From the NCBI GenBank assembly GCA_020724775.1, contig DYGG01000001.1, positions 1-64,000 of the forward strand: 64,000 nt of DNA. The letters are read 5' to 3'. Each line of letters opens with the position of its first letter. Within the stretch, counting starts at the first letter, position 1. Positions 1 to 64,000 of this stretch are shown here, piece after piece. This DNA is from Ignavibacterium sp. Its GTDB lineage: Bacteria; Zixibacteria; MSB-5A5; GN15; PGXB01. The translations under genes were made by a program, and so were the position numbers. A model generated the notes under the pieces. That model had not been told where the DNA came from. It did not search any database and worked only from the letters and a program-made list of their open reading frames with translations.

Positions 1-59
1 ATACCAAATTTACACAAAAGAATTTACACTACCAATCCGGGAAATATCGGTCAGTAGAA

Positions 60-217
60 GTAGGTCGGGTTCTGAGTCCGAATCGGGTCGGTTCTCGATT
101 GTATGAGGGCGAAAAACCCGACATCCAAGCCTCGCTGAATGAGCTAATGGGTGTCGGGTTTCTCGTTCCGCAACCAAAGGGTAACGCTCGGCAAGCGGGA
201 CTCGGAACCCGACCTAC
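60..217. repeat. REP-like inverted repeats upstream of edge
   Basis: Short palindromic units surround the transposase gene. GTAGGTCGGGTTC lies at 60-72 and its inverse GGAACCCGACCTAC at 204-217, with GTGTCGGGTTTCTC at 151-164 and CGAAAAACCCGACA near 110-122 between them. The same words recur on the other side of the transposase gene (746-851). The arrangement resembles REP/BIME units recognised by RAYT transposases. Bases 1-258 hold no gene that I can support. Confidence 0.55.
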
Positions 218-258
218 GTTTCTGCGGTTAAATGAGGACGAAAAATCCAACATGTCCA

Positions 259-738
259 TCACTCCCCAAATGCGCCATCAAACTCCGGCCTCGAAATCAC
301 TCCCCAATTCCGCTCATACATCTTCAACCTGTGGAATTTGCCAATGGATGAATGGGGATACACGAACGGGTCATCAACTATACCATGTTTGACAGGATTG
401 AAATGAATGTAATCAATATGCCTTCGCCAGTCGTTTTCATCTCTTATTACATGGTCCCAGAATCTATTCTGCCAAACTCGGCCCGGTCGGACCTTGTCGC
501 GGAATAGGCGGGAGTATTTCGTCTTGAACCGGTGAATGATCTTACTGATGGATAAGTCATTATTGGCAAGGATTAGATGGGTATGGTCGGGAAGGATCAC
601 CCAGGCGTCGACGTTCAAGTTCTCCCAGCAATTCCAGAATAGTGATATATCACTTGTCAGGATTGGTTCGCGGTTGAAAGTGACCATCGTAATGAAGTAT
701 ACGCTGTCAGCGACATTGTATCGTCTTAGTGACTTCAT
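259..738 (-). CDS. REP-associated tyrosine transposase (IS200-like, Y1_Tnp/RAYT)
   Basis: This 159-residue protein matches the Y1/HUH single-strand transposases. The HUH-type motif is at residues 52-54 (His-Thr-His in PDHTHLI), and the catalytic tyrosine is about residue 110 in the family motif YIHFNPVKHG. Such proteins nick and join single-stranded REP DNA, and most are domesticated single-copy genes. The gene is not bounded by obvious IS ends. It lies between REP-like GTCGGGTTTC palindromes that begin only a few bases upstream of its start, which favours a RAYT over a mobile IS200. No ribosome-binding site is evident. The middle U position of the HUH motif is threonine rather than a large hydrophobic residue, which is unusual but tolerated. 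The family call is firm; present activity is unknown. Confidence 0.8.
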   Translation of the reverse strand: MKSLRRYNVADSVYFITMVTFNREPILTSDISLFWNCWENLNVDAWVILPDHTHLILANNDLSISKIIHRFKTKYSRLFRDKVRPGRVWQNRFWDHVIRDENDWRRHIDYIHFNPVKHGIVDDPFVYPHSSIGKFHRLKMYERNWGVISRPEFDGAFGE

Positions 739-745
739 AAAAGGG

Positions 746-851
746 TGTCGGGTTTCTCAGATTCGATAAATCTCATCTTCGGAATACCGCTTTCGTTTCT
801 CATGTCGGGTTTCTCAGATTCGATAAATCTCATCTTCGGAACCCGACCTAC
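746..851. repeat. 38-bp direct repeat with REP-like palindromes
   Basis: A 38-bp unit beginning TGTCGGGTTTCTCAGATTCG is present twice, at 746-783 and 803-840, without a mismatch. Each copy contains the small hairpin AGATT-CGATA-AATCT. The second copy runs into GGAACCCGACCTAC (838-851), the inverse of the unit at 60-72. The repeats sit between the transposase start and the end of the mce gene. Confidence 0.75.
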
Positions 852-856
852 AAGTA

Positions 857-1792
857 TCAAAACACTGAGAACTTGAAATACTTCTTCGGATTCTTCGAGA
901 TATCAACCAGAAGATTCTCCACCCGGGTCATTACCGTAGTCAGTTCCTGATAGAGAGAATCATCATTAATCATCGCCCCGGCAGTCCCTTCACCGCGGTT
1001 CAGTTTCGCCAATATCGAATCAATCAGGGCGGTCGAGGAACGCAAATTGTCATACAACTGCGGGTCGGAAATCAGTTTCCCCAGCGTCCCCTGATTGGAG
1101 TTTATCTGCGAAGTGATAGTATCCAGATTGGTGGCGACATTTTCAATCGATGCCACCAGCCGCTTCTGGCTTGACTGCATTTCGTTTGCCAGAATGGTCA
1201 ATGATGTAACCAGTCTGGTCAGTTCGTGATAGAGAGTGTCGTTGGTAAAAAGTTGCCCGGCGGTTCCCTCCCCGAGTTTCATCTTGGATGTGATATCGCT
1301 CAAGTTTTCGGTCAGTTTTCTGGTCGAAGTCATGGTCTTTTCCCCCTCAGCAAACATGGCCGTGAGGTCGCCTGCGGAAACGGTTCTAACAACGCTTCCC
1401 GGTTCAAGAACCGGATTGGAAAGAGTACCGGGGTTGACTTCAATATACTTGTCGCCGAGGAAACCGATAGTGCCGAGTTTGACCGCGGCATCGGTGGTAA
1501 TCATATTGGTGACCGCTTTCTTGACCCGGAAACCGATTTCAATCTGCCGGGCCGAATCGAGATTGACAAACTCGATGCCGGTGACATTGCCGACCTCAAC
1601 GCCCGAAATCCAGACCGGCGAGCCTTTTACCAGTCCGTTGACGTTGGAAAAATAGGCTTTATAGGAGACTTTGCGGTCGAAGATTGAGGTGCCGCCGCCG
1701 ACAAAAGATGCCCAGAGCAGGACGGCTATGGCAAAAGTGACAATCAGCCCGACCTTCAGTTCCCCCCATTTTATTCGAATGGTTCGTTTCAT
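857..1792 (-). CDS. mlaD: MlaD/MCE-family lipid-binding protein
   Basis: This 311-residue protein is the periplasmic substrate-binding component of an Mla-type phospholipid transporter. Residues about 12-34 form a single N-terminal membrane anchor. An MCE domain follows at about 38-116, with the typical run GLVKGSPVWISGVEVGNVT. The rest is a long helical region with repeated GEGTAG and QGTLGKL segments, as in MCE proteins that line a hydrophobic tunnel. It is last in a three-gene operon, 7 bp after the ATPase. No mlaC or mlaB is visible nearby, so the soluble carrier and STAS subunit are encoded elsewhere or absent. The family assignment is strong; which lipid moves, and in which direction, is not shown by the sequence. 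Confidence 0.88.
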   Translation of the reverse strand: MKRTIRIKWGELKVGLIVTFAIAVLLWASFVGGGTSIFDRKVSYKAYFSNVNGLVKGSPVWISGVEVGNVTGIEFVNLDSARQIEIGFRVKKAVTNMITTDAAVKLGTIGFLGDKYIEVNPGTLSNPVLEPGSVVRTVSAGDLTAMFAEGEKTMTSTRKLTENLSDITSKMKLGEGTAGQLFTNDTLYHELTRLVTSLTILANEMQSSQKRLVASIENVATNLDTITSQINSNQGTLGKLISDPQLYDNLRSSTALIDSILAKLNRGEGTAGAMINDDSLYQELTTVMTRVENLLVDISKNPKKYFKFSVF

Positions 1793-1799
1793 TATATCC

Positions 1800-2567
1800 T
1801 CAAATAAAATCTATTTTACGAACATTGGCAATAGTCTCGCGAAAAGGCTCCAGAAACTCAACCACCCGCGGCTCCCGCGATTGGCGCAGTTCGGTGAGAT
1901 TCCCGTCAAAGGCGACCTCGCCGGAATCGATAATGATAAACTTGTCCGCCATCTCGAAAGCATCGGCTATCTGATGTGTGACCACAATGGAGGTGACATG
2001 TTTCACTTCCGCCAGACGATTGATTAGAGCAATTACATTAGTGGTGGCGGTCGGGTCAAGGCCGGTGGTCGGCTCATCGTACAGCATGATTTTCGGGTCG
2101 GTCGAAAGAAGGGCGCGCCCGATTGCTACCCGCCGCTGCATCCCGCCGGAGAGTTCTTCCGGCAGACGGTCGATTATCTCATCGGAGAGTCCCACAAAGC
2201 CCAGCATCTCGCGGACTTTCTTTTCGATTTCATCTATTTTCATTTTGGTATGCTCAAAGAGATAAAAACCGACATTCTCGCCGACCGTCAATGAGTCAAA
2301 GAGGGCCCCATCCTGAAAAACCATGCCGATACGTTTGCGGATTTCCCGCTTCTCTTTTTCCCGGGCGCCGCAGATATCGAGATTATCTACCATAATGGAG
2401 CCGCTGTCAGGGCAGATAAGGCCCAGTATAAGGCGCAGGATGGTCGATTTGCCGGAGCCGGAATGCCCCATGATAATCCGGGACTCGCCGTTAGGGACAG
2501 TGAACGAGACATTTTTCAATATCTGTTTGCCGCCAATGGAGTAATTGACATTGCTGAATGAAATCAT
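1800..2567 (-). CDS. mlaF: MlaF-type ABC transporter ATPase
   Basis: This 255-residue ABC ATPase energises the MlaE permease at the inner face of the membrane. The Walker A motif GHSGSGKST is at residues 34-42, the signature LSGGMQRR at 139-146, and Walker B IMLYDE at 160-165 followed by PTTGLDP and a switch histidine (VVTHQI). The protein is full length. Its start codon overlaps the end of the permease gene by 4 bases, so the two are probably translationally coupled. The neighbouring permease and MCE genes decide between MlaF and other ABC ATPases. Confidence 0.92.
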   Translation of the reverse strand: MISFSNVNYSIGGKQILKNVSFTVPNGESRIIMGHSGSGKSTILRLILGLICPDSGSIMVDNLDICGAREKEKREIRKRIGMVFQDGALFDSLTVGENVGFYLFEHTKMKIDEIEKKVREMLGFVGLSDEIIDRLPEELSGGMQRRVAIGRALLSTDPKIMLYDEPTTGLDPTATTNVIALINRLAEVKHVTSIVVTHQIADAFEMADKFIIIDSGEVAFDGNLTELRQSREPRVVEFLEPFRETIANVRKIDFI

Positions 2568-3352
2568 AAGTACCCCTTGAGCGCCGAAAAGATTACCTTA
2601 GTGAAAATGAAGTTGGCAACCAGAATTGTTATGGAGGCGATAACGACCGACTCGGTGGTGGCGCGACCAACTCCTTTGGTGCCGCCTTCGGCGGTGAACC
2701 CTTTATAGCAGGAGACGAATCCGATAATAAAGGCGTAAAGAATCGGTTTGGTGATACCCATGAAGATATTGCCGAAAATCAGCCGCTCTTTGACGGCGGT
2801 CCAGTAAGTGATGGACGTAATGTGTGAAATAAATAGAGCGATAATCCATCCGCCCGTGATAGCGATAACATCGCAAATAATTGTCAGAACCGGCACCATT
2901 ATAACCAGAGCGATAAGACGGGGGGCGGCGAGTTTACGGACCGGGTCGATACCGAAAGCAATAAGGGCATCGATCTGATTTGACGATTTCATGGCCCCGA
3001 TTTCGGCGGTGATACCGGCGGCAACCCGGGCGGCAACCATCAGGGCGGTCAGGACCGGTCCGAGTTCGCGGACAATCGCCAGAACCATTATCCGTCCAAG
3101 GTAATTTTTGCTTCCAAAGTCCGCCAGTTCGTTGGAGAACTGGAGAGCCATCCCCTGCCCGGCCGATAGCCCGGTCAGGACTATAAGAAACAGAGAGCCG
3201 ATGCCGATGAGATACATCTGCTCAAAAGTCTCGGCGACGTAAATCGGACGGCCCACCGTGGAGGCGAGCATTTTCAGAGAAAAATAGAAAAGCCGCTGAC
3301 ACTCGTAGGCGAATGATTTTAACCAGTCAAGAAATAACCGAATAAGTTTCAT
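2564..3352 (-). CDS. mlaE: MlaE-type permease
   Basis: This 262-residue integral membrane protein belongs to the MlaE/TTG2B permease family. An N-terminal amphipathic stretch (about 1-30) precedes five or so hydrophobic segments. The family hallmark region runs from VRELGPVLTALMVAARVAAG through EIGAMKSSNQIDALIAFGIDP, near residues 90-135. It forms the inner-membrane part of the MlaFED complex that moves phospholipids between the membranes. It is the first gene of the operon and is preceded by a good promoter at 3379-3407. Confidence 0.92.
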   Translation of the reverse strand: MKLIRLFLDWLKSFAYECQRLFYFSLKMLASTVGRPIYVAETFEQMYLIGIGSLFLIVLTGLSAGQGMALQFSNELADFGSKNYLGRIMVLAIVRELGPVLTALMVAARVAAGITAEIGAMKSSNQIDALIAFGIDPVRKLAAPRLIALVIMVPVLTIICDVIAITGGWIIALFISHITSITYWTAVKERLIFGNIFMGITKPILYAFIIGFVSCYKGFTAEGGTKGVGRATTESVVIASITILVANFIFTKVIFSALKGYL

Positions 3353-3378
3353 TTTACCGCGCTAATTAATCAGCGATA

Positions 3379-3407
3379 ATGGTAGAGGGGAAGGATAAAA
3401 TTGTCAA
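3379..3407 (-). promoter_or_regulatory. Promoter of the mla operon
   Basis: Read on the minus strand, a perfect -35 TTGACA (3407-3402) is separated by 17 bases from TACCAT (3384-3379). It lies 27 bases before the mlaE start and fits a housekeeping sigma factor. Confidence 0.6.
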
Positions 3408-3461
3408 GGCATCTTTTTGCGTCCAGATTGGGCAGTATAGAAGAGTAAGGTCAATAATTAT

Positions 3462-3489
3462 TTGGATTTGTATCGTTCTAACATATATT
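3462..3489 (+). promoter_or_regulatory. Candidate promoter of the PP-loop gene
   Basis: TTGGAT (3462-3467) and TATATT (3484-3489) are 16 bases apart and lie 18 bases before the chosen start at 3507. Transcription from here would give a very short leader. Confidence 0.35.
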
Positions 3490-3506
3490 AACGCAGGAAT
3501 TTGGAT

Positions 3507-4532
3507 ATGTATAATAAAGATAAGTCAAAAAGAGGGCATGCAGTCGCCCTCTTCTCGGGCGGGCTTGATTCGGCGCTGGCGATACTTCTGGTACTGAAAC
3601 AGGATATTGAAGTAACGGCGTTGACGTTTCTGACTCATTTCGGCTGTGACGCCAGCGACCGCTCCAGTTGCGGACATAACCCCTTTCCGGTCTCCGAAAA
3701 GTTCGGGTTCAATGTGAAATTGATGCATCTGGGGCAGAAATTTATCGATATCGTACGCTCGCCCAGGTATGGGTACGGAAAAAATATGAATCCTTGCATC
3801 GATTGCCGGATACTGATGCTCAACGAGGCGAAAGAGTTTATGAAACTGACCGGAGCCGATTTCATAATCACCGGCGAGGTTCTGGGACAGAGGCCAAAGT
3901 CACAGATGAGACCGAGCATGGATATTGTCGTTCGTGATACGGAACTGGCGGGGAAACTGGTGCGGCCGCTTTCGGCGAAATTGCTTCCGGAGACCGAGCC
4001 GGAGAAAAGCGGACTTCTGGATCGGAGCAAACTGGAGGGGATATCGGGTCGCTCGAGGAAACGTCAAATGGAATTGGCGGCAGAGTTTGGGATGGAAGAT
4101 TACCCCTCGCCGGCCGCCGGATGCCTACTGACCGATATGGGCTACTCCAACCGTCTGCGGGACCTTCTTCAGCATACCGAAAAAATTGATTTTGATGACC
4201 TGAATCTGCTGCGGGTGGGGCGGCATTTTCGGCTCGATGAGCAGACCAAGTTGATAATCGGGCGGAATGAAAGCGACAACGACAAGATTGAGCGATATGC
4301 CAAGCCGCACCATATAAAATTGGAAGCGCTGGGGACCGGGTCGCCGATAGGGCTTTTTATTAGCGACAACGGCGATAACAAACTGGAACTGGCGGCGGCA
4401 ATCACCGCCCGCTATTGCGATTCGAAAACTCTTCCTCAAGTGGAGATAACCTGCTCGGGACGGGGAGAGGAAAACAGACTGATGGTGGCCCCGGCGGAGC
4501 CGGATACCGCCGCCGCTTTTCTGCTCAAATAA
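3507..4532 (+). CDS. PP-loop ATPase, tRNA-thiolation (MnmA/ThiI-like) type
   Basis: The P-loop-like motif SGGLDS is at residues 17-22, which marks an adenylating PP-loop ATPase. It is followed by a CIDCRILM motif near residue 95 and by GADFIITGEVLGQRPKSQ. This set is typical of a poorly characterised branch annotated as tRNA (5-methylaminomethyl-2-thiouridylate) methyltransferase-like or ThiI-like. The paired cysteines and PP-loop suggest sulfur transfer to tRNA. The C-terminal third carries RVGRHFRLD and may bind RNA. I place the start at ATG 3507, because AGGA at 3495-3498 is correctly spaced for it; an in-frame TTG at 3501 is too close. The exact modified base is not established. Confidence 0.75.
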   Translation: MYNKDKSKRGHAVALFSGGLDSALAILLVLKQDIEVTALTFLTHFGCDASDRSSCGHNPFPVSEKFGFNVKLMHLGQKFIDIVRSPRYGYGKNMNPCIDCRILMLNEAKEFMKLTGADFIITGEVLGQRPKSQMRPSMDIVVRDTELAGKLVRPLSAKLLPETEPEKSGLLDRSKLEGISGRSRKRQMELAAEFGMEDYPSPAAGCLLTDMGYSNRLRDLLQHTEKIDFDDLNLLRVGRHFRLDEQTKLIIGRNESDNDKIERYAKPHHIKLEALGTGSPIGLFISDNGDNKLELAAAITARYCDSKTLPQVEITCSGRGEENRLMVAPAEPDTAAAFLLK

Positions 4533-4569
4533 AAAAGGGCTCCCAATTTCCAGGTTGGGGAACCCTTTT
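4533..4569. terminator. Hairpin terminator after the PP-loop gene
   Basis: AAAAGGG (4533-4539) pairs with CCCTTTT (4563-4569), with an imperfect inner stem TCCCAA/TTGGGGA. The arm begins immediately after the stop codon, and the A and T runs on both sides make it usable in either direction. Confidence 0.65.
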
Positions 4570-4980
4570 CTCTCGTTTCCGAGAAATCAAACAGCGTACC
4601 GCCAGAGTATTGCTGTAAGATATCTTTCTGCCGGGCGATCCAGACGCCGGCGGCAGTCAATCGGCAAATAGTGGGCAACCTCAAAGTTTCTGGCTTTCCA
4701 TTACCCATATTATTGAACTACAAATTCTGTGCCATTATTCTGGCATATACGGTAACTGATTATGCAGGCGCATAATAGGCTGTTTGTGTCGAAATAGTAA
4801 TGAGTGCGCCGCGTGAAAACAGCGCAACCTTTGCGAGAAGACTTGATGATTCTGCGAAATGTGAAGCAGTTGACTGTCGCAGGCTGAAAACGGCGACGGC
4901 GCTCGGCTAGACTTTACCACCATCCAGCCGAGTCGGCTGGTGGCGCCGGAGGCCGTTTGCTCCTTTCCTGTGATGGACAG
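4570..4980. other. Noncoding stretch rich in inverted repeats
   Basis: I see no convincing gene here. The right half (about 4900-4980) is dense in complementary arms. CCAGCCGA-C-TCGGCTGG is nested in a longer CCACC/GGTGG stem on the minus strand, and a further CTAGCCGAGCGCCG copy of one arm lies nearby. It lies downstream of two convergent genes, so it could be a structured small RNA, a repeat element, or the remains of one. Confidence 0.4.
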
Positions 4981-5015
4981 AAATAAGAAACCCCTCCTGC
5001 GCTACTCAGAAGGGG
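4981..5015 (-). terminator. Terminator of the cohesin-like secreted protein gene
   Basis: On the minus strand CCCCTTCTG and CAGGAGGGG (5015-4991) form a 9-bp stem with one mismatch, followed by TTTCTTATTT. It lies about 40 bases after the stop codon of the gene ending at 5058. Confidence 0.65.
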
Positions 5016-5057
5016 CTTACTCGCCTACTAAATTTGACTTTCTTGCCTGGTTTTTAC

Positions 5058-5879
5058 CTACTTCAGCATCATCATCTTCTTAGTAGCATTAAATTCCCCC
5101 GCGCCGAGGCGGTAGAAATAAATGCCGCTTGCCACCGAGGCTCCGGAATTATCGGTGCCGTCCCAAACGATGCTCTGGGAACCGGCTTCCTGGAAGCCGT
5201 TAACCAGTGTCTTCACTTTCCGGCCGAGGACGTTGAAGACTTCCAGGGAGACATGTGCCGCTTTCGGCAGGTCATAGGAAATCACCGTCGTCGGGTTGAA
5301 AGGATTGGGCGCATTCTGCTTCAGGGCGAAAGTGCGGGGAAGGTTCCCCCCGTTGACTTCGCTCACCGGAAGTTCCGCGTTGAACCCCACCAATTCAGGC
5401 GTGACATCAAACTGCTCACCCTTTTCATTGGTGTAAATGAACATCGGAGCATGGCTCCCGTCTTCCATCGTAACCGGCGTCAACTCCACTGACTTGACCG
5501 TCGGGTCATCGATAGAAAAGACAAGGTTTGCGATTACTCCTCTGCCGGCGGCAAGGTCCGGATTCACACCAAAAATCATCGGGATAAACCCGAGGATAAC
5601 AAGATTCTTGCTGTTATCAATGTTGGCGTGACGGAAATCGAAATCTTCTGAAAGAGTTCCTTCAAAGGTTACCTCTTCCAGCGTGACTCCCTTCGAATAC
5701 TCCAGAGGCAGGTCGAGCCCGGTCATCGGGACCGAATTGGTCAGCTCGATCGGGACTATGATTCTCTCTGCCTCAACCCGCGGCTTCGAGACCGTAATCG
5801 TGCTTACCTCTGCAGCAAATATCGAAGAGAAAAGAAAGGCTGACAGAATGATAGTGATGATGCCAGTTCGTCTCATCAA
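5058..5879 (-). CDS. Secreted cohesin-like protein with FlgD-type C-terminal sorting domain
   Basis: This 273-residue protein begins with a Sec signal peptide (about residues 1-23, cleaved near FAAEVS). Residues 25-160 are beta-rich and look like a cohesin/dockerin-partner fold (VPIELTNSVPMTGLDLPLEY is typical). The last 85 residues form a FlgD-like Ig domain with NPFNP, VFNVLGRKVKTL and SGIYFYR motifs, used in FCB bacteria as a sorting or anchoring tail for export across the outer membrane. A matching tail occurs in the protein at 31851-33977. The gene has its own promoter (6035-6063) and terminator. The start is one of two adjacent ATG codons; either leaves the signal peptide intact. The ligand is unknown. 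Confidence 0.75.
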   Translation of the reverse strand: MMRRTGIITIILSAFLFSSIFAAEVSTITVSKPRVEAERIIVPIELTNSVPMTGLDLPLEYSKGVTLEEVTFEGTLSEDFDFRHANIDNSKNLVILGFIPMIFGVNPDLAAGRGVIANLVFSIDDPTVKSVELTPVTMEDGSHAPMFIYTNEKGEQFDVTPELVGFNAELPVSEVNGGNLPRTFALKQNAPNPFNPTTVISYDLPKAAHVSLEVFNVLGRKVKTLVNGFQEAGSQSIVWDGTDNSGASVASGIYFYRLGAGEFNATKKMMMLK

Positions 5880-6034
5880 TACTCACCCCCCGTAAAGGGT
5901 TAAAGGTTTCTGTTTGGCAGTCGGCCCTCAAGATGCAAACAATCCATGTTCGCCGAACAACCGTTAATTAATCCACAATACTATCTGTGTCTTATCCAGT
6001 TATCAGTGAGGGCGATAGTGGGGTCTCCTAATCC

Positions 6035-6063
6035 ATTCTAAGATGAGGCAACATTTTTGTCAA
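6035..6063 (-). promoter_or_regulatory. Promoter of the cohesin-like protein gene
   Basis: On the minus strand TTGACA (6063-6058) and TAGAAT (6040-6035) are exactly 17 bases apart. The predicted leader is about 150 bases long (to 5880) and has no obvious riboswitch-like fold. Confidence 0.65.
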
Positions 6064-6084
6064 GCCAATTGTCGGGGCGGCGCA

Positions 6085-6384
6085 TTATCTGAAACCGAGC
6101 GATTTTTTGGCGGTTTCGGACATCCGGGCCGGTGTCCAGGGGGGCTCCCAGACTATATTCACTTGCGCATCTTTAACGCCTTCAACGGCTTCCACCTTTT
6201 CTTTGACGTCCGCTGAAATCGGAACATGCATCGGGCAACCGGGGGCGGTTAAGGTCATATCAATCTCCACCCGGTCGCCATTTATCCGGATATCATATAT
6301 CAGACCGAGATCGACGACATTAATCGGAATCTCGGGGTCATAACACTCTCTGAGGGCGTCCAGGATAGTTTCCTTTTTCACCAT
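6085..6384 (-). CDS. MIP18/SufT-like iron-sulfur assembly factor (DUF59)
   Basis: This 99-residue single-domain protein belongs to the DUF59 family, whose members help insert Fe-S clusters. Diagnostic motifs are PEIPINVVDLGLIYDI (residues about 17-32), LTAPGCPM (about 46-53, containing the conserved cysteine) and WEPPWTPARMS near the C terminus. It is monocistronic here and not beside a suf operon, so it probably acts as a housekeeping Fe-S carrier or maturation factor. That would suit a genome with nitrate reductase and MoaA. PaaD-like aromatic-ring enzymes share the domain but have longer cysteine-rich tails. Confidence 0.85.
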   Translation of the reverse strand: MVKKETILDALRECYDPEIPINVVDLGLIYDIRINGDRVEIDMTLTAPGCPMHVPISADVKEKVEAVEGVKDAQVNIVWEPPWTPARMSETAKKSLGFR

Positions 6385-6404
6385 TTTCGCACTCCCGACA
6401 CAGG

Positions 6405-6434
6405 TTATAACAACGGTGACCAGTAATGTTTCAA
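6405..6434 (-). promoter_or_regulatory. Candidate promoter of the DUF59 gene
   Basis: On the minus strand TTGAAA (6434-6429) and TTATAA (6410-6405) are 18 bases apart and about 20 bases before the start codon. Confidence 0.4.
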
Positions 6435-6556
6435 ATTATCTTTGAATATTATACGAGTGTTTGAAGATATTCCAGTGGAAAAGAATGGCAGGCAATGCTG
6501 ATACAGCGAGACATGTTGCAAACAATTCGGTCGGAATTAAGGCTCAATGTTTTTCC

Positions 6557-6585
6557 TTGACACCGCTTATATGTGGGGGTAGCTT
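6557..6585 (+). promoter_or_regulatory. Candidate promoter of the OPT transporter gene
   Basis: A perfect TTGACA at 6557-6562 is followed 17 bases later by the weak -10 TAGCTT (6580-6585). It would place the transcript start just before the ribosome-binding site at 6611. Confidence 0.4.
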
Positions 6586-6620
6586 TATGCCTGAATTTCT
6601 TTACATTCGCAGGAGGATTC

Positions 6621-8600
6621 GTGCCCGAAATCAACAACAAGGTCTCCGAAAAGTTTCAGCCGTATGTGTCGGCGGGACAAAATGTTGCGGAGGTGACACT
6701 CCGGGCTATAGTGCTGGGTTCAATACTGTCAGTCGTTTTCGGCGTGGCCAATGCCTATCTGGGCTTAAAAGTTGGAATGACCGTGTCAGCCTCTATTCCG
6801 GCAGCAGTTATCTCAATGGCCGTACTCAGAGGATTTTTTAGGAAGGTATCGGTTCTGGAGAACAACATTGTGCAGACCATCGGTTCGGCTGGAGAATCTT
6901 TAGCCGCAGGTATTATCTTCACCATTCCGGCATTTTTCATCTGGGCGGCAAACGCGGAGCTGGCAGCGCAAGGGTATTATCACGAAGTCTCAAAGACCCA
7001 GATTTTTATGCTTTCTTTGCTGGGAGGAGGTCTCGGCATCCTCTTTATGATTCCGCTTCGTCGTTATCTGGTTGACCGGGAGCACGGGCGGCTGACTTTT
7101 CCGGAAGGGACCGCCTGCGCGGAAATTATCATCGCCGGTGACGAAGGGGGTGGCAAAGCCAAGAAAGTTTTCATTGGTATTGGACTGGGGGCAATGTATA
7201 AAATTTTGATGAATGCACTTCGCCTCTGGTCGGAGTCTCCCGGGGTTGATATTAAGCGATTTCTTAAGGGTGGGACAGTAGGGATAGACGCGACACCGGC
7301 GCTTCTGGGGGTAGGATATATTATCGGTCCTAAAATTGCGGCGCTGATGATGTCCGGGGCAATTCTGGGATATCTCGGCATCGCGCCTCTTTTGTCTTTT
7401 ATAGGCAGCCAGATTCCCGGGGTGGTAATCTCTCCCGGCGACATCCCGTTGGCAGATATGAACCCGTCCCAGCTCAGGAATTTCTACATAAAATATCTGG
7501 GAGTCGGGGCGGTGGCTGTCGGTGGTTTCGTTTCATTAGCCAAATCTCTCCCAGTGATATTCCATTCCTTTGCAGCCGGCGCCAAAGAGTTGGTCAAAGG
7601 AAAAATGTCAACGGAGGATGTCCCTCGCACAGACCGAGACATACCTATGTCTTACGTGTTAATAGGAATAATTTTGATAATTGTAGCGATCTGGGCGATG
7701 CCAAGCACCGACCTTCACTTATTGGGTGCGATACTTGCAGTAGTTTTCGGCTTTTTCTTTGTAGTCGTAGCGGCACGAATCGTTGGAATTGTCGGCTCGT
7801 CATCATCACCGGTGTCAGGTATGACAATCGCGACGCTCTTGGTTACCTGTCTGATTCTGATTGCATTCGGAGTTTCCGGTGTGAAAGGGATGGTGACGGC
7901 GATGTCGGTGGGCACGGTGGTTTGCATTGCGGTCTGTCTGTCAGGCGATATTGCCCAAGATTTGAAAACCGGATACCTGCTCGGCGCCACTCCGGCACGA
8001 CAGCAATGGACTGAATTTATCGGTTTATTCTTCCCGGCAATTGCTATGGGCTTTACGGTGTATCTATTAGCTGATGCCTTCGGATTTGTGCAGGACGCCA
8101 CACATCCCAACCCCTTACTGGCGCCGCAGGCGAATGTTATGGCGACCGTGGTCCAGGGAGTAATGCATCAAAGTCTCCCTTGGACGCCGATTTTAGTCGG
8201 AGGAATGATTGCGGCAGCGGTGGAACTGCTGGGGATTCATTCCCTTCCATTTGCCATAGGTTTATATTTGCCTCTCTCCCTCTCGGCACCCATAATGACG
8301 GGAGGGATAATCTCCATGATTGTGAGAAAAGTCACCAAAGATGAGTCGACCTATCGCAAGCGCAACGAAAATGGAATCCTCTTCGGTTCGGGCCTGGTTG
8401 CCGGCGATGCAATTATAGGCGTGATAGTGGCAGGTTTAATTGCCGGATGGGGCGCCTACCGCACCTATTTTGAAACTCATGATGGCATGATGAATTCTCT
8501 GAGCGGTTCTTTTGGTCCGGTGTTGTCGGTCGTCGCTTTCGCAGCGCTCTGTCTTGTTTTTTATGCAATGACCGATAGTCTGAAGAAGAACCGTCCTTAA
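6621..8600 (+). CDS. OPT-family oligopeptide transporter
   Basis: This roughly 659-residue protein has some 14-16 hydrophobic segments and belongs to the bacterial OPT/YSL family, which imports peptides or metal chelates by proton symport. Recognisable blocks are NAYLGLKVGMTVSASIP near the N terminus, then NNIVQTIGSAGESLAAG, and LTFPEGTACAEI. The start is set at GTG 6621, because AGGAGG at 6611-6616 sits just before it. An in-frame GTG at 6573 lacks such a site. The gene ends 3 bases before the next start, so the GT39-TPR protein downstream is probably co-translated. The substrate cannot be read from the sequence. Confidence 0.88.
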   Translation: MPEINNKVSEKFQPYVSAGQNVAEVTLRAIVLGSILSVVFGVANAYLGLKVGMTVSASIPAAVISMAVLRGFFRKVSVLENNIVQTIGSAGESLAAGIIFTIPAFFIWAANAELAAQGYYHEVSKTQIFMLSLLGGGLGILFMIPLRRYLVDREHGRLTFPEGTACAEIIIAGDEGGGKAKKVFIGIGLGAMYKILMNALRLWSESPGVDIKRFLKGGTVGIDATPALLGVGYIIGPKIAALMMSGAILGYLGIAPLLSFIGSQIPGVVISPGDIPLADMNPSQLRNFYIKYLGVGAVAVGGFVSLAKSLPVIFHSFAAGAKELVKGKMSTEDVPRTDRDIPMSYVLIGIILIIVAIWAMPSTDLHLLGAILAVVFGFFFVVVAARIVGIVGSSSSPVSGMTIATLLVTCLILIAFGVSGVKGMVTAMSVGTVVCIAVCLSGDIAQDLKTGYLLGATPARQQWTEFIGLFFPAIAMGFTVYLLADAFGFVQDATHPNPLLAPQANVMATVVQGVMHQSLPWTPILVGGMIAAAVELLGIHSLPFAIGLYLPLSLSAPIMTGGIISMIVRKVTKDESTYRKRNENGILFGSGLVAGDAIIGVIVAGLIAGWGAYRTYFETHDGMMNSLSGSFGPVLSVVAFAALCLVFYAMTDSLKKNRP

Positions 8601-8603
8601 CGG

Positions 8604-10742
8604 ATGAATGCAAAATCTACAAAGGATAAATGGCCGCTGGCAATTTTTCTGGCGGCCTTTTTAATCCGTCTTATCTACCTGTTACAATCTCGCTCCAGCC
8701 CTTTGTTCTTTTATCCGATGGTCGATGAGCAGTGGCATTACCAGTGGGCAAAAGAGATTATCGGCGGGAATTTCTGGGGGTCGGAAGCATATTTCCGGGG
8801 ACCTCTTTATCCGTACTTCCTGGCGCTTCTTCTTAAAATCACGGGTGACTCGATTTTCTGGACAAGACTGCTCCAGATGATTTTTCCCTCGGTTTCCGCC
8901 TCGCTGATTTACCTTATCGGGCGGCACGTACTGTCAAAAAAGGTCGGAATTATTGCCGCTTTCGGTTTTGCGCTCTATGGGACTATGATTTTTTATGACG
9001 CGATGCTTCTGATTGAGTCGCTGTTTATTATGCTCAATCTCGGGGGTATATACCTGATGTTGAAGTACCGCAGAGAGTCAAGTCTCAAGATTTGGGCATT
9101 GACCGGTCTGATTTTCGGCTTATCGGCTATCACCCGACCGAATATTCTTCTTCTGTCACCACTGTTTCTCCTTTGGATATATATAAATTTTAGTGAGATT
9201 AGAGAGAGATTTAGACGATTGGCAATTCCCGGCGTTTTTTTCCTCGCTATGATGATTCCGATTCTGGGAGTGACACTTCGGAGCTACCTTGTTGCCGGTG
9301 AAGCGATTCTTATTTCGTCACAGGGAGGCGTCAATTTCTATATCGGCAACAACCGTGACGCCGAAGGGCTGACTATGCTTATGCCGGAACTGGAACTGGA
9401 TGAGTCGCTTCCCTGGACAGAATTCACCGCCACCACTCGCGCCGCCGCGGAGAAAGAAGCGGGAAGAACTCTTACCGCCGGTGAAGAGTCCTCTTTCTGG
9501 TCAAGGAAGGCGTGGCAATTTATTACTGAAAATCCGGGGAAGTTTTTGGGGCTCACCCTCAGAAAGTTAGTTTACCTTAGTGTGGGGTTTGAAAACTCCG
9601 ATAATCAAGATATCTATTTCAGTCGGCAATATTCATCACTTTATTCGGCGCTACTCTGGAAGAAAATTATATATTTCCCGTATGGATTGCTTTTCCCTCT
9701 GGCGCTGGCCGGGATGTTTGCCGGCTGGCGGATGCGAAAAGAACTGTCGCTTCTGTACCTGTTCATTATAGGTTACATCCCCACGATTATTCTGTTTTTG
9801 GTCACGGCGCGTCATCGCCTGCCCCTGGTGCCGTTCTTACTGATTTTCGCCGCCATTGCGCTCACGGAGTTGGTAAGGCTCTGGAAGAACGGATTCAGGA
9901 AGAAGTCTGCGGTTATCGTCGGAATATTTCTGGTGACCGTGGCGCTCTGCAACCGAACTTATTTTGATATCGGGTTTTCCAATATATCTCAAATGCACTT
10001 CAACCTGGGGCTTACTTATGAGAAACAGGGGAATCTGGCGATGGCGGAAAGAGAATATAAGAAGGCGCTGGAGGATAATCCCCAATCGGCGACGACATTG
10101 AATAATCTCGGTTTCGTGCAGTTTCGCCTGGGGAAACCGGAGGAAGCGCAAGCGCAATTCGAGCGGGCGATTCAGTCGGAACCGCAGTTTGCGGAGGCGT
10201 ACAATAATCTCGGTTTGATTATGGAGGCGCGTCAGGACTTCGGTTCCGCGGAAGCCTATTATAAAAGAGCAATAAATATTGAACCGGAGTTATATCAGGG
10301 GTATCTCAACCTGGGCGACCTCTATCTGGGGCAGGACAATCTGGTGATGGCGGAACTTTATTATCTTCAAGCCCGTGAGGTGGCGCCAAAGAGGAAAGAA
10401 ATCTATTTCAAGTTAGGGGGGCTCTACGGCAGAAAGCAGGAGTTCGATAAGGCAGAAAAGATGTTTATGGAAGGCGCCGCTCTGGGAGAACCATCCGCCA
10501 GCGATCTGGTCAACTGGGGGAATATCTATTTCGCGACCTCGCGACCGGACGACGTGATAGGACTATATAAAAGGGCGATAGCCAAAGACAGCAATTTCCT
10601 GCAGGGGTATTTCAATCTGGCGTTAACGTTTAATAATTATGGATATCCGGTCGATTCTGCCCGGATTTATCTGGAGAGATTGCTCCGGATTAATCCGCAG
10701 TTTGCGCCGGCGCGGGAACTGCTCGAAAGATTGGGACAGTAA
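8604..10742 (+). CDS. GT39-like membrane glycosyltransferase fused to TPR repeats
   Basis: This 712-residue protein has two parts. Residues about 1-450 contain 10-12 membrane segments with a GT-C/PMT_2 layout: the first periplasmic loop holds MVDEQWHYQWAK (candidate catalytic acidic residues) and FRGPLYPYFLALL. Residues about 460-712 hold about seven TPR units (FNLGLTYEKQGN, LNNLGFVQFRLGK, YNNLGLIMEARQD and so on). Such fusions probably glycosylate, or attach sugars to, partners held by the TPR part. The gene is coupled to the OPT gene by a 3-base spacer, but no functional link between the two is evident. Sugar donor and acceptor are unknown. Confidence 0.78.
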   Translation: MNAKSTKDKWPLAIFLAAFLIRLIYLLQSRSSPLFFYPMVDEQWHYQWAKEIIGGNFWGSEAYFRGPLYPYFLALLLKITGDSIFWTRLLQMIFPSVSASLIYLIGRHVLSKKVGIIAAFGFALYGTMIFYDAMLLIESLFIMLNLGGIYLMLKYRRESSLKIWALTGLIFGLSAITRPNILLLSPLFLLWIYINFSEIRERFRRLAIPGVFFLAMMIPILGVTLRSYLVAGEAILISSQGGVNFYIGNNRDAEGLTMLMPELELDESLPWTEFTATTRAAAEKEAGRTLTAGEESSFWSRKAWQFITENPGKFLGLTLRKLVYLSVGFENSDNQDIYFSRQYSSLYSALLWKKIIYFPYGLLFPLALAGMFAGWRMRKELSLLYLFIIGYIPTIILFLVTARHRLPLVPFLLIFAAIALTELVRLWKNGFRKKSAVIVGIFLVTVALCNRTYFDIGFSNISQMHFNLGLTYEKQGNLAMAEREYKKALEDNPQSATTLNNLGFVQFRLGKPEEAQAQFERAIQSEPQFAEAYNNLGLIMEARQDFGSAEAYYKRAINIEPELYQGYLNLGDLYLGQDNLVMAELYYLQAREVAPKRKEIYFKLGGLYGRKQEFDKAEKMFMEGAALGEPSASDLVNWGNIYFATSRPDDVIGLYKRAIAKDSNFLQGYFNLALTFNNYGYPVDSARIYLERLLRINPQFAPARELLERLGQ

Positions 10743-10928
10743 TCCGGATGCCGAAGAGTTTCCGGCGATTCGATGATTTATCTACTTCAGGACACAAAAC
10801 GCTCTTCGAATTCCGTCAGGAGAGACTCCTGACGGCGTAGCGTAAGGATTCATCTGCTTCCAGATGAGTAAGGCATGCCGGGTTCCATTACATGAGACTT
10901 CCGACGGCGGAAAGAGAGAAGGGAGGGG
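10743..10928. repeat. Intergenic hairpin cluster
   Basis: This spacer between two convergent genes holds a perfect 10-bp stem (CCGTCAGGAG at 10813-10822 with CTCCTGACGG at 10826-10835, 3-base loop). A second hairpin, CATCTG-CTTC-CAGATG, lies at 10851-10866. Neither is followed by a T run. It may be a dispersed palindromic element or a bidirectional transcription stop. Confidence 0.5.
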
Positions 10929-11498
10929 TCAGACCCCGGTGCCATTCTGACCGAATAGAAATGCCCCGGGAAAATCAGGCTCCACCTCTTTTTTCTTGCC
11001 GCTCCATTCTTCAATTGAAACCTTGTAAACTGTCACCACCGCTAATTCTTTTTCGGTGATATTGCTGTAATCTTCGCCCGGTTTCAAATGGGGGAAATAT
11101 TTGTCGAGAAGTTTCTGGAGGGCGTAACGGGCGTCATCTTGATTCTTCAATATATCGGCCTTGCCAAAGACCACTACGCTTTCATATTCGTTGCTGAACC
11201 CCATGGCCGTTTTGGAAGGAAGAAGCCGTCCGAAGCGGGCAGCGGTAAGACAGACCCGCGGGTTCTGCTCGAGATTATGGCGGAACCGTCCGGCATAAGC
11301 GGTATGCATATAAATCGCATTCGCCGGTTCATCATAGACAAAGGTGTTGTTGGTCAGGAAGGGCTGGTTCCCGACTGATGTCGCGACGGCGCAGTAGGGA
11401 GCGGTGCGAAGAAAATTCTTCACCCATGACTCATCATCAATGGCGCGGTCCTGGCGGACAGCGTACGACCTGCGGTTAGCGGGATTGAATTTGTTCAT
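10929..11498 (-). CDS. Pyridoxamine 5'-phosphate oxidase-family flavin-binding protein (NimA-like)
   Basis: This 189-residue protein has the split-barrel FMN-binding fold of COG3467/NimA-like proteins. Signs of this are APYCAVATSVGNQPFLTNNTFVYD (about 32-55), IYMHTAYAGRFRHNLEQNPRVCL (about 61-83) and the YESVVVFGKADIL strand. These proteins bind FMN or a related flavin and reduce small molecules; some confer nitroimidazole resistance, which is not implied here. The gene stands alone. The stop codon lies inside a small GGGGTC-A-GACCCC palindrome (about 10923-10935) that may help end transcription. Confidence 0.78.
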   Translation of the reverse strand: MNKFNPANRRSYAVRQDRAIDDESWVKNFLRTAPYCAVATSVGNQPFLTNNTFVYDEPANAIYMHTAYAGRFRHNLEQNPRVCLTAARFGRLLPSKTAMGFSNEYESVVVFGKADILKNQDDARYALQKLLDKYFPHLKPGEDYSNITEKELAVVTVYKVSIEEWSGKKKEVEPDFPGAFLFGQNGTGV

Positions 11499-11618
11499 AA
11501 AATCTATTAAACGGTTATGTTAAATGATTCGCCTTCTTATTAGAAAACTGCAAGATTAATGATTAATATACGGCCGTTTGATGATATATTGTAATCAGAA
11601 ACTAAAGAGACGGTAACC

Positions 11619-12131
11619 ATGAACAATATTTTATTAAGTATTGTACTAATGACAATGGGGGTGTTAAGCGGATGTATCCTGGATAGCGACGACGGCGTCA
11701 AGTCGGAACCGTTGGAAGGGGTAACTTATCGTATCGATATCGACCTGGCAAAAGTCGGGACAGGGAAGGAGACATCTCGGGAAATATCGCTTAACAAGGA
11801 GGCGGCATTTTCGACGATTTCAAATTACACTTTTATTATGGTGACCGATTCGGCTTATCCCTGCGTTGGCTATTGGATATGGACGCGGGATACGGTCAAG
11901 TTTGATATAATAACAGTTGAAGTCAAAGGGATTTATCCCCCTGCCGGCGATAGATGCGCCACCGCGATGGAACCGGCTCGGTCTTATGACGCCATGCGGC
12001 TTACCGACGGCAATTACCAACTGCGCATCAAGCAACTCGGGGTGGTCGACAAATACAAAGTTACCATCGCCAACGGGGAGGCGTCATTTGAACCTGTACA
12101 GTCAAGTTTCACCACCGCCATTAACGATTAA
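11619..12131 (+). CDS. Small lipoprotein of unknown function
   Basis: This 170-residue protein has a lipoprotein signal peptide with the lipobox LSGC (cysteine at about residue 19), followed by an acidic linker (DSDDG). Asp at +2 after the cysteine would, in enteric bacteria, favour inner-membrane retention, but the next residue here is Ile, so outer-membrane sorting is possible. The mature part is beta-strand-rich with two further cysteines (YPCVGYW and GDRCATA) that may pair. I do not recognise the domain. The gene is preceded by a purine-rich GAGACGG and is not clearly part of an operon. Confidence 0.65.
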   Translation: MNNILLSIVLMTMGVLSGCILDSDDGVKSEPLEGVTYRIDIDLAKVGTGKETSREISLNKEAAFSTISNYTFIMVTDSAYPCVGYWIWTRDTVKFDIITVEVKGIYPPAGDRCATAMEPARSYDAMRLTDGNYQLRIKQLGVVDKYKVTIANGEASFEPVQSSFTTAIND

Positions 12132-12283
12132 ACTGTTGCACCGCAGGGGAAAATAGATTAAGTTGGCGAGGAGTTATCCAATATGTAAGATGGCGCCGCG
12201 CAGTCCCCATTTCCTGTCTTGTCCGTCACCTGAAAGTCGTCAAGCATATTGAATGAAATGAATCGGAACTTAGAAAGGAACAT

Positions 12284-12715
12284 ATGGCACAGGCAAAGTT
12301 GGGCGACCGGGTAAAGGTTCACTATACTGGAAAGTTTGTTGACGGGAGCGAGTTTGACTCCTCACGAGACCGGGAACCGATGGAGTTTACGATTGGCGGG
12401 ATGCAGGTAATCCCCGGGTTCGAGCAAGTGGTTATCGGGATGGCGCCCGGTGAGACCAAGACAGAGAAAGTCGCCTGCGAGGATGCCTACGGATTGAAAC
12501 GGGACGATATGATAGTGGAAGTGGAGCGTCAGTATATCCCCAAAGAGATAAATCCCGAAGTGGGGCAACTGCTGGAGATGCAGCGCCCGGATGGCCAGAC
12601 AATACCGGTGCGAGTCGCCGAGGTGACGGATAATACGATTACACTTGACGCCAACCATCCGCTGGCAGGGAAAGATCTGGTTTTCGAGATTATTCTGGTG
12701 AACATAGTGGAGTGA
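12284..12715 (+). CDS. FKBP-type peptidyl-prolyl isomerase (SlyD-like)
   Basis: This 143-residue cytoplasmic protein catalyses cis-trans isomerisation of prolyl bonds. FKBP elements are VKVHYTGKFVDGSEFDSS (about 9-26), PMEFTIGGMQVIPGFEQ and GMAPGETKT, interrupted by an inserted flap domain at about residues 68-120 as in SlyD/FkpA-type chaperones. The C terminus ends at VNIVE without the histidine-rich metal-binding tail of enteric SlyD, so no nickel role is implied. AAAGGA just before the ATG supports the start. It appears monocistronic. Confidence 0.9.
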   Translation: MAQAKLGDRVKVHYTGKFVDGSEFDSSRDREPMEFTIGGMQVIPGFEQVVIGMAPGETKTEKVACEDAYGLKRDDMIVEVERQYIPKEINPEVGQLLEMQRPDGQTIPVRVAEVTDNTITLDANHPLAGKDLVFEIILVNIVE

Positions 12716-12737
12716 TTTGAATCCAGAAGATTGCCTT

Positions 12738-14116
12738 TTACAGCATTGACGAGTCTATTTTCCCGGAGCGTCGGATGGATTTTTTTATGAGGTTGCAGAT
12801 AAACCCAAGCAATACCACTATTGATACCGACATGAGGATTGTAGCGGCTATCTGTCCGGGGAAAAAGAGACGTGACCCTTGCCAGCGACCAAATCCCAGC
12901 ATCAACATGAAGTATAGATAGACTGAGACGAGCACGGTCAGGCTATAGTAATTGCGTCGGACCAGCAGGATTAAGACTCCAGTCACAGAAAGGGCAAAAT
13001 TAAGATAATTGAGATAGTGTCTCTTGTAATCGTATTCGTAGCCAATTAGTCTTGTCTTGTTTCTGGGAAATAAAATGCGGTGCAAATAATTAATATCGTT
13101 CAGATTTTCCCAAAGGAGTTTCAGATATGCGCGCAGCATCGCTCCGGGCCTCTCTTTAAGCATCTTAAATGCCACCCAGGCACATAATCGGTAGTTATCC
13201 GACAGGTTGAAATCATCAATAGATTTCTTCCGCGCATACTCCTCTCTCCATTTGTCCCAGAGTTTATTCGGCGGTTCCTTAATTTCATCTTCAATGACTA
13301 CACCTACCAATTTTTGCGCTCCATTAGCGGCAGCTCCTGCTATTATGGGCAAGTTATGAACTCTCAGATTTCTGAGTACCCAGGGTGAAACTACGACTAT
13401 GGCAATCAACACTGCCGCCAAGCCTTTCAAGAGCATTTTTCGCAAACCCGTCCGGTCTATTTCCCCTTGACGAAATTTCGAATGTACCAGGAGGTATATG
13501 ATTCCGAACATCAAGAACGGCCACAACTGCGCCAGGGAGCGGACAAGGATTGCGACACCGAAGAGAGTGCCGGATATTATGAAATATGGCCACTTGCCAT
13601 TCTGAATCCCTTGCAGCCATAATGTCAAAGCGAGAAGGAATAGAAATACAAAGAAGGTGTCCGATAACACCACGAGACTCAGCATTATGGATGTATGTGA
13701 GAAGGCAAAAAGAATCGCCGCCACGGTCGCTATCGGCTTGGATTTAAGGATTTGAAAAGCCAAGCGATAAATCAGAACCGATGATAGCGCCGAGATTAAA
13801 ATTTGGAATACTATAAAGGGAATTAGCCCTTTGCCGAATATGGCAAAAAAAAAGCAAGCAGGCAGGCAAACCCGGGACCGAATGTGAAAAATCCAATCTC
13901 ATGACCAGCCTGTCCCGACACCATATCTTCCGCCATATTGATATAGAGAATCCCATCGGGAACAAGATTCATTATTCCTTGCTCGCCAATCTGTCCGAGG
14001 CTGTACGCCAAAGAAATCGCACGCACCAATAGCGCCATCAGAAATATTAAAGTCAGGTGAAAGCGAAGATTATCTCCCCCAAATCCGGCCTTGAAAAGGC
14101 TCAAGTTTTCTATCAT
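12738..14116 (-). CDS. GT39-like membrane glycosyltransferase, interrupted by a frameshift
   Basis: Two open frames on the minus strand belong to one gene. The first (14116-13823) begins MIENLSLFKAGFGG, has the loop PDGILYINMAEDMVSG typical of GT39-family enzymes, and ends in YSAKG. The second continues the same protein (RLAFQILKSKP, LSLVVLSDTFFVFLFLLALTLW). The break is at a 9-base T run on the coding strand (13853-13845). Adding one T restores GFACLLAFFFAIFGKG and an unbroken protein of about 459 residues with 10 or so membrane segments. The cause may be a sequencing or assembly error, a real mutation, or slippage. Its start overlaps the stop of the upstream glycosyltransferase by one base (TAATG), so the pair is coupled. 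Confidence 0.75.
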
Positions 14117-15975
14117 TATTCGCTATCCTCTGCAACCAAATACTGCCGCAACTCCGGATACTTTTCGGAAAGAGATAGCAACTCTTCGTGCGTCAAATCA
14201 ACGTCACGAGTCTCAAAAAGTCCAAAGCGATGAATTTTCTTGAAGCAGGTTGTATCATGCAATAACGAAGCGGAGAATGAGACCGAGTCAAAAACGAATC
14301 CTCCGCCAAAAGGGACTGTGTTCCATCTAAATTCGTATTGGTCGCTGACCTTATTGTACGGAAGATAGATGTAATCAATCGCATCAAATCTATTATTGGC
14401 AAAAACATAAGCCAGAATCTCCGATTCTTGAATCCGGGACGCAATCCGAAGGAATTCTTTGCGCTCTTGGAACTGCCCGGCCAAGTGAGCCGGGACATTA
14501 CTGACCGTCATAAACATAAAGTAAGGGAAATAACAGGACTCTATATATTTATGAGTCAGGAACACTTTATCACGGCAGTCAACGCCATTGAAGGCTTCAA
14601 ATTCGGCGAGCGGCAATCTCTGATTGACGCCAGTCTTGTACATCTCGTTGTTAAGTAGTTGCGTGTGGTCGTTAGCGACAACAATACCGAGCACCATTAA
14701 AACGGTTAGAATTCCCCAACGAATATTTTTGCGGTCGCTCAGTTTGGACCAGAGCAGCATGAATCCGATAGCAGCCGGCGCCATGGTCAGAACATGCGCA
14801 AACTCCAATATTTTGCGTGTCTGAATCGAAAATTGACCTAAGTTGGCGAGACGGTCAAAGAGTATCAGCACGATGGCTCCGGAGTAAAGCAGAATCAGCC
14901 GCGCCTGTTTCCAGCGGTCCCAGAGATAACCGGCCATGAAAATACCGGCAAGAATAAAGAACGCCCGCAGGAGATTCTCACGCCACCCGATGGCAAAGTT
15001 GATATAATCGAGATAAAACCATTTCAACTGGTAAGATTCAAATCCGTGCTGCAAAGCGGAAAGAAGCAACGGCAGCCAGTAAATAGATGTGCACAGGAGT
15101 ATTCCCAGGGCAATGAGAAGTTTGCGGCGGATATCGTGCCAGAGGAGTGACCATGACTTTTGCTCCAGAAACTTAACGGCTAACCCAAGCGGGAACGCGG
15201 CAATGGCGAGGTAAAACCAGTAATAGTAAGTCAAAAATAGAAGGCTTCCGACAGCCGAACCGAGCAGTATGAACCGCCAGTTGGGTTTTTTGCCGGAAGA
15301 TTTTCCCGAGGCATCTTCAAAAAAATAGAGCCACCAGGGGATGAAGAGCGCGCAAACGAGATGCTCATAATAAGTATAATTAATGAGGTCCGATGCAAAA
15401 AAGAGAGTAGCCAGTGAAATGGCGGCGGCGGTACCGCGAGAAACCAGCGGTTTCCAGGAAAAATAGACCAGCCAGGGGTATATAAGGAATAGAACCAGAT
15501 ATCCATATTTGATAGTCTGCCAGACTTCGATGCCAGTCAGTTTGGCATAGATAGCCATGAAAGCGAACCATAACGGGGGGTACATTGTCGGCAAATCTTT
15601 CAAATAGGCGTCAGCCAGATAGCCATAGAAGCTGATTTTAGATGTAATGGCAAGACGGTATCCGTTGTCGCCCCAATGTCCGTTTAGGCCATACGGTGTG
15701 CCGCGATAAAGAATGGAGTAAATTATAACAAAATAAAGGCTGACAGTAAGCACTGCCAGAAGGGGAGTGTATGACTTATGGCGCAAAAGATAGAGGCTCA
15801 AAGAGACGACCAAAACAAGAAAGATAGACCAGAACTTAGCCCGGAAGAGGTCCTGAATATGGCGCGATGATTGATAACTGTAGTCCGCAAACTGGGCGAA
15901 TAGGATGTGTCCTATAATGATGAGAAGCAGAAACGCCGCCAAAACGATATAACGGGCGCGGTTGTCCCCTGTCAT
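14116..15975 (-). CDS. GT-C membrane glycosyltransferase, arabinofuranosyltransferase-like
   Basis: This 619-residue protein has about 12 membrane segments followed by a soluble C-terminal domain from about residue 440. The first large loop contains GHWGDNGYRLAITSK and ADAYLKDLPTMYPPLWF. This resembles the GDxxxR and YPPxWF loop of the AftA/GT85 arabinofuranosyltransferase group, which uses a lipid-linked pentose donor. The C-terminal part (QRLPLAEFEAFNGVDCRDKVFLTH) also fits that type. With the frameshifted GT39-like gene directly downstream and overlapping, a cell-envelope polysaccharide or lipid modification is likely. The sugar is not determined by the sequence, and the AftA comparison is from motif recall only. 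Confidence 0.6.
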   Translation of the reverse strand: MTGDNRARYIVLAAFLLLIIIGHILFAQFADYSYQSSRHIQDLFRAKFWSIFLVLVVSLSLYLLRHKSYTPLLAVLTVSLYFVIIYSILYRGTPYGLNGHWGDNGYRLAITSKISFYGYLADAYLKDLPTMYPPLWFAFMAIYAKLTGIEVWQTIKYGYLVLFLIYPWLVYFSWKPLVSRGTAAAISLATLFFASDLINYTYYEHLVCALFIPWWLYFFEDASGKSSGKKPNWRFILLGSAVGSLLFLTYYYWFYLAIAAFPLGLAVKFLEQKSWSLLWHDIRRKLLIALGILLCTSIYWLPLLLSALQHGFESYQLKWFYLDYINFAIGWRENLLRAFFILAGIFMAGYLWDRWKQARLILLYSGAIVLILFDRLANLGQFSIQTRKILEFAHVLTMAPAAIGFMLLWSKLSDRKNIRWGILTVLMVLGIVVANDHTQLLNNEMYKTGVNQRLPLAEFEAFNGVDCRDKVFLTHKYIESCYFPYFMFMTVSNVPAHLAGQFQERKEFLRIASRIQESEILAYVFANNRFDAIDYIYLPYNKVSDQYEFRWNTVPFGGGFVFDSVSFSASLLHDTTCFKKIHRFGLFETRDVDLTHEELLSLSEKYPELRQYLVAEDSE

Positions 15976-16084
15976 CGGATTTCCGTTCTCATAAGATTGC
16001 CATCTGGAATCTGGGCAAATCGGTCTGTAAAATCAAGGGAAATATAAGAGCGCGGGAAAGGCCGTCCAAAAAACGGATTTTTCG

Positions 16085-18352
16085 CTATTGGCCCAGCATG
16101 AATCGCAGCAGCCGCTTGGTCCCCTCTTTGCCTTTCTCGCCGACTTCCATCTCAGGTCCGACACAAGAGGGGCAGCCCCCCTGGCAGGGGCAGTTTTCCA
16201 ACTGCTCCAGGCAGGCGCGAAAAAGGTCATCCGAAATATTAAAAAGTTTCTCCGAATAACCAACCCCGTCAGGAATATTCTCATAGATATAGATGGTCGG
16301 CAGTTCGCTGAAAGGGGAGCGGACCTGCGAAATAGAGCGGAGGTCGTGGGGGTCGCACATCACCCAGAGGGGAGCGATTTTTCCCAGAATATTCGCCAGT
16401 CCCCGCAAGGCGCCGCCGAAAGTCTCCCCTTCGAGACTCAAGCGAAACCGGATATCGCCGGGGAAGGCGTACCAGAAAGAATTAGTATGCAGTTCCAGTT
16501 CCGGAAGAGTAATAATACCGGAGCCGACATTTTCATGAGTATGGAATTTCACTTTCTTGAATAAGACAGTGACCATCGTGACCGTTACTTCGCCCCAGCA
16601 GAGAAGCGCCTCCCCGGAGCGTTTTTCATCCGCAGTGGAGAGGACTTTCAGGTCGGACTTGGTCTCGGCATCAGTGTAATAATCGACAGCGACCTCTTTG
16701 ACATACGCCTTTTTCCCTTCCCAGTCAAGAGAGGTAACCTGGTACTGGTTGGCATCATGCAGATAAATAGCCTCAGGATGAAGAAAAATCGGGGCGGCGT
16801 AATAGTCGATTTCACCGATGACGCGGTTGTTGTCGGTTTCATTAAGAATCACGAAGTTGTCGGGTGACGCGCTCCGGAGCGAGACCCCCTGCGCCGGATA
16901 TATTTCCGATGACCAGTGGTATTTGCCGCCGGTCTGACGAACCACTTTCTGATTCTCGAGATAATCGAGGATTTCCGATGTACCATCGGGGCGAAAATCT
17001 TCCTCCCGACGAAACGGCAGTTCAAAACTGGCGCATTTGATATGATTGGCGCTGATAATCAAATTGTCCGGGTCGATAATGCCCATCTCGGGAGTCCGTT
17101 TGAGCAGATAAGAGGTATGTTTTGCCAGGAATTGATTGATAGCGCTGCTGTTGGCGACAAAAATAGTAACGGATACTCCCGAACGGCGCCCGGCGCGCCC
17201 GGCCTGCTGCCAGACTGACGATATCGAGCCGGGATAACCGCAGATAATCGATACGTCAAGAGCGCCGATATCGATTCCAAGTTCGAGGGCGTTGGTGGAG
17301 ACGACCCCGATTATTTCGCCGCGGCGAAGCCCCTGCTCAATTTCGCGCCTCTGGTTGGGAAGATATCCCCCCCGATATCCGGAGACTTTAAAATTCTTGC
17401 CAAACGGCTCTTTGAACTTTTCTCTAAGGTACGACAGGAGAATCTCGACCTGAAGACGGTACTGGGCGAAGATGATAGTCTGAATCCGGTGGTTGATGAA
17501 GCGCTCGGCGAGCATCAGGGACTCATTGAGAGAAGATTTTCGAATTCCAAGTTGCCTGTTTATCACCGGCGGGTTATAGATAATGAAATGTTTTTCACCG
17601 GAGGGGGCGCCGTTTTCGTTTATTAGAGCGACTTTTCGTCCTATAATTCTTTCCGCCAATTCATCGGGATTGGCAATGGTCGCCGAGCAGCAGATAAATA
17701 TCGGGTTGCTGCCGTAAAATTCGCAAATCCGTTTTAGGCGCCGGATTACATTTGCCAGATGCGAGCCGAAGATGCCGCGGTAGTGATGAATTTCGTCAAT
17801 GACGACATATTGCAGATTCTCGAAGAGTTTAATCCACTTGGTATGATGCGGCAGAATGCCGGCATGAAGCATATCGGGATTGGTGACTACGACATGTCCG
17901 GCGGAACGAATAAGACGGCGGGCGGTCTGGGGAGTATCGCCGTCGAAAGTGTATGTCTTAATGTCAACGTCGAGTTTGTTGACCAATTCCATCAACTCCG
18001 CCAGTTGGTCCTGTGAGAGGGCTTTAGTGGGAAAAAGATAGAGGGCGCGACTCGACTGATTTTTCAGTATGGCATCAAGCACCGGTAGATTGTAGCAGAG
18101 AGTCTTTCCGGAAGCGGTAGGAGTGACGATTACAGTATCCTTCCCCTGGTGAATGGATTCAACCGCCAGGCGTTGATGCGAATACAGTTTTTTTACCCCG
18201 CGCTGTCCCAGGACTTTTGCCAGATGATTATCGATATATTCGGGGAAATCGGCGTAAATTCCATCGCGCGCCGGGAGAACTTCCCAGTGGGTAATATTCT
18301 CTCTGATAGAGCGGTCCGACTTGAAGTCTTCCAGAATTTGCAGGAGATTCAT
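16085..18352 (-). CDS. DEAD/DEAH-box repair helicase with DUF1998 zinc domain (MrfA/YprA/Hrq1-like)
   Basis: This 755-residue superfamily 2 helicase has motif I TPTASGKT, motif II DEIHHYRG and motif VI QQAGRAGRR in the N-terminal two thirds. The end of its C-terminal MZB/DUF1998 domain has a cysteine cluster CPCQGGCPSC (about residues 724-733). This is the layout of B. subtilis MrfA (YprA) and eukaryotic Hrq1, 3'-5' helicases that act on mitomycin and crosslink lesions. The partner nuclease MrfB is not adjacent. Instead the gene is last in a minus-strand run, 9 bases after a degenerate archaemetzincin gene. The family call is strong; the repair role here is inferred from homologues. Confidence 0.88.
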   Translation of the reverse strand: MNLLQILEDFKSDRSIRENITHWEVLPARDGIYADFPEYIDNHLAKVLGQRGVKKLYSHQRLAVESIHQGKDTVIVTPTASGKTLCYNLPVLDAILKNQSSRALYLFPTKALSQDQLAELMELVNKLDVDIKTYTFDGDTPQTARRLIRSAGHVVVTNPDMLHAGILPHHTKWIKLFENLQYVVIDEIHHYRGIFGSHLANVIRRLKRICEFYGSNPIFICCSATIANPDELAERIIGRKVALINENGAPSGEKHFIIYNPPVINRQLGIRKSSLNESLMLAERFINHRIQTIIFAQYRLQVEILLSYLREKFKEPFGKNFKVSGYRGGYLPNQRREIEQGLRRGEIIGVVSTNALELGIDIGALDVSIICGYPGSISSVWQQAGRAGRRSGVSVTIFVANSSAINQFLAKHTSYLLKRTPEMGIIDPDNLIISANHIKCASFELPFRREEDFRPDGTSEILDYLENQKVVRQTGGKYHWSSEIYPAQGVSLRSASPDNFVILNETDNNRVIGEIDYYAAPIFLHPEAIYLHDANQYQVTSLDWEGKKAYVKEVAVDYYTDAETKSDLKVLSTADEKRSGEALLCWGEVTVTMVTVLFKKVKFHTHENVGSGIITLPELELHTNSFWYAFPGDIRFRLSLEGETFGGALRGLANILGKIAPLWVMCDPHDLRSISQVRSPFSELPTIYIYENIPDGVGYSEKLFNISDDLFRACLEQLENCPCQGGCPSCVGPEMEVGEKGKEGTKRLLRFMLGQ

Positions 18353-18361
18353 GGCGGGAGA

Positions 18362-18904
18362 CTATCTTCTCTCAGCCAACTGGCGTTTGCAGATATCGCA
18401 GAATTTCTCCCCCTTGCCGTCGATATCCATCATATTCTGGCTGTAATAATTGACACATTTGGGATTGCGGCAACTGGTCATATCAAAAAGATGGGCAAGA
18501 AAGTGAACGGCTTGCTTGAAGAGACGGCTATAGACTTTCAATTCATCTTCCGGCAGACCGTAGAACTCCTGTCGAATGCGGAAGAGGGATGCCAGCGAGG
18601 TTCCGGCGACGGTATCGGCGCTGCCGATGATAAACGGTTCATCCGGCAGGTACAGGTCCTCTTCGCAGACACCAATCACGAATTCTTTCTGATTGGCTTT
18701 GATACGCTCCAGACGGGCGAGAATGACGCTGGCATAGAACTGCCCGCGGACGACATTAAACGCCTCATCAGGCATTTTCATCCCTTTGAGGATATCAACC
18801 GAGCGGCCGAAGATAGGTCCGACATTGGTGGCGAGACGGTTGACCATCATAAAGTCAACCTCTCCCAGCGGCACCACTACAATCTTCGCTTTCATAATTG
18901 CCAT
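18362..18904 (-). CDS. Archaemetzincin-like protein lacking the catalytic residues
   Basis: The 180-residue sequence follows the archaemetzincin pattern (HExxHxxGxxHC-x4-C...CxxC), but key positions are altered. Numbering from ATG 18904, His134 and His138 remain. The catalytic Glu is Phe135, the Gly is Asp141 and the third zinc-binding His is Ser144. The structural-zinc cysteines Cys145, Cys150, Cys169 and Cys172 are all kept. The N terminus KIVVVPLGEVD and the run FVIGVCEEDLYLPD are typical of the family. It is therefore probably a folded, non-proteolytic relative. GTG 18907 and ATG 18895 are alternative starts. It directly follows the zinc-ribbon gene and precedes the MrfA-like helicase gene, suggesting shared expression. 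Confidence 0.8.
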   Translation of the reverse strand: MAIMKAKIVVVPLGEVDFMMVNRLATNVGPIFGRSVDILKGMKMPDEAFNVVRGQFYASVILARLERIKANQKEFVIGVCEEDLYLPDEPFIIGSADTVAGTSLASLFRIRQEFYGLPEDELKVYSRLFKQAVHFLAHLFDMTSCRNPKCVNYYSQNMMDIDGKGEKFCDICKRQLAERR

Positions 18905-18907
18905 CAC

Positions 18908-19120
18908 TCATTCCGCCGTAAAGAATTTCTGCTTTGAACCTGACGGCGAGACTTTTACTTCCAATTTTCCGGCACAACGGGGACACCAGCCGACAAAGGC
19001 ATCCCCCTTCTTATTCAGATATATTCGAGCATAGACCCGACAGCATTTGAAAATGATTCCGATATGCGGACGGGCGGACTCATTAGGTTTCTGGGGATGA
19101 GACGGTCCGTCGGTCTTCAT
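18908..19120 (-). CDS. Small CxxC zinc-ribbon-like protein
   Basis: This 70-residue protein has two cysteine pairs, FKCC (about residues 25-26) and GWCPRC (about 46-49), separated by a short beta-like stretch YARIYLNKKGDAFV. This fits a minimal zinc ribbon. Its stop codon TGA is immediately followed by the GTG/ATG of the archaemetzincin-like gene, and it starts 7 bases after deoC, so it sits inside an operon. I recognise the pattern as a conserved hypothetical of this bacterial group but know no function. Nucleic-acid or protein binding is only a guess. Confidence 0.6.
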   Translation of the reverse strand: MKTDGPSHPQKPNESARPHIGIIFKCCRVYARIYLNKKGDAFVGWCPRCAGKLEVKVSPSGSKQKFFTAE

Positions 19121-19127
19121 GGGAAAT

Positions 19128-19796
19128 CTATCGTGCCGTCACCGGCCCGTACTCCTTCATAATTTCCACCGATGCCGAGGAGCCAATACGGTCGGCGCCG
19201 GCCTCGATCAATGCCATTGTGTCACCGAGCGTACGAATCCCCCCGGAGGCTTTGACTTTTATTTTGCCCCCCGCCGCCTGCCTGAGTCTCTTGACTGTCT
19301 CCACGGTGGCGCCGCCGAAAAATCCGGTGGCTGTCTTTACAAATTGCGCTCCGCCGTTTATCACCGCCTTAGTGGCATCGACCTGAGCGACCGAGGTCAG
19401 TTTGGGGGCTTCGATTATCACTTTGAGTACTACTTGAGCCGGAAGATTCTGGCGAACCTCTAAAATCTCCCTTTCCGCCCGGACGAACTCACCGGAGACG
19501 AGCCAGCCGACATTGGCGACCATATCGATTTCGTCAGCGCCATCCTCAATACCGCGAACGGCTTCAAAAACTTTGACATCAGTGCGATTGGCGGATAGAG
19601 GAAAACCGGAAACGGAAATAATCTTAATTCCGGTTCCGGAGAGTTCCTTTCGGGCAGCGGCAACCCAGCAGGGATTGATAGCGATGCCGAAAAACTGAAA
19701 TTCTCGCGCTTCACAGCACAGCCTTATGATATCCTCAAAGGTGGTTTCAGACTTGAGGATGGAGTGGTCAAAATAGCGGTTTAGATTATCAATCAT
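19128..19796 (-). CDS. deoC: Deoxyribose-phosphate aldolase
   Basis: This 222-residue protein cleaves 2-deoxyribose 5-phosphate to acetaldehyde and glyceraldehyde 3-phosphate in nucleoside breakdown. The TIM-barrel landmarks are present: the N-terminal FDHSILKSETT, ADEIDMVANVG (about 88-98), QFVKTATGF with the Schiff-base lysine (about residue 157), and VKASGGIRT with the second essential lysine. It is the usual length. It lies 34 bases downstream of deoB on the same strand, forming a pentose-phosphate salvage pair. Confidence 0.93.
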   Translation of the reverse strand: MIDNLNRYFDHSILKSETTFEDIIRLCCEAREFQFFGIAINPCWVAAARKELSGTGIKIISVSGFPLSANRTDVKVFEAVRGIEDGADEIDMVANVGWLVSGEFVRAEREILEVRQNLPAQVVLKVIIEAPKLTSVAQVDATKAVINGGAQFVKTATGFFGGATVETVKRLRQAAGGKIKVKASGGIRTLGDTMALIEAGADRIGSSASVEIMKEYGPVTAR

Positions 19797-19830
19797 GCAT
19801 CTCTCACGTCAATATATATGAATTATATGG

Positions 19831-21015
19831 TCAGAGGGTTGATTGCACAATATCTTTAAAAAAACTTTTTCCGGGAAAACTGCTGTCAATCCGGAAATTT
19901 TCGGCGACGGTGACGGCAATATCGGAAAATGTCTCGCGCGTCCCCAGGTTTCCCGCGACGTTTATCGACGGCGAAAATGCCAGAAGGGGGACATATTCAC
20001 GGGTATGGTCCGTGGAGTCGGTCAGAGTCGGGTCGCAGCCGTGGTCGGCGGTGATAATCAGCAAGTCGTCATTATGCAATGGGGCGATAAATCCGGGGAG
20101 CCACCGGTCGAAATCTTCGAGCCCGCGGGCGAAGGACGCAGCATCATTACGATGCCCCCAGAGCATATCGAAGTCCACAAGGTTGGCGAATATCAAGCCG
20201 CGACCGGTCTGGTCGAGTTCACTTAACAGAGAATCCATTACTTCGTTGTTATTGGCAGTTTTGACCTCTTTGGAGAGACCTTTATGTGCGAAGAGGTCGC
20301 CGATTTTGCCGATTCCGACCGTGGGGAATCCCATCGTGTGAAGGCTGTCAAGCAAGGTTTCGCGCGGTGGCAAGAGTGAAAAATCTTTGCGATTGGAGGT
20401 ACGGGCAAAATTCCCCGGCGCTCCTAAAAAAGGACGCGCGATAACTCTACCTACGGCATGCTCTCCTTTCAAAAGTTCGCGGGCTATCCGGCAGATTTCG
20501 TAAATACGTGCCGGCGGTATAATCTCTTCATGTGCCGCCAGTTGAAAAACGGAATCGGCGGAGGTGTAAAGAATTATCTCCCCGGTCTGAAGATGCTGCT
20601 CTCCCAGACGGGCAATTATCTCGATGCCGCTTGCCGGAATGTTCCCGATAGTCTTGACTCCGGCGCGGGTTTCGAATTCCGCCACCAGTTCGAGCGGGAA
20701 TCCGTTGCTGTAAACTGGGAACGGCTTCTCTGTAATTATACCGGCAATTTCCCAGTGTCCCGATGTCGAATCTTTCCCGGCGGAGCGCTCTGCCATTTTG
20801 CCGTAACATGATAACGGCTTCTCAATCGGCGGCACACCCGGAATTTCAACGATATTCCCCAGCCCTAACTTCTGGCAGTTCGGCATAGTGATGCCGCCCT
20901 GATTACGGGCGACGTTGGAGATAGTTGAGGCGCCCTTATCGCCGTACCGGTCGGCATCAGGAAGTTCGCCGACCCCACAGGCGTCAAGGACAACTATAAT
21001 TACTCTCTGGAACAT
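19831..21015 (-). CDS. deoB: Phosphopentomutase
   Basis: This 394-residue enzyme of the alkaline phosphatase superfamily interconverts (deoxy)ribose 1-phosphate and 5-phosphate. The N-terminal metal site VLDACGVGELPDA is at residues 9-21. SAGKDSTSGHWEI holds the phosphorylated threonine region, and the C-terminal metal site is DHGCDPTLTDSTDHTREY. It precedes deoC, so nucleosides freed by a phosphorylase elsewhere can feed glycolysis. No nucleoside phosphorylase or DeoR-type regulator is visible in the window. Confidence 0.95.
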   Translation of the reverse strand: MFQRVIIVVLDACGVGELPDADRYGDKGASTISNVARNQGGITMPNCQKLGLGNIVEIPGVPPIEKPLSCYGKMAERSAGKDSTSGHWEIAGIITEKPFPVYSNGFPLELVAEFETRAGVKTIGNIPASGIEIIARLGEQHLQTGEIILYTSADSVFQLAAHEEIIPPARIYEICRIARELLKGEHAVGRVIARPFLGAPGNFARTSNRKDFSLLPPRETLLDSLHTMGFPTVGIGKIGDLFAHKGLSKEVKTANNNEVMDSLLSELDQTGRGLIFANLVDFDMLWGHRNDAASFARGLEDFDRWLPGFIAPLHNDDLLIITADHGCDPTLTDSTDHTREYVPLLAFSPSINVAGNLGTRETFSDIAVTVAENFRIDSSFPGKSFFKDIVQSTL

Positions 21016-21130
21016 GTCAGAAATCTAAGAAAATCTTGGGATTGCCAAAAGAGGAAAATTAAGACGAGCGACAGAGATGTATCCTGGCAGAACCAGTGCC
21101 GCCTGGGTTTGCGCCAGACGGTGAATTGTA

Positions 21131-21976
21131 TTAATCGGTCCGTTCCGTTAAGATCATACTGCTGCTTCGCTTGCTCAAACTGCGGAACGGAATGGTCGCC
21201 TCTCCGGTCAGTTTGTTGCCGGCGCTCTCAACCTCATAGATTTCATCCTGCCGAACAATAGCGCCTTCCTTGTAGGCGAAATAGATGGTCCCTTTAGTCC
21301 TGGCTTTATCGAGTCGCTCTATCTCGGTTCCATTGGGGGTCGTTTTTCGATAAGGAAGTACCAGGCTGCCTTGATATTCGATTATAGCGCAATCATAACC
21401 GGCTTCCCGCGCCAGCGCCTTGAGACGATATATGGTCTCGACCTGGGTGGAGCCTTCATCTTTGACTATCAATTTAACTGTCTGACTCCAGGAGTACCCG
21501 GCCGTTACCGGAATATCGGGCAAAACCGGCAAAGCCTGTTCATAATAATTTTTGTAATATTCGAGCCATTCGTTGCCGTGGGGATTCTGCGGGAAGATCT
21601 CAAGAACTTTGCCGTTGGCGTCCATCAGATACTCCAGCGTCCATTTGTGGGTAACGGTATCGGCATCGGCAGTATCTTTCTTGTACAGATTGGGCTGACG
21701 GGAAACATCTATCAACCGGATTCGGGCAGTACTGCTGTCGGTGGCAGAGAGGACTTCTTCGGTAAGTTGGGAGCGATAAGTGAGATTACTGCTTGACACC
21801 AGGTTCTTGCCCTCATAGATGCGGCTGTCGCTCTTTATCTGGTTGCTGTATATTTTTTTCTGACCCGGTTTGAATTTATAAACGAGGCGAACTTCTCTGG
21901 TCTCCCGGGCGCAACCGAGAATCAGAAAAACGAGAAATCCCACCCCTATAATAGAGACTATCTGTCTATATTTCAT
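21131..21976 (-). CDS. Lipoprotein of unknown function in the sigma-factor operon
   Basis: This 281-residue protein has a lipoprotein signal with lipobox LGC (cysteine about residue 22). The mature part is beta-rich: it opens with VRLVYKFKPGQKKIYSNQIKSD and later has VTAGYSWSQTVKL, resembling DUF6263-type proteins that bind something in the envelope. It overlaps the anti-sigma gene by 4 bases and is the third gene after the ECF sigma factor. It is therefore probably a product or sensor component of that envelope-stress circuit. The function is not recognised. Confidence 0.65.
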   Translation of the reverse strand: MKYRQIVSIIGVGFLVFLILGCARETREVRLVYKFKPGQKKIYSNQIKSDSRIYEGKNLVSSSNLTYRSQLTEEVLSATDSSTARIRLIDVSRQPNLYKKDTADADTVTHKWTLEYLMDANGKVLEIFPQNPHGNEWLEYYKNYYEQALPVLPDIPVTAGYSWSQTVKLIVKDEGSTQVETIYRLKALAREAGYDCAIIEYQGSLVLPYRKTTPNGTEIERLDKARTKGTIYFAYKEGAIVRQDEIYEVESAGNKLTGEATIPFRSLSKRSSSMILTERTD

Positions 21977-22548
21977 AATGACCCCTCGCTTTCCGTCTGG
22001 TTGATGATTTCAACCATCAGAAGGTTACGGGGGGCAAGTCCGGGGGCGGAAAGAAGCAAGGTATATTCGACCTGAAAGTCAGGCTCGATAATTTCCCCGG
22101 ACCGGGTTGATTGGTTGTAGGTCGCTCTGCCGGAATCTTCTCCTGCATTTGAAGTGGCTGAGGGAAATCCTGTCCCCAGCATCCGTTCCAGGTATCTATT
22201 ATCCTCCAGAGAGAGGAAAAAGAGCGCCAGTGACGCCGCCAGAGGAATTGCCAATCTCCAGGGGAATTCACGTCGCTTTCTTTGTGGAGAAGCCGCAGGA
22301 TAAACGTTACTGGCGGCGCGGGTTCGCGCCTTTTCTAAGATTGTCTGCTCCAGACCGCTCCAGTATGACTCTCCCGGGTCGGGCGTAGGTAGCCCCCTCA
22401 GGGTGGTAACCAGTTTTCTTTCTTCCTGCACCAATAGGCGACAGGTGGCGCAGGCTGCGAGATGTTCTTCGAAATCTCTGGTATCGTTCAGCGAGAGATT
22501 TCCTGACAGGTAGTCAGTGAGATAGAACTGAACCTGACGGCATTTCAT
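21973..22548 (-). CDS. Zinc-finger anti-sigma factor
   Basis: This 191-residue protein starts with a ZAS-type zinc-binding anti-sigma domain: Cys3 in MKCRQVQFYLTDYLSG, then FEEHLAACATCRLL (the H-x3-C-x2-C motif). One membrane segment follows at about residues 93-110 (RLAIPLAASLALFFLSL), and a periplasmic tail. It should hold the ECF sigma factor encoded 9 bases upstream until a signal releases it. The operon order sigma, anti-sigma, lipoprotein supports this. Confidence 0.82.
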   Translation of the reverse strand: MKCRQVQFYLTDYLSGNLSLNDTRDFEEHLAACATCRLLVQEERKLVTTLRGLPTPDPGESYWSGLEQTILEKARTRAASNVYPAASPQRKRREFPWRLAIPLAASLALFFLSLEDNRYLERMLGTGFPSATSNAGEDSGRATYNQSTRSGEIIEPDFQVEYTLLLSAPGLAPRNLLMVEIINQTESEGSL

Positions 22549-22557
22549 CTTCTTTCC

Positions 22558-23124
22558 TCATTTCAGTTTTTTCCCGAGCCATTTGCGCATCTTGGCTCGG
22601 GCGACATGCAAGTTTGACCGGACCGTCGCCTCCGGACATCCCATGGCTATGGCGACCTCGGTCTTATCAAATCCCTCCACATCATGAAGGATTAAAGTCA
22701 TTCTCTGCTTCGGCGGAAGGCGGTCGATTGCCTGCGCAATCATTACCCCCAGTTCATCATCTTCAATCTCTTTATCCGGTCCGGCCGCTCCCATCGAAAG
22801 TTCCAACTGCAGGGGAAGGGTCATCTCCGTTTCGTCGTCAAGTGAGAGATGATGCCGGTTTCGTTTGCGGAGAAGGTCGATGGTGTAGTTGGTGGCAATG
22901 CGCAGCAGAAACCCGGTGAAGTAGCCTACCGTTCTGAGATTTTCCCTCTGCTCGTAAAGGCGCACAAAAGTCTCTTGCGTCACCTCGTCGGCATCGGCAT
23001 GATTCCCCAGCATCCGGAAGGCGAGAGAATAAACCTTTCTTTTATATCTCCTTACCAGTTCGGCAAAAGCCTCCTGGTCGCCGTTAATGAAACCTTTTAC
23101 CAGATCCTTAATATCTTTGGTCAT
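22558..23124 (-). CDS. ECF-type RNA polymerase sigma factor
   Basis: This 188-residue sigma factor has only regions 2 and 4. Region 2 spans about residues 10-85 (VYSLAFRMLGNHADADEVTQETFVRLYEQ) and region 4 about residues 125-182 (LPPKQRMTLILHDVEGF, ATVRSNLHVARAKM). They are joined by an acidic linker. It directs transcription of stress or envelope genes and is controlled by the membrane anti-sigma factor encoded next. The gene diverges from an MFS exporter gene. No Shine-Dalgarno-like sequence precedes its ATG. Confidence 0.92.
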   Translation of the reverse strand: MTKDIKDLVKGFINGDQEAFAELVRRYKRKVYSLAFRMLGNHADADEVTQETFVRLYEQRENLRTVGYFTGFLLRIATNYTIDLLRKRNRHHLSLDDETEMTLPLQLELSMGAAGPDKEIEDDELGVMIAQAIDRLPPKQRMTLILHDVEGFDKTEVAIAMGCPEATVRSNLHVARAKMRKWLGKKLK

Positions 23125-23195
23125 AGGGAGGACCCGGCATATTGACGGTCAACATTGTGACGATTTCTGTCTTAAAATTGTGCAAAATTAATTGA

Positions 23196-23224
23196 TTGAC
23201 TATCCGGCAGGCAAGTAATATTAT
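23196..23224 (+). promoter_or_regulatory. Promoter of the MFS exporter gene
   Basis: TTGACT (23196-23201), a 17-base spacer and TATTAT (23219-23224) form a near-consensus housekeeping promoter. The implied transcript starts about 40 bases before the coding region. Confidence 0.65.
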
Positions 23225-23271
23225 GGAACCTCGATGTCAACCTTTTTTTGGACAATAAGTTGTCAGTCTGA

Positions 23272-24696
23272 GTGCCTGCCGCGTTGGAAGACTTAAGCCG
23301 CTATAAATACAAGTCATTGTTGATTACGGGCCTGGCGACATTTCTCGGGACGCTTGATTCCTCGATTGTAAATGTCTCCCTGCCGACCATAAGCCGCGAA
23401 ATGGGAGCATCGGTTGACCTGGTCGGGTGGATAATTCTCTCATATGCAATTGCAGTAATCTCCTTTCTGATGGTTTTCGGGGCGGTCGCGGAGAAAAAGG
23501 GCTACCAGATTTCATATGTCTATGGTTTTCTGATTTTTGCCCTCGGGTCGCTTTTATGCGGCTTGTCCTCCAACATTTATTTTTTAATTGCAATGAGAGG
23601 GTTTCAGGGAATAGGAGCGGCTTTATTGATTGCCGTCGGTCCGGCATTGCTGACCCGCACCTTTCCGGAAAACGAACGTGGCCGCGGGCTGAGTATGATT
23701 GCAATGGTAGTCTCGACCGGGCTGATGCTTGGTCCGCCGCTGGGAGGATTCCTTATCGCCCTGGCCGGATGGAGGTGGATTTTTTTTGTCAATCTCCCCT
23801 TCGCGATTCTGGGAATATATTTTACGAAACGATATATCGCCGATTTTCCCATAACCAGTCCCGACCGGAAAATCAGTCTCCCGGGCGCGGCAACTCTTTC
23901 TCTGGCGCTGCTGATTTTGATGGCGGCGCTCTCCCTCTTCAGCCGCCATATTCTTTCGGAGTCAGCCCTTGCCGCGCTGAGCGTTATCTCCGTTCTTGCT
24001 TTCGGGATGTTTTTCTATTTCGAGGGGAAACCGCATACGCGTCTGATTGGATTAGAAATCTTCCGCAACCGCGTCTTTACTTTTTCCGGCTCGGCGATGT
24101 TCCTGGTCTTTGTATCGCTGTCGTCGGTAACCGTGCTTCTTCCTTTCTATCTGGAACAGGTACATCGTTATGACCCGGAAGAGGTCGGGTTAATATTGAT
24201 GATTCTTCCCCTTTGCGGTCTTTTTATGGCGCCGCTGGCCGGATATCTGGCTGATAAAATTCAGGCGCGCATAATCTCGACTCTGGGAGTGCTCTTGATG
24301 TTGGCCGGCATTTTGCTGGTGCGACGTCTTGACGACCATTCTACCTTAATGCAGATCATTACCGCTTTGTTATTTGTCGGGCTGGGGATGGGGCTTTTCA
24401 GCACCCCCAATACGTCGAGCATCATGGGAGCGGCAAAGAAAACACAACTCGGCTCGGCCTCAGGTATTCTGGCGACCATTCGCAGTCTCGGTCTGGCGAT
24501 TGGCGTCAGCCTGGCGATTGCGATTTTCGGTTACTATCAGAATCTCCATTTGAAAACAGGCGCCGACAAACTGTCATCTTTCATCGCGGCGTATCGCGAG
24601 GTCTATTTAATCATTTTGTTTTTTGCCGTGGGGGCTATTATACTGAGTTTAATCAGAGGACGGAACATACAGTCCGAAACCAAAGAAAAGCCATAA
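23272..24696 (+). CDS. MFS multidrug exporter, DHA2 (14-helix) family
   Basis: This 474-residue protein has about 14 membrane segments. The first helix carries LDSSIVNVSLPTISREMG, the DHA2/EmrB-QacA signature D1 motif. The antiporter motif C region GLMLGPPLGGFLI is near residue 150. Such proteins expel lipophilic drugs by proton antiport; the substrate here is unknown. The start is uncertain: GTG 23272 is used here, TTG 23284 is possible, and neither has a clear ribosome-binding site. No membrane-fusion partner (EmrA-like) is adjacent, so it probably works across the inner membrane only. Confidence 0.85.
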   Translation: MPAALEDLSRYKYKSLLITGLATFLGTLDSSIVNVSLPTISREMGASVDLVGWIILSYAIAVISFLMVFGAVAEKKGYQISYVYGFLIFALGSLLCGLSSNIYFLIAMRGFQGIGAALLIAVGPALLTRTFPENERGRGLSMIAMVVSTGLMLGPPLGGFLIALAGWRWIFFVNLPFAILGIYFTKRYIADFPITSPDRKISLPGAATLSLALLILMAALSLFSRHILSESALAALSVISVLAFGMFFYFEGKPHTRLIGLEIFRNRVFTFSGSAMFLVFVSLSSVTVLLPFYLEQVHRYDPEEVGLILMILPLCGLFMAPLAGYLADKIQARIISTLGVLLMLAGILLVRRLDDHSTLMQIITALLFVGLGMGLFSTPNTSSIMGAAKKTQLGSASGILATIRSLGLAIGVSLAIAIFGYYQNLHLKTGADKLSSFIAAYREVYLIILFFAVGAIILSLIRGRNIQSETKEKP

Positions 24697-24700
24697 GCAG

Positions 24701-24728
24701 TTGACAAATCATCTTTTCTTGATATTAT
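24701..24728 (+). promoter_or_regulatory. Promoter of the yicC-gmk-rpoZ-topA run
   Basis: A perfect TTGACA (24701-24706) and TATTAT (24723-24728) are 16 bases apart. The promoter starts right after the stop codon of the MFS gene and gives a leader of about 25 bases. Confidence 0.65.
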
Positions 24729-24759
24729 AACAGCCACATTTTTGGACAAGGCAGAAAAT

Positions 24760-25635
24760 ATGCGCTCGATGACCGGATTCGGCAAAGCCGATTACAAGAG
24801 TAAAAAGTTGAACCTGTCGGTGGAAGTTACTTCGGTGAACAACCGCTTCCTGGAATATTCGATTCGGATGCCGAAACAACTGTTCTTTCTGGAGCCGCGG
24901 GTCAAGGAGTTGATCGCGGCAAAACTGAATCGCGGCAAAGTGAATTTGACCTTAAATTACGAAGATAACGGTATCGGCATTGACCGTCTGGTCATCAACC
25001 GCTCACTGGCTGATGAGTTGTTGCGGGAACTGAAAAATCTGAAGAAGAGATACAAACTGGGCGGCGAACTGGAACTGGAAGAGATTCTGGCTTTCCCGGA
25101 AATCTTTCGGGTCGAAAAAAGCAGCAATATAGAAAAGAAGATCTGGCCCTCAGTAAGCAAAACCATCAACAAGGCGCTGGATGACCTGGTGGCGATGCGG
25201 GATAAAGAAGGGGAGAATCTCAAGAAAGATATCATCAAGCGGATGGCGCAGATGGCTGCCGATATTGAAGGAATCGAAAAAGGGGCAAAAGAGCATCTGG
25301 TGATATACCGGGAGAAGTTGTCCCGGAGGATTGCGGAAGTGCTGGATAACCGCACTCCTGACGGCGCCAGGCTGGAAGAAGAAGTGGCTTATTTTGCGGA
25401 ACGGGCGGATGTGACGGAAGAATGTGTGCGATTCCGAAGCCATCTCAAGCAGTTTCAGCAAGACCTGAAACAGACAGGTCCGATTGGCAAAAGACTCAAT
25501 TTCATATTGCAGGAACTGAACCGGGAGGCGAATACCATCGGCTCCAAGGCGGCCGGAGTGACAATTCCCGGGCTGGTTTTGCAGTTGAAAGAAGAGATCG
25601 AAAAAGTCCGCGAACAAGTGCAGAATATAGAGTAG
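24760..25635 (+). CDS. yicC: YicC-family endoribonuclease
   Basis: Starting at ATG 24760 the protein begins MRSMTGFGKA, the invariant YicC N terminus, which decides this start over the in-frame TTG at 24742. The 291-residue protein shows the N-terminal YicC_N domain (about 1-155) and the C-terminal DUF1732 domain (about 205-291; RLEEEVAYFAERADVTEE, LNREANTIGSKA). Family members are RNases acting on small RNAs. The yicC-gmk-rpoZ order is widely conserved. Confidence 0.92.
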   Translation: MRSMTGFGKADYKSKKLNLSVEVTSVNNRFLEYSIRMPKQLFFLEPRVKELIAAKLNRGKVNLTLNYEDNGIGIDRLVINRSLADELLRELKNLKKRYKLGGELELEEILAFPEIFRVEKSSNIEKKIWPSVSKTINKALDDLVAMRDKEGENLKKDIIKRMAQMAADIEGIEKGAKEHLVIYREKLSRRIAEVLDNRTPDGARLEEEVAYFAERADVTEECVRFRSHLKQFQQDLKQTGPIGKRLNFILQELNREANTIGSKAAGVTIPGLVLQLKEEIEKVREQVQNIE

Positions 25636-25656
25636 AATCATAACTTCGGTTTTAGC

Positions 25657-26286
25657 ATGAAACAGGGGACCGGCAAAATCGTGATAATTTCGTCTCCTTC
25701 AGGGGGCGGTAAGAGTTCTATTTGCAGGAGGTTACTGAGAGCCGGGAACAAAAAGAAAGGGTGGCGGTTTTCAATATCGGTAACGACACGGCCGAAACGT
25801 CCCAATGAGAGAAACGGGCGGGAGTACTGGTTTGTAAGTTATCCCGAGTTTGTGGCGCTTCGGCAGCGCGGCGAATTCGCCGAGTCGTGCCAGGTGCATA
25901 AGTACTATTATGGAACACCGCGGGAACCGCTGGAACGGACTTTAACCGCCGGTGGTGTGATGATTTTGGATGTTGATGTTAAGGGAGCCTTTAAGTTAAA
26001 GAAAGAGTATCCGATGGCGGTTTCGATATTCATACTCCCCCCCAGCCGTGAGGAACTTTCCCGACGGTTAAAGCAAAGAGGGACGGAAGACGATAAGCAT
26101 TTAAGGATTCGTCTCCGGAGAGCCTTAAGCGAAATGAATCTCTATCGGAAGTTTGATTATGTCGTCATCAACCGGAAGCTGGACACGGCCGTAAATGAAG
26201 TGGAGATGATAATAAACTCCTTCCATTGTCAGCAAAAATTCGTCGACCATCGCCGCATTAGCGGTTTACTTCGAAGAAGCGATTGA
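25657..26286 (+). CDS. gmk: Guanylate kinase
   Basis: This 209-residue kinase phosphorylates GMP to GDP with ATP. The P-loop SSPSGGGKSS is at residues 12-21 and the GMP-binding segment is TTRPKRPNERNGREYWFVS. The lid and C-terminal LRRALSEMNLYRKFDYVVIN are typical. It is full length and lies between yicC and rpoZ. No strong ribosome-binding site precedes it, so it may depend on translation of yicC. Confidence 0.95.
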   Translation: MKQGTGKIVIISSPSGGGKSSICRRLLRAGNKKKGWRFSISVTTRPKRPNERNGREYWFVSYPEFVALRQRGEFAESCQVHKYYYGTPREPLERTLTAGGVMILDVDVKGAFKLKKEYPMAVSIFILPPSREELSRRLKQRGTEDDKHLRIRLRRALSEMNLYRKFDYVVINRKLDTAVNEVEMIINSFHCQQKFVDHRRISGLLRRSD

Positions 26287-26308
26287 TATTTGAGTCATAG
26301 GAGGATCT

Positions 26309-26536
26309 ATGGTTAAAACCTCATTTGAGGAGTTGGACAAAATGACAAAGAATCGTTATGAAGCCGTATTGATCGCGGCGCAACGGGCGCGGCAGGTGAA
26401 TGCCCTTCGTCTGGCGCAACTGGAACGGATGGCGGAGGAGAATGTGACTATCGACGGTCGCAAAGTGACCTCGCTTGCCCTTCAGGACCTGGCCGCAGGC
26501 AAAGTAAAATTTAGACGTCTGGGCGAAGTAAAATAA
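26309..26536 (+). CDS. rpoZ: RNA polymerase omega subunit
   Basis: This 75-residue protein carries the omega pattern: MTKNRYEAVLIAAQRARQVNA matches the conserved NRYELVLVAAKRARQ-type core. A short tail VTSLALQDLAAGKVKF follows. It promotes assembly of the core enzyme. AGGAGG lies just before the ATG. The position after gmk is the usual one, and topA begins 4 bases later. Confidence 0.92.
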   Translation: MVKTSFEELDKMTKNRYEAVLIAAQRARQVNALRLAQLERMAEENVTIDGRKVTSLALQDLAAGKVKFRRLGEVK

Positions 26537-26540
26537 GTTT

Positions 26541-28769
26541 ATGGCAAAAAACCTTCTCATAGTTGAGTCGCCGGCAAAGTCGAAAACGCTCAAGAAGTTT
26601 CTGGGGCGTGATTATGAAGTATTGCCGACGATTGGACACATTATCGACCTGCCGAAATCGAAGTTGGGGGTAGATACCGATGACGGTTTCAAGGTTGACT
26701 ATGTTGTTATCAAGGGAAAAGAGAAGGTCATCAAGCAGTTAAAGGAAAGCGCCAGGAAGTCGGAGAAGGTTTATCTCGCGCCCGACCCGGACCGGGAAGG
26801 GGAGGCGATTGCCTGGCACGTGGCACAGCAGTTGAAAAATGTCAAAAAGATTTCCCGTGTAACTTTTAACGAAATCACCAAATCAGCGGTGCTGGAGGCG
26901 TTCCATCATACACGCGCTATCGACCTGAACCTGGTCGATGCGCAGCAGGCGCGACGAGTGCTGGACCGGCTGGTCGGATACAAAGTATCTCCCTTTCTCT
27001 GGAAGACCGTAGCGCGGGGGCTCTCGGCCGGGCGGGTCCAATCGGTTGCCCTGCGAATAATCTGCGAACGGGAAGCGGAAATCGCCGCTTTTGTTACCGA
27101 AGAGTACTGGGAGATTGCGGCGCTGCTTCAGGATGCCATCGGCAACAAAATACCCTCAAAACTTTCCAAGATTGAGGATACTAAAGCCGATATCAAGACC
27201 GGGGCGCAGGCTGAAGCGATTGTGCAGGAACTTAAAAACGCAGAATTTATTGTTGATTCGATTCGGAAATCGCAAAAGGTTCGCAGGCCGTCCCCGCCTT
27301 TCATAACCAGTACCCTTCAGCAGGAAGCGGCCCGGGCGCTCGGATTTTCCACCAAGAAGACTATGGCCGTGGCACAGCAGTTGTACGAAGGCGTTGACTT
27401 AGGCGAAGAGGGATCCACCGGTCTCATAACTTACATGCGTACCGATTCGACCCGGCTGGCGGACAGCGCCATCGATATGGCGCGCGGATTTATCAAAGAG
27501 AATTTTGGCGTCGGATATCTTCCCAAGAGTCCGGTCAAATATGGCGCCAAGAAGGGGAGCCATGACGCGCATGAGGCAGTACGACCGACTTTTATAGACC
27601 ATCCCCCGGAGAAAATCAAAAGATTCCTCACCAAAGACCAGTATCGTTTGTACACCTTGATTTGGAATCGTTTTGTCGCTTGCCAGATGGCCCCGGCGCA
27701 ATATGATACCGCTGACCTCGATATCCAGGCCGGAAAATATCTGTTCCATTCTTATGCGCAGAGTTTGAAGTTTGACGGTTATCTTAGAGTGTATCAGGAA
27801 GCAAAAGAAAACGGACAGAACGGGGAAAACGGTCTTCTGGAATCGCTGCCGGAGTTGAGACAGGGCGACCGTCTGACGCTCTTAGAGGTTACTCCCAGCC
27901 AGCATTTCACCAAGCCGCCGGCGCGCTTCTCCGAAGCGATGCTGGTAAAAACTCTGGAGTCGGAAGGTATCGGGAGACCGTCAACTTATGCCTCTATCAT
28001 ATCGACGCTGATTGACCGCAAATACGTGGAATCGAAAGAAAAGAGACTTCATCCGACCGAACTGGGACTGACGGTCAATAAGATTTTGATTGAGAACTTT
28101 CCCGACATTTTTGATATCAAGTTCACCGCCTATATGGAAACGGAACTGGATAAGGTGGAAATCGGGGAAGACAAATGGGTCGATGTGGTGAAGGAATTCT
28201 ATCGTCCCTTCGAAAAGCATCTGGGAAAACTGACCAAGAAACATCAGGAAATAAAGGAATCGCTGACCGAGGTGACCGATGAGTCGTGCGACAAATGCGG
28301 CTCGCCGATGGTAATAAAATGGGGGAGGAATGGAAGATTTCTTGCCTGCTCGGCATACCCGGACTGCAAATCGACCAAGCCGCTCAACGGCGCCGAGGAA
28401 CTCCCGCCGGTCGATATCAAATGCCCCAATTGCGGTTCACCGATGGTGGTGAAAAGCGGACGTTTCGGCAGATTTCTGGCTTGCTCGGCTTATCCCGAGT
28501 GCAAAACAACCATGCCGCTTCCAACCGGAATAAAGTGCCCCAAACCGGGCTGCGGCGGCGATATCGTGGAAAAGAAAACTAAAACGCGGCGGACATTTTA
28601 CGGCTGCTCCAATTACCCCCAATGTGATTTTGTCAGTTGGGACAAACCGGTCAACCAGGACTGTCCCAATTGCGGCGGAAAATATCTTTTGCAAAAAGCA
28701 TCCAAGAAAGAAGGCGTTCATCTGTACTGCCCCGCCTGCAAGCATAAGATTTCGCAGGAAAGCCATTAG
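26541..28769 (+). CDS. topA: DNA topoisomerase I
   Basis: This 742-residue type IA topoisomerase relaxes negative supercoils. The TOPRIM domain starts with LLIVESPAKSKTLKKFLG and continues with PDPDREGEAIAWH. The active-site tyrosine lies in GLITYMRTDSTRL (about residue 298). Four C-terminal zinc ribbons follow residue 580 (CDKCGSPM, CPNCGSPM, CPKPGCGG and CPNCGGKY, each with a second cysteine pair). Length and domain order are standard. Confidence 0.96.
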   Translation: MAKNLLIVESPAKSKTLKKFLGRDYEVLPTIGHIIDLPKSKLGVDTDDGFKVDYVVIKGKEKVIKQLKESARKSEKVYLAPDPDREGEAIAWHVAQQLKNVKKISRVTFNEITKSAVLEAFHHTRAIDLNLVDAQQARRVLDRLVGYKVSPFLWKTVARGLSAGRVQSVALRIICEREAEIAAFVTEEYWEIAALLQDAIGNKIPSKLSKIEDTKADIKTGAQAEAIVQELKNAEFIVDSIRKSQKVRRPSPPFITSTLQQEAARALGFSTKKTMAVAQQLYEGVDLGEEGSTGLITYMRTDSTRLADSAIDMARGFIKENFGVGYLPKSPVKYGAKKGSHDAHEAVRPTFIDHPPEKIKRFLTKDQYRLYTLIWNRFVACQMAPAQYDTADLDIQAGKYLFHSYAQSLKFDGYLRVYQEAKENGQNGENGLLESLPELRQGDRLTLLEVTPSQHFTKPPARFSEAMLVKTLESEGIGRPSTYASIISTLIDRKYVESKEKRLHPTELGLTVNKILIENFPDIFDIKFTAYMETELDKVEIGEDKWVDVVKEFYRPFEKHLGKLTKKHQEIKESLTEVTDESCDKCGSPMVIKWGRNGRFLACSAYPDCKSTKPLNGAEELPPVDIKCPNCGSPMVVKSGRFGRFLACSAYPECKTTMPLPTGIKCPKPGCGGDIVEKKTKTRRTFYGCSNYPQCDFVSWDKPVNQDCPNCGGKYLLQKASKKEGVHLYCPACKHKISQESH

Positions 28770-28831
28770 CGCGCATTCTAATTTCCCAATTTTAGTTTGA
28801 CCCGACCGGCAAATTGAGATATTATGTCACT

Positions 28832-29722
28832 ATGCTGAAAAAGGCATTGGCGGAATATATCCAATTCCTGACGGACAAGCGGGGGCTGGCGGCCGGCTCG
28901 GTCCAGGTTTATTTAAGGTCGCTGGAGCGCTGGGTCGAGTTTCTGGAAGAGCAATACCGGACAATCCCTCCCGACCCGGCGGTGAACGCCCTTCTTCTTA
29001 GAAAGTACCTTGCCAAAAGACGAAGCGAGTCGGTCTCGGTGCGCACTCTCGCCGGTTTTATATCGGCCCTTTCCGGCTTTCAGAAATTTTTACAGCAGGA
29101 GAAGCGGTATGCCCCATATCACTGCCGTCTGAGCAAACTGAAATACTCCGAAAAGATTCCCGACTTTCTTTCGCAAAAAGAAACCGAAGAAATGCTCACC
29201 CTGTTTGAGCGAGACAACTTTTTCGGCTGGCGCAATTATCTGATGGTCTCGCTTTTTTATCTCTCGGGAATCAGGAGGGCGGAACTGGCATCGCTTCACC
29301 TCGCCGACCTCGACCGGAATAAGAGCACCTTAAATGTGATTGGAAAAGGCAACAAACAGCGCTTTGTTCCTTTTGGTGCGACGCTGCGAAAAGAACTGGA
29401 GCAATATCTGGAAATCCGGACGCAATTCGCGGAACGGTTCAAACGGGACCGGGATTTCCTATTCCTCAATCATGTGGGAGGTCCGCTTTCGGTCCGCTCG
29501 GTGGACCGTATCGTAACAAAATATTGCGCCCGTCTCGGTAAACGGGTCACACCGCATATGCTCCGACACAGTTTTGCCACCCATATGCTGGAAAATGGCG
29601 CTGATATTCTGGCTATAAAGGAGATTCTGGGTCACAGTTCACTGGCGACGACACAGAAATACACCCATGTTACCACGGAGCAGTTGAAGGCGGTTTACAA
29701 GCGGGCTCATCCGCGAGCCTGA
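28832..29722 (+). CDS. xerC: Tyrosine recombinase XerC
   Basis: This 296-residue recombinase resolves chromosome dimers at dif. An N-terminal SAM-like domain ([19 protein letters not shown]) precedes the catalytic domain. Catalytic residues are visible as [11 protein letters not shown] (first Arg), [12 protein letters not shown] (His-x-x-Arg), LGHSS and the nucleophile in TTQKYTHV. I prefer ATG 28832 over an in-frame TTG at 28814. Placement between topA and hslVU matches the topA-codV-clpQ-clpY cluster of Firmicutes, which supports XerC rather than a mobile integrase. Confidence 0.88.
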
Positions 29723-29735
29723 AGAAAGGGTAGTG

Positions 29736-30275
29736 ATGATAATCCACGCAACAACCATACTGGGTCTGCGATACAAGAATACGGTCGCCATGGGGGGCGA
29801 CGGGCAGGTTAGTTTCCACGACACCATTATGAAAGCGAAAGCGGTCAAGGTGCGAAAACTTCACGATGACCGCATTCTTGCCGGTTTTGCCGGAGCCGCC
29901 GCCGACGCCCTGGCGCTGTTTGAGCGCTTCGAAAATAAGATAGGCGAATATTCCGGAAATCTCCCGCGTGCCGCCGTGGAACTGGCTAAAGACTGGCGAA
30001 CCGATAAGTATCTTCAGAAACTGGAAGCGCTCCTGGCGGTGGCGGATAATAAACATTCCCTGTTGATTGCCGGCTCCGGAGAGGTGGTGGAACCGGATGA
30101 CGGCATACTTGCCATCGGTTCCGGCGGACCATACGCTCTGGCTGCGGCACGCGCCTTGCTTTCGACTAACCCCTCGCTGTCGGCTGAAGAGATTGTAAGA
30201 AAGGCGCTCAAAATAGCGGCCGATATCTGCGTTTACACCAATGAAAATATCACTGTGGAAACCATAAAATGCTGA
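29736..30275 (+). CDS. hslV: HslV (ClpQ) peptidase subunit
   Basis: This threonine peptidase forms the two-ring core of the HslVU protease. The N terminus [13 protein letters not shown] carries a short propeptide; by homology the nucleophile is the first Thr of the TT pair (residue 6). [14 protein letters not shown] and [12 protein letters not shown] are diagnostic. AAAGGG at 29725-29730 favours ATG 29736 over GTG 29733. The 3' end overlaps hslU by 7 bases. Confidence 0.95.
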
Positions 30276-31618
30276 ATAAATCGTACAAGACTCCCAAAGA
30301 AATTGTCGAACATCTGGACAAATATATCATCGGCCAGGACAAAGCCAAAAAAGCGGTGGCGATTGCGCTGCGCAATCGCTGGCGACGGCAGGCGGCAGCG
30401 CCCGATATCAGACGGGAAATTCTTCCCAACAACATCCTGATGATAGGTCCCACCGGAGTCGGTAAAACCGAAATCGCGCGACGGCTGGCGGAGATGTCGA
30501 ACGCCCCTTTTCTGAAAGTAGAGGCATCGAAATTCACCGAAGTGGGCTATGTCGGACGGGATGTCGAATCTATGGTGCGCGACCTGGTGGACCTTTCGGT
30601 CAATATGGTCAAGCAGGAAAAATCGGAACTGGTTGAAGAAAAAGCGCGTCTGTTAGTGGATGAACGGATTCTGGACCTGCTCTTGCCGCCGGCGCCGCGC
30701 GTCAAGCAGCCGCAAATTGAAATCGGCGAAGACGCTAAAATCGACGGCACCCGCGATAAACTGCGCGAGAAACTTCAATCGGGCAAAATGGAAGAGCGCA
30801 TGGTGGAATTGGAAGCGCCGGCCGACCGCTTCCCCGTTGTCGAAATCTTCTCCCCGATGGGAATGGAAGAACTGGGAATTAATTTTCAGGAAATGTTCTC
30901 CGGATTGATGCCGAAAAAAACCAGGAAACGAAAGATGACCATAGCCGAAGCGCGAAAATTTCTCTTCTCGGAGGAACTCTCCAAGTTGGTCAATTTAGAT
31001 GAGGTAATTTCAATTGCTCTGGAGCGGGCACAGGAATCGGGTATTATTTTCATTGACGAAATCGACAAGATTGTCGGAGATAAAAGCAAAGTCGGTCCCG
31101 ATGTCTCCCGTGAAGGTGTTCAGAGGGATATTCTTCCCATCGTGGAAGGTTCGGCAGTGATGACCAAATACGGGATGGTGACAACTGAGCATATACTGTT
31201 TATTGCCGCCGGCGCCTTTCACTCTTCCAAACCGTCCGACCTGATTCCGGAACTTCAGGGAAGATTTCCGATTCGCGTAGAACTTGAGTCCCTGAATGCC
31301 GGGGATTTCGTCCGGATACTCTCGGAACCGAAAAACGCGCTGGTGAAACAGTATTCCGCCCTGATGGCGTCGGAAGGAATGAAACTGACCTTCACCGACT
31401 CGACATTGCAGCGAATAGCGGAAATAGCCGAGCAGGTCAACACCAACACCGAGAATATTGGCGCGCGTCGCTTGCATACCATTATGTCCAATCTTCTCGA
31501 AGATATAATGTTCGATTGTTCTGATGGTAAGAGAAGTATCCGGATTACACCGGAGATGGTCGATAGGAAACTGGCCGATATTATCGGCAATGAAGACCTC
31601 AGCCGGTATATTCTCTAA
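30269..31618 (+). CDS. hslU: HslU (ClpY) unfoldase
   Basis: This 449-residue AAA+ ATPase unfolds substrates for HslV. The N-terminal motif [19 protein letters not shown] leads into Walker [10 protein letters not shown] (about residues 55-63). [14 protein letters not shown] is the pore region, and an intermediate I-domain spans about 110-240. Walker [11 protein letters not shown] is at about 256-265, followed by the C-terminal sensor-2 domain ending SRYIL, whose last residues dock into HslV. Overlap with hslV implies coupled synthesis. Confidence 0.96.
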
Positions 31619-31850
31619 TCTCCCATCAACCGGGGGAAATGTTTTATATTGATTTTTGGTCAGGGGCTGTAATATTTGGTGGTATTGCCGATATATCTAT
31701 CTAAGATTGATTTTTTTGGATGAAGTTTTTTGACACACGGTCTCGGGCCGGGGCTGAATTCGAGACAGAGAGACAAGGTGATGATAAACTTGGAAGTTAC
31801 AGAAAGTCTATTGGTAAACGACAACTTCATAAACAGAAGAGAGGGGTAAA

Positions 31851-33977
31851 ATGAAAAGAATGTGCACGGCAGCGCTCTCTTTTGCAGCGCTTCTGACAGT
31901 GATTTCGTCCTCGCCGGTATTCGCTCTGACCGACTATGTGTTCATTTCGGTTAATGGAGATACCGCGGCAACCACGGCGGTTCAGGGAGACCTGCTAAGT
32001 TGGGGCGCCAACTGCGCCGTGGGTGCTAATGTTCAATGGGACATCTGGGCCGATTTGAATCTCAATTCCGTAATCGACGAAGGCTTGGATTACCTGGTGG
32101 TTTCGTATGTTTCCGCCGATGGCGACACCGCCTCGGATGGTCCGCCGCCCGACAGCGACCCGCTGCCCGATGGATGGTATATAACGATGCCTTTCGTTTT
32201 GGGGGTAGCGCCGACCAATTACATTTTCCGGGCGACCGACCTTTCGGACATAAGCACCGCGGAGAGGTCGATAGTGATGCAGCCGCTCAGTTCGCCGCCG
32301 AATCAGATTACCGGTACGGTTACTATGGAAGGGGTAACGCCTCCGGACAATCTTCTCGAAAATATCTGGATTCAGGCTGAAAGTGATTCCGGGGGATTCC
32401 AGATCTGGTCGGCGTTTACCGATAACACTGGCGCTTATGCCATAAATGTCGGCGCCACCGGCAGCGGCATTCTCTTTGATGTCTATCCCGGCAATGTAAC
32501 CGGATTTGTGACTCCGCCGGAGCAGTATATTGTCGCCAACGGTGTTGTCAGTGGAGTTGATTTCGCTTATGAAGCGCCGGCGGATTCCGTCTACGGCTAC
32601 GTGGTCGACCCCGATGACAATCCGATTGCGCCGGTGGAAGTCTGGTGTTCGCCTGTGGGAGGCTCCGGCGAGAAATATTACGTCAGTTATGACGGTTACT
32701 ATGTCATCTATTTCACCTCCTCCGAATTGGGTGAATGGTGGCTGGGTGTTTCCGACAATATCGACCCGCAGTATATGGTGTCGCAGTCATACTTCTTTGA
32801 CAATTCGGTCCTTCATAGTTTTCAGTACGACATTGTCTGCCCTCTGGCTGATACGGTGATAAATTTCTCGCTCACCGAGGACGGCGGTCTTCCCACCCAT
32901 CAGTACCGGGTGCAGGCGTTCTCCAGTGAATTGGGCGCGTACGGCTACAAAGTCACCAGTGCCGGGGATTCCGGGTTGTACCAGATTGGAGTCTCCTCCG
33001 ACCAGAGTGCCGGCTACAATGTGATGGTTTCTGTCTGGGATGACCGGTACCCGATACCGGCCGGATATACGGTAATTGGAAATTACTTTGGAGTCATGCC
33101 CGGCGATACGGTTTCATTCAACGTCACGGAAGGGAAACAGGTCTGCGGCAATGTCATTTTCGATTCTGGAGATGAAACGGTTCCTTTCAGCCAGGTCGAT
33201 GTCCGTCTTAACGGCGCCAATGGCAATAATATGGTTCATCCGGCAGGCGACGGAAGTTACCAGATTGCCGCCGATACCGGATTTTATAATCATTCCGTGT
33301 ATGCCGTTTCGTATTTAAGCACTCCGGCGACATATTCATTCCAACTGACCAATGATACCTGCGGTTTTAATTTTACTCTGAATAAGCAGCATCAGCATAT
33401 TATCGGTCAGTTGACCGGGGTTACCCTGCCGCTCTCCGGAAACTACTGGGTTTCGGCCGGGACGGCGTCATTCCCCTTCGGTTATCACGTAAGTTCCGAG
33501 CAGGTGGTCAATGCCACCGGCGAATTTCATATTTATTTGTGTGACGGCAACTGGACTTTCAATCCTCCGACAATTCCCGGCTATCCGACTCCGGAACCTC
33601 AGATTATTCAAATTTCGGAGAATCGGGATACCACCATCGACCTAGTCTTTGACTATTCCTTCACCGATGCACCCGACGGTAAGGAGCCATCCCTGCCCAA
33701 CTCGTACTCGCTGAACCAGAACCACCCCAATCCTTTCAATGCCGGCACCGCTATAGGTTTCGAACTGCCGGCGCGGGCCGAGGTCAATATTACGGTTTAC
33801 AACATCCTGGGACAGCCGGTCGCGGTGGTCGCCAACGGAAGTTTCCCGGCCGGTTCCCATTCGGTCGAATGGAACGGCAAAGCCGAGAATGGTGCCGAAC
33901 TTTCCAGCGGTATCTATTTCTACCGAATGACCGCCGGACAGAATGTTTATGTCAGGAAAATGGTGGTTTTGAAATAA
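31851..33977 (+). CDS. Secreted multi-domain protein with FlgD-type sorting tail
   Basis: This 708-residue protein has a Sec signal peptide (about 1-25, cleavage near VFALTD). It then has several beta-sandwich units resembling carboxypeptidase-regulatory-like domains (ITGTVTMEGVTPPDN, VYGYVVDPDDNPIAPVEV, VCGNVIFDSGDETVPFS, IIGQLTGVTLPLSG). The C-terminal 85 residues are a FlgD-like sorting domain (NHPNPFNAGTAIGFELP, VYNILGQPV, LSSGIYFYRM) matching that of the protein at 5058-5879. It is probably exported to the cell surface or released. The 230-base upstream gap has no clear promoter that I can defend. Function is unknown. Confidence 0.72.
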   Translation: MKRMCTAALSFAALLTVISSSPVFALTDYVFISVNGDTAATTAVQGDLLSWGANCAVGANVQWDIWADLNLNSVIDEGLDYLVVSYVSADGDTASDGPPPDSDPLPDGWYITMPFVLGVAPTNYIFRATDLSDISTAERSIVMQPLSSPPNQITGTVTMEGVTPPDNLLENIWIQAESDSGGFQIWSAFTDNTGAYAINVGATGSGILFDVYPGNVTGFVTPPEQYIVANGVVSGVDFAYEAPADSVYGYVVDPDDNPIAPVEVWCSPVGGSGEKYYVSYDGYYVIYFTSSELGEWWLGVSDNIDPQYMVSQSYFFDNSVLHSFQYDIVCPLADTVINFSLTEDGGLPTHQYRVQAFSSELGAYGYKVTSAGDSGLYQIGVSSDQSAGYNVMVSVWDDRYPIPAGYTVIGNYFGVMPGDTVSFNVTEGKQVCGNVIFDSGDETVPFSQVDVRLNGANGNNMVHPAGDGSYQIAADTGFYNHSVYAVSYLSTPATYSFQLTNDTCGFNFTLNKQHQHIIGQLTGVTLPLSGNYWVSAGTASFPFGYHVSSEQVVNATGEFHIYLCDGNWTFNPPTIPGYPTPEPQIIQISENRDTTIDLVFDYSFTDAPDGKEPSLPNSYSLNQNHPNPFNAGTAIGFELPARAEVNITVYNILGQPVAVVANGSFPAGSHSVEWNGKAENGAELSSGIYFYRMTAGQNVYVRKMVVLK

Positions 33978-33999
33978 CGCCGTTTATTAGATCATGCCT

Positions 34000-34032
34000 C
34001 CCCTTTGATTCGGAAAATCCGAATCAAAGGGG
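34000..34032. terminator. Bidirectional stem-loop between convergent genes
   Basis: CCCCTTTGATTCGG (34000-34013) and its perfect complement (34019-34032) form a 14-bp stem with the loop AAAAT. It sits between the convergent stops at 33977 and 34043. There is no long T run on either side, so it may rely on the stem strength. Confidence 0.6.
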
Positions 34033-34042
34033 ACGAGTAAAC

Positions 34043-36220
34043 TCAATTTATCTGTAATTCTTTGAGTAGATTAGGGGCGGGATATACTTTCTCCATGATA
34101 AACAGGACATAGCGGATATCCACCGAAATAGTGCGGGTGATATCCGGGTCAAATTTGTAGTCGGAGGTCATCGCCTCATAGTTGCCGTCAAAGGCAAGTC
34201 CTACCAATTCCCCTTTCCCGTTTAGAACCGGACTTCCCGAATTGCCGTTGGTGATATCGTTGTCGGAAAGGAAATTGACCGGGATATCACCGAGCGCCGG
34301 GTCAATATAGTCGCCGTAATCTTTCTTCTTGAATACTTCCACTAATTGCGGCGGAGCATCAAAGGGGTCAATACCGCTGTTTTTCTCCATCACTCCCGAT
34401 AGTTTTGTCAGATAATGGTACTGCACGGCGTCACCAGGAGAATACCCCCGCACGGTGCCGTAATTGAAGCGAAGAGTGCCATTGGCGTCGGGATAAAAGT
34501 TTTCTTTTTTCCATTCGGCGTAAGCGGATATGAGGAGCGGCTCCAGTTTGGTCATGGTGCCGTCAAAGGCTTTTTCCTTATTGCGAATTTCCTCGCGGTC
34601 GGCTTCAAGTTGGGAAGCAAATTCAATAAAGGGGTCGCCCTGCTTGAGCAGGTCGGCGCGCTTCATCCGGAACATTCGGAGACGGTCCTCGGTGTTGACC
34701 AGTTTCGTTCCGGCGTAGAGACGGTCGGCGAATTGGTCGATCTTAGCCATAATCTCTTCGGCGCCTACGCCTGCAAACTGATTTTCCACTGCGGCGATCT
34801 TCTGTCCCTCCGGCAATTCCAGCGCCCGGCGAAGGAAATACTTGAAAATCTCCCTGTCAACCGCCGGCACCAGGTTTATCTGACCATAGGTGAGCGCTTC
34901 GATATAATCAAGCGTGTCGCGATTCTGATATCCCGGCTCGCGATCGATATCTTTCTTGCCTTTCTCCAGCGACCACTTATTGATATAAGAGGCGAACTTC
35001 AGCAGGTCGGTGCGGTAAACCATCCAACCCAAAAGGAAATTCTTGTCACGATATTTTCTCTTTTCGGAATAAAGACTGTCGAACTGCTGAAAGACGCGGC
35101 CGTATTTATCGAGAAGTTTCTTATCTGACTTTATGAACTGCATGAGCGCCAGTTCTTCGTCAACTTTGCTCTGCAGCAAATCGCTTCGCCGAAAACCGTC
35201 AAGCATCCCCTGATTCTTCTTGAGATAATTGTAGAGTCCCTTGAGCGGAGAGGAGAGTCGTATGGCGACGGCGGAATCGCGGGCGGATGCTGTTTCCATG
35301 ATTGCAATCAAATCCTGACGAAGTTTGATATCGCGGGGATAGGAGTAATTGACCATCTCGTCGGTGGCTAAGGATATTTCGTAGCGGTTGGTGGAGCCGG
35401 GAAAACCGATGACCATGACAAAATCATCAGCGCCGACCCCGGCTTTGGAGATAGGGAAATACCGCTTGGGACGGTAAGGGACATTTTTCTTGTCAAAGTC
35501 AGCCGATTTTCCATCCGGGGCAACATAACAGCGCAGCAGTGTAAAATCGCCGGCGTGACGGGGCCACATCCAGTTATCAATTTCTCCGCCGTAATCGCCG
35601 ATTGAGCGCGGCGGCGCATAAACCAGGCGAACATCACGTATCTTGAAAAAGGTGGTCAGTATATATTGCTTTCCCCCAAAGTAACTGGAAATACGGCATT
35701 CGACATCTTTCCCCTTCTCAGAACGGGCGACTATCCGCTTGGTAATTTTCTCAATCTCCTGATGCCTTTTGATACCGTCCCAGGCGGGGTCTATCGCCCC
35801 GAGCACCTGCGCCGTAACATCTTCCCGCGAAAGAATCACATAGAGGTTAAAGCCGATTGCCTGTATCTCATCGGCGCGGTTATCCGCTACGAATCCGTTT
35901 TCGAGATAATTATGCTCGGTCGTGCTCTGTCGCTGAATGGCGGTAAAAGCGACATGGTGGTTGGTAATGACCAGCCCGTCCGGCGAGACAAAGGAGCCGC
36001 TGCTTCCGGAAACATTGACAGCAGCGTCAGAAATTCCGCCGCCGGCCGGATTATAAATCTGGTCAAAAGTCAATTGCAGGCCGAGGCTTTTCAGTTTGTC
36101 GTAAGGAAGCCGGGAAATATCTTGCAGGTTCCACATTCCTTCATCAGCCAGAGCCGCAGACCCTCCAACGAGAAAAACCATGGCGATAGATAAGAGATAC
36201 CGAAACACGTACATCTTCAA
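34043..36220 (-). CDS. S46-family dipeptidyl peptidase (DPP7/DPP11-like)
   Basis: This 725-residue secreted serine peptidase has a signal peptide (about 1-25, ending ALADEG). The catalytic His is in ITNHHVAF (about residue 88-89), the Asp lies in GDYGGEIDNWMWPRHAGDF, and the nucleophile is in NGNSGSPVLNG (about residue 650). These enzymes remove dipeptides from peptide N termini in the periplasm. After the nucleophile the sequence reads LAFDGNYEA. A glycine at this position is, as I recall, typical of DPP7-type enzymes preferring hydrophobic P1 residues, whereas DPP11 has arginine. With the OPT transporter elsewhere in the window this fits growth on peptides. It is monocistronic. Confidence 0.9.
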   Translation of the reverse strand: MKMYVFRYLLSIAMVFLVGGSAALADEGMWNLQDISRLPYDKLKSLGLQLTFDQIYNPAGGGISDAAVNVSGSSGSFVSPDGLVITNHHVAFTAIQRQSTTEHNYLENGFVADNRADEIQAIGFNLYVILSREDVTAQVLGAIDPAWDGIKRHQEIEKITKRIVARSEKGKDVECRISSYFGGKQYILTTFFKIRDVRLVYAPPRSIGDYGGEIDNWMWPRHAGDFTLLRCYVAPDGKSADFDKKNVPYRPKRYFPISKAGVGADDFVMVIGFPGSTNRYEISLATDEMVNYSYPRDIKLRQDLIAIMETASARDSAVAIRLSSPLKGLYNYLKKNQGMLDGFRRSDLLQSKVDEELALMQFIKSDKKLLDKYGRVFQQFDSLYSEKRKYRDKNFLLGWMVYRTDLLKFASYINKWSLEKGKKDIDREPGYQNRDTLDYIEALTYGQINLVPAVDREIFKYFLRRALELPEGQKIAAVENQFAGVGAEEIMAKIDQFADRLYAGTKLVNTEDRLRMFRMKRADLLKQGDPFIEFASQLEADREEIRNKEKAFDGTMTKLEPLLISAYAEWKKENFYPDANGTLRFNYGTVRGYSPGDAVQYHYLTKLSGVMEKNSGIDPFDAPPQLVEVFKKKDYGDYIDPALGDIPVNFLSDNDITNGNSGSPVLNGKGELVGLAFDGNYEAMTSDYKFDPDITRTISVDIRYVLFIMEKVYPAPNLLKELQIN

Positions 36221-36330
36221 GTTCCTCCAGATAACATTGACTGTGAAGATAAAATATCACCGTGCGTCAGGCAACCCCTGACTTCAAAAAAATTGGCTGA
36301 AATATTTACCCGGCAACGGTAAGGAGAGGC

Positions 36331-36360
36331 TTGACAAAGAGTTTTTAGATTGCGTATCGT
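36331..36360 (+). promoter_or_regulatory. Candidate promoter of the GNAT gene
   Basis: TTGACA (36331-36336), an 18-base spacer and TATCGT (36355-36360) precede the GNAT gene at 36414. Confidence 0.4.
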
Positions 36361-36413
36361 TGCCGGGAGAGAATGCCACGCCCAATTAGCCATAAAATAA
36401 AGATAATGACTTT

Positions 36414-36968
36414 ATGAAATTCAGCGTGAAGCGGCTGGAGCGGGAGCGTCAGGACGATTTTTTCCGCGTCCACAACAGCGACAACGAAATGGGATGGTGT
36501 TTTTGCACCGCCTGGTGGGTGCCGACCTGGGAAGACTGGCCCAATCGAACCGCCGAACAGAACCGCGAGTTGCGGGAGAGTCTTTTTCGGGAAGGAACTT
36601 GTGACGGCTATCTTTTATATGCTGACGATAAGCCGGTGGGATGGTGCCAGTGCTGTCAACGCGACCTTTTGCCGAAGATAAGGCAGACCTACAACCTGGT
36701 GCCGGACCATCAGATCTGGGCGGTCTCCTGCTTCTATATTCATCCCCGCTGGCGTGAAATCGGTCTGGCTCATTTCTTTCTTGCCGAAATCCTGAAAGAC
36801 CTAAGCCTTTCGGGTATTGCAACTCTTCAGGCTCTTCCTCACTGCGGCCGGAATCTGGAAGCGCATGATATCTGGACCGGACCCGAGTCGGTATTCGTTA
36901 AGTCGGGATTTAGAATCGTTCAGGAAGACCCGGTGCATCCGGTATATGAACTGACCATTCCGATATGA
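36414..36968 (+). CDS. GNAT-family N-acetyltransferase
   Basis: This 184-residue protein fits the GNAT fold: a beta strand VSCFYIHPRWREIGLAHFFLAEIL (about residues 103-127) contains a variant of the acetyl-CoA-binding R/Q-x-x-G motif (here WREIGLA). The N-terminal half is rich in Trp and Cys (GWCFCTAWWVPTWEDWP and GWCQCCQRD), similar to a subgroup often called GNAT/putative acetyltransferase with YdcK-like N-terminal region. The substrate is unknown. It is followed by the DUF362 gene after 66 bases. Confidence 0.65.
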   Translation: MKFSVKRLERERQDDFFRVHNSDNEMGWCFCTAWWVPTWEDWPNRTAEQNRELRESLFREGTCDGYLLYADDKPVGWCQCCQRDLLPKIRQTYNLVPDHQIWAVSCFYIHPRWREIGLAHFFLAEILKDLSLSGIATLQALPHCGRNLEAHDIWTGPESVFVKSGFRIVQEDPVHPVYELTIPI

Positions 36969-37034
36969 AAACGGGAAGCAGCCTCCGCTTTTATATAAAT
37001 TTTCATAGTATCTGAAGCGCCGGAATCGTAGAAT

Positions 37035-38180
37035 ATGCGCATGTTTTACGAGCAACCTTCGCGCGTATCCGTTTTTCGCTGTGAGAACTACAACAGCGAC
37101 AATCTTCAATCAAGTTTAGGACATCTGTTACAACCTCTGGGCGGGATGGGAAAATGGGTAAAGCCGGGGACAAAAGTGCTTCTGAAACCGAATCTTCTTT
37201 CAGCCCGGCCCCCTGAAGATGCGGTAACGACCCATCCGGAACTGGTCGCGGCAATTGCCCGGGAGGTGCGGGCGCACGGGGGAGAGGTTATTGCGGGAGA
37301 TTCGCCCGGCGGTGGCGTGAGAGAAGTCAGTGACGTTTGGGAAAAGACCGGATTAGCGGAAATTGCTGCGCGAGAGAATCTACGGCTGGTCAATTTTGAA
37401 GGGTCCGGCGCCGTCAGGTACGCCGTCAACGGACGGGAATATTATATTTCACGACCGGTGGTAGAAGCCGACCTGATAATAAATGTCCCCAAACTCAAAA
37501 CCCACGTTCTGACAATGCTTAGTGGGGCTGTTAAGAATATGTTCGGAATTGTCCCGGGATTTCGCAAAGCCAATTACCATAAAGAAGCGCCAAATCCCGA
37601 TGCGTTCGCTCAAATACTGGTCGACATTCTGTCTCTCAAACCGCCGGACCTGACCATAATGGATGCGGTCCTGGCTATGGAGGGAGAGGGTCCCTCTTCC
37701 GGGGCGCCAAAAAAGTTGAATTTGCTTCTCGCCTCCACCGACCCCGTCGCCCTGGACGCAATTGCCGCCTTTGTTATAGGAATCAGAGCGGATGAGGTTC
37801 CTACTACCAGAATCGCGTCAGAATCAGGCCTTGGTATCGGCTGGCCCGAAGCGATTGAGGTTGTCGGAAACAGGTTGCAGGATGCGGTCTGCCCTGATTT
37901 CAAGTTGACCTCCAATCGGAAGTTGAAATTGATTCCGGCGCCGGTTTCAAGACTTCTTGGCAGATATATCTGGATTCGGCCGTCTATTAATGCCGACAAC
38001 TGCACAGGCTGCCAAATCTGCGTAGATTCCTGCCCGACAGAAGCCTTGAAGTCGAATTTAACAGAGTGTCCAACAATCGATTACAAAGAATGCATAAACT
38101 GCTGGTGCTGTCACGAAAGTTGCCCCTCGCAGGCGGTCGAAATTCAGCAGTCCTGGCTTGCCGAGAGGTTCATAAAATGA
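37035..38180 (+). CDS. DUF362 protein with two 4Fe-4S clusters
   Basis: This 381-residue protein has an N-terminal DUF362 domain (about 12-260; KPGTKVLLKPNLLS, VTTHPELVAAIA, GDSPGGG, KLKTHVLTMLSGAVKNMFG). A C-terminal bacterial ferredoxin domain has CTGCQICVDSCP and CINCWCCHESCP (about residues 322-363), which hold two [4Fe-4S] clusters. The DUF362 domain is probably a metal- or nucleotide-binding enzyme of unknown reaction that receives electrons from the clusters. Cytoplasmic, no signal peptide. Two Met codons (37035 and 37041) could serve as start. Confidence 0.85.
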   Translation: MRMFYEQPSRVSVFRCENYNSDNLQSSLGHLLQPLGGMGKWVKPGTKVLLKPNLLSARPPEDAVTTHPELVAAIAREVRAHGGEVIAGDSPGGGVREVSDVWEKTGLAEIAARENLRLVNFEGSGAVRYAVNGREYYISRPVVEADLIINVPKLKTHVLTMLSGAVKNMFGIVPGFRKANYHKEAPNPDAFAQILVDILSLKPPDLTIMDAVLAMEGEGPSSGAPKKLNLLLASTDPVALDAIAAFVIGIRADEVPTTRIASESGLGIGWPEAIEVVGNRLQDAVCPDFKLTSNRKLKLIPAPVSRLLGRYIWIRPSINADNCTGCQICVDSCPTEALKSNLTECPTIDYKECINCWCCHESCPSQAVEIQQSWLAERFIK

Positions 38181-38214
38181 TGCTGCGCAGGAACTGCGCT
38201 GTCTAAATTAATGC

Positions 38215-38243
38215 TTGACAAATAGTTTCGGAAATGTTACTAT
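38215..38243 (+). promoter_or_regulatory. Strong promoter before the small secreted peptide gene
   Basis: A perfect TTGACA (38215-38220), a 17-base spacer and TACTAT (38238-38243) are the best match to a housekeeping promoter in the window. The leader of about 100 bases contains a small hairpin (CCTTC-CGTTCA-GAAGG near 38317-38333), and the start is preceded by AAGGAG. Confidence 0.7.
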
Positions 38244-38350
38244 CCACGTAGCATAAACTGCGAGAGGATTCTAAATAGAACAATTCGTTAATTATTAATA
38301 GAGCGGATGGTGTGTGCCTTCCGTTCAGAAGGCGTTAAGGAGTAAGCGTC

Positions 38351-38689
38351 ATGAAATTAACCAAGGCTATAGCAATTAATGTTGCTCTGGTCATGGTTTT
38401 GCTCTGTTTGGGCGCCCCGGCCGTATTCTCTGCCGATGAGCATCCCTGGGATCAGGAGGGCGGAGATAATGGCATTGGCGGTACTGGTATCGACTCTACT
38501 GGAATCAGACCTACTTCTAATGTCGGATATAATCCGACTGATAAATTTGGTCTGAACCAGATTAACTATTTTCTGGTTATAGTACGGTACAGTATAGAGT
38601 CCGGATATTATGCCGTCAGCCAGAAGTTCACGAAGAAGGGTGTTGGCAAAATAGAGAAAAACAAAATGACCTGTGTTAATTCCAGGTAA
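38351..38689 (+). CDS. Small secreted peptide of unknown function
   Basis: This 112-residue protein has a clear Sec signal peptide (residues about 1-28, cleavage after VFSA). The mature chain is about 84 residues: a Gly/Asp-rich start (GGDNGIGGTGIDSTGI), an aromatic stretch NQINYFLVIVRYSIESGYY and a basic tail with one cysteine. No known domain is apparent. It has a strong promoter and ribosome-binding site, so expression may be high. The TPR-sigma54 activator begins 17 bases after it without its own obvious promoter, so the two are likely co-transcribed. A signal or ligand role is possible but unproven. Confidence 0.62.
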   Translation: MKLTKAIAINVALVMVLLCLGAPAVFSADEHPWDQEGGDNGIGGTGIDSTGIRPTSNVGYNPTDKFGLNQINYFLVIVRYSIESGYYAVSQKFTKKGVGKIEKNKMTCVNSR

Positions 38690-38706
38690 CTAAACAGTAA
38701 CATAAA

Positions 38707-41634
38707 ATGAGCCTTACCTCACATCAAAACTTAGATTTTGATAACAGGCTTCTTGAAATCGAAGAGCAGTATCGCCAGAGAAAGCCTGATATTGCCGGCG
38801 AGAAGTTAAAGGCGCTGGAAGCCTCCGGCTACGCCCCGGAGGGGAATGAATTAGGCCTTTACAAATCGCTGAAAGCACAGGCCCTCTTTAACGACGGAAA
38901 GTATAAAGATGCTGTGAAATTTGCTCAGGAGGCAAGCCGGATGCTTGCCTCTTCGGCTTTTCATCAGCGCATCGGCAATAATCTCTTCCTGCTCCACAAA
39001 ATCTACATCGCAATCGGTGATACCAAGAGTGCCGAGAGGTTCGCTCATGACGCTTACGCCTTTTATCGTCAGGCGGACTTCCGAAGCGGCATGGTTGATG
39101 CCCTCAATGGCCTTGGGCAACTGGCTTTTATACGCTGCGATTTCCAGCAAGCCACCGATTATGTCATCGAGGCGGTTGACCTCTCCCGCGGCGACAATGT
39201 CCGGATGGCGCGACTGATTGGAAACCTCGGCCGTATTGAAATTCTCAACGGGAACTGGGCCTCGGCAGAAAATAATCTGAAAACGGCGCTGCGGTTGGCC
39301 GACGAACTGGGGCTTCCCATATCCAAAGCGAGAAATCATCTCTCGCTGGGATATTTGCATGTCCGCCAGCGGCAATTCAACACCGCATCGCGGGAGTTGA
39401 AATCGGCGCAGATAATCATTGATAAGGAAGATTTTAAGAGGGAGCGTGTTATCCTCGCCGAATATTCGGGAGAACTGGCTTTTGAAATGGGGGATCTCGT
39501 TCAGGCGAAAAGGATTCTCAATGACGCCTACAATATGGGGCGAGAACTGGCGCCGGAATCGACCCTGGTAACTCAGGTGACACGCCGTCTGGCGCAGATA
39601 GAATACTCGCTCGACAACCTGGATGAAGCGCTCAAGTTTGCCCAGAAATCATTTGACCTATCGGTGAAAGTTGGCGAAAAAACCGAAATCGGGCTGAGCC
39701 AGATGGTCATGGCCGAGGTATTCTGCGCCCGTGGAAACTATAACGCTGCCTATGAATATGCATTGAACGGACTGGAACTTCTCCGCAAGGTGGCTGACCC
39801 TCATGATGTCGCCCGCTCCCTTCTGGTCCAGGCCGATATCTTCATCCACTCCGGTGACGTCAATCGGAATATTATCGATAAAACCTTTGAAGAGGCTTTC
39901 CGGATTTTCAATTCCTTGAAGATATTCTACTGGTCGGCCGAAACCCGTTTCCGTCAGGGAACTTTCTGGTGCCAGCAGGGGAATATATCCAGCGGATTCA
40001 AGAATCTTCATGAAGCGGAGAAGATTTTTGAGACCATCGCCGAAAAGACGCGCATAAGGAGCATAAGAGTTTTCTTGCAGGAACTTTCGCGGCACGCCGT
40101 GGAACGGTCGCTGACCATCGACAATGAATTCAAGATTTTCGGAAATTACTTTACCGACCGGGAATATCTGGACCTTAAATCGGGCAAACTTCAGGAAATA
40201 ATTGAAATTCTCAGCAAGCGAACCGGGGCTAACCGGGTAGTGGTGCATAACTTCGGTCCCGGTGGCGGCGACCTTTTCTCGAACGTAAATTTAAGTGACC
40301 ATCAGAAAAAGAAATTTATTCAGCAATTTACCGAACTGCTCGGTGAGGAATTCAGCAAGGACCGTCCCACCCTGATTCTTGATTCTCGTCGCGACCCCTT
40401 CATAAATGAGTTGCTCCAGCCGGATAAGGGGAAGGTAGTGGCCAGCGTGATCGTGACTCCACTTATGCGGGGCGGCGAAATCGCCGGATATGTCTATCTC
40501 GACCGGGAATCCTCTAACGGCAATCTGGCGCCGTTCGGACAGCGGGAACTCAATTTTGTGGTTGGTTTTGCCGACCTCATCGCCCTCAAGATGGCGGAGT
40601 ACGAGCGGTATCTTCTGGAAGAAGACAACAAGCGTCTGAAAGCGCAGTTGATGGAACGCTCGGCATTTCCCAATATTATCACACAGAACAAGGATATGCT
40701 GGAGATGCTGGCACGGATACAGCAGGTGGTCAATTCCGATATCTCCATGCTGATTGAAGGAGAAACCGGCTCAGGGAAAGACCTTCTGGCTAAGACCATT
40801 CACTACAATTCGGAGCGGCGGGACAAAAAATTTATCTCCGTCAATTGCGCGGCGCTTCCCGAAACCCTTCTCGAATCGGAACTTTTCGGTCATCGGAAAG
40901 GGGCTTTTACCGGCGCTGACCGCGATAAAACAGGGCTGTTTGAGGAAGCGGATGGTGGGACATTCTTCCTGGATGAAATCGGCGATATGCCGCTTACCAT
41001 TCAGGCGAAGGTCCTTCGGATACTCGAAGAAAAAGAAATAGTGCGGCTGGGGGAGACCAAGCCCATTAAGGTTGATGTCCGAATCCTTTCTGCCACCAAC
41101 AAGGATTTGAAAGCGGAGATGGAAGCCGGAAGGTTCCGTCAGGACCTCTATTACCGTCTGACCGCTCTCTGTTTCAAGATTCCGCCGTTGCGGGAGAGAC
41201 GGGAAGATATTCCGCTTCTAATCAAGCATTTTGCCGGGGACAATCATCGCTTTTCACCCGAGGCGTTGCGCATGATGGTTACTTTTGATTGGCCCGGCAA
41301 TATCCGCGAATTGGAGAATGAAGTCAAGAAACTGACCTTGCTTGCCGGTGAGAGCGGGCTGATTGATGTGCCGCTTCTTTCCGGGAAGATTGTCTCGGCG
41401 CAGAAGGGTGAAGCCCGGGACGGTTTTGATCTGAATACCGACGTAAGTTTCAACGACCGCTTTACTTTGTATGATTATCTTGCCGAATACGAGAAACGAT
41501 TCATTTTAAAGGCTCTTCGCGAGCAGGGGGGAATCAAGAAGCACGCTGCTTCGATTCTCAATATTCCGGAATCGACTCTTCGTTTGAAAATCAAGCAATA
41601 CAATATCGACCTGGAGAATCTGGGAGCGGCTTGA
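38707..41634 (+). CDS. Sigma54-dependent activator with TPR and GAF sensor domains
   Basis: This 975-residue regulator has TPR-like helical repeats in residues about 1-430 and a GAF-like domain at about 450-630 (TGANRVVVHNFGPGGG to LNFVVGFADLIALKM). The sigma54-interaction AAA+ domain spans about 655-880, with Walker A GETGSGKD near 684, the GAFTGA loop near 732 and Walker B GGTFFLDEIGD. A Fis-type helix-turn-helix at about 940-965 (KKHAASILNIPESTLRLKI) completes it. It should remodel sigma54 holoenzyme on signal. No receiver domain is present, so input must come through the TPR or GAF parts. It follows a secreted-peptide gene and is closed by a terminator (41678-41699). Confidence 0.9.
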   Translation: MSLTSHQNLDFDNRLLEIEEQYRQRKPDIAGEKLKALEASGYAPEGNELGLYKSLKAQALFNDGKYKDAVKFAQEASRMLASSAFHQRIGNNLFLLHKIYIAIGDTKSAERFAHDAYAFYRQADFRSGMVDALNGLGQLAFIRCDFQQATDYVIEAVDLSRGDNVRMARLIGNLGRIEILNGNWASAENNLKTALRLADELGLPISKARNHLSLGYLHVRQRQFNTASRELKSAQIIIDKEDFKRERVILAEYSGELAFEMGDLVQAKRILNDAYNMGRELAPESTLVTQVTRRLAQIEYSLDNLDEALKFAQKSFDLSVKVGEKTEIGLSQMVMAEVFCARGNYNAAYEYALNGLELLRKVADPHDVARSLLVQADIFIHSGDVNRNIIDKTFEEAFRIFNSLKIFYWSAETRFRQGTFWCQQGNISSGFKNLHEAEKIFETIAEKTRIRSIRVFLQELSRHAVERSLTIDNEFKIFGNYFTDREYLDLKSGKLQEIIEILSKRTGANRVVVHNFGPGGGDLFSNVNLSDHQKKKFIQQFTELLGEEFSKDRPTLILDSRRDPFINELLQPDKGKVVASVIVTPLMRGGEIAGYVYLDRESSNGNLAPFGQRELNFVVGFADLIALKMAEYERYLLEEDNKRLKAQLMERSAFPNIITQNKDMLEMLARIQQVVNSDISMLIEGETGSGKDLLAKTIHYNSERRDKKFISVNCAALPETLLESELFGHRKGAFTGADRDKTGLFEEADGGTFFLDEIGDMPLTIQAKVLRILEEKEIVRLGETKPIKVDVRILSATNKDLKAEMEAGRFRQDLYYRLTALCFKIPPLRERREDIPLLIKHFAGDNHRFSPEALRMMVTFDWPGNIRELENEVKKLTLLAGESGLIDVPLLSGKIVSAQKGEARDGFDLNTDVSFNDRFTLYDYLAEYEKRFILKALREQGGIKKHAASILNIPESTLRLKIKQYNIDLENLGAA

Positions 41635-41677
41635 TTTTCTCAGGAACTTTTCCATCCAAAATCTGATATTCATTTTT

Positions 41678-41699
41678 GAGTCATCAGGCTCTTTTTTTT
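41678..41699 (+). terminator. Rho-independent terminator after the sigma54 activator gene
   Basis: GAGTC (41678-41682) pairs with GGCTC (41687-41691) across the loop ATCA, with one T-G wobble, and is followed by eight T residues (41692-41699). Confidence 0.7.
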
Positions 41700-41803
41700 G
41701 GCATTAGCAATACTTCTCGTGGGGGTAAAGACTCTGTGAACGCTTTTGTTAGTACAGTGACCAGTCCGCGCGGTCATCGCGGAGACTGCTTTTATAAAAC
41801 TGC

Positions 41804-41831
41804 TTGATTTTAATTGGGGAATGACTAAATT
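41804..41831 (+). promoter_or_regulatory. Candidate promoter of tRNA-Ser
   Basis: TTGATT (41804-41809) and TAAATT (41826-41831) are 16 bases apart, about 50 bases before the mature tRNA end. The match is moderate. Confidence 0.35.
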
Positions 41832-41882
41832 CCGATTTCCGGTTTATGCCGGAAGAACCTGTTTGGAAAAATCGAGTAGACC

Positions 41883-41971
41883 GGAGAGGTGTCCGAGTTG
41901 GTCTAAGGAGCACGCCTGGAGAGCGTGTATCCCGTAAACCGGGATCCTGGGTTCGAATCCCAGCCTCTCCG
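41883..41971 (+). tRNA. tRNA-Ser (anticodon GGA)
   Basis: The acceptor arms GGAGAGG (41883-41889) and CCTCTCC (41964-41970) pair perfectly, with discriminator G at 41971. The anticodon stem CACGC/GCGTG encloses the loop CTGGAGA, so the anticodon is GGA (41918-41920), reading UCC and UCU. The long variable arm (TCCCG-TAAA-CGGGA) and the T arm CTGGG-TTCGAAT-CCCAG are typical of class II serine tRNA. The terminal CCA is not encoded. Confidence 0.96.
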
Positions 41972-41996
41972 CTTAATATCCCTTGCATCCTTCTTT

Positions 41997-43205
41997 CTAC
42001 GCCAACTGCTCCCATTTCAGAATTTCCACTGCAGCCCGGCCATCAATCGCAGGTCCGGAAACTTCCTTGACAATTAATCCGTCTGAATCCATGAGCGCTG
42101 AGAGGGCGCCGGAAGAGGTTTTCTGAGAAAAGGCAGCAATTAAACCATTTCCGTTAGAGTGAAATTTGCCGGGCCAAATTAACGTTCGGTCGTGAGGACG
42201 ATCGCTGGCGGGGTCCAGCACGGCGGGGTGCAGACCGGGAATAAAATCAGATTCGCCGGAGAGTTTCCTTAGAGCCGGGATAACAAAGAATGCGGCTGTC
42301 ACGGCCGCCGAAAGCGGATTCCCCGGCAATCCGAATAGCAGTCTTCTTCCTTTAACTGCGAAGAATATCGGTTTGCCCGGCTTAATCGTCACTTTATGAA
42401 AAATCTTCCGCCAGCCGATCTTCTCAGCCGCCGGCACAAGAAGATCCTTATCACCAGCCGAGACTGCCCCGGTGGTAATGATGACATCACTATCGCACTC
42501 CAGAGCGCGGCAGAATCCCTCGAGACTGTCAGTGATGGTCGGCAGAATTCCGAGTGACTCGCAATGATGTTCCACCAGTGCCGAGATTGTGTATCGATTG
42601 GAATTATAAATCTTCCCGGGCAAAAGTCTATAACCCGGCTCAACCAGTTCATCACCGGTGGTGATAAGGGAAAGAGCAGGTTTCCGGAAAACGGCGACCT
42701 CTTTCAGTCCAAGGCCGGCAAGAATGCCTATATCCAAAGGTCTAAAGCGACAGCCGGCACGAAAGACTGTATCACCCTCCCTGATATCCTCACCGGCATC
42801 CCTGATGTTGGAGCCTTGCCTGACAGGTCTGGTGAAGGTGACAGTGGAGCCGTCGGTAAAAGTTTCTTCCACCATGACAACTGCATCAAATCCGTCAGGA
42901 ACATGCCCTCCGGTCATGATTTTCACCGCGTGTTTCCCTCCTGATATCGATGAGGCATCATCACCGGCGTATATGACAGCCTCAATCGGCAGAGTAACAG
43001 GATTGGATTCTGTTGCCGAAGCCAGGTCGGAATGTCTCACGGCATAACCATCCATCGCCGAATTGCGGTAAGGAAAGACATTAATGCCGGCGATGATTTC
43101 TTCCGCTGCAATCCGCCCGATGGCTTTATCAATTGACACATTCTTGCTCCCAAGGATGTCACAGTTTTCAAATATCAACTTCTGAGCCGTCTTATAGTCA
43201 ATCAT
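41997..43205 (-). CDS. moeA: Molybdopterin molybdenumtransferase MoeA
   Basis: This 402-residue enzyme inserts molybdate into adenylylated molybdopterin. Recognisable parts are the N-terminal AIGRIAAEEIIAGINVFPYRNSAMDGYA, then VKIMTGGHVPDGFDAVVMVEE, the MoCF domain DVIITTGAVSAGDKD, and GLPGNPLSAAVTAAFFV. It is the last gene of the cofactor operon and overlaps mogA by 8 bases. Its substrate is made by the MogA/MoaB protein encoded directly upstream. Confidence 0.95.
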   Translation of the reverse strand: MIDYKTAQKLIFENCDILGSKNVSIDKAIGRIAAEEIIAGINVFPYRNSAMDGYAVRHSDLASATESNPVTLPIEAVIYAGDDASSISGGKHAVKIMTGGHVPDGFDAVVMVEETFTDGSTVTFTRPVRQGSNIRDAGEDIREGDTVFRAGCRFRPLDIGILAGLGLKEVAVFRKPALSLITTGDELVEPGYRLLPGKIYNSNRYTISALVEHHCESLGILPTITDSLEGFCRALECDSDVIITTGAVSAGDKDLLVPAAEKIGWRKIFHKVTIKPGKPIFFAVKGRRLLFGLPGNPLSAAVTAAFFVIPALRKLSGESDFIPGLHPAVLDPASDRPHDRTLIWPGKFHSNGNGLIAAFSQKTSSGALSALMDSDGLIVKEVSGPAIDGRAAVEILKWEQLA

Positions 43206-43716
43206 GTCGCGCTCCTTCCGGATGGCATTCTTTGATTTCCCCTTTCAGGAGTCGCAGCGGATGCTCCAACGTGGGGAGAAGAAACTCAAGTATCTGCTGC
43301 ACCGCGTCAGGTGAACCGGGGAGATTTATAATCAAGGTTCGTCCCCGGATACCGGACACAGCGCGGGAGTATATCGCATATGGCGATTTTTTTTGACTGT
43401 AACTTCTAATTGCTTCATCAAGTCCGGGGGTAAGTCTTTCCACGAAGAGCCGAGTCACCTCGGGCGTATTATCGCGAGGGGAGAAGCCGGTTCCGCCGCT
43501 GGTGAAGATGATGTCGAGATTCTCCGCCTGTAAAGCGTATAAGGCGCGCTCAATTTCTCCGGGGTCATCGCTCACAATAGATTTTCTTTCAAGAATGAAA
43601 TCAGTATCTTCGAGCACTGTTGCAAAGATTGGAAGTGTCCGGTCGGGACGAGTGCCTTCCGCGGCGCGGTCGGAGATTATGATAACGCCGGTGCGCAGCC
43701 TGTTCAATGTTTCCAT
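43198..43716 (-). CDS. mogA: Molybdopterin adenylyltransferase (MogA/MoaB family)
   Basis: This 172-residue single MoCF-domain protein carries the signature LDIIFTSGGTGFSPRDNTPEVT and GVIIISDRAAEGTRPD. It adenylylates molybdopterin before MoeA acts. It overlaps moeA downstream and the MOSC gene upstream (13 bases), so all three are coupled. MogA and MoaB cannot be separated with certainty by motif; its place next to moeA and the lack of another copy here favour the adenylyltransferase role. Confidence 0.85.
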   Translation of the reverse strand: METLNRLRTGVIIISDRAAEGTRPDRTLPIFATVLEDTDFILERKSIVSDDPGEIERALYALQAENLDIIFTSGGTGFSPRDNTPEVTRLFVERLTPGLDEAIRSYSQKKSPYAIYSRAVSGIRGRTLIINLPGSPDAVQQILEFLLPTLEHPLRLLKGEIKECHPEGARHD

Positions 43717-44144
43717 AGTATAATATCTCCTTCCCGGACCGTACCACCCTTAACTACCCGCGCAAAGATTCCTTCGCGCGGCATAATACAGTCGCCCACC
43801 ATTGTACGGATATAGCAGCCGTGATGACATCTTTTCCCGATTTGTGTTATTTCCAGTTCAACTTGTTTGCCGACAATCAGTCTCTTACCTGGGGCTACCT
43901 GCGAAAAATCCAGACCAAGAGTAGTGAAATTCTCAGCAAACTCGCCGGGGGAGACGGCGAGTCCTTTCATTTCCACTTTAGCGAAAGATTCCAACGGCAG
44001 GAGTGACACCTGACGGTGCGAACCGGCATGGGCATCCCCGATAATTCCAAAATCCTGACGCAGTTCAGCCCGAGGGACATTCCATTTCTTGTCCCCTTTC
44101 TTATCCGATATGGAGATTTTGAAAATCCGGCTTAATGAAGTCAC
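43704..44144 (-). CDS. Stand-alone MOSC-domain protein
   Basis: This gene is best started at GTG 44144, where AGGAGG lies about 8 bases upstream. An earlier start would run through moaC in another frame. The 146-residue protein is a MOSC domain: FGIIGDAHAGSHRQVSLL, PGEFAENFTTLGLDF, GKRLIVGKQVELEITQIGK, and the cysteine motif GKRCHHGCYI near residues 97-106. MOSC domains handle sulfur or the molybdenum cofactor, as in the C terminus of sulfurases. Position between moaC and mogA suggests a role in cofactor delivery or modification; the exact reaction is unknown. Confidence 0.8.
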   Translation of the reverse strand: MTSLSRIFKISISDKKGDKKWNVPRAELRQDFGIIGDAHAGSHRQVSLLPLESFAKVEMKGLAVSPGEFAENFTTLGLDFSQVAPGKRLIVGKQVELEITQIGKRCHHGCYIRTMVGDCIMPREGIFARVVKGGTVREGDIILWKH

Positions 44145-44601
44145 CTGATTTTCCTCCTTTCTTCTCCAGCAGTTGCAGATTGGCAATAACGATATCCTTC
44201 TGGATTGCCTTGAGCATATCATAAACCGTGAGCGCCGCCACCGCAGACGACGTGAGCGCTTCCATTTCGACTCCGGTACGGGCAACAGTTTTTACTCGCG
44301 AGATGATGAGAATTCTACATCGTTCCGCTTCAAGAGTGAACTCAACGGCGCAATGGTCGAGAGAAATCTGATGGCAGAGCGGAATCAGCTCCCAGGTTCG
44401 CTTCGCGGCTTGAATACCGGCCAGGCGCGCCGCCGCAAGAACGTCACCTTTGGCTGCCGAGTTATTCAGTACAGCCTGAAAAGCCGCTTCATTCAGATAA
44501 ACTTCAACCGAGGCCGTCGCCCGTCGTACAGTTTCTGATTTTTCACTTACGTCAACCATGGCGGCATTGCCGTGGCGGTCGATATGGCTTGATTTTCTCA
44601 T
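44101..44601 (-). CDS. moaC: Cyclic pyranopterin monophosphate synthase accessory protein MoaC
   Basis: This 166-residue protein completes cyclic pyranopterin formation from the MoaA product. Conserved runs are GNAAMVDVSEKSETVRRATA (N terminus), AGIQAAKRTWELIPLCHQI, and VEMEALTSSAVAALTVYDMLKAI. The start lies 1 base after the moaA stop. The C-terminal tail overlaps the MOSC gene in another frame (44101-44144). Confidence 0.95.
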   Translation of the reverse strand: MRKSSHIDRHGNAAMVDVSEKSETVRRATASVEVYLNEAAFQAVLNNSAAKGDVLAAARLAGIQAAKRTWELIPLCHQISLDHCAVEFTLEAERCRILIISRVKTVARTGVEMEALTSSAVAALTVYDMLKAIQKDIVIANLQLLEKKGGKSGDFIKPDFQNLHIG

Positions 44602-44602
44602 T

Positions 44603-45547
44603 TCAACCTCCCGTTACCATGAACGATGGAAGATATTTGTCGCCTTTCGGCAGATAAGAGCAGCCGGTGTTGGTGCGAAGAGATATCAGCCGTTCCAATT
44701 GGCTTGAAACATTTTCCGGCGACCGGTCGAGCATTTCGAAAAGATTTATGCATTCGCCTGAAAAGAGACAGCCATACAGATTGCCATTGGCGGTGAGACG
44801 AATCCGGTTGCATTCCAGACAGAACGGACTGCTGACCGGGGCAATCAGCCCGACACGAATCGACAGGCGACCGGAGATATAGTACCTGGCGGCGCTGTGC
44901 GGGTCGCTGTTCAAGGGACTGAGGGGATAAGAAATACGCGATAATATTTCGGCGCCGGCGAGATAACCACGGGTCTGTCCGTGACTGTTACGGGTTGGCA
45001 TATATTCGATGAATCTGATGTCAACGCCCATCCTATTGGCGAATTCGACCATGCTGCCTATTTCATCATCATTGACACCTTTTAACACCACACAATTCAG
45101 TTTGACTTTCGGAACCGTTACGACGGCCTTTTCTATGCCTTTAAGAACATGGTTGAGGCTGTCAGATGCGGTTATTTGATGGAAGCGAGCGGCATCAAGG
45201 GTGTCGAGGCTGATATTGATGCTGTCGAGTCCGGCTTTGCCCAGATCTGGCGCCAGATGGGAGAGAAGTCGTCCGTTGGTTGTGACAGCGGTATGGAAGC
45301 TCGCATCAAGGCTTTTGGCGTATGAGATCAAATCGGTCAGCCCTCGGTAGAGAGTCGGCTCTCCGCCGGTAAAGCGGATTTTACGGATGCCGAGACCATG
45401 GAGGAAAGAAATTGCGGTCTTGAATTTCTCCGGTTTCGTCTGCACCACCTCGGATTGTTTTTTCAATTGCGGCGGACGACAATAGAAGCAACTGAAATTA
45501 CATTCATTTATAAGCGAAATCCGCAAGTATTCGGCTTTATTTGGCAT
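44603..45547 (-). CDS. moaA: GTP 3',8-cyclase MoaA
   Basis: This radical SAM enzyme starts molybdopterin synthesis from GTP. I take ATG 45547, supported by GAGGAG upstream, giving 314 residues; longer frames run into mobB. The SAM cluster motif C-x3-C-x2-C is at Cys16, Cys20 and Cys23 (CNFSCFYC). The second cluster ligands are in FCLECNRIR and LYGCLF near the C terminus. The protein ends in the conserved Gly-Gly pair. It overlaps mobB by 11 bases. Confidence 0.94.
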   Translation of the reverse strand: MPNKAEYLRISLINECNFSCFYCRPPQLKKQSEVVQTKPEKFKTAISFLHGLGIRKIRFTGGEPTLYRGLTDLISYAKSLDASFHTAVTTNGRLLSHLAPDLGKAGLDSINISLDTLDAARFHQITASDSLNHVLKGIEKAVVTVPKVKLNCVVLKGVNDDEIGSMVEFANRMGVDIRFIEYMPTRNSHGQTRGYLAGAEILSRISYPLSPLNSDPHSAARYYISGRLSIRVGLIAPVSSPFCLECNRIRLTANGNLYGCLFSGECINLFEMLDRSPENVSSQLERLISLRTNTGCSYLPKGDKYLPSFMVTGG

Positions 45548-46055
45548 AAGCACTCCTCTCACTTCGGGATTTGCCTGATTCTTTAATGATGAAATCGGCC
45601 AGCGCGTCAATCTGAGCGGTGACGAAGTGCGGAGTGTCCTCGCGGAATTGACTGTCACCGTATGATGCAATAATATTGTCCGGAATTTTGCCTTTGTTAT
45701 TTTGTAGGTTTCGGGTCAGCAGTATCTTGGGGCGGCGGTTTCCTTTATCCCCCTCAACCAGGAAGATATCACAGAATTCGGAAAGAGTTTCGCGCAGTCG
45801 AACAATAAGATTCTCGTCAGCGCCGGCAAATAAGGCTGTCTCCGCCTCGCTTATCGCTATGGTCGCGACCGAGCCGGCACGACGATGACGTAAGGTGTCT
45901 TTCCCCTCGGAGTCAAAGCGGTGCGCATGTCCGGTATGTTTTATGGTCGCAATTTTAATTCCCCGCGCCGCCAGCGCCGGAATCAGGGACTCCAACAACG
46001 TGGTCTTGCCGGAATTCTTCGCCCCCACAATGCCTATCTCATACATGTCGTTCAT
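45537..46055 (-). CDS. mobB: Molybdopterin-guanine dinucleotide biosynthesis protein MobB
   Basis: This 172-residue P-loop GTPase has Walker A GAKNSGKTTL (about residues 11-20), followed by IATIKHTGHAHRFDSEGKDT, a family hallmark, and VEGDKGNRRPKI. It assists MobA in adding GMP to the cofactor, the form needed by NarG. It overlaps mobA by 4 bases. Confidence 0.92.
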   Translation of the reverse strand: MNDMYEIGIVGAKNSGKTTLLESLIPALAARGIKIATIKHTGHAHRFDSEGKDTLRHRRAGSVATIAISEAETALFAGADENLIVRLRETLSEFCDIFLVEGDKGNRRPKILLTRNLQNNKGKIPDNIIASYGDSQFREDTPHFVTAQIDALADFIIKESGKSRSERSAYAK

Positions 46056-46600
46056 ATCACTAAATCCTGTGGAGTATTTATATTTCGCCAGACATTCTTC
46101 TTAACCGGGAGAAGGCGGTAATTGAGTGTCATTATGATTTCAAAGATACGATAGTCGGGTTTCTTCGATTCTTTCAAAAGTCGGTCAATCAGGGCGGTAG
46201 AGTAGATTCCACATAAGGGCTGAATCTTTTCCGTCTCTTTCAATCCGAGAAATTCTTCGCCTTCATACTGATGTACCAAATCAGATATCATCTCGCTATC
46301 AAGGTCGGGCAGGTCGGCCGCTGTTATGAAACAGGCGCTTTCGCGACAGTCGCGGAGCGCCGTCAGTATCCCGGCAAGTGGACCGGCAACGCCGGGATAA
46401 TCGAGAAGCACCGGAATTTCGAACTTGCGAAATCTGTTGTCATCTCTCGCCACCAGTTTAGTCAGGCGGAAACTCTCCTGGCAAGTGTATATGACTCGCT
46501 CCAGTAGAGTGGAACCGTCCAGAGAAAGAAACAGTTTGTCCTGCCCCATTCTCCGGCTCCGACCGCCGGCCAGTATGTATGCGGATTCGATTTTCACCAT
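46052..46600 (-). CDS. mobA: Molybdenum cofactor guanylyltransferase MobA
   Basis: This protein transfers GMP to molybdopterin. The nucleotide-binding motif LAGGRSRRMGQDK lies at residues about 10-22 and the metal site in ITAADLPDLD. The start is uncertain. ATG 46600 gives the normal N terminus but has no ribosome-binding site and follows a terminator hairpin. An in-frame TTG at 46642 has AAAGGAG at 46658-46652 and would add 14 residues encoded by the terminator itself. It is the first gene of the cofactor operon and lies directly after a structured leader. Confidence 0.88.
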   Translation of the reverse strand: MVKIESAYILAGGRSRRMGQDKLFLSLDGSTLLERVIYTCQESFRLTKLVARDDNRFRKFEIPVLLDYPGVAGPLAGILTALRDCRESACFITAADLPDLDSEMISDLVHQYEGEEFLGLKETEKIQPLCGIYSTALIDRLLKESKKPDYRIFEIIMTLNYRLLPVKKNVWRNINTPQDLVI

Positions 46601-46603
46601 AAC

Positions 46604-46632
46604 AAAAAATCCACAACCGGACGGCCGTGGAT
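46604..46632 (-). terminator. Intrinsic terminator in the leader of the cofactor operon
   Basis: On the minus strand ATCCACGGCC (46632-46623) pairs with GGTTGTGGAT (46618-46609) across the loop GTCC, giving ten pairs of which two are G-T, followed by a six-T run that begins at the base of the stem (46609-46604). It ends 3 bases before the mobA ATG. An overlapping alternative hairpin, GTGG(46640-46637)/CCAC(46630-46627), would prevent it. This is the arrangement of a transcription attenuator. Confidence 0.65.
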
Positions 46633-46659
46633 GATGCCACAATTTTATTCGCTCCTTTG

Positions 46660-46734
46660 CCAATCCGGGCAGGCCGGGGAATTGCTCCCCCGACCGTAGA
46701 GTCCCTGCCGACCCGGCGGGTCAACAGGATTCGG
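46660..46734 (-). ncRNA. Structured leader RNA of the cofactor operon (candidate Moco-type riboswitch)
   Basis: The minus strand folds into a closed junction. The outer stem CCGAATCC (46734-46727) pairs with GGATTGG (46666-46660) with one bulged G. Inside are the hairpin GACCC-GCC-GGGTC (46722-46710) and the stem GGCAGG (46709-46704)/CCTGCC (46673-46668), which encloses GGGGGA-GCAA-TTCCCC (46691-46676), a GNRA tetraloop hairpin. A TATATA-like -10 lies just upstream at 46743-46738. It is followed by an intrinsic terminator and then mobA. Position, compact fold and GNRA loop fit the Moco RNA family; I could not test the consensus. A repeat element or the tail of the nar transcript is the alternative. 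Confidence 0.5.
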
Positions 46735-46794
46735 AGGTTATATAATTCAGATGCGTCTAATGCTCTTGAGTTATCCTTTCCTCATGTTTCCTGT

Positions 46795-48294
46795 CTAAGT
46801 CGCCGATTTCGGCGCGACAACAAAGTCATCTTTCCGGGATTCTCTCACTCGAACCGCGGAGGAACTCTTCCAGAGGAGGCAGACTGCCGCCAGCGCGGCG
46901 AAAAACATCCAGCAGGTTGTCCAGATTCCGGTATATTCCAGAAGGTACCCGAATAGAATGGGGCTGAAAAATCCGCCCAGGCCGCCTATCACGCCGACCA
47001 ATCCACCGACCACGCCGACATGATTGGGAAAAGTTTCCGGAATATGCTTATAGACCGCTCCCATCCCCATCCCCATCAGAAACCCCACCAGGAATAGCAA
47101 GCCGGTGAATATCCAGATATTGGCTTGAAAATGAATATGGGTGATGCCACGAGCAATAACCTGGCGTTTCGCCACCGAATCGCCCACTCTTACGACCGGC
47201 TCCTGCCAGGAGGTGATGGTTGGCAGAATTAAGACATCGTTGTGTTCAACCTCCCTCAGGCTTATTTCTCTGGCGCTGGTGCGCAAAGGATAGAATGCCC
47301 CATCAATCTTGATTTCGTTACCGGTCACGGCAGTAACCAAACCGCTCCTTGTTGACATGACTCCCATTCCGGGTGACTCGATATCCATTTTGGGAACTAT
47401 CAGCATGGCGCAGAAAACCAGACATCCCACAAGAACGGCTTTCATTACACGGTTGGCGCCCCAGCGGTCGGAGAGATATCCGCCGATGGCGCGGACTCCG
47501 CCGGAGGGAAGACTGAATACGGAAGCCATAAATCCGGCTGACGCCACAGAGAGAGAATAGACATTCAAATAATAAGGAATGAGCCACTGTGAAAGAGCGA
47601 CAAAGCCGCCGAAAACGAGGAAATAGTACAACCCGAATCTCCAGACCCGGATATCCCGGAGAGGCTCAAGACGGGTGCGTAGTGACGTCACCCCGGTCAG
47701 GGTCGGCTTCCGATTGGTCGTTACGGCAATGAAAATTATTGAAGTCACAAGAAGCGCCCCGGCGTAGTAACGCGGGAGGAACCGCCAGCCTTCGATATTA
47801 TCCCCATGACTTGTGAGGTGAACAAGAAGAGAGGGAACGATGAGGCTGGTCAGAGCGGCCCCGATGGTTCCCATCCCAAAAATCCCGAGCGCCGTTCCCT
47901 GGCGTTCTTTCCGAAACCAGAGGGAGGTGTACGCCACTCCGACCGCGAAAGAGGCGCCGGTAAATCCGAATCCCAGACTGGCCAGGGCAAACTCGAAATA
48001 ACTGTCCGCATAACTGAGTAGAAATAGGGGAACGGCCGAAAAGAGCATCAATAGACCGAATATCGGTCGTCCGCCATATTTATCCGCCAGAATCCCCATC
48101 GGCAGACGCATGACCGAACCGGTCAGAACCGGGAGACCGATAAGCCATCCTATTTCAGCCCGATTCCAGGTGTAAACGCCGCTGTCAATCAGAAAAGTTA
48201 CCAGCGAGCCATTGAGCATCCAGGCTGAAAAGCAGATACTGAACGCGACAGTATTCGCTATTAGAATCGTTGTTGCCTTATTCGACTGTTCCAC
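46795..48294 (-). CDS. narK: Nitrate/nitrite transporter NarK with an inserted soluble domain
   Basis: This 499-residue MFS protein belongs to the nitrate-nitrite porter family. Family motifs are MRLPMGILADKYGGR near residue 62, GFTGASFAVGVAY (about 110) and VGVVGGLVGVIGGLGGFFSP (near 428). It brings nitrate to the cytoplasmic NarG site or exports nitrite. Residues about 302-392 form a hydrophilic, beta-rich insert between two helices, with VRVGDSVAKRQVIARGITHIHF, a run resembling a lipoyl or barrel fold. This is longer than in E. coli NarK. GTG is the start, 6 bases after narI. Confidence 0.88.
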   Translation of the reverse strand: MEQSNKATTILIANTVAFSICFSAWMLNGSLVTFLIDSGVYTWNRAEIGWLIGLPVLTGSVMRLPMGILADKYGGRPIFGLLMLFSAVPLFLLSYADSYFEFALASLGFGFTGASFAVGVAYTSLWFRKERQGTALGIFGMGTIGAALTSLIVPSLLVHLTSHGDNIEGWRFLPRYYAGALLVTSIIFIAVTTNRKPTLTGVTSLRTRLEPLRDIRVWRFGLYYFLVFGGFVALSQWLIPYYLNVYSLSVASAGFMASVFSLPSGGVRAIGGYLSDRWGANRVMKAVLVGCLVFCAMLIVPKMDIESPGMGVMSTRSGLVTAVTGNEIKIDGAFYPLRTSAREISLREVEHNDVLILPTITSWQEPVVRVGDSVAKRQVIARGITHIHFQANIWIFTGLLFLVGFLMGMGMGAVYKHIPETFPNHVGVVGGLVGVIGGLGGFFSPILFGYLLEYTGIWTTCWMFFAALAAVCLLWKSSSAVRVRESRKDDFVVAPKSAT

Positions 48295-48300
48295 TTTTCT

Positions 48301-49020
48301 TTACCCATTATCTGATATGAATGCCTTCAATGCGCTTCTGGGATTGCGGTACCATCGGACCACCTGCGTCCGCCGCCAGAGGTAAGGATTGGGGACGACC
48401 AGCAGATGAACCAGTCTTCCAAAGGGAAAAACCGCCAGTATCAGGAACGCATTAACGATATGGAGTTTCACCATGAAAGGGAGACCGCTCAAGTAACTCA
48501 AATCGGGATTCAATTTGAAGATTGACCAGAGATACGGAGTAATGACTGAAGAGAACCATGAAGAGCCCCAGCGATAGAAAACCGCAATATAGACTCCAGC
48601 AATTATCTGAATTAATAAGAGTGCATAAAGTACCCAGTCGGCAGGGGTGGTGACGCGAAGCAGTTTGTGGTCGCCAAGCCGGCGGAAGATAAGTTGCATC
48701 AGTCCTATCAGAGTCAAAAGCCCGAAAATAAGGGCAGTGATTTCCAGAACATAGAGTCTCCAGGCGACTCCATTCCAGGCAAGAACATGGCTCGGTACCA
48801 CGAATGCCGCCAGATGCCCGAAAAAGAGAAAAATGATGCCATAATGAAACGGAATAATGCCCCAGAACTGACGTCGATTCTCCAGGAACTGGGAGGAGAG
48901 ACTCGAATAGGTGAAAGGGCGCGACAGATACCTTTGAATCGATACAAAAACGAAAACGAAGAACGCCAGGTAAGGAAAGATGGCAAACAGGAATATATTA
49001 AGCGCGCTCTGTCCGGTCAT
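48301..49020 (-). CDS. narI: Respiratory nitrate reductase gamma subunit, cytochrome b
   Basis: This 239-residue membrane protein has five hydrophobic segments. The heme-b ligand histidines are visible in FGHLAAFVVPSHVLAW (about residues 68-82) and in KLHIVNAFLILAVFPFGRLVHLL (about 185-207). It passes quinol electrons to NarH. It overlaps narJ by 4 bases (ATGA), so it is translationally coupled. Confidence 0.93.
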   Translation of the reverse strand: MTGQSALNIFLFAIFPYLAFFVFVFVSIQRYLSRPFTYSSLSSQFLENRRQFWGIIPFHYGIIFLFFGHLAAFVVPSHVLAWNGVAWRLYVLEITALIFGLLTLIGLMQLIFRRLGDHKLLRVTTPADWVLYALLLIQIIAGVYIAVFYRWGSSWFSSVITPYLWSIFKLNPDLSYLSGLPFMVKLHIVNAFLILAVFPFGRLVHLLVVPNPYLWRRTQVVRWYRNPRSALKAFISDNG

Positions 49021-49550
49021 GATTCCGTCCTCCTTTCACTGTCAAACTCTCGTGCCAGTTCTGCGTCGAGGAACTGTAAGAGTGAGAAATAAGGATTTGA
49101 CCGTTCCTTGAATCCATCAATCATCTTTTTTAGAGCCGGTCGGATGTACTTCTCCGCCAGTTCTCTCCCCGACTCGGTTTCAATCCTATCCAGCGCTGAG
49201 AGCATATAAGTCAGATGGTCGGGCAGTTCCGTCTCTTCGGGAATACCGTGCTCGCGAAGCAACTGACGCATCTTCACCAGAAATGCCCCTCGCTTGTAAT
49301 CCTCCCCGAAAAGTTGCCATCCAATCTCCAGAGTGCAGACCGGATTCAAATCAAAAGTCCGGGTATAGAGTTCTTCCCGTTCTTCCGCTTTCATGGCTGC
49401 GATTCTTCTCCGAAAAGAATCAAATGACTCTTTATCAGACGTACTGTCCATAATCTCCGCGGCATCGTCAAGAGCGGTTTCGAATTCAGCATCGGGATAT
49501 TTGAAGAGCGCTGCCAGCGCTTCATACCTGCCTGTCAACCGTTCGTTCAC
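49017..49550 (-). CDS. narJ: Nitrate reductase assembly chaperone NarJ
   Basis: This 177-residue chaperone (TorD/NarJ family) helps insert the molybdenum cofactor into NarG. LPDHLTYMLSALDRIETESGRELAEKYIRPAL is the core, in which PDHL is the family motif, and YTRTFDLNPVCTLEIGWQLFGEDYKRG precedes it. The start is GTG at 49550, overlapping the narH stop by 4 bases, with AGGAGG upstream. It sits between narH and narI, the standard order. Confidence 0.9.
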   Translation of the reverse strand: MNERLTGRYEALAALFKYPDAEFETALDDAAEIMDSTSDKESFDSFRRRIAAMKAEEREELYTRTFDLNPVCTLEIGWQLFGEDYKRGAFLVKMRQLLREHGIPEETELPDHLTYMLSALDRIETESGRELAEKYIRPALKKMIDGFKERSNPYFSLLQFLDAELAREFDSERRTES

Positions 49551-51037
49551 AAACCCCTCCTCGGTTTGTCAATGAACCCGAATCCAGCGGCTTGTTTTTG
49601 CTCCATCGGGTCGCGAAACGCCTCAATCGCTTCCTCACGGTGCATCGGAGGGATAACAAAACGGTCTTCGAATGAGCAGAGCGATGTAAGAGCATAAATT
49701 GCCTCAGCCTCGGCAATGCTGCAGTCGGCTTCGCGAAGCATCCTCTCTGCGGCCTCCATGGATACGTCGCCGACCGTCACCGCTCTCCTGTACCAGCGGA
49801 CCGCCTTTTGTTTCCGCAGGGCATAGGCGACCTTTTCGGTTTTTCCGGCGCCCAGAAGATTCGCCAGGTATTTCAGAGGCACGCGCGCCTGCTCGATATC
49901 GTGAAAGAGGTCCCCGCTTACCGCATTGACCACCCCATTCTCCCTGGCGGACATCACCGGCGCCATCGGCGGGACATAGAAAAGCATCGGCATCGTCCGA
50001 AACTCAATATGTGGCGGCAAGGCCAGTTTCCAATCTTTCACAAACTTATAGACCGGCGATTTCTGCGCCGACTCTATCACCGATTCATGAATATTATTTT
50101 TCCGCGCCTGGGCAATGACTTCCGGATCGTGTGGGTCGAGAATCATTTCCCGCTGTCCGTCGATGAGCATTTCCGGCGGAAGTTTTGCCATCTCGTCGAT
50201 ACGCTCGGCGTCATACAATATTACTCCAAGGTACCGGATTCGTCCTACACAGGAATGGAAGCAGGCCGGCGCCTGCCCTGTTTCCAGACGGGGGAAACAG
50301 AGGATGCACTTCTCCGATTTACCGGTAAACCAGTTGTAATAGACTTTCTTGTAGGGGCAGGCGGAAATGCATGTCCGCCAACCGCGACATCTTTTCTGGT
50401 CAACCAGAACGATACCGTCCTCGCCTCGTTTGTACAGCGCCCCCGAGGGGCAGGAGGCAACACAGGCGGGATTGAGGCAGTGATTGCATATCCGGGGTAA
50501 ATAGAACAAAACCAGACGCTCCACTGCGAACAGTTGCTGTTTCTGGTCAGGTGTGAGCCCCTCCAGATTCGGGTCATTTTCTGCATATACCGGCGAACCA
50601 CCCAGGTCGTCATCCCAATTCGGGCCGGCCTCGATGTCGATGTAATCACCGGTGACCATTGAAATCGGTTTGGCGGTCGGCTGGTCGTCGCCTTCGGGGG
50701 CATTGAAGAGATTCTGATAATCGTAAGTCCAGGGCTCGTAGTAGTCATCCATGGTCGGAAGATGCGGATTGTGGAAAATATTCGGGACAATCCGCGCTTT
50801 GCCGGTTGCATTCAGTCTCAATTTACCTTTCTTGTTTTCCCACCCTCCGCTGTATTTTTTTTGGTCCTCCCATGAGGTCGGATAGCCGGTGCCCGGCTTG
50901 GTCTCGACATTGTTCCACCACATGTAGTCCGTTCCTTTACGGTCGGTCCAGATATTCTTGCAGGCGATACTGCAGGTATGACAACCGATGCATTTGTCGA
51001 GATGGAAAACCATCGAAATCTGTGAGCGAACATTCAT
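49547..51037 (-). CDS. narH: Respiratory nitrate reductase beta subunit
   Basis: This 496-residue electron-transfer subunit has four cysteine groups. They begin CIGCHTCSIACKNIW (about 17-31), then CNHCLNPACVASCP, CRGWRTCISACPYKKVYYNW and CILCFPRLETGQAPACFHSC. The Trp in the CRGW group replaces a cysteine as in other NarH proteins, giving a [3Fe-4S] cluster; the other three are [4Fe-4S]. It links NarI heme to NarG. Confidence 0.96.
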   Translation of the reverse strand: MNVRSQISMVFHLDKCIGCHTCSIACKNIWTDRKGTDYMWWNNVETKPGTGYPTSWEDQKKYSGGWENKKGKLRLNATGKARIVPNIFHNPHLPTMDDYYEPWTYDYQNLFNAPEGDDQPTAKPISMVTGDYIDIEAGPNWDDDLGGSPVYAENDPNLEGLTPDQKQQLFAVERLVLFYLPRICNHCLNPACVASCPSGALYKRGEDGIVLVDQKRCRGWRTCISACPYKKVYYNWFTGKSEKCILCFPRLETGQAPACFHSCVGRIRYLGVILYDAERIDEMAKLPPEMLIDGQREMILDPHDPEVIAQARKNNIHESVIESAQKSPVYKFVKDWKLALPPHIEFRTMPMLFYVPPMAPVMSARENGVVNAVSGDLFHDIEQARVPLKYLANLLGAGKTEKVAYALRKQKAVRWYRRAVTVGDVSMEAAERMLREADCSIAEAEAIYALTSLCSFEDRFVIPPMHREEAIEAFRDPMEQKQAAGFGFIDKPRRGL

Positions 51038-51056
51038 GGCTTTGGCTCCTTGTCGA

Positions 51057-54000
51057 TTACCATATCAATTCCGGAAGTTTGCGCACGAGTATATGCGTAT
51101 CGCGGTTGCATCCCACCGGTCCCCAGTAGTTGAGGTGAAACGTAAACTGTCCGTATCCGCCCGCCATCAGGTTTGGTTTGAGCCGGGTGCGGGTGAGGCT
51201 GTTGTGGCCTCCGGCGCGCCGTTTTCCCCGGAGCGGCGATTTCGGAACAGAGTAGGTTCGCTCCGGCGAATGATACTGGATACAGATTCCGCGCGGGATA
51301 CGCGCGCTGACCGCGGCGCGGGTCACCACTACGCCGTTATCGTTATGCACCTCCACCCAATCGTTATCGAAAATATCCATCTCCCGGGCGTCTTCGTCAT
51401 TCATCCAGAGCGGCTCCACCCCTCGTGAGAGCGTGGTCATTCTCTGATTGTCGCCATAGGTCGAATGGATATGCCACTTTCCGTGCGGGGTGAGATAATT
51501 TAGCATTTTGGCGGCATAACTTTTCTCGCTGAAACGCAGGTCGGCATATTCGGTCGGAAGCGGTTTCGGCTTATAGGTGGGAAGATGCTCTCCGAATTGC
51601 AGGTACATCTGATGGTCCAGATAGAGATGCTGCCTTCCAGTAAGTGTCCGCCAGGGAACAAGTTTTTCAACATTATAAGTGAAGGGGGAATAGGGACGGC
51701 CCTCCTCGGTCAATCCCGACCACATCGGACTGTTAATCAGCCGCTGCGGCTGTGACTGCAGGTCCTTGTAACTGCAGCGGACCGACCGCGATTTCTCCGC
51801 CAAATCGGCCAGTGGCAAGCCAACCTTTTCTTCCATGTTCTTATATGAACGATACGCCAGTTCGCCATTGGTAACCGTGGCGAAGTTCAGGATGACATTA
51901 CAGACATCGGCATCATTTTTGAGGGAGATATATTTTTGCCCGTCCCACTCCTCGGTGGGAAGCACCGACAGCCCCTGGTCGTAAAAGTCGGCAATTTCAT
52001 ATCGGGTGCCATGCGCCCCAAGGCCGTTTTTGCGAGGAAGAGGACCATATGATATGAACTGCTTATAGAGGTTTCTGTAGTCTCTCTCCACCACGCGGAT
52101 TTTCGGCATCGATTTCCCCGGAATCGGCTCGATTTCTCCTTTCTTCCAGTCCTTCATCTCCGGCTGTGAGATTTCATCAATGCTGTCATGAGCAAGCGGG
52201 GCGGTCACAACATCTTTGACCGGAGCGGGGAAATGATTTTCCGCAAGTTCGGAGAATTTGCGCGCGATTGCCTGAAATATCTGCCAGTCGGTTTTCGATT
52301 CCCAGCAGGGAGGAACAGCGGCCGACAACGGATGAATAAAGGAATGCATGTCGGTTGAGTTCAGGTCGGCCTTTTCGTACCAGGTCGCGGCCGGCAGGAT
52401 GATGTCGGAATACAGGGCGGAGGTATCCATCCGGAAATTCAGGTCAACCACCAAATCGAGTTTTCCCTGGGGGGCTTCCTTATGCCAGACAACCTCCTGC
52501 ACCGAGTCGCCGGCGATTTCTTCGGCAATGGAGTTGTGATGGGTCCCGAGATAATGCTTCAAAAAATATTCGTGACCCTTGGAACTGGCCATCAGGGCGT
52601 TACCGCGCCAGATAAACCAGACTCGCGGCCAATTCTCCGGCGCATCGGGGTCTTCTACGGCAAATTTCAGTTTTCCCGACTTGAGTTGATTGACGATATA
52701 TTCGACAATCTTTTCCGGGGTGTCGGCGCCGGCCGCCTCGGCTTCCTTTACCAGTTCAAGATTGCTGCGGTTGAATTGCGGATAAAATGGCAACCACCCC
52801 GATCGCACCGCGCGCGCCTGAATATCGATGGTATGCCCGTGAGCCAGGGTTCCGGGCGGCTGGTTCGCAGGGACAGTGTGGTAGTCGGTGAATTCTTTCT
52901 CATACCGCCACTGGTCGGTATTAACATAGTGCCAACTGGGGGCGTTTTGCATTCGCGTTGATGGATACCAGTCGGTTGCCTGAGCAATACTGCTCCAGGA
53001 TTCCATCGGCGCCAGTTTCTCCTGTCCCACATAATGCGCCAGACCACCACCATTTACGCCGACACACCCGCAGAAAATCAGGGCGTTGATTCCGGCGCGG
53101 TAAATCAGATTGCCATGATACCAGTGATTGATTCCGGCTCCGATTATTATGGTGCATTTGCCCTTTGTCAGTTCTGCCGTGGAACCCCATTCGCGCGCAA
53201 AGCGGACCACCATATCGCGGCTCATGCCGGTATATTTTTCCGACCATGCCGGTGTGAACGGAGCGTCATCATTGTAATCTGTCGGATAATCGCCGGTTAA
53301 CCCGCGCGGGACACCATACTGAGCCATGATAATATCATAGACCGTTGTCACGACCACGGTGCGGCCATCGACTGTTTTCAGTTCTCTAACGGGAACGCCC
53401 CGATAGTGCACTTTCCCCCGTGAAAAATCATCCAGTTGAATGAGCGCTTCCCTGTCGGCGCTGCCGAGGAAAGTAAGAATCGGCTCGATTTCGCTGTTAT
53501 CGAGGGCGTCGTTGAGACGAAGATTCCATTTCCCCTTTTCTTTCCCCCAGCGGAATCCGACCGCACCCGGGGGCATTTTAGGCGCGTCCGTTTTCCTATC
53601 CCACATCAGAAATTTCCAGTCACCGTTCTCGATATTGCGATAATTTTCGATACGATTGGCGCGGAGGAGTTGTCCGGGACGATATCTATTCTCACCTGCA
53701 ATTTGATTCAATTCGACCAACAACGGCGAGTCGGTGTATCGTTTGACATAATCAATGAAGTACGGCGTCTGTTTTTCGTGGTGAAACTCTTTCAAGAGTA
53801 CATGATTAACCGCCATCCACCAGGCGCCGTCCTGTCCGGCGTTGAGTGAAACCCACTCATCCGAATACTTCGCCACCTGGTTGAAGTCAGGCGCAAAGAC
53901 CCACATTTTGCTTCCGTTATGACGGGCTTCCGCCGCGAAATGGCAGTCGGGAGTGCGGGTCATATTCAGATTAGAGCCCATCACCGCCAGTAGTTTGGCA

Positions 54001-54710
54001 TTATACCAGTCAGCCGACTCATGAACATCGGTCTGCTCGCCCCAGGTTTCCGGAGAGGCGGGCGGAAGGTCGCAGTACCAGTCGTAAAAAGATAATGATA
54101 CCCCTCCCATCAATTGAAGCATCCTGTATCCGGCGGCAAAAGATATCATCGACATCGCCGGTATCGGCGAGAAACCGACAATCCGGTCAGAACCATATTT
54201 CTTTATCGTATGAATATTAGCGGCGGCGATTATCTCCAAAACGGTATCCCAGTCGCTGCGGCGAAAGCCTCCTTTACCGCGGGCTGTCTGCCATCGCTTT
54301 CGCGAAACCGGGTCGTTCACTAATGCTCCCCAGGCGAGCACCGGGTCGCTCTGGCGACGTCGCGCCTCTTTCCAGAGGTCGAGCAACGCGCCTCTTATAT
54401 AAGGGTATTTTACCCTCAAAGGACTGTAAAGATACCAGGAGAAGGATATCCCGCGCTGACAGCCGCGCGGTTCGTACGGCGGAAGGCTCGATTCCAGAAG
54501 GGGATAATCCAATTGCTGCAACTCCCAGGTGACTATGCCGTCTTTCACATAGATTCCCCAACTGCATCCGCCGGTGCAGTTAACGCCATGAGTACTGCGG
54601 ACGACTTTGTCATGCTGCCAGCGATTACGGTAAAATTCTTCCCATGTCCGCAATTCGGGATTTATCTCATCTTTTATCCAGTCAATTGGTCCCTGCTTGC
54701 TCAATTTCAA
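51057..54710 (-). CDS. narG: Respiratory nitrate reductase alpha subunit
   Basis: This 1217-residue catalytic subunit holds bis-MGD and reduces nitrate to nitrite. The FS0 cluster ligands are His41, Cys45, Cys49 (HGVNCTGGC) and Cys84 (PRGC). The molybdenum-ligating Asp is 214 in [12 protein letters not shown]. There is no twin-arginine signal, so the active site faces the cytoplasm as in E. coli rather than the periplasm. Translation begins at an unusual TTG (54710), overlapping the narC stop, with AAGGAG placed 5 bases upstream. It needs the cofactor made by the adjacent operon. Confidence 0.97.
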
Positions 54711-55591
54711 CCTCGCTCCTTAACCAGGTTTATAAGTCTCCGCCGTGCCGATTGAAATCTCCGGCTCCAGATACCCGCCATGAAGAGATAGGATATAACC
54801 ACTCCACCCACTCCAAAAAAGAGAACACTCATGACAATCATAAAATTGCTCTGGCCATAATTCTGTTTCATCTGGCTCCAGCGCTCGAAGAGATCGACCA
54901 GTTGACGGGCCTCATCGGTCGTCAGAGAACTCTGCGAAAAGACCGAGCGCATGGTCGGAGTCGGGGGGGATGATAACCACGCCATCAGTGCTTCCCGCCC
55001 ATTCAGCCGACTGAAAACGGCAGAAAGGTCGGGGCCAAGACTCCCGCCGATTCTTGGCCCGGCGCCGGAGTGGCAGGTGATACAGGCCGGGGCGCTGTTT
55101 GTCAGCGGAGTTAAGCCAGAAAATATCTTATCGCCCGCAACCGGGTCGGGAGGAATGGTGGGCGCCATAACCGTATCGGTTACTGAAGAAGAAACCTCTC
55201 CACGGGAACGACTCTCAATATAATCAAGAAGCGATGTGGCAATCTCACGAGTCATCCCCGGTATAGTGTACATAATGACACCGTTGGCTTCCTTCTGGAG
55301 TTTCAATGCGTATGGGTCGCCCGAATTGAGTACACCCTGCGGGTCAAGCATAAATCTTATGAGCCATTCGCGGTCCTGACGGGAGGTGACATCCTTCAAG
55401 TCAGGACCAATCATTCGCCCGCCCCCGATTTTGTGACAGGCAGCGCAGTTTTTCTGGAAATACTCTGCAGCCTGCTGTTCGTCGAGTGGGGCAGAAACCG
55501 GAGAAATCAGGGGCAATAGATTCAATCCGATAATTAGCGCGAACAGAGGCAGATTGACTAAAGAGGTCGTTTTTGTCTTGTTTGTGGCCAT
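54707..55591 (-). CDS. narC: Membrane-anchored di-heme cytochrome c, NarC-like
   Basis: This 294-residue protein has an N-terminal signal or anchor (residues about 11-33) and two c-type heme sites, CAACH at residues 49-53 and CITCH at 170-174. A C-terminal membrane helix spans about 245-270 ([24 protein letters not shown]). A cytochrome gene, narC, precedes narG in the Thermus nitrate operon, and the whole order narC-G-H-J-I-K is the same here. It probably carries electrons in the periplasm, or links the reductase to other donors. Its 3' end overlaps narG by 4 bases. No clear ribosome-binding site precedes the ATG. Confidence 0.8.
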
Positions 55592-55603
55592 AGCAATTAG
55601 TTA

Positions 55604-55626
55604 TGATTGAAAGACTCTTTAATTTT
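55604..55626 (-). promoter_or_regulatory. Second palindrome, candidate Rrf2 site before narC
   Basis: The two 11-base arms flanking C55615 are TGATTGAAAGA (left) and, as complement, AAAATTAAAGA (right). Both match the half-sites of the operator at 56072-56094, and the 12 bases AGACTCTTTAAT are identical in both places. It overlaps the rrf2 stop codon and lies 13 bases before narC. Confidence 0.45.
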
Positions 55627-56053
55627 TCAGATTAAGAACCCTTTTCCCGCGCGCCAGGTCTGCCAGCGTATATCTCTCGAACATCTTCCGAAGTTCCTGC
55701 CGGCGCTTTTTCCATTCCCGGTGCAATGGACAGGGGGCTTTTTCACTGCAATCGGGAAGCCCCAGAACACAATCTTCAAATGCTCCCATCCCGTCAACCA
55801 CTTTAATGATGTCTATCAGATAAACAGATGACGCCGGCTTGGCCAGAAGGACCCCGCCGCGAGGTCCCCGAAACGACTCCATTATCTTCGCCTGAGTCAA
55901 CTGCTGAAGAATCTTGGTCAGGAAATGGAAGGAGAGATTCAATTCGGCGGCAATCTCCTGCAGGGGGATAAAGTCTCTTGTCCGTTTGTTGGTGCGCGAA
56001 GTCACCAGAAGAGCCGCCCGGATGGCATAGACGCAGGATTTCGATAAAAACAT
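55619..56053 (-). CDS. Rrf2-family iron-sulfur transcription regulator (NsrR/IscR-like)
   Basis: Starting at ATG 56053 this 144-residue regulator has an N-terminal winged helix (SKSCVYAIRAALLV; LNLSFHFLTKILQQLTQAKIMES; GPRGGVLLAK). Three cysteines, Cys95, Cys102 and Cys108, are spaced x6 and x5, as in Rrf2 proteins that carry an Fe-S cluster sensing NO, oxygen or redox state. It is encoded immediately upstream of narC on the same strand. Its promoter carries a palindrome (56072-56094), so it probably controls itself and the nar genes. Which signal it senses is not determined; NsrR is the closest guess from the operator. Confidence 0.88.
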   Translation of the reverse strand: MFLSKSCVYAIRAALLVTSRTNKRTRDFIPLQEIAAELNLSFHFLTKILQQLTQAKIMESFRGPRGGVLLAKPASSVYLIDIIKVVDGMGAFEDCVLGLPDCSEKAPCPLHREWKKRRQELRKMFERYTLADLARGKRVLNLKN

Positions 56054-56071
56054 TAACCGTCTCCACAAATT

Positions 56072-56094
56072 AAGATATAAGACTCTTTAATCTT
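56072..56094 (-). promoter_or_regulatory. 11-1-11 palindromic operator at the rrf2 promoter
   Basis: AAGATATAAGA (56072-56082), C56083 and TCTTTAATCTT (56084-56094) form an inverted repeat in which 9 of 11 positions match. The length and the AAGAT ends resemble the NsrR site known in E. coli (AAGATG-rich 11-1-11). It abuts the -10 element and covers the expected transcript start, as expected for a repressor that controls its own gene. Confidence 0.6.
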
Positions 56095-56123
56095 AAATTA
56101 TTACTTTGGGCATATCCTGTCAA
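56095..56123 (-). promoter_or_regulatory. Promoter of the Rrf2 regulator gene
   Basis: A perfect TTGACA on the minus strand (56123-56118) is 17 bases from the weak -10 TAATTT (56100-56095), directly next to the palindromic operator. Confidence 0.55.
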
Positions 56124-56526
56124 GCAAAAAATCTGAGGTTCTTGTCAATCTGTCGGTCGCCGGTTCAATAACGTTGGAAGGCGGCGATTGGGTGGGGGAG
56201 ATTGTTGCAGGCAGAGAAGGATTGAGAGCAAGGATTTGAGACGCTGATTTACCAATTAACTCTCATCAGCAAAATGTTCGGCCGGGCGCCTAAGTCTCCG
56301 TACCACACCTCGATTTTCCTTGCATTTAACCTCAGAGAATTCAATAACTTAGAGGCAATATGTTGCTTCGTGAGGAATGGCGGAGATTTCCACTTAGGTA
56401 TCTTAGGCTCTCGGCGAATTCTTTGCTTTCCGACCATTGCCGGTCTTCATCGGACTGACTTCCCCCATATATAGGCAGGAGCCATGCGGTGACTCCATAC
56501 TGATTTGAGCCGCCAATTTATATTTA
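56124..56526. other. Noncoding gap between divergent genes
   Basis: This 400-base stretch has only short, composition-driven open frames on both strands and no clear RNA fold or repeat that I can see. It separates the Rrf2/nar operon from the proline-rich protein gene. Confidence 0.4.
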
Positions 56527-56556
56527 TTGACTTATACCTCTATATAATTGTACTAT
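56527..56556 (+). promoter_or_regulatory. Candidate promoter of the proline-rich secreted protein gene
   Basis: TTGACT (56527-56532), an 18-base spacer and TACTAT (56551-56556) precede the gene by about 110 bases. GGAAGGA just before the ATG is a good ribosome-binding site. Confidence 0.45.
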
Positions 56557-56668
56557 TTTAGTGGTATTTTTTAAGCGACATCTTCAAAAAAACTGATTGC
56601 CGGTTTATTGAAGCGGGCGCTTTCGTCTTGAAGGCAAATCGATTTTTATCATAGATTGGAAGGATTCA

Positions 56669-59071
56669 ATGGTCCTTTACCGTTCGCGGAGCCTGCTTTC
56701 TGCAATCGCTCTGTTATTCATAGTGGTCGGCGCCGGTTCTGTCCGTTCTCAAATCGAACCATCCCATGCCCGAGACGACGAGCGAATCTGGCTTGAATTG
56801 GACATGACCGGACAGCTTGACCGCGACCCCTCCAATGCGGGCTATCGCGGGGGCAGTATCTCCTTTCGTGTTTCAGGATATCTGGAACCGGTGGACAATG
56901 ACGACCCGAATATTCTGGAGTTTTACGCAGACGAACTGAAATTCATCTTCGATACCGACCCATGCCGGCGATATGATGAAGTCTATAATGAACTGGTCAT
57001 TGATTTTTCGTGTCGCACCAATCCTCATGCCCGTGTATCGGCGGAACTCAGGATCAATACCGCCAACCGAACCAGTGAGTTCCATCTTACGACTTGGGAC
57101 CTGGCAACATGCATAAACACGAGCTATGGGTATGGCTATGGGGACAAGGGGTACGAAAAGACTGAATCGAATCTCGATTACAATGTTTATCTTGGTAATC
57201 TGGATGATCCGGAAGTTCCCACGACATCGCCTCCCATATTTTTGTCTCAGGAAGAGCTCGCTTTGGATTTTGACAAGACTTTTACCTGGGAGGAACAGAG
57301 CAGTGTGACCTATTGTCCAGACATCGTGAAAGGCCGGATCAACTTGCGAGCAAGACCCCCCGAAAAGGCCAAAGTGACCATCGGTGGCTGCGCCAATATC
57401 ATGATTGGTGTCAGCGCCGAGATGACTGCAACTGTTGAGCCTGAGACCGAAGGCACCTATACTTGGACTTCTGACCCTTCCGACGTGTTCACCATCTCCG
57501 GTTCCGGCGAAACCGCCACGGCGACCGGCAATAAAGCCGGACGCGCTACTATAAGAGTTGAATTTCAGCCCAAGAAAGGAAAGAAAGTCGAGGGGAAGAT
57601 TTCAGGAACCGTCGTTGAACTTCTTTCAGTCAACGGCGGCGCTGAAATTCCGGTAATAGGCCTCTATGATGAAAATGCCGCGAGAAAACCGTCGGTTCAG
57701 GTCCCTACCGTGCAAGACCCCCCGGATGGGGAACTTCTTGATTTTCCTGTCGCCGATGACGCCATCGCCACTGTCCAGAACCTCGGCACTTCGCTGGTAA
57801 TTCAGGGAATTAAAGAGGGGGTCACGTCGGCTCAGGGCAAGACTGGCTGCGGCGACCAAGATGAGCATATTATCAACATCGAAGTAGTCAACTGCGATGA
57901 AGAGACCAAGCAGAAATTGAGAGACAAACTGAAAGAGATAAGAGAGCGGCTCAACGAGAAAACGGCGGAACTGAAAGAGAAATTGAATGACCCGCGTTTC
58001 CAGCGAGCGCACAAAGATCTTGACAGAAACCTGATGAAAGCCTTTGAGAAACTTATGTCGATTGCCGGGTCTTGTCTCGGGGCGGTTACCTCGGCGGCAT
58101 CGGGAACGGCCGGAAGTTGGAAAGACCTTGATAATTTTGTGGACTATCTTGACGCCGCCTTCGATGCCACGGAAAAAGGGACCTGGGAGGGAGATTGGTC
58201 GCTCTGGGAAATGTACAAGACGATGCAGATTAGTACTTTCAAGAAGTTCACGCTGGGGATTGCCGGAGATGTTTTTGAATATGGCGAGGCATGGTTTGCG
58301 GCGCAGGATGCCCTCGCCGAAATGAAACAGATTGTTCAGGAACTCCAGAATCTCAAGCGCGAAGCCGATCAAATTCGCGACGAATATAATGAGATTGATA
58401 ATCGTCTGATGGACCTTTGCAAAGACTACGGCGGCGAGACCGGTCAGCCCGGTAAACCGGAACCGAAAGAGCCGCCCTCTGACGAACCCCCCGACGACAA
58501 GCCACCTGAAACTAAGGAGCCGCCCGCTCCCAAGCCCCCCGAGCCGGAACCGCCAACCGATCCGACCGGCGAGCAGCCGCCTGGTGAACCATCTGACACA
58601 CCTGCTGATGATGCTCCCTCTGATGACAAGCCCGGTGAGGAACCGCCTCCTCCTCCGCCTCCTCAAACACCGCGCGGTTCCGGCGGCATACCGCTAAACT
58701 GCGAGTGCGATAAGTTGGACCGCTCCTCCGCTTCGGAAATCGAATTGACCCAGGTCAGCAATAGCATCGAGCAATTAGTAAACTGCTTTGACCAGTTTAT
58801 GAATGGCACCATAAAGCCGTTTCAGGCCGTTAACGACTCCGGTCAGCAACTATTCGAGGAAATTGAACAAGCCCTGACCCTTCCGCAGAGCGAGTGGGGC
58901 GAGATCTTCAAAGGTTTCATCCCTCGCATCTCAGGACTGAAGTCGGAATTCACCGCCTTTGGAGTGGACATTAAGAATTTCTCCGAAACATCCCAGGGTT
59001 GCTCAAATGCCGGTCAGAAATTGAGCGAAGCGATGGTGCAGGGCGCTGCTGTCCCTGAATTGAAGCAATGA
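56669..59071 (+). CDS. Large secreted protein: Ig-like, coiled-coil and proline-rich
   Basis: This 800-residue protein has a signal peptide (about 1-27, ending SVRSQ). A beta-rich N-terminal half includes a BIG-type Ig domain at about 240-305 (GCANIMIGVSAEMTATVEP, TYTWTSDPSDVFTISGSG). A charged coiled coil follows near 408-450 and a helical region near 455-590. A low-complexity linker at about 594-670 is built of Pro, Glu, Asp and Lys, and includes a run of seven prolines. A C-terminal helical domain with several cysteines (CECDKLD, LVNCFDQF, GCSNAG) completes it. It may be an extended surface or periplasmic protein. Two OmpA-like genes follow within 50 bases. The function is not recognised. 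Confidence 0.68.
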   Translation: MVLYRSRSLLSAIALLFIVVGAGSVRSQIEPSHARDDERIWLELDMTGQLDRDPSNAGYRGGSISFRVSGYLEPVDNDDPNILEFYADELKFIFDTDPCRRYDEVYNELVIDFSCRTNPHARVSAELRINTANRTSEFHLTTWDLATCINTSYGYGYGDKGYEKTESNLDYNVYLGNLDDPEVPTTSPPIFLSQEELALDFDKTFTWEEQSSVTYCPDIVKGRINLRARPPEKAKVTIGGCANIMIGVSAEMTATVEPETEGTYTWTSDPSDVFTISGSGETATATGNKAGRATIRVEFQPKKGKKVEGKISGTVVELLSVNGGAEIPVIGLYDENAARKPSVQVPTVQDPPDGELLDFPVADDAIATVQNLGTSLVIQGIKEGVTSAQGKTGCGDQDEHIINIEVVNCDEETKQKLRDKLKEIRERLNEKTAELKEKLNDPRFQRAHKDLDRNLMKAFEKLMSIAGSCLGAVTSAASGTAGSWKDLDNFVDYLDAAFDATEKGTWEGDWSLWEMYKTMQISTFKKFTLGIAGDVFEYGEAWFAAQDALAEMKQIVQELQNLKREADQIRDEYNEIDNRLMDLCKDYGGETGQPGKPEPKEPPSDEPPDDKPPETKEPPAPKPPEPEPPTDPTGEQPPGEPSDTPADDAPSDDKPGEEPPPPPPPQTPRGSGGIPLNCECDKLDRSSASEIELTQVSNSIEQLVNCFDQFMNGTIKPFQAVNDSGQQLFEEIEQALTLPQSEWGEIFKGFIPRISGLKSEFTAFGVDIKNFSETSQGCSNAGQKLSEAMVQGAAVPELKQ

Positions 59072-59120
59072 TTCTCGTGAGGTTGTAATGAATTGATATG
59101 AAAATGTCACAGGAGGAACT

Positions 59121-59915
59121 ATGAAGGCAAAAAAGTATATTTATCCTATAGTATTAATAGTTATCTCGGCGGTACTTTATAATCAGCCCGTTTCTCAAGA
59201 GTCCGATTCCACCGAAACCCGCCAATTGACTCTGCTGGACAAGTTGTACTTCAATGGTCATGAAACGTTAGACGTTTCGTTCGAAGAGGGGAAAGCCTCT
59301 CTCAAACCGGAGTCACAAACAGTCGTTGAGGAAATCGTTCAAGTCATGAACGTCAACCCGGCGTTGAACTTGATAATTGAAACACATGCCGGTGTCGGCG
59401 AAAAGGATGAGTCTCTTGCTGCGGGGCGCGCCTTGGCACTTAAAGAAGCCATTGTGGCGAAAGGCATCGATACGAGTCGTCTCCGTACCAAACCTGCCGG
59501 ATTGGAGAAAATAACTAATTTCGGTAACGTCCCAAGCGGTATTAACCTGGTAGTAGTCTCCGCCATTGACTCGCCAGGAGTTTCACTGACTGCCATCTCC
59601 AGTCCATTCGGAATCGACATCTTCCCCGGCGCTGTGCTTTACGAGGAACTGACCCGGTTCTCTCGAAACATTCTGGGTATTGACGGCTATTATTTTGTAT
59701 CCTCCGAGGAACTTAACATGGTCAAGACCTTCTATGATGATATAACGGCAAGATTAGCCGGGTTCATGCCGCTTTACGGCGACGAAACCGCTGTTTCATA
59801 TATGAGAAACGCCGATGACGTCATCCTGATAATCACAATCTCCAGTCCCTGGCTGGATAGTTATACCGGCAAGACCCGCAGTGACACGCAGATTTTGATT
59901 TCAAAATCCAACTGA
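59121..59915 (+). CDS. OmpA-like protein with degenerate peptidoglycan-binding motif
   Basis: This 264-residue exported protein has an N-terminal membrane or signal segment (about 7-22). An OmpA-like domain spans residues about 40-145 (LDVSFEEGKASLKPESQTVVEEIVQVM). It lacks the usual peptidoglycan-binding signature TDN...NRRVEL: the matching stretches read AGVGEKDES and GINLVVV. The C-terminal 105 residues (FGIDIFPGAVLYEELTRFSRN to SPWLDSYTGKTRSDTQ) are homologous to the tail of the next protein. It is probably a divergent duplicate with altered ligand binding. AGGAGG precedes the ATG. Confidence 0.72.
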   Translation: MKAKKYIYPIVLIVISAVLYNQPVSQESDSTETRQLTLLDKLYFNGHETLDVSFEEGKASLKPESQTVVEEIVQVMNVNPALNLIIETHAGVGEKDESLAAGRALALKEAIVAKGIDTSRLRTKPAGLEKITNFGNVPSGINLVVVSAIDSPGVSLTAISSPFGIDIFPGAVLYEELTRFSRNILGIDGYYFVSSEELNMVKTFYDDITARLAGFMPLYGDETAVSYMRNADDVILIITISSPWLDSYTGKTRSDTQILISKSN

Positions 59916-59933
59916 TATCGAAAGGGAGTAACT

Positions 59934-61184
59934 ATGAATCTCAAAAGATTTCTGATGGTCACAGCGCTGATGCTTCCTCTCCTTCTATTATCCCTGCCGG
60001 CAATAGCGCAGGAGGAGGAAGAGGAGGAAGAAACGGTTGCGGAAGAAACGGAAGAAGCAGCCGAAGAAGCGCAATTCAAAGACACGCCATACTTCTCCGG
60101 TATGCCCAAGTACAGAATCATTGACTCCGGCGACCGGGAGTTCGACGAGTACCGTTTTTATAACGGCAAGGATTGCACCACTATTGAAGGCCGAAAAATG
60201 TTCCGGTCGTATATGATGAGTGAGGGGAGTGAACAGGCGAGCGAACTGCAGATTATTCGCAACTACGAAAGCGCCGTCCGGAATATGGGCGGTACAGTCA
60301 TCTTTGATGGTATCTGTGAGGGCGCCAACTGCGCTATAAACTGCGGTTACCGCATGTTGACGGGTAAGGTTCTTAAGGGCGACAATGAACTCTGGGTCGA
60401 AATCGTGGCATTCAATGACGGCTTCGAATACTATTTGACTCTTATCGTCAAGGAAGCGATGAAACAGGATGTCACCGCCAGCGGAATGATTGAGGCGCTC
60501 AACCGTGATGGAAAGGTGACTTTATATATCAATTTCGATTTTGGAAAGGCGACTATCCGCCCCGACTCCAGACCAATCATAGAGCAGATAGTCCAGATGA
60601 TGAAAACCAACCCGGAACTTTTGCTTGGTGTTGAAGGGCATACCGATAATGTTGGCGATTCCGCCGCAAATATTCTTCTTTCAGAGAACCGGGCGAATGC
60701 GGTCAAGGCGGCGATTGTTGCCGAAAATATAGATGGGTCACGTCTCTCCGCGGTCGGATTTGGAGAAGACAAACCGGTTGCGGATAATGGCACAGAGGAA
60801 GGACGCGCCAAAAACCGGCGAGTGGAGCTGGTAAAAGCCGGGAAAGGGAGTACCGAAACAGCAACCGTCCAGAAGAATAAAATACAGTTCGGTGTTGAAA
60901 TCTATCCCGGGGCGGCGCTTGATGACGCTCAAACCAAATTCGCCAGGGAAGTAATGGGGCAGGAGATATACTGCTATAGAACCGGCGACAATATCAAGAA
61001 AGTTGTTGCCTTCTATCAGAAACAGACCGCTCTGTCTGTCCTTGGGGAGGATGAAACCAGCGCCCTGTTCAGTTTGCAAGCAGAGGGCAACTCGGTGAGA
61101 ATCGCTATCGCCAGCCCCTGGCTCGACCCTCAAACCGGAGAATCTCATACCGATACTATGATTCAAATCCTGAAAGTCGAGTAA
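59934..61184 (+). CDS. OmpA-family protein with DUF4892-like N-terminal domain
   Basis: This 416-residue protein has a signal peptide (about 1-23, ending AIAQEEEEE) and an acidic linker of Glu residues. An N-terminal domain (about 45-190; MPKYRIIDSGDREFDEYRFY, then GGTVIFDGICEGANC) resembles DUF4892. The OmpA domain at about 200-300 has an intact signature: INFDFGKATIRPDS, GHTDNVGDS and GRAKNRRVELVKAG. It should therefore bind peptidoglycan. The tail (FGVEIYPGAALDDAQTKFAR to SPWLDPQTGESHTDTM) matches the preceding gene's product. It lies 18 bases after that gene. Confidence 0.82.
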   Translation: MNLKRFLMVTALMLPLLLLSLPAIAQEEEEEEETVAEETEEAAEEAQFKDTPYFSGMPKYRIIDSGDREFDEYRFYNGKDCTTIEGRKMFRSYMMSEGSEQASELQIIRNYESAVRNMGGTVIFDGICEGANCAINCGYRMLTGKVLKGDNELWVEIVAFNDGFEYYLTLIVKEAMKQDVTASGMIEALNRDGKVTLYINFDFGKATIRPDSRPIIEQIVQMMKTNPELLLGVEGHTDNVGDSAANILLSENRANAVKAAIVAENIDGSRLSAVGFGEDKPVADNGTEEGRAKNRRVELVKAGKGSTETATVQKNKIQFGVEIYPGAALDDAQTKFAREVMGQEIYCYRTGDNIKKVVAFYQKQTALSVLGEDETSALFSLQAEGNSVRIAIASPWLDPQTGESHTDTMIQILKVE

Positions 61185-61284
61185 CTGTATTCATTCCGGC
61201 GCGAGCCTTACAGAATTTTGCTTACAAAGACTCGCGCCGACTTGATTGCCCTGAAAGGTCAATCGTTATGTGTGACTTTAATTG

Positions 61285-61312
61285 TTGACGAAAATAGTCT
61301 AAGCAGTATATT
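61285..61312 (+). promoter_or_regulatory. Promoter of the three-gene cassette
   Basis: TTGACG (61285-61290) and TATATT (61307-61312) are 16 bases apart, about 50 bases before the GTG start at 61361. Confidence 0.5.
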
Positions 61313-61360
61313 TACTCCATAATCGCATCGACTGAATAGTCTCTTTGCATATATCAGACA

Positions 61361-62377
61361 GTGACAGAACTCCGTCAATTTATCATTGAAATCACGCGAC
61401 TGATTCGCCGCCTCTGTGATGGCACTATATCAGTTAGTGAACTCAACCGACTTATTCGAATGAGCGCTTATATGGTAGTCACGCGAACAGGCCCCCTCGC
61501 GTACCGTCTCCACGCCGCCGTCAAATCCGCTGACTGCACCCCGGAGGTGATGGCTCTTTCTCTGCTCGGAGAAATATTCTCGAAGAGTAAGCGGAAGGCT
61601 TATTTCCGCAAATCTGTCTGCTGGGCTTATTATCTGCCGGACAACGAATTATTCCTGCTATATGAAAGGGTCATCTATGGTGAAGCGCTTCAGCAACTCT
61701 TTCATCGCTGGGCTATGCATGACCCGGTGATACCGAAACTTCATCGCAACTATCACGTGACGTTAAGAAGGGATAAGCGGTTCCGTCGTTTCCCGGACGA
61801 TTCCCCTCGCTGGATAGTATTGTCGAACGTGAGTAATCTGCGTGAAGGAACCCCTCTGTGTAGCCGCGACGAGTTGAATGACATTCTTCATCGCATCCCG
61901 ACCGATAAGAAAAGCCTGGGAGACATTATTGAAATTCTACTAAGAGAGGTCGATACCATCGGTTCACGCTCACCGGTAGTACCGATTGAGGAACTGTTTG
62001 ACCTGCTCGCGGAATATTATAGAGAACTGATAGACCAGCCTCCACCTATCACCGTGGAAAACCCCCATCACAGAATAGATGCAAACCAGGCTCGCCTTGC
62101 GGCGCTGGAAGGTGTCAAGGAGATTATTGATGACTGGCTGTCGAAAGGGATGCTGACCGAGCCGCTGGCAAATGTCTTTCATAAAGCACTTATCGATTTG
62201 ACTGGCGATTTGGTATCTTATGGTGATACAATGTATTACTGGCAGTATTTAGAGCCTTATATTAAAGATGGAATGGACGGAAATATTTATCGGGAGGGGT
62301 ATCGTCAATTCGACACCCTGGCATATCGTGCCCGGCAGCGATTTAATGATTATTTTAGAAAAAAGTATGGAAATTGA
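61361..62377 (+). CDS. Unrecognised 338-residue helical protein
   Basis: The protein starts at GTG 61361 (MTELRQFIIEITRLIRRLCDG). It has no signal peptide or membrane segment, is largely alpha-helical and carries three cysteines (LCDG, SADCTP, SVCWAYYL). A Pro-rich stretch (LIDQPPPITVENPHH) divides two helical halves. I recognise no domain. The next genes encode a zinc-finger anti-sigma-like protein and a protein of unknown type, so this could be a partner in a regulatory cassette, but it has no sigma-factor motifs. Not assignable from the sequence. Confidence 0.55.
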   Translation: MTELRQFIIEITRLIRRLCDGTISVSELNRLIRMSAYMVVTRTGPLAYRLHAAVKSADCTPEVMALSLLGEIFSKSKRKAYFRKSVCWAYYLPDNELFLLYERVIYGEALQQLFHRWAMHDPVIPKLHRNYHVTLRRDKRFRRFPDDSPRWIVLSNVSNLREGTPLCSRDELNDILHRIPTDKKSLGDIIEILLREVDTIGSRSPVVPIEELFDLLAEYYRELIDQPPPITVENPHHRIDANQARLAALEGVKEIIDDWLSKGMLTEPLANVFHKALIDLTGDLVSYGDTMYYWQYLEPYIKDGMDGNIYREGYRQFDTLAYRARQRFNDYFRKKYGN

Positions 62378-62505
62378 CGGCATTTATTCTCCTGTGCCAC
62401 TAATAGAAATTGTAGACGGGGAAGGAATGCTTATTTTGGGATAGCAGTTATGTTAGGTTGCCCCCGTATTGGTAAGTTACGTCATATATTGCCCGAAGGA
62501 GGAGT

Positions 62506-63315
62506 ATGACTTCAGTCCCGTGTCCCGGGGCTAATGAATGGGACCTGTTTTTAATGGGCTCAGAATCGATAGACCGTGCCGCCTTGGAGCGGCATCTGGA
62601 AAGTTGTCCTATCTGCCGCTTTCTAATTGAAAGAAGGCAGGAAGAACTGAAACAGTTTGCCTGCCGCTGGTCACAGCTGGATACGTCCCCCGTATTTCAT
62701 CTTTATCAATGGCGGGGAGACCTTCTCTCCGGGGGCGGTTTGCCGGCCATTGCCGCCGAAGGTCTGAAACTGGAGGTCGGCTCCGAATCGACTACTTTAC
62801 TTTCCACCGACCAGCGCATCATGCTGAAGGCGGTGCGTGACTCCCACACCCGCGAGGTCTGGCTTTATCTTATATCCGATGACCCGGCTCTCTACCAGAA
62901 TGTCCTGGTCTGTCCCTTTGGCGGTGATGAATATATGACCGATGAGAAAGGGCGGGTCAATCTGGGTCGAATCCCCTGGCCTGAATCCGAGAATCTCACC
63001 GCCGAGGTGCGCGTTGCCCGGGCCCGTTTTTCACTCGTTCCGCTAAAAGATATTCCGGAGCCGGATGGGACTCTTCTTCTTTCCAGCCCGGATGGCGACC
63101 AGATCAGGATTTCGCTTCACGATACCGGAGCTGGAAAGGCGCTTCGACTCGAAATAGTGCCGAAAGAGACCGGCGGTCCCAGTGCTCCACTAAAGATTGC
63201 CGTCCGAGAAAAAGGCTCAAAAGAACTTGTTATGATTAAATCGGACCAGGGCAACCGGCTGGAACTGCCCCGTATGGACGGCCGCAATACTATCGAAATC
63301 TACCTCTTCACCTGA
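62506..63315 (+). CDS. Zinc-finger (anti-sigma-like) cytoplasmic protein
   Basis: The N terminus of this 269-residue protein has an anti-sigma-type zinc motif: LERHLESCPICRFLIERRQEEL (about residues 27-48) matches the H-x3-C-x2-C pattern, with Cys6 as a possible fourth ligand. No membrane segment follows. Instead the remaining 200 residues are beta-rich (KAVRDSHTREVWLYLISDDPALYQ; ARARFSLVPLKDIPEPDGTLLL). It is preceded by AGGAGG. A soluble anti-sigma-like sensor is plausible, but no sigma factor is next to it. It is followed after 4 bases by the gene running off the edge. Confidence 0.65.
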   Translation: MTSVPCPGANEWDLFLMGSESIDRAALERHLESCPICRFLIERRQEELKQFACRWSQLDTSPVFHLYQWRGDLLSGGGLPAIAAEGLKLEVGSESTTLLSTDQRIMLKAVRDSHTREVWLYLISDDPALYQNVLVCPFGGDEYMTDEKGRVNLGRIPWPESENLTAEVRVARARFSLVPLKDIPEPDGTLLLSSPDGDQIRISLHDTGAGKALRLEIVPKETGGPSAPLKIAVREKGSKELVMIKSDQGNRLELPRMDGRNTIEIYLFT

Positions 63316-63319
63316 GGCT

Positions 63320-64000
63320 ATGCCGAACTTTCTGCAAATCGAATCCGAGAGCGAACGTCTGCGCCAGGCGCTGCGGCTGGCGCCGTCACCGGAACTGGAA
63401 ACGCTCTGCGCTCTGAAATTCTTTGCGGGACTGAAAGAAGAACTCCCTTCCTTTGTCGAGCCATATATCAAAGAATTCATTCCGAGATTGAGTGATGCCT
63501 CGCGGAAAGCCGACCCGCGAGAATTTCTTCCGGCTGATGCCGCGCAACTTTCAGGACTGCTGGAGTTTCTCGGCGGGCTTCCTGCCGGAATCTGCCCCGA
63601 AGACGACCTGGAGCGTCTGCGAATTTTTCATCGAAAAATCTCTGATTACCTTACTTCTGTCCGCAACGGCGCCATTGCTGTGGAGGCAGAAGATAAAGGA
63701 AACGGAATTCCGCTTAAGGCTCTTTTCGTCGAGCATTTCCCCGAACTTGGCTTGAGCCCGAGAGGACGAATCCTTATTCTTCGGGTCTGGGCGGAGAGAA
63801 TTTCTGCCAAAAATGAAATGGATGATGTCGATATCCGCAATCCGCTGCTGAAATCGAACGACTCTTTTCTCCGGCAGGCGCGGGATTCGGTTGCGGCAGC
63901 GCACCAATATCTGGAGCAGATTCATAATCTGCCGTCCCGACGTCGTTACCGAATCAATTTTTATGTTGACCATAACGGAGCCCGCTTCACCGGTGATTCG
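63320..64000 (+). CDS. Truncated gene of unknown function, continuing past the window
   Basis: An open frame begins at ATG 63320 (MPNFLQIESESERLRQALRLAPS) and is still open at base 64000, giving 227 visible residues. It starts 4 bases after the zinc-finger gene. The visible part is mostly helical and polar with no membrane segment. The last residues, RYRINFYVDHNGARFTGDS, look like the beginning of a beta-rich domain. They faintly recall the TGDS run of S16 (Lon/ComM-like) domains, which I would not rely on without the rest of the protein. Confidence 0.6.
   Translation, partial: MPNFLQIESESERLRQALRLAPSPELETLCALKFFAGLKEELPSFVEPYIKEFIPRLSDASRKADPREFLPADAAQLSGLLEFLGGLPAGICPEDDLERLRIFHRKISDYLTSVRNGAIAVEAEDKGNGIPLKALFVEHFPELGLSPRGRILILRVWAERISAKNEMDDVDIRNPLLKSNDSFLRQARDSVAAAHQYLEQIHNLPSRRRYRINFYVDHNGARFTGDS

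Follow-up and report, generated by a model that had tools for sequence, protein, structure and literature searches.

Gene Context and Leader RNA

The window analyzed here is a 64,000-nucleotide stretch of contig DYGG01000001.1. On its minus strand are the nitrate reductase genes narG, narH, narJ, narI, and narK (46795–54710). Downstream, on the same strand, are mobA (46052–46600) and then mobB, moaA, moaC, a MOSC-domain gene, a mogA/moaB-like gene, and moeA (41997–46055), which form the rest of a presumed regulated operon for biosynthesis of the molybdenum cofactor (Moco). The narG and narK genes were named from matches, and narH, narJ, and narI from the order of the open reading frames. NarG was found to score 1257 bits against NarG from E. 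coli and 1500 bits against TIGR01580. The first regulated gene, mobA, was assigned from NCBIfam MobA matches and from start positions, and its ATG at 46600 directly follows a U-run.

The gap between the end of narK (46795) and the start codon of mobA is occupied by a leader RNA (46748–46601, minus strand). The minimum free energy of its fold was calculated to be −67.1 kcal/mol (z = −3.26), and none of 200 shuffled sequences was as low. When 601 bases were compared with all of Rfam, the sole meaningful match was RF01055, the Moco/tungsten riboswitch, which aligned over its full length (model positions 1–135) to 46636–46748 with a score of 28.4 bits and an E-value of 1.1e-4. The gathering score of RF01055 is 36 bits, and the leader is therefore missed by a scan at gathering thresholds. 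All of the scanned related loci of the form described below also scored under 36 bits (25.9–34.4 bits), with significant E-values, and RF01055 alone matched in 8 of the 20 relatives scanned. Members of the family precede genes for Moco biosynthesis, for transport, or for enzymes, and so does the leader. It exists as one copy in its genome, where the other RF01055 match is a 26-nucleotide fragment (E = 0.2), and it is therefore not a scattered repeat, a possibility raised by the first-pass annotation of this DNA.

Anatomy of the Aptamer

The aptamer core was assigned to 46652–46736 on the minus strand. It scored 28.4 bits with RF01055 and 106.5 bits with R1, a covariance model built from nine aligned loci with weak RF01055 matches, the window leader included. 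Both the full-length match and covariation place P1, P2, P4, and P5 of RF01055 around a conserved junction. The aptamer is closed by P1 (CUCC/GGAG, 46736–46733/46655–46652), which is kept or compensated among 27 distinct aptamers. P2 and its apical hairpin span 46703–46729 (46729–46718/46714–46703); both sides have changed at 6 of its 10 pairs, and 95.4% of the cells are paired. The place of P3 is taken by the P2–P4 junction ACUCUACGG (46694–46702), which is near-invariant in the alignment of 27 loci, and the P3 columns of RF01055 are deleted in the cmscan alignment of the window aptamer. P4 (46672–46695) has changed on both sides at 6 of 9 pairs and carries a GNRA tetraloop, which is GCAA in the window and GUAA in some relatives. 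P5 (UGCC-CGGAUU-GGCA, 46658–46671) is a covarying hairpin of four pairs (46671–46668/46661–46658), of which the loop and the 3′ strand serve also as an antiterminator strand. The GAAA tetraloop and its P2 receptor are absent from the window aptamer and from its aligned relatives. One relative, before a moaA-like gene (L037, 1501–1640), carries an additional hairpin-like element inserted between P2 and P4, at the place of P3.

Two hairpins that had been read from the window sequence alone were recovered in this fold. The one at 46722–46710 is the apex of P2, and the GNRA hairpin at 46691–46676 is P4 of the family. The outer stem (46734–46727/46666–46660) and the inner stem (46709–46704/46673–46668) of that first fold did not hold up: as alternative pairings, they are incompatible with P1, P2, and P5, which have the support of covariation, and they are not conserved.

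Judged from its sequence, the leader is a genuine, conserved, and divergent relative of the Moco riboswitch. Of the two possibilities left open at the outset, a divergent form or a new class, the first applies: the leader belongs to a known kind of riboswitch, as a divergent variant here called N-type.

Distribution and Covariation

A search with RF01055 over 60 related genomes returned weak matches before mobA and six strong matches elsewhere. R1 was then scanned over 132 genomes of the phylum (Ca. Zixiibacteriota). Matches were obtained in 28 genomes, of which 26, from seven families, contain the N-type RNA; the matches in the remaining two (G017 and G034) are canonical Moco RNAs, to which R1 reciprocally gives 33–34 bits. 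The N-type RNA occurs once per genome, except in G117, where a second, degenerate copy (L068, about 3766; G117:C69:46765-46876) precedes another mogA/moaB-like gene. Wherever the context was checked, N-type RNAs precede Moco-biosynthesis genes (mobA, moaA, or a mogA-like gene). The RNA follows nar genes on the same strand in the window genome, G016, and G040, and in G021 it is preceded by napA and a napG-like gene.

A core DNA pattern searched over 84,980 species gave 17 genuine loci and one match judged to be due to chance; the pattern is strict, and absence outside the phylum is therefore unproven. The chance match (L049, from Sphingomonas) is surrounded by conjugation-type genes and does not precede Moco genes. 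Two further candidates (L016 and L018, RF01055 E-values of about 0.02) were set aside since by eye they are unlike homologous leaders, and a blastn search against plasmids gave a single weak, partial match. In our literature search, Zixibacteria and riboswitches were not named together in any paper. As far as that search shows, the phylum is new for a Moco-type riboswitch, and so is the sub-threshold subfamily, which has been overlooked by annotation.

Among the 27 distinct aptamers, 94.8% of the paired cells are complementary, compared with 88.2% in shuffled alignments and 31–52% with slid partners. Compensatory change on both sides was found at 15 of 28 pairs, against 7.2 in shuffles, and none of 500 shuffles reached as high a count. 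The covariation score was 0.258, versus 0.143 for shuffled and 0.04–0.10 for slid partners. These values are to be read with the facts that the alignment was fitted to R1, itself derived from nine of the 27 rows, which favors the structure somewhat, and that kinship among the 27 sequences can also lift them above the shuffles.

Terminator and Antiterminator

An intrinsic terminator lies at 46601–46632 on the minus strand, with a stem-loop at 46632–46609 and a U-run. The pattern scan found 2 terminators where 0.8 were expected by shuffling, which alone is insufficient. However, a terminator stands at the same place, roughly 13–60 nucleotides past P1, in about 23 of the 27 related loci (three of them read by eye), and because of this recurrence the terminator in the window, noticed earlier in the sequence itself, was accepted. 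It usually ends right at the start codon of the first gene. For L010 and L011, mobA probably starts directly after the GGAG of P1 and before the terminator, which would thus be inside the reading frame; in these two loci, P1 could therefore also mask the ribosome-binding site.

The leader might be nothing but a terminator of the nar operon with a folded, unregulated spacer, given that it comes after narK and that a terminator consensus by itself is not clearly rarer than chance. We consider this very improbable, since the aptamer covaries over 27 loci, most of which are not behind nar genes, and since Moco genes lie downstream.

The 5′ strand and loop of the terminator, typically UCCNNNGCCNNCCGG, are complementary to CCGGUUUGGCAAAGGA of the aptamer, at the P5 loop and the 3′ strand. 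In the window, the upstream strand of the resulting antiterminator is CCGGAUUGGCAAAGGA (46653–46668, minus strand), which is predicted to be paired in the cut transcript and to form a duplex of −18.1 kcal/mol with its own terminator. The downstream strand is UCCACGGCCGUCCGG (46617–46631, minus strand), made up of the terminator's 5′ arm together with its loop; the evidence for this strand is a shared motif and the covariation of the loop. The motif CCNNNGCC is found in 18 of 23 terminator arms. The duplexes of aptamers with their own terminators average −17.84, compared with −16.23 (sd 0.35) when the partners are permuted, and none of 20,000 permutations was as low (p < 5e-5). At two variable positions of the terminator loop, 36 of 40 cells pair with the P5 loop, against 28.2 in shuffles. 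The pairings include CCGAC/GUCGG, CCGGU/ACCGG, CCGGC/GCCGG, CCGGA/UCCGG (the window), and CCGUU/AGCGG; on the nine distinct loop combinations alone, the covariation has a p-value of 0.02. The complementarity is partly broken in L010, L011, and L015. A covarying antiterminator of this kind is a further new element, and it offers a concrete model for the coupling of the aptamer to termination.

The loop complementarity could instead reflect a kissing contact in the ligand-bound state, with the switch operating through some other alternative fold, and both covarying positions do sit in hairpin loops. This reading seems unlikely, as the pairing extends outside the loops through GGC/GCC and GG/CC (the motif present in 18 of 23 arms), which would be needless for a kissing contact.

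Folding calculations are in line with an antiterminator. In transcripts cut before the 3′ arm of the terminator, the antiterminator and little P1 are predicted for about 20 of 23 loci, and in full transcripts most loci, the window included, shift to P1 plus the terminator. The antiterminator is retained in the full-transcript folds of L023, L028, L029, and L034, and partly in those of L025, L026, and L030. Such a shift would be what a ligand-OFF attenuator needs, and the direction is one that we infer. An attenuator is defined by a terminator and an antiterminator that exclude each other, the latter overlapping the aptamer, and this pair is present at the level of sequence and predicted folding.

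The first-pass annotation had proposed a Moco-type riboswitch with an attenuator in front of mobA–moeA. That reading is right in substance, as seen in the sub-threshold RF01055 match, the compensatory changes across the phylum, the linkage to Moco genes, and the terminator/antiterminator pair. It errs in how the stems are drawn and in its choice of competing hairpin. The letters for the hairpin proposed as competitor (46640–46627) are in the window, but it is absent from the leaders of relatives and from the predicted structures; the conserved competitor is the antiterminator between aptamer and terminator.

Proposed Mechanism

It is probable, in our judgment, that the leader is a cis-acting riboswitch composed of a divergent, P3-less Moco aptamer and a terminator, which turns mobA–moeA off when cofactor is ample and for which the likeliest ligand is Moco or its guanine-dinucleotide form (MGD). 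The proposal builds on the aptamer, the terminator, the gene order, and the covariation within the aptamer and between the aptamer and the terminator loop, as read from the sequences, and it supposes co-transcription with the nar genes, a ligand, and a direction of switching. With little cofactor, the P5 loop and the 3′ strands of P5 and P1 would be held in a duplex with the 5′ arm of the terminator and its loop. With this antiterminator formed, RNA polymerase would read on, and mobA-mobB-moaA-moaC-MOSC-mogA-moeA would be made. With ample cofactor, the bound ligand would lock P1 and P5, and the terminator hairpin would form. Transcription would then stop just before the start codon of mobA, a feedback repression that would be uncoupled from the upstream nitrate reductase genes.

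Comparison with Known Moco RNAs

The N-type RNA shares with the Moco RNAs of RF01055 the arrangement P1-P2-P4-P5, the conserved central junction, the AAAGG 3′ strand, the GNRA loop on P4, and the location before Moco genes, and terminator-type expression platforms were reported for that family as well (PMC2408646). It differs in having no P3, a GCAA or GUAA loop instead of GAAA, no receptor in P2, the junction ACUCUACGG, a P5 longer by one pair, and scores of 26–34 bits, under the gathering score. A GAAA loop with its receptor in P2 is present, with few exceptions, in the known members of RF01055. The four Moco RNAs with a GCAA loop described by Regulski et al. likewise have no receptor (PMC2408646), and the GCAA loop and the missing receptor of the N-type RNA therefore go together as expected.

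The junction, the extra P5 pair, and the GCAA/GUAA loop are near-constant in the N-type RNA and unlike those of canonical Moco RNAs, and the first gene is usually mobA. The same architecture might thus serve another ligand (molybdopterin, MGD only, or molybdate), with divergence of the junction having changed the specificity. We give this only a slim chance: the 3′ strand of P1/P5 (AAAGG), the P4–P5 junction, and the gene context match those of Moco RNAs, and nothing positive speaks for another ligand. Moco or MGD is retained as the preferred ligand.

Molybdenum or Tungsten

The Moco-type label is supported for the leader, with the qualification that P3, the stem tied in the literature to Moco versus tungsten sensing, is absent. 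Moco RNAs that lack P3 have been assigned to the tungsten cofactor by a published correlation, in which tungsten genes were present in 17 of the 19 organisms that had P3-less RNAs (Regulski et al. 2008, PMC2408646). Reviews list a separate class of tungsten-cofactor riboswitches, which traces to this P3 correlation. The N-type RNA resembles the P3-less ("Tuco"/WCo) subgroup (PMC2408646) in the absence of P3. It is tied instead to the molybdenum genes narG and napA and not to tungsten enzymes, and it lacks the GAAA loop and receptor.

The window genome (G000) is a metagenome-assembled genome (MAG) that is 95.7% complete. Its PF00384 matches are NarG and NuoG only, and no match to PF02738, PF00174, or AFOR_N was found. 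NarG is the only Mo/W enzyme detected among the Mo/W folds searched, and no tungsten-cofactor gene was found in a search that covered AFOR_N and these folds. As the genome is a MAG, an undetected tungsten enzyme is possible. NarG and NapA are molybdenum enzymes. Among the 132 genomes of the phylum, narG is above the cutoff in 7 and napA in 5, and all 12 carry the N-type RNA. The association spans eight genera and five families, with p = 2.8e-10 overall and p = 9e-4 within the 40 genomes that have moaC (Fisher tests, with shared ancestry ignored). The tungsten aldehyde oxidoreductase domain AFOR_N is present in 11 of the 132 genomes and shows no association with the N-type RNA, which was found in 1 of the 11 (G117). 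Other N-type genomes have PhsA-like enzymes, which may use either metal. The window genome and almost every other genome of the phylum lack ModA, which is therefore of no help in deciding the metal.

Were the RNA to sense the tungsten cofactor, it would repress the shared molybdopterin pathway when that cofactor accumulates. The absence of P3 and the 17 of 19 organisms of the published correlation speak for this possibility (PMC2408646), which we nevertheless regard as quite unlikely: the RNA is present in every narG and napA genome and in 1 of 11 genomes with AFOR_N, and the window genome has NarG as its one detected Mo/W enzyme and no AFOR_N. Moco, or MGD, thus appears to be a likelier ligand than the tungsten cofactor. 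A P3-less form in a molybdenum context is new. We tentatively suggest, as a reading with nearly as much for it as against it, that the N-type form is an aptamer subclass in its own right, seen to date in Zixiibacteriota alone, and recognizes Moco with no need of P3, which would then not be the discriminator between molybdenum and tungsten. If this is true, the assignment of a tungsten-cofactor riboswitch that rests on P3 needs to be re-examined. As riboswitches, Moco RNAs have a ligand that is not stable enough for standard binding assays. With the N-type form in the window genome and a canonical P3-less form beside formate dehydrogenase in sister genomes, the RNA feature that reads molybdenum or tungsten is directly testable.

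Canonical P3-less RNAs of the Phylum

The canonical RNAs of RF01055 in the same phylum (L003–L008, the six strong matches) belong to the same family as the N-type RNA and likewise have no P3 in the cmscan alignment, with scores of 68–82 bits to RF01055. Unlike the N-type RNA, they have a GAAA loop and a CUA...AUGG-type receptor, and they lie before the genes of a small exported protein and of a TonB receptor. In six genomes of Zixiibacteriota (L061, 2120–5127, and L062–L066), the canonical P3-less RNAs stand before the small exported protein and/or the TonB-dependent receptor, and several adjoin a selenocysteine-containing FdnG-type formate dehydrogenase with mobA-mobB-fdhD. This arrangement recalls the cobalamin riboswitch before btuB and, by analogy, would suggest that molybdenum, tungsten, or the cofactor is taken up through the TonB-dependent receptor. 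A genome-wide check for moaC found none in the six genomes with TonB-linked RNAs (G017, G034, G024, G027, G049, and G050; loci L061–L066). For two of these, G017 and G034, completeness is given as 100%, and both encode Mo/W enzymes. The genomes with TonB-linked RNAs may import the cofactor or a precursor.
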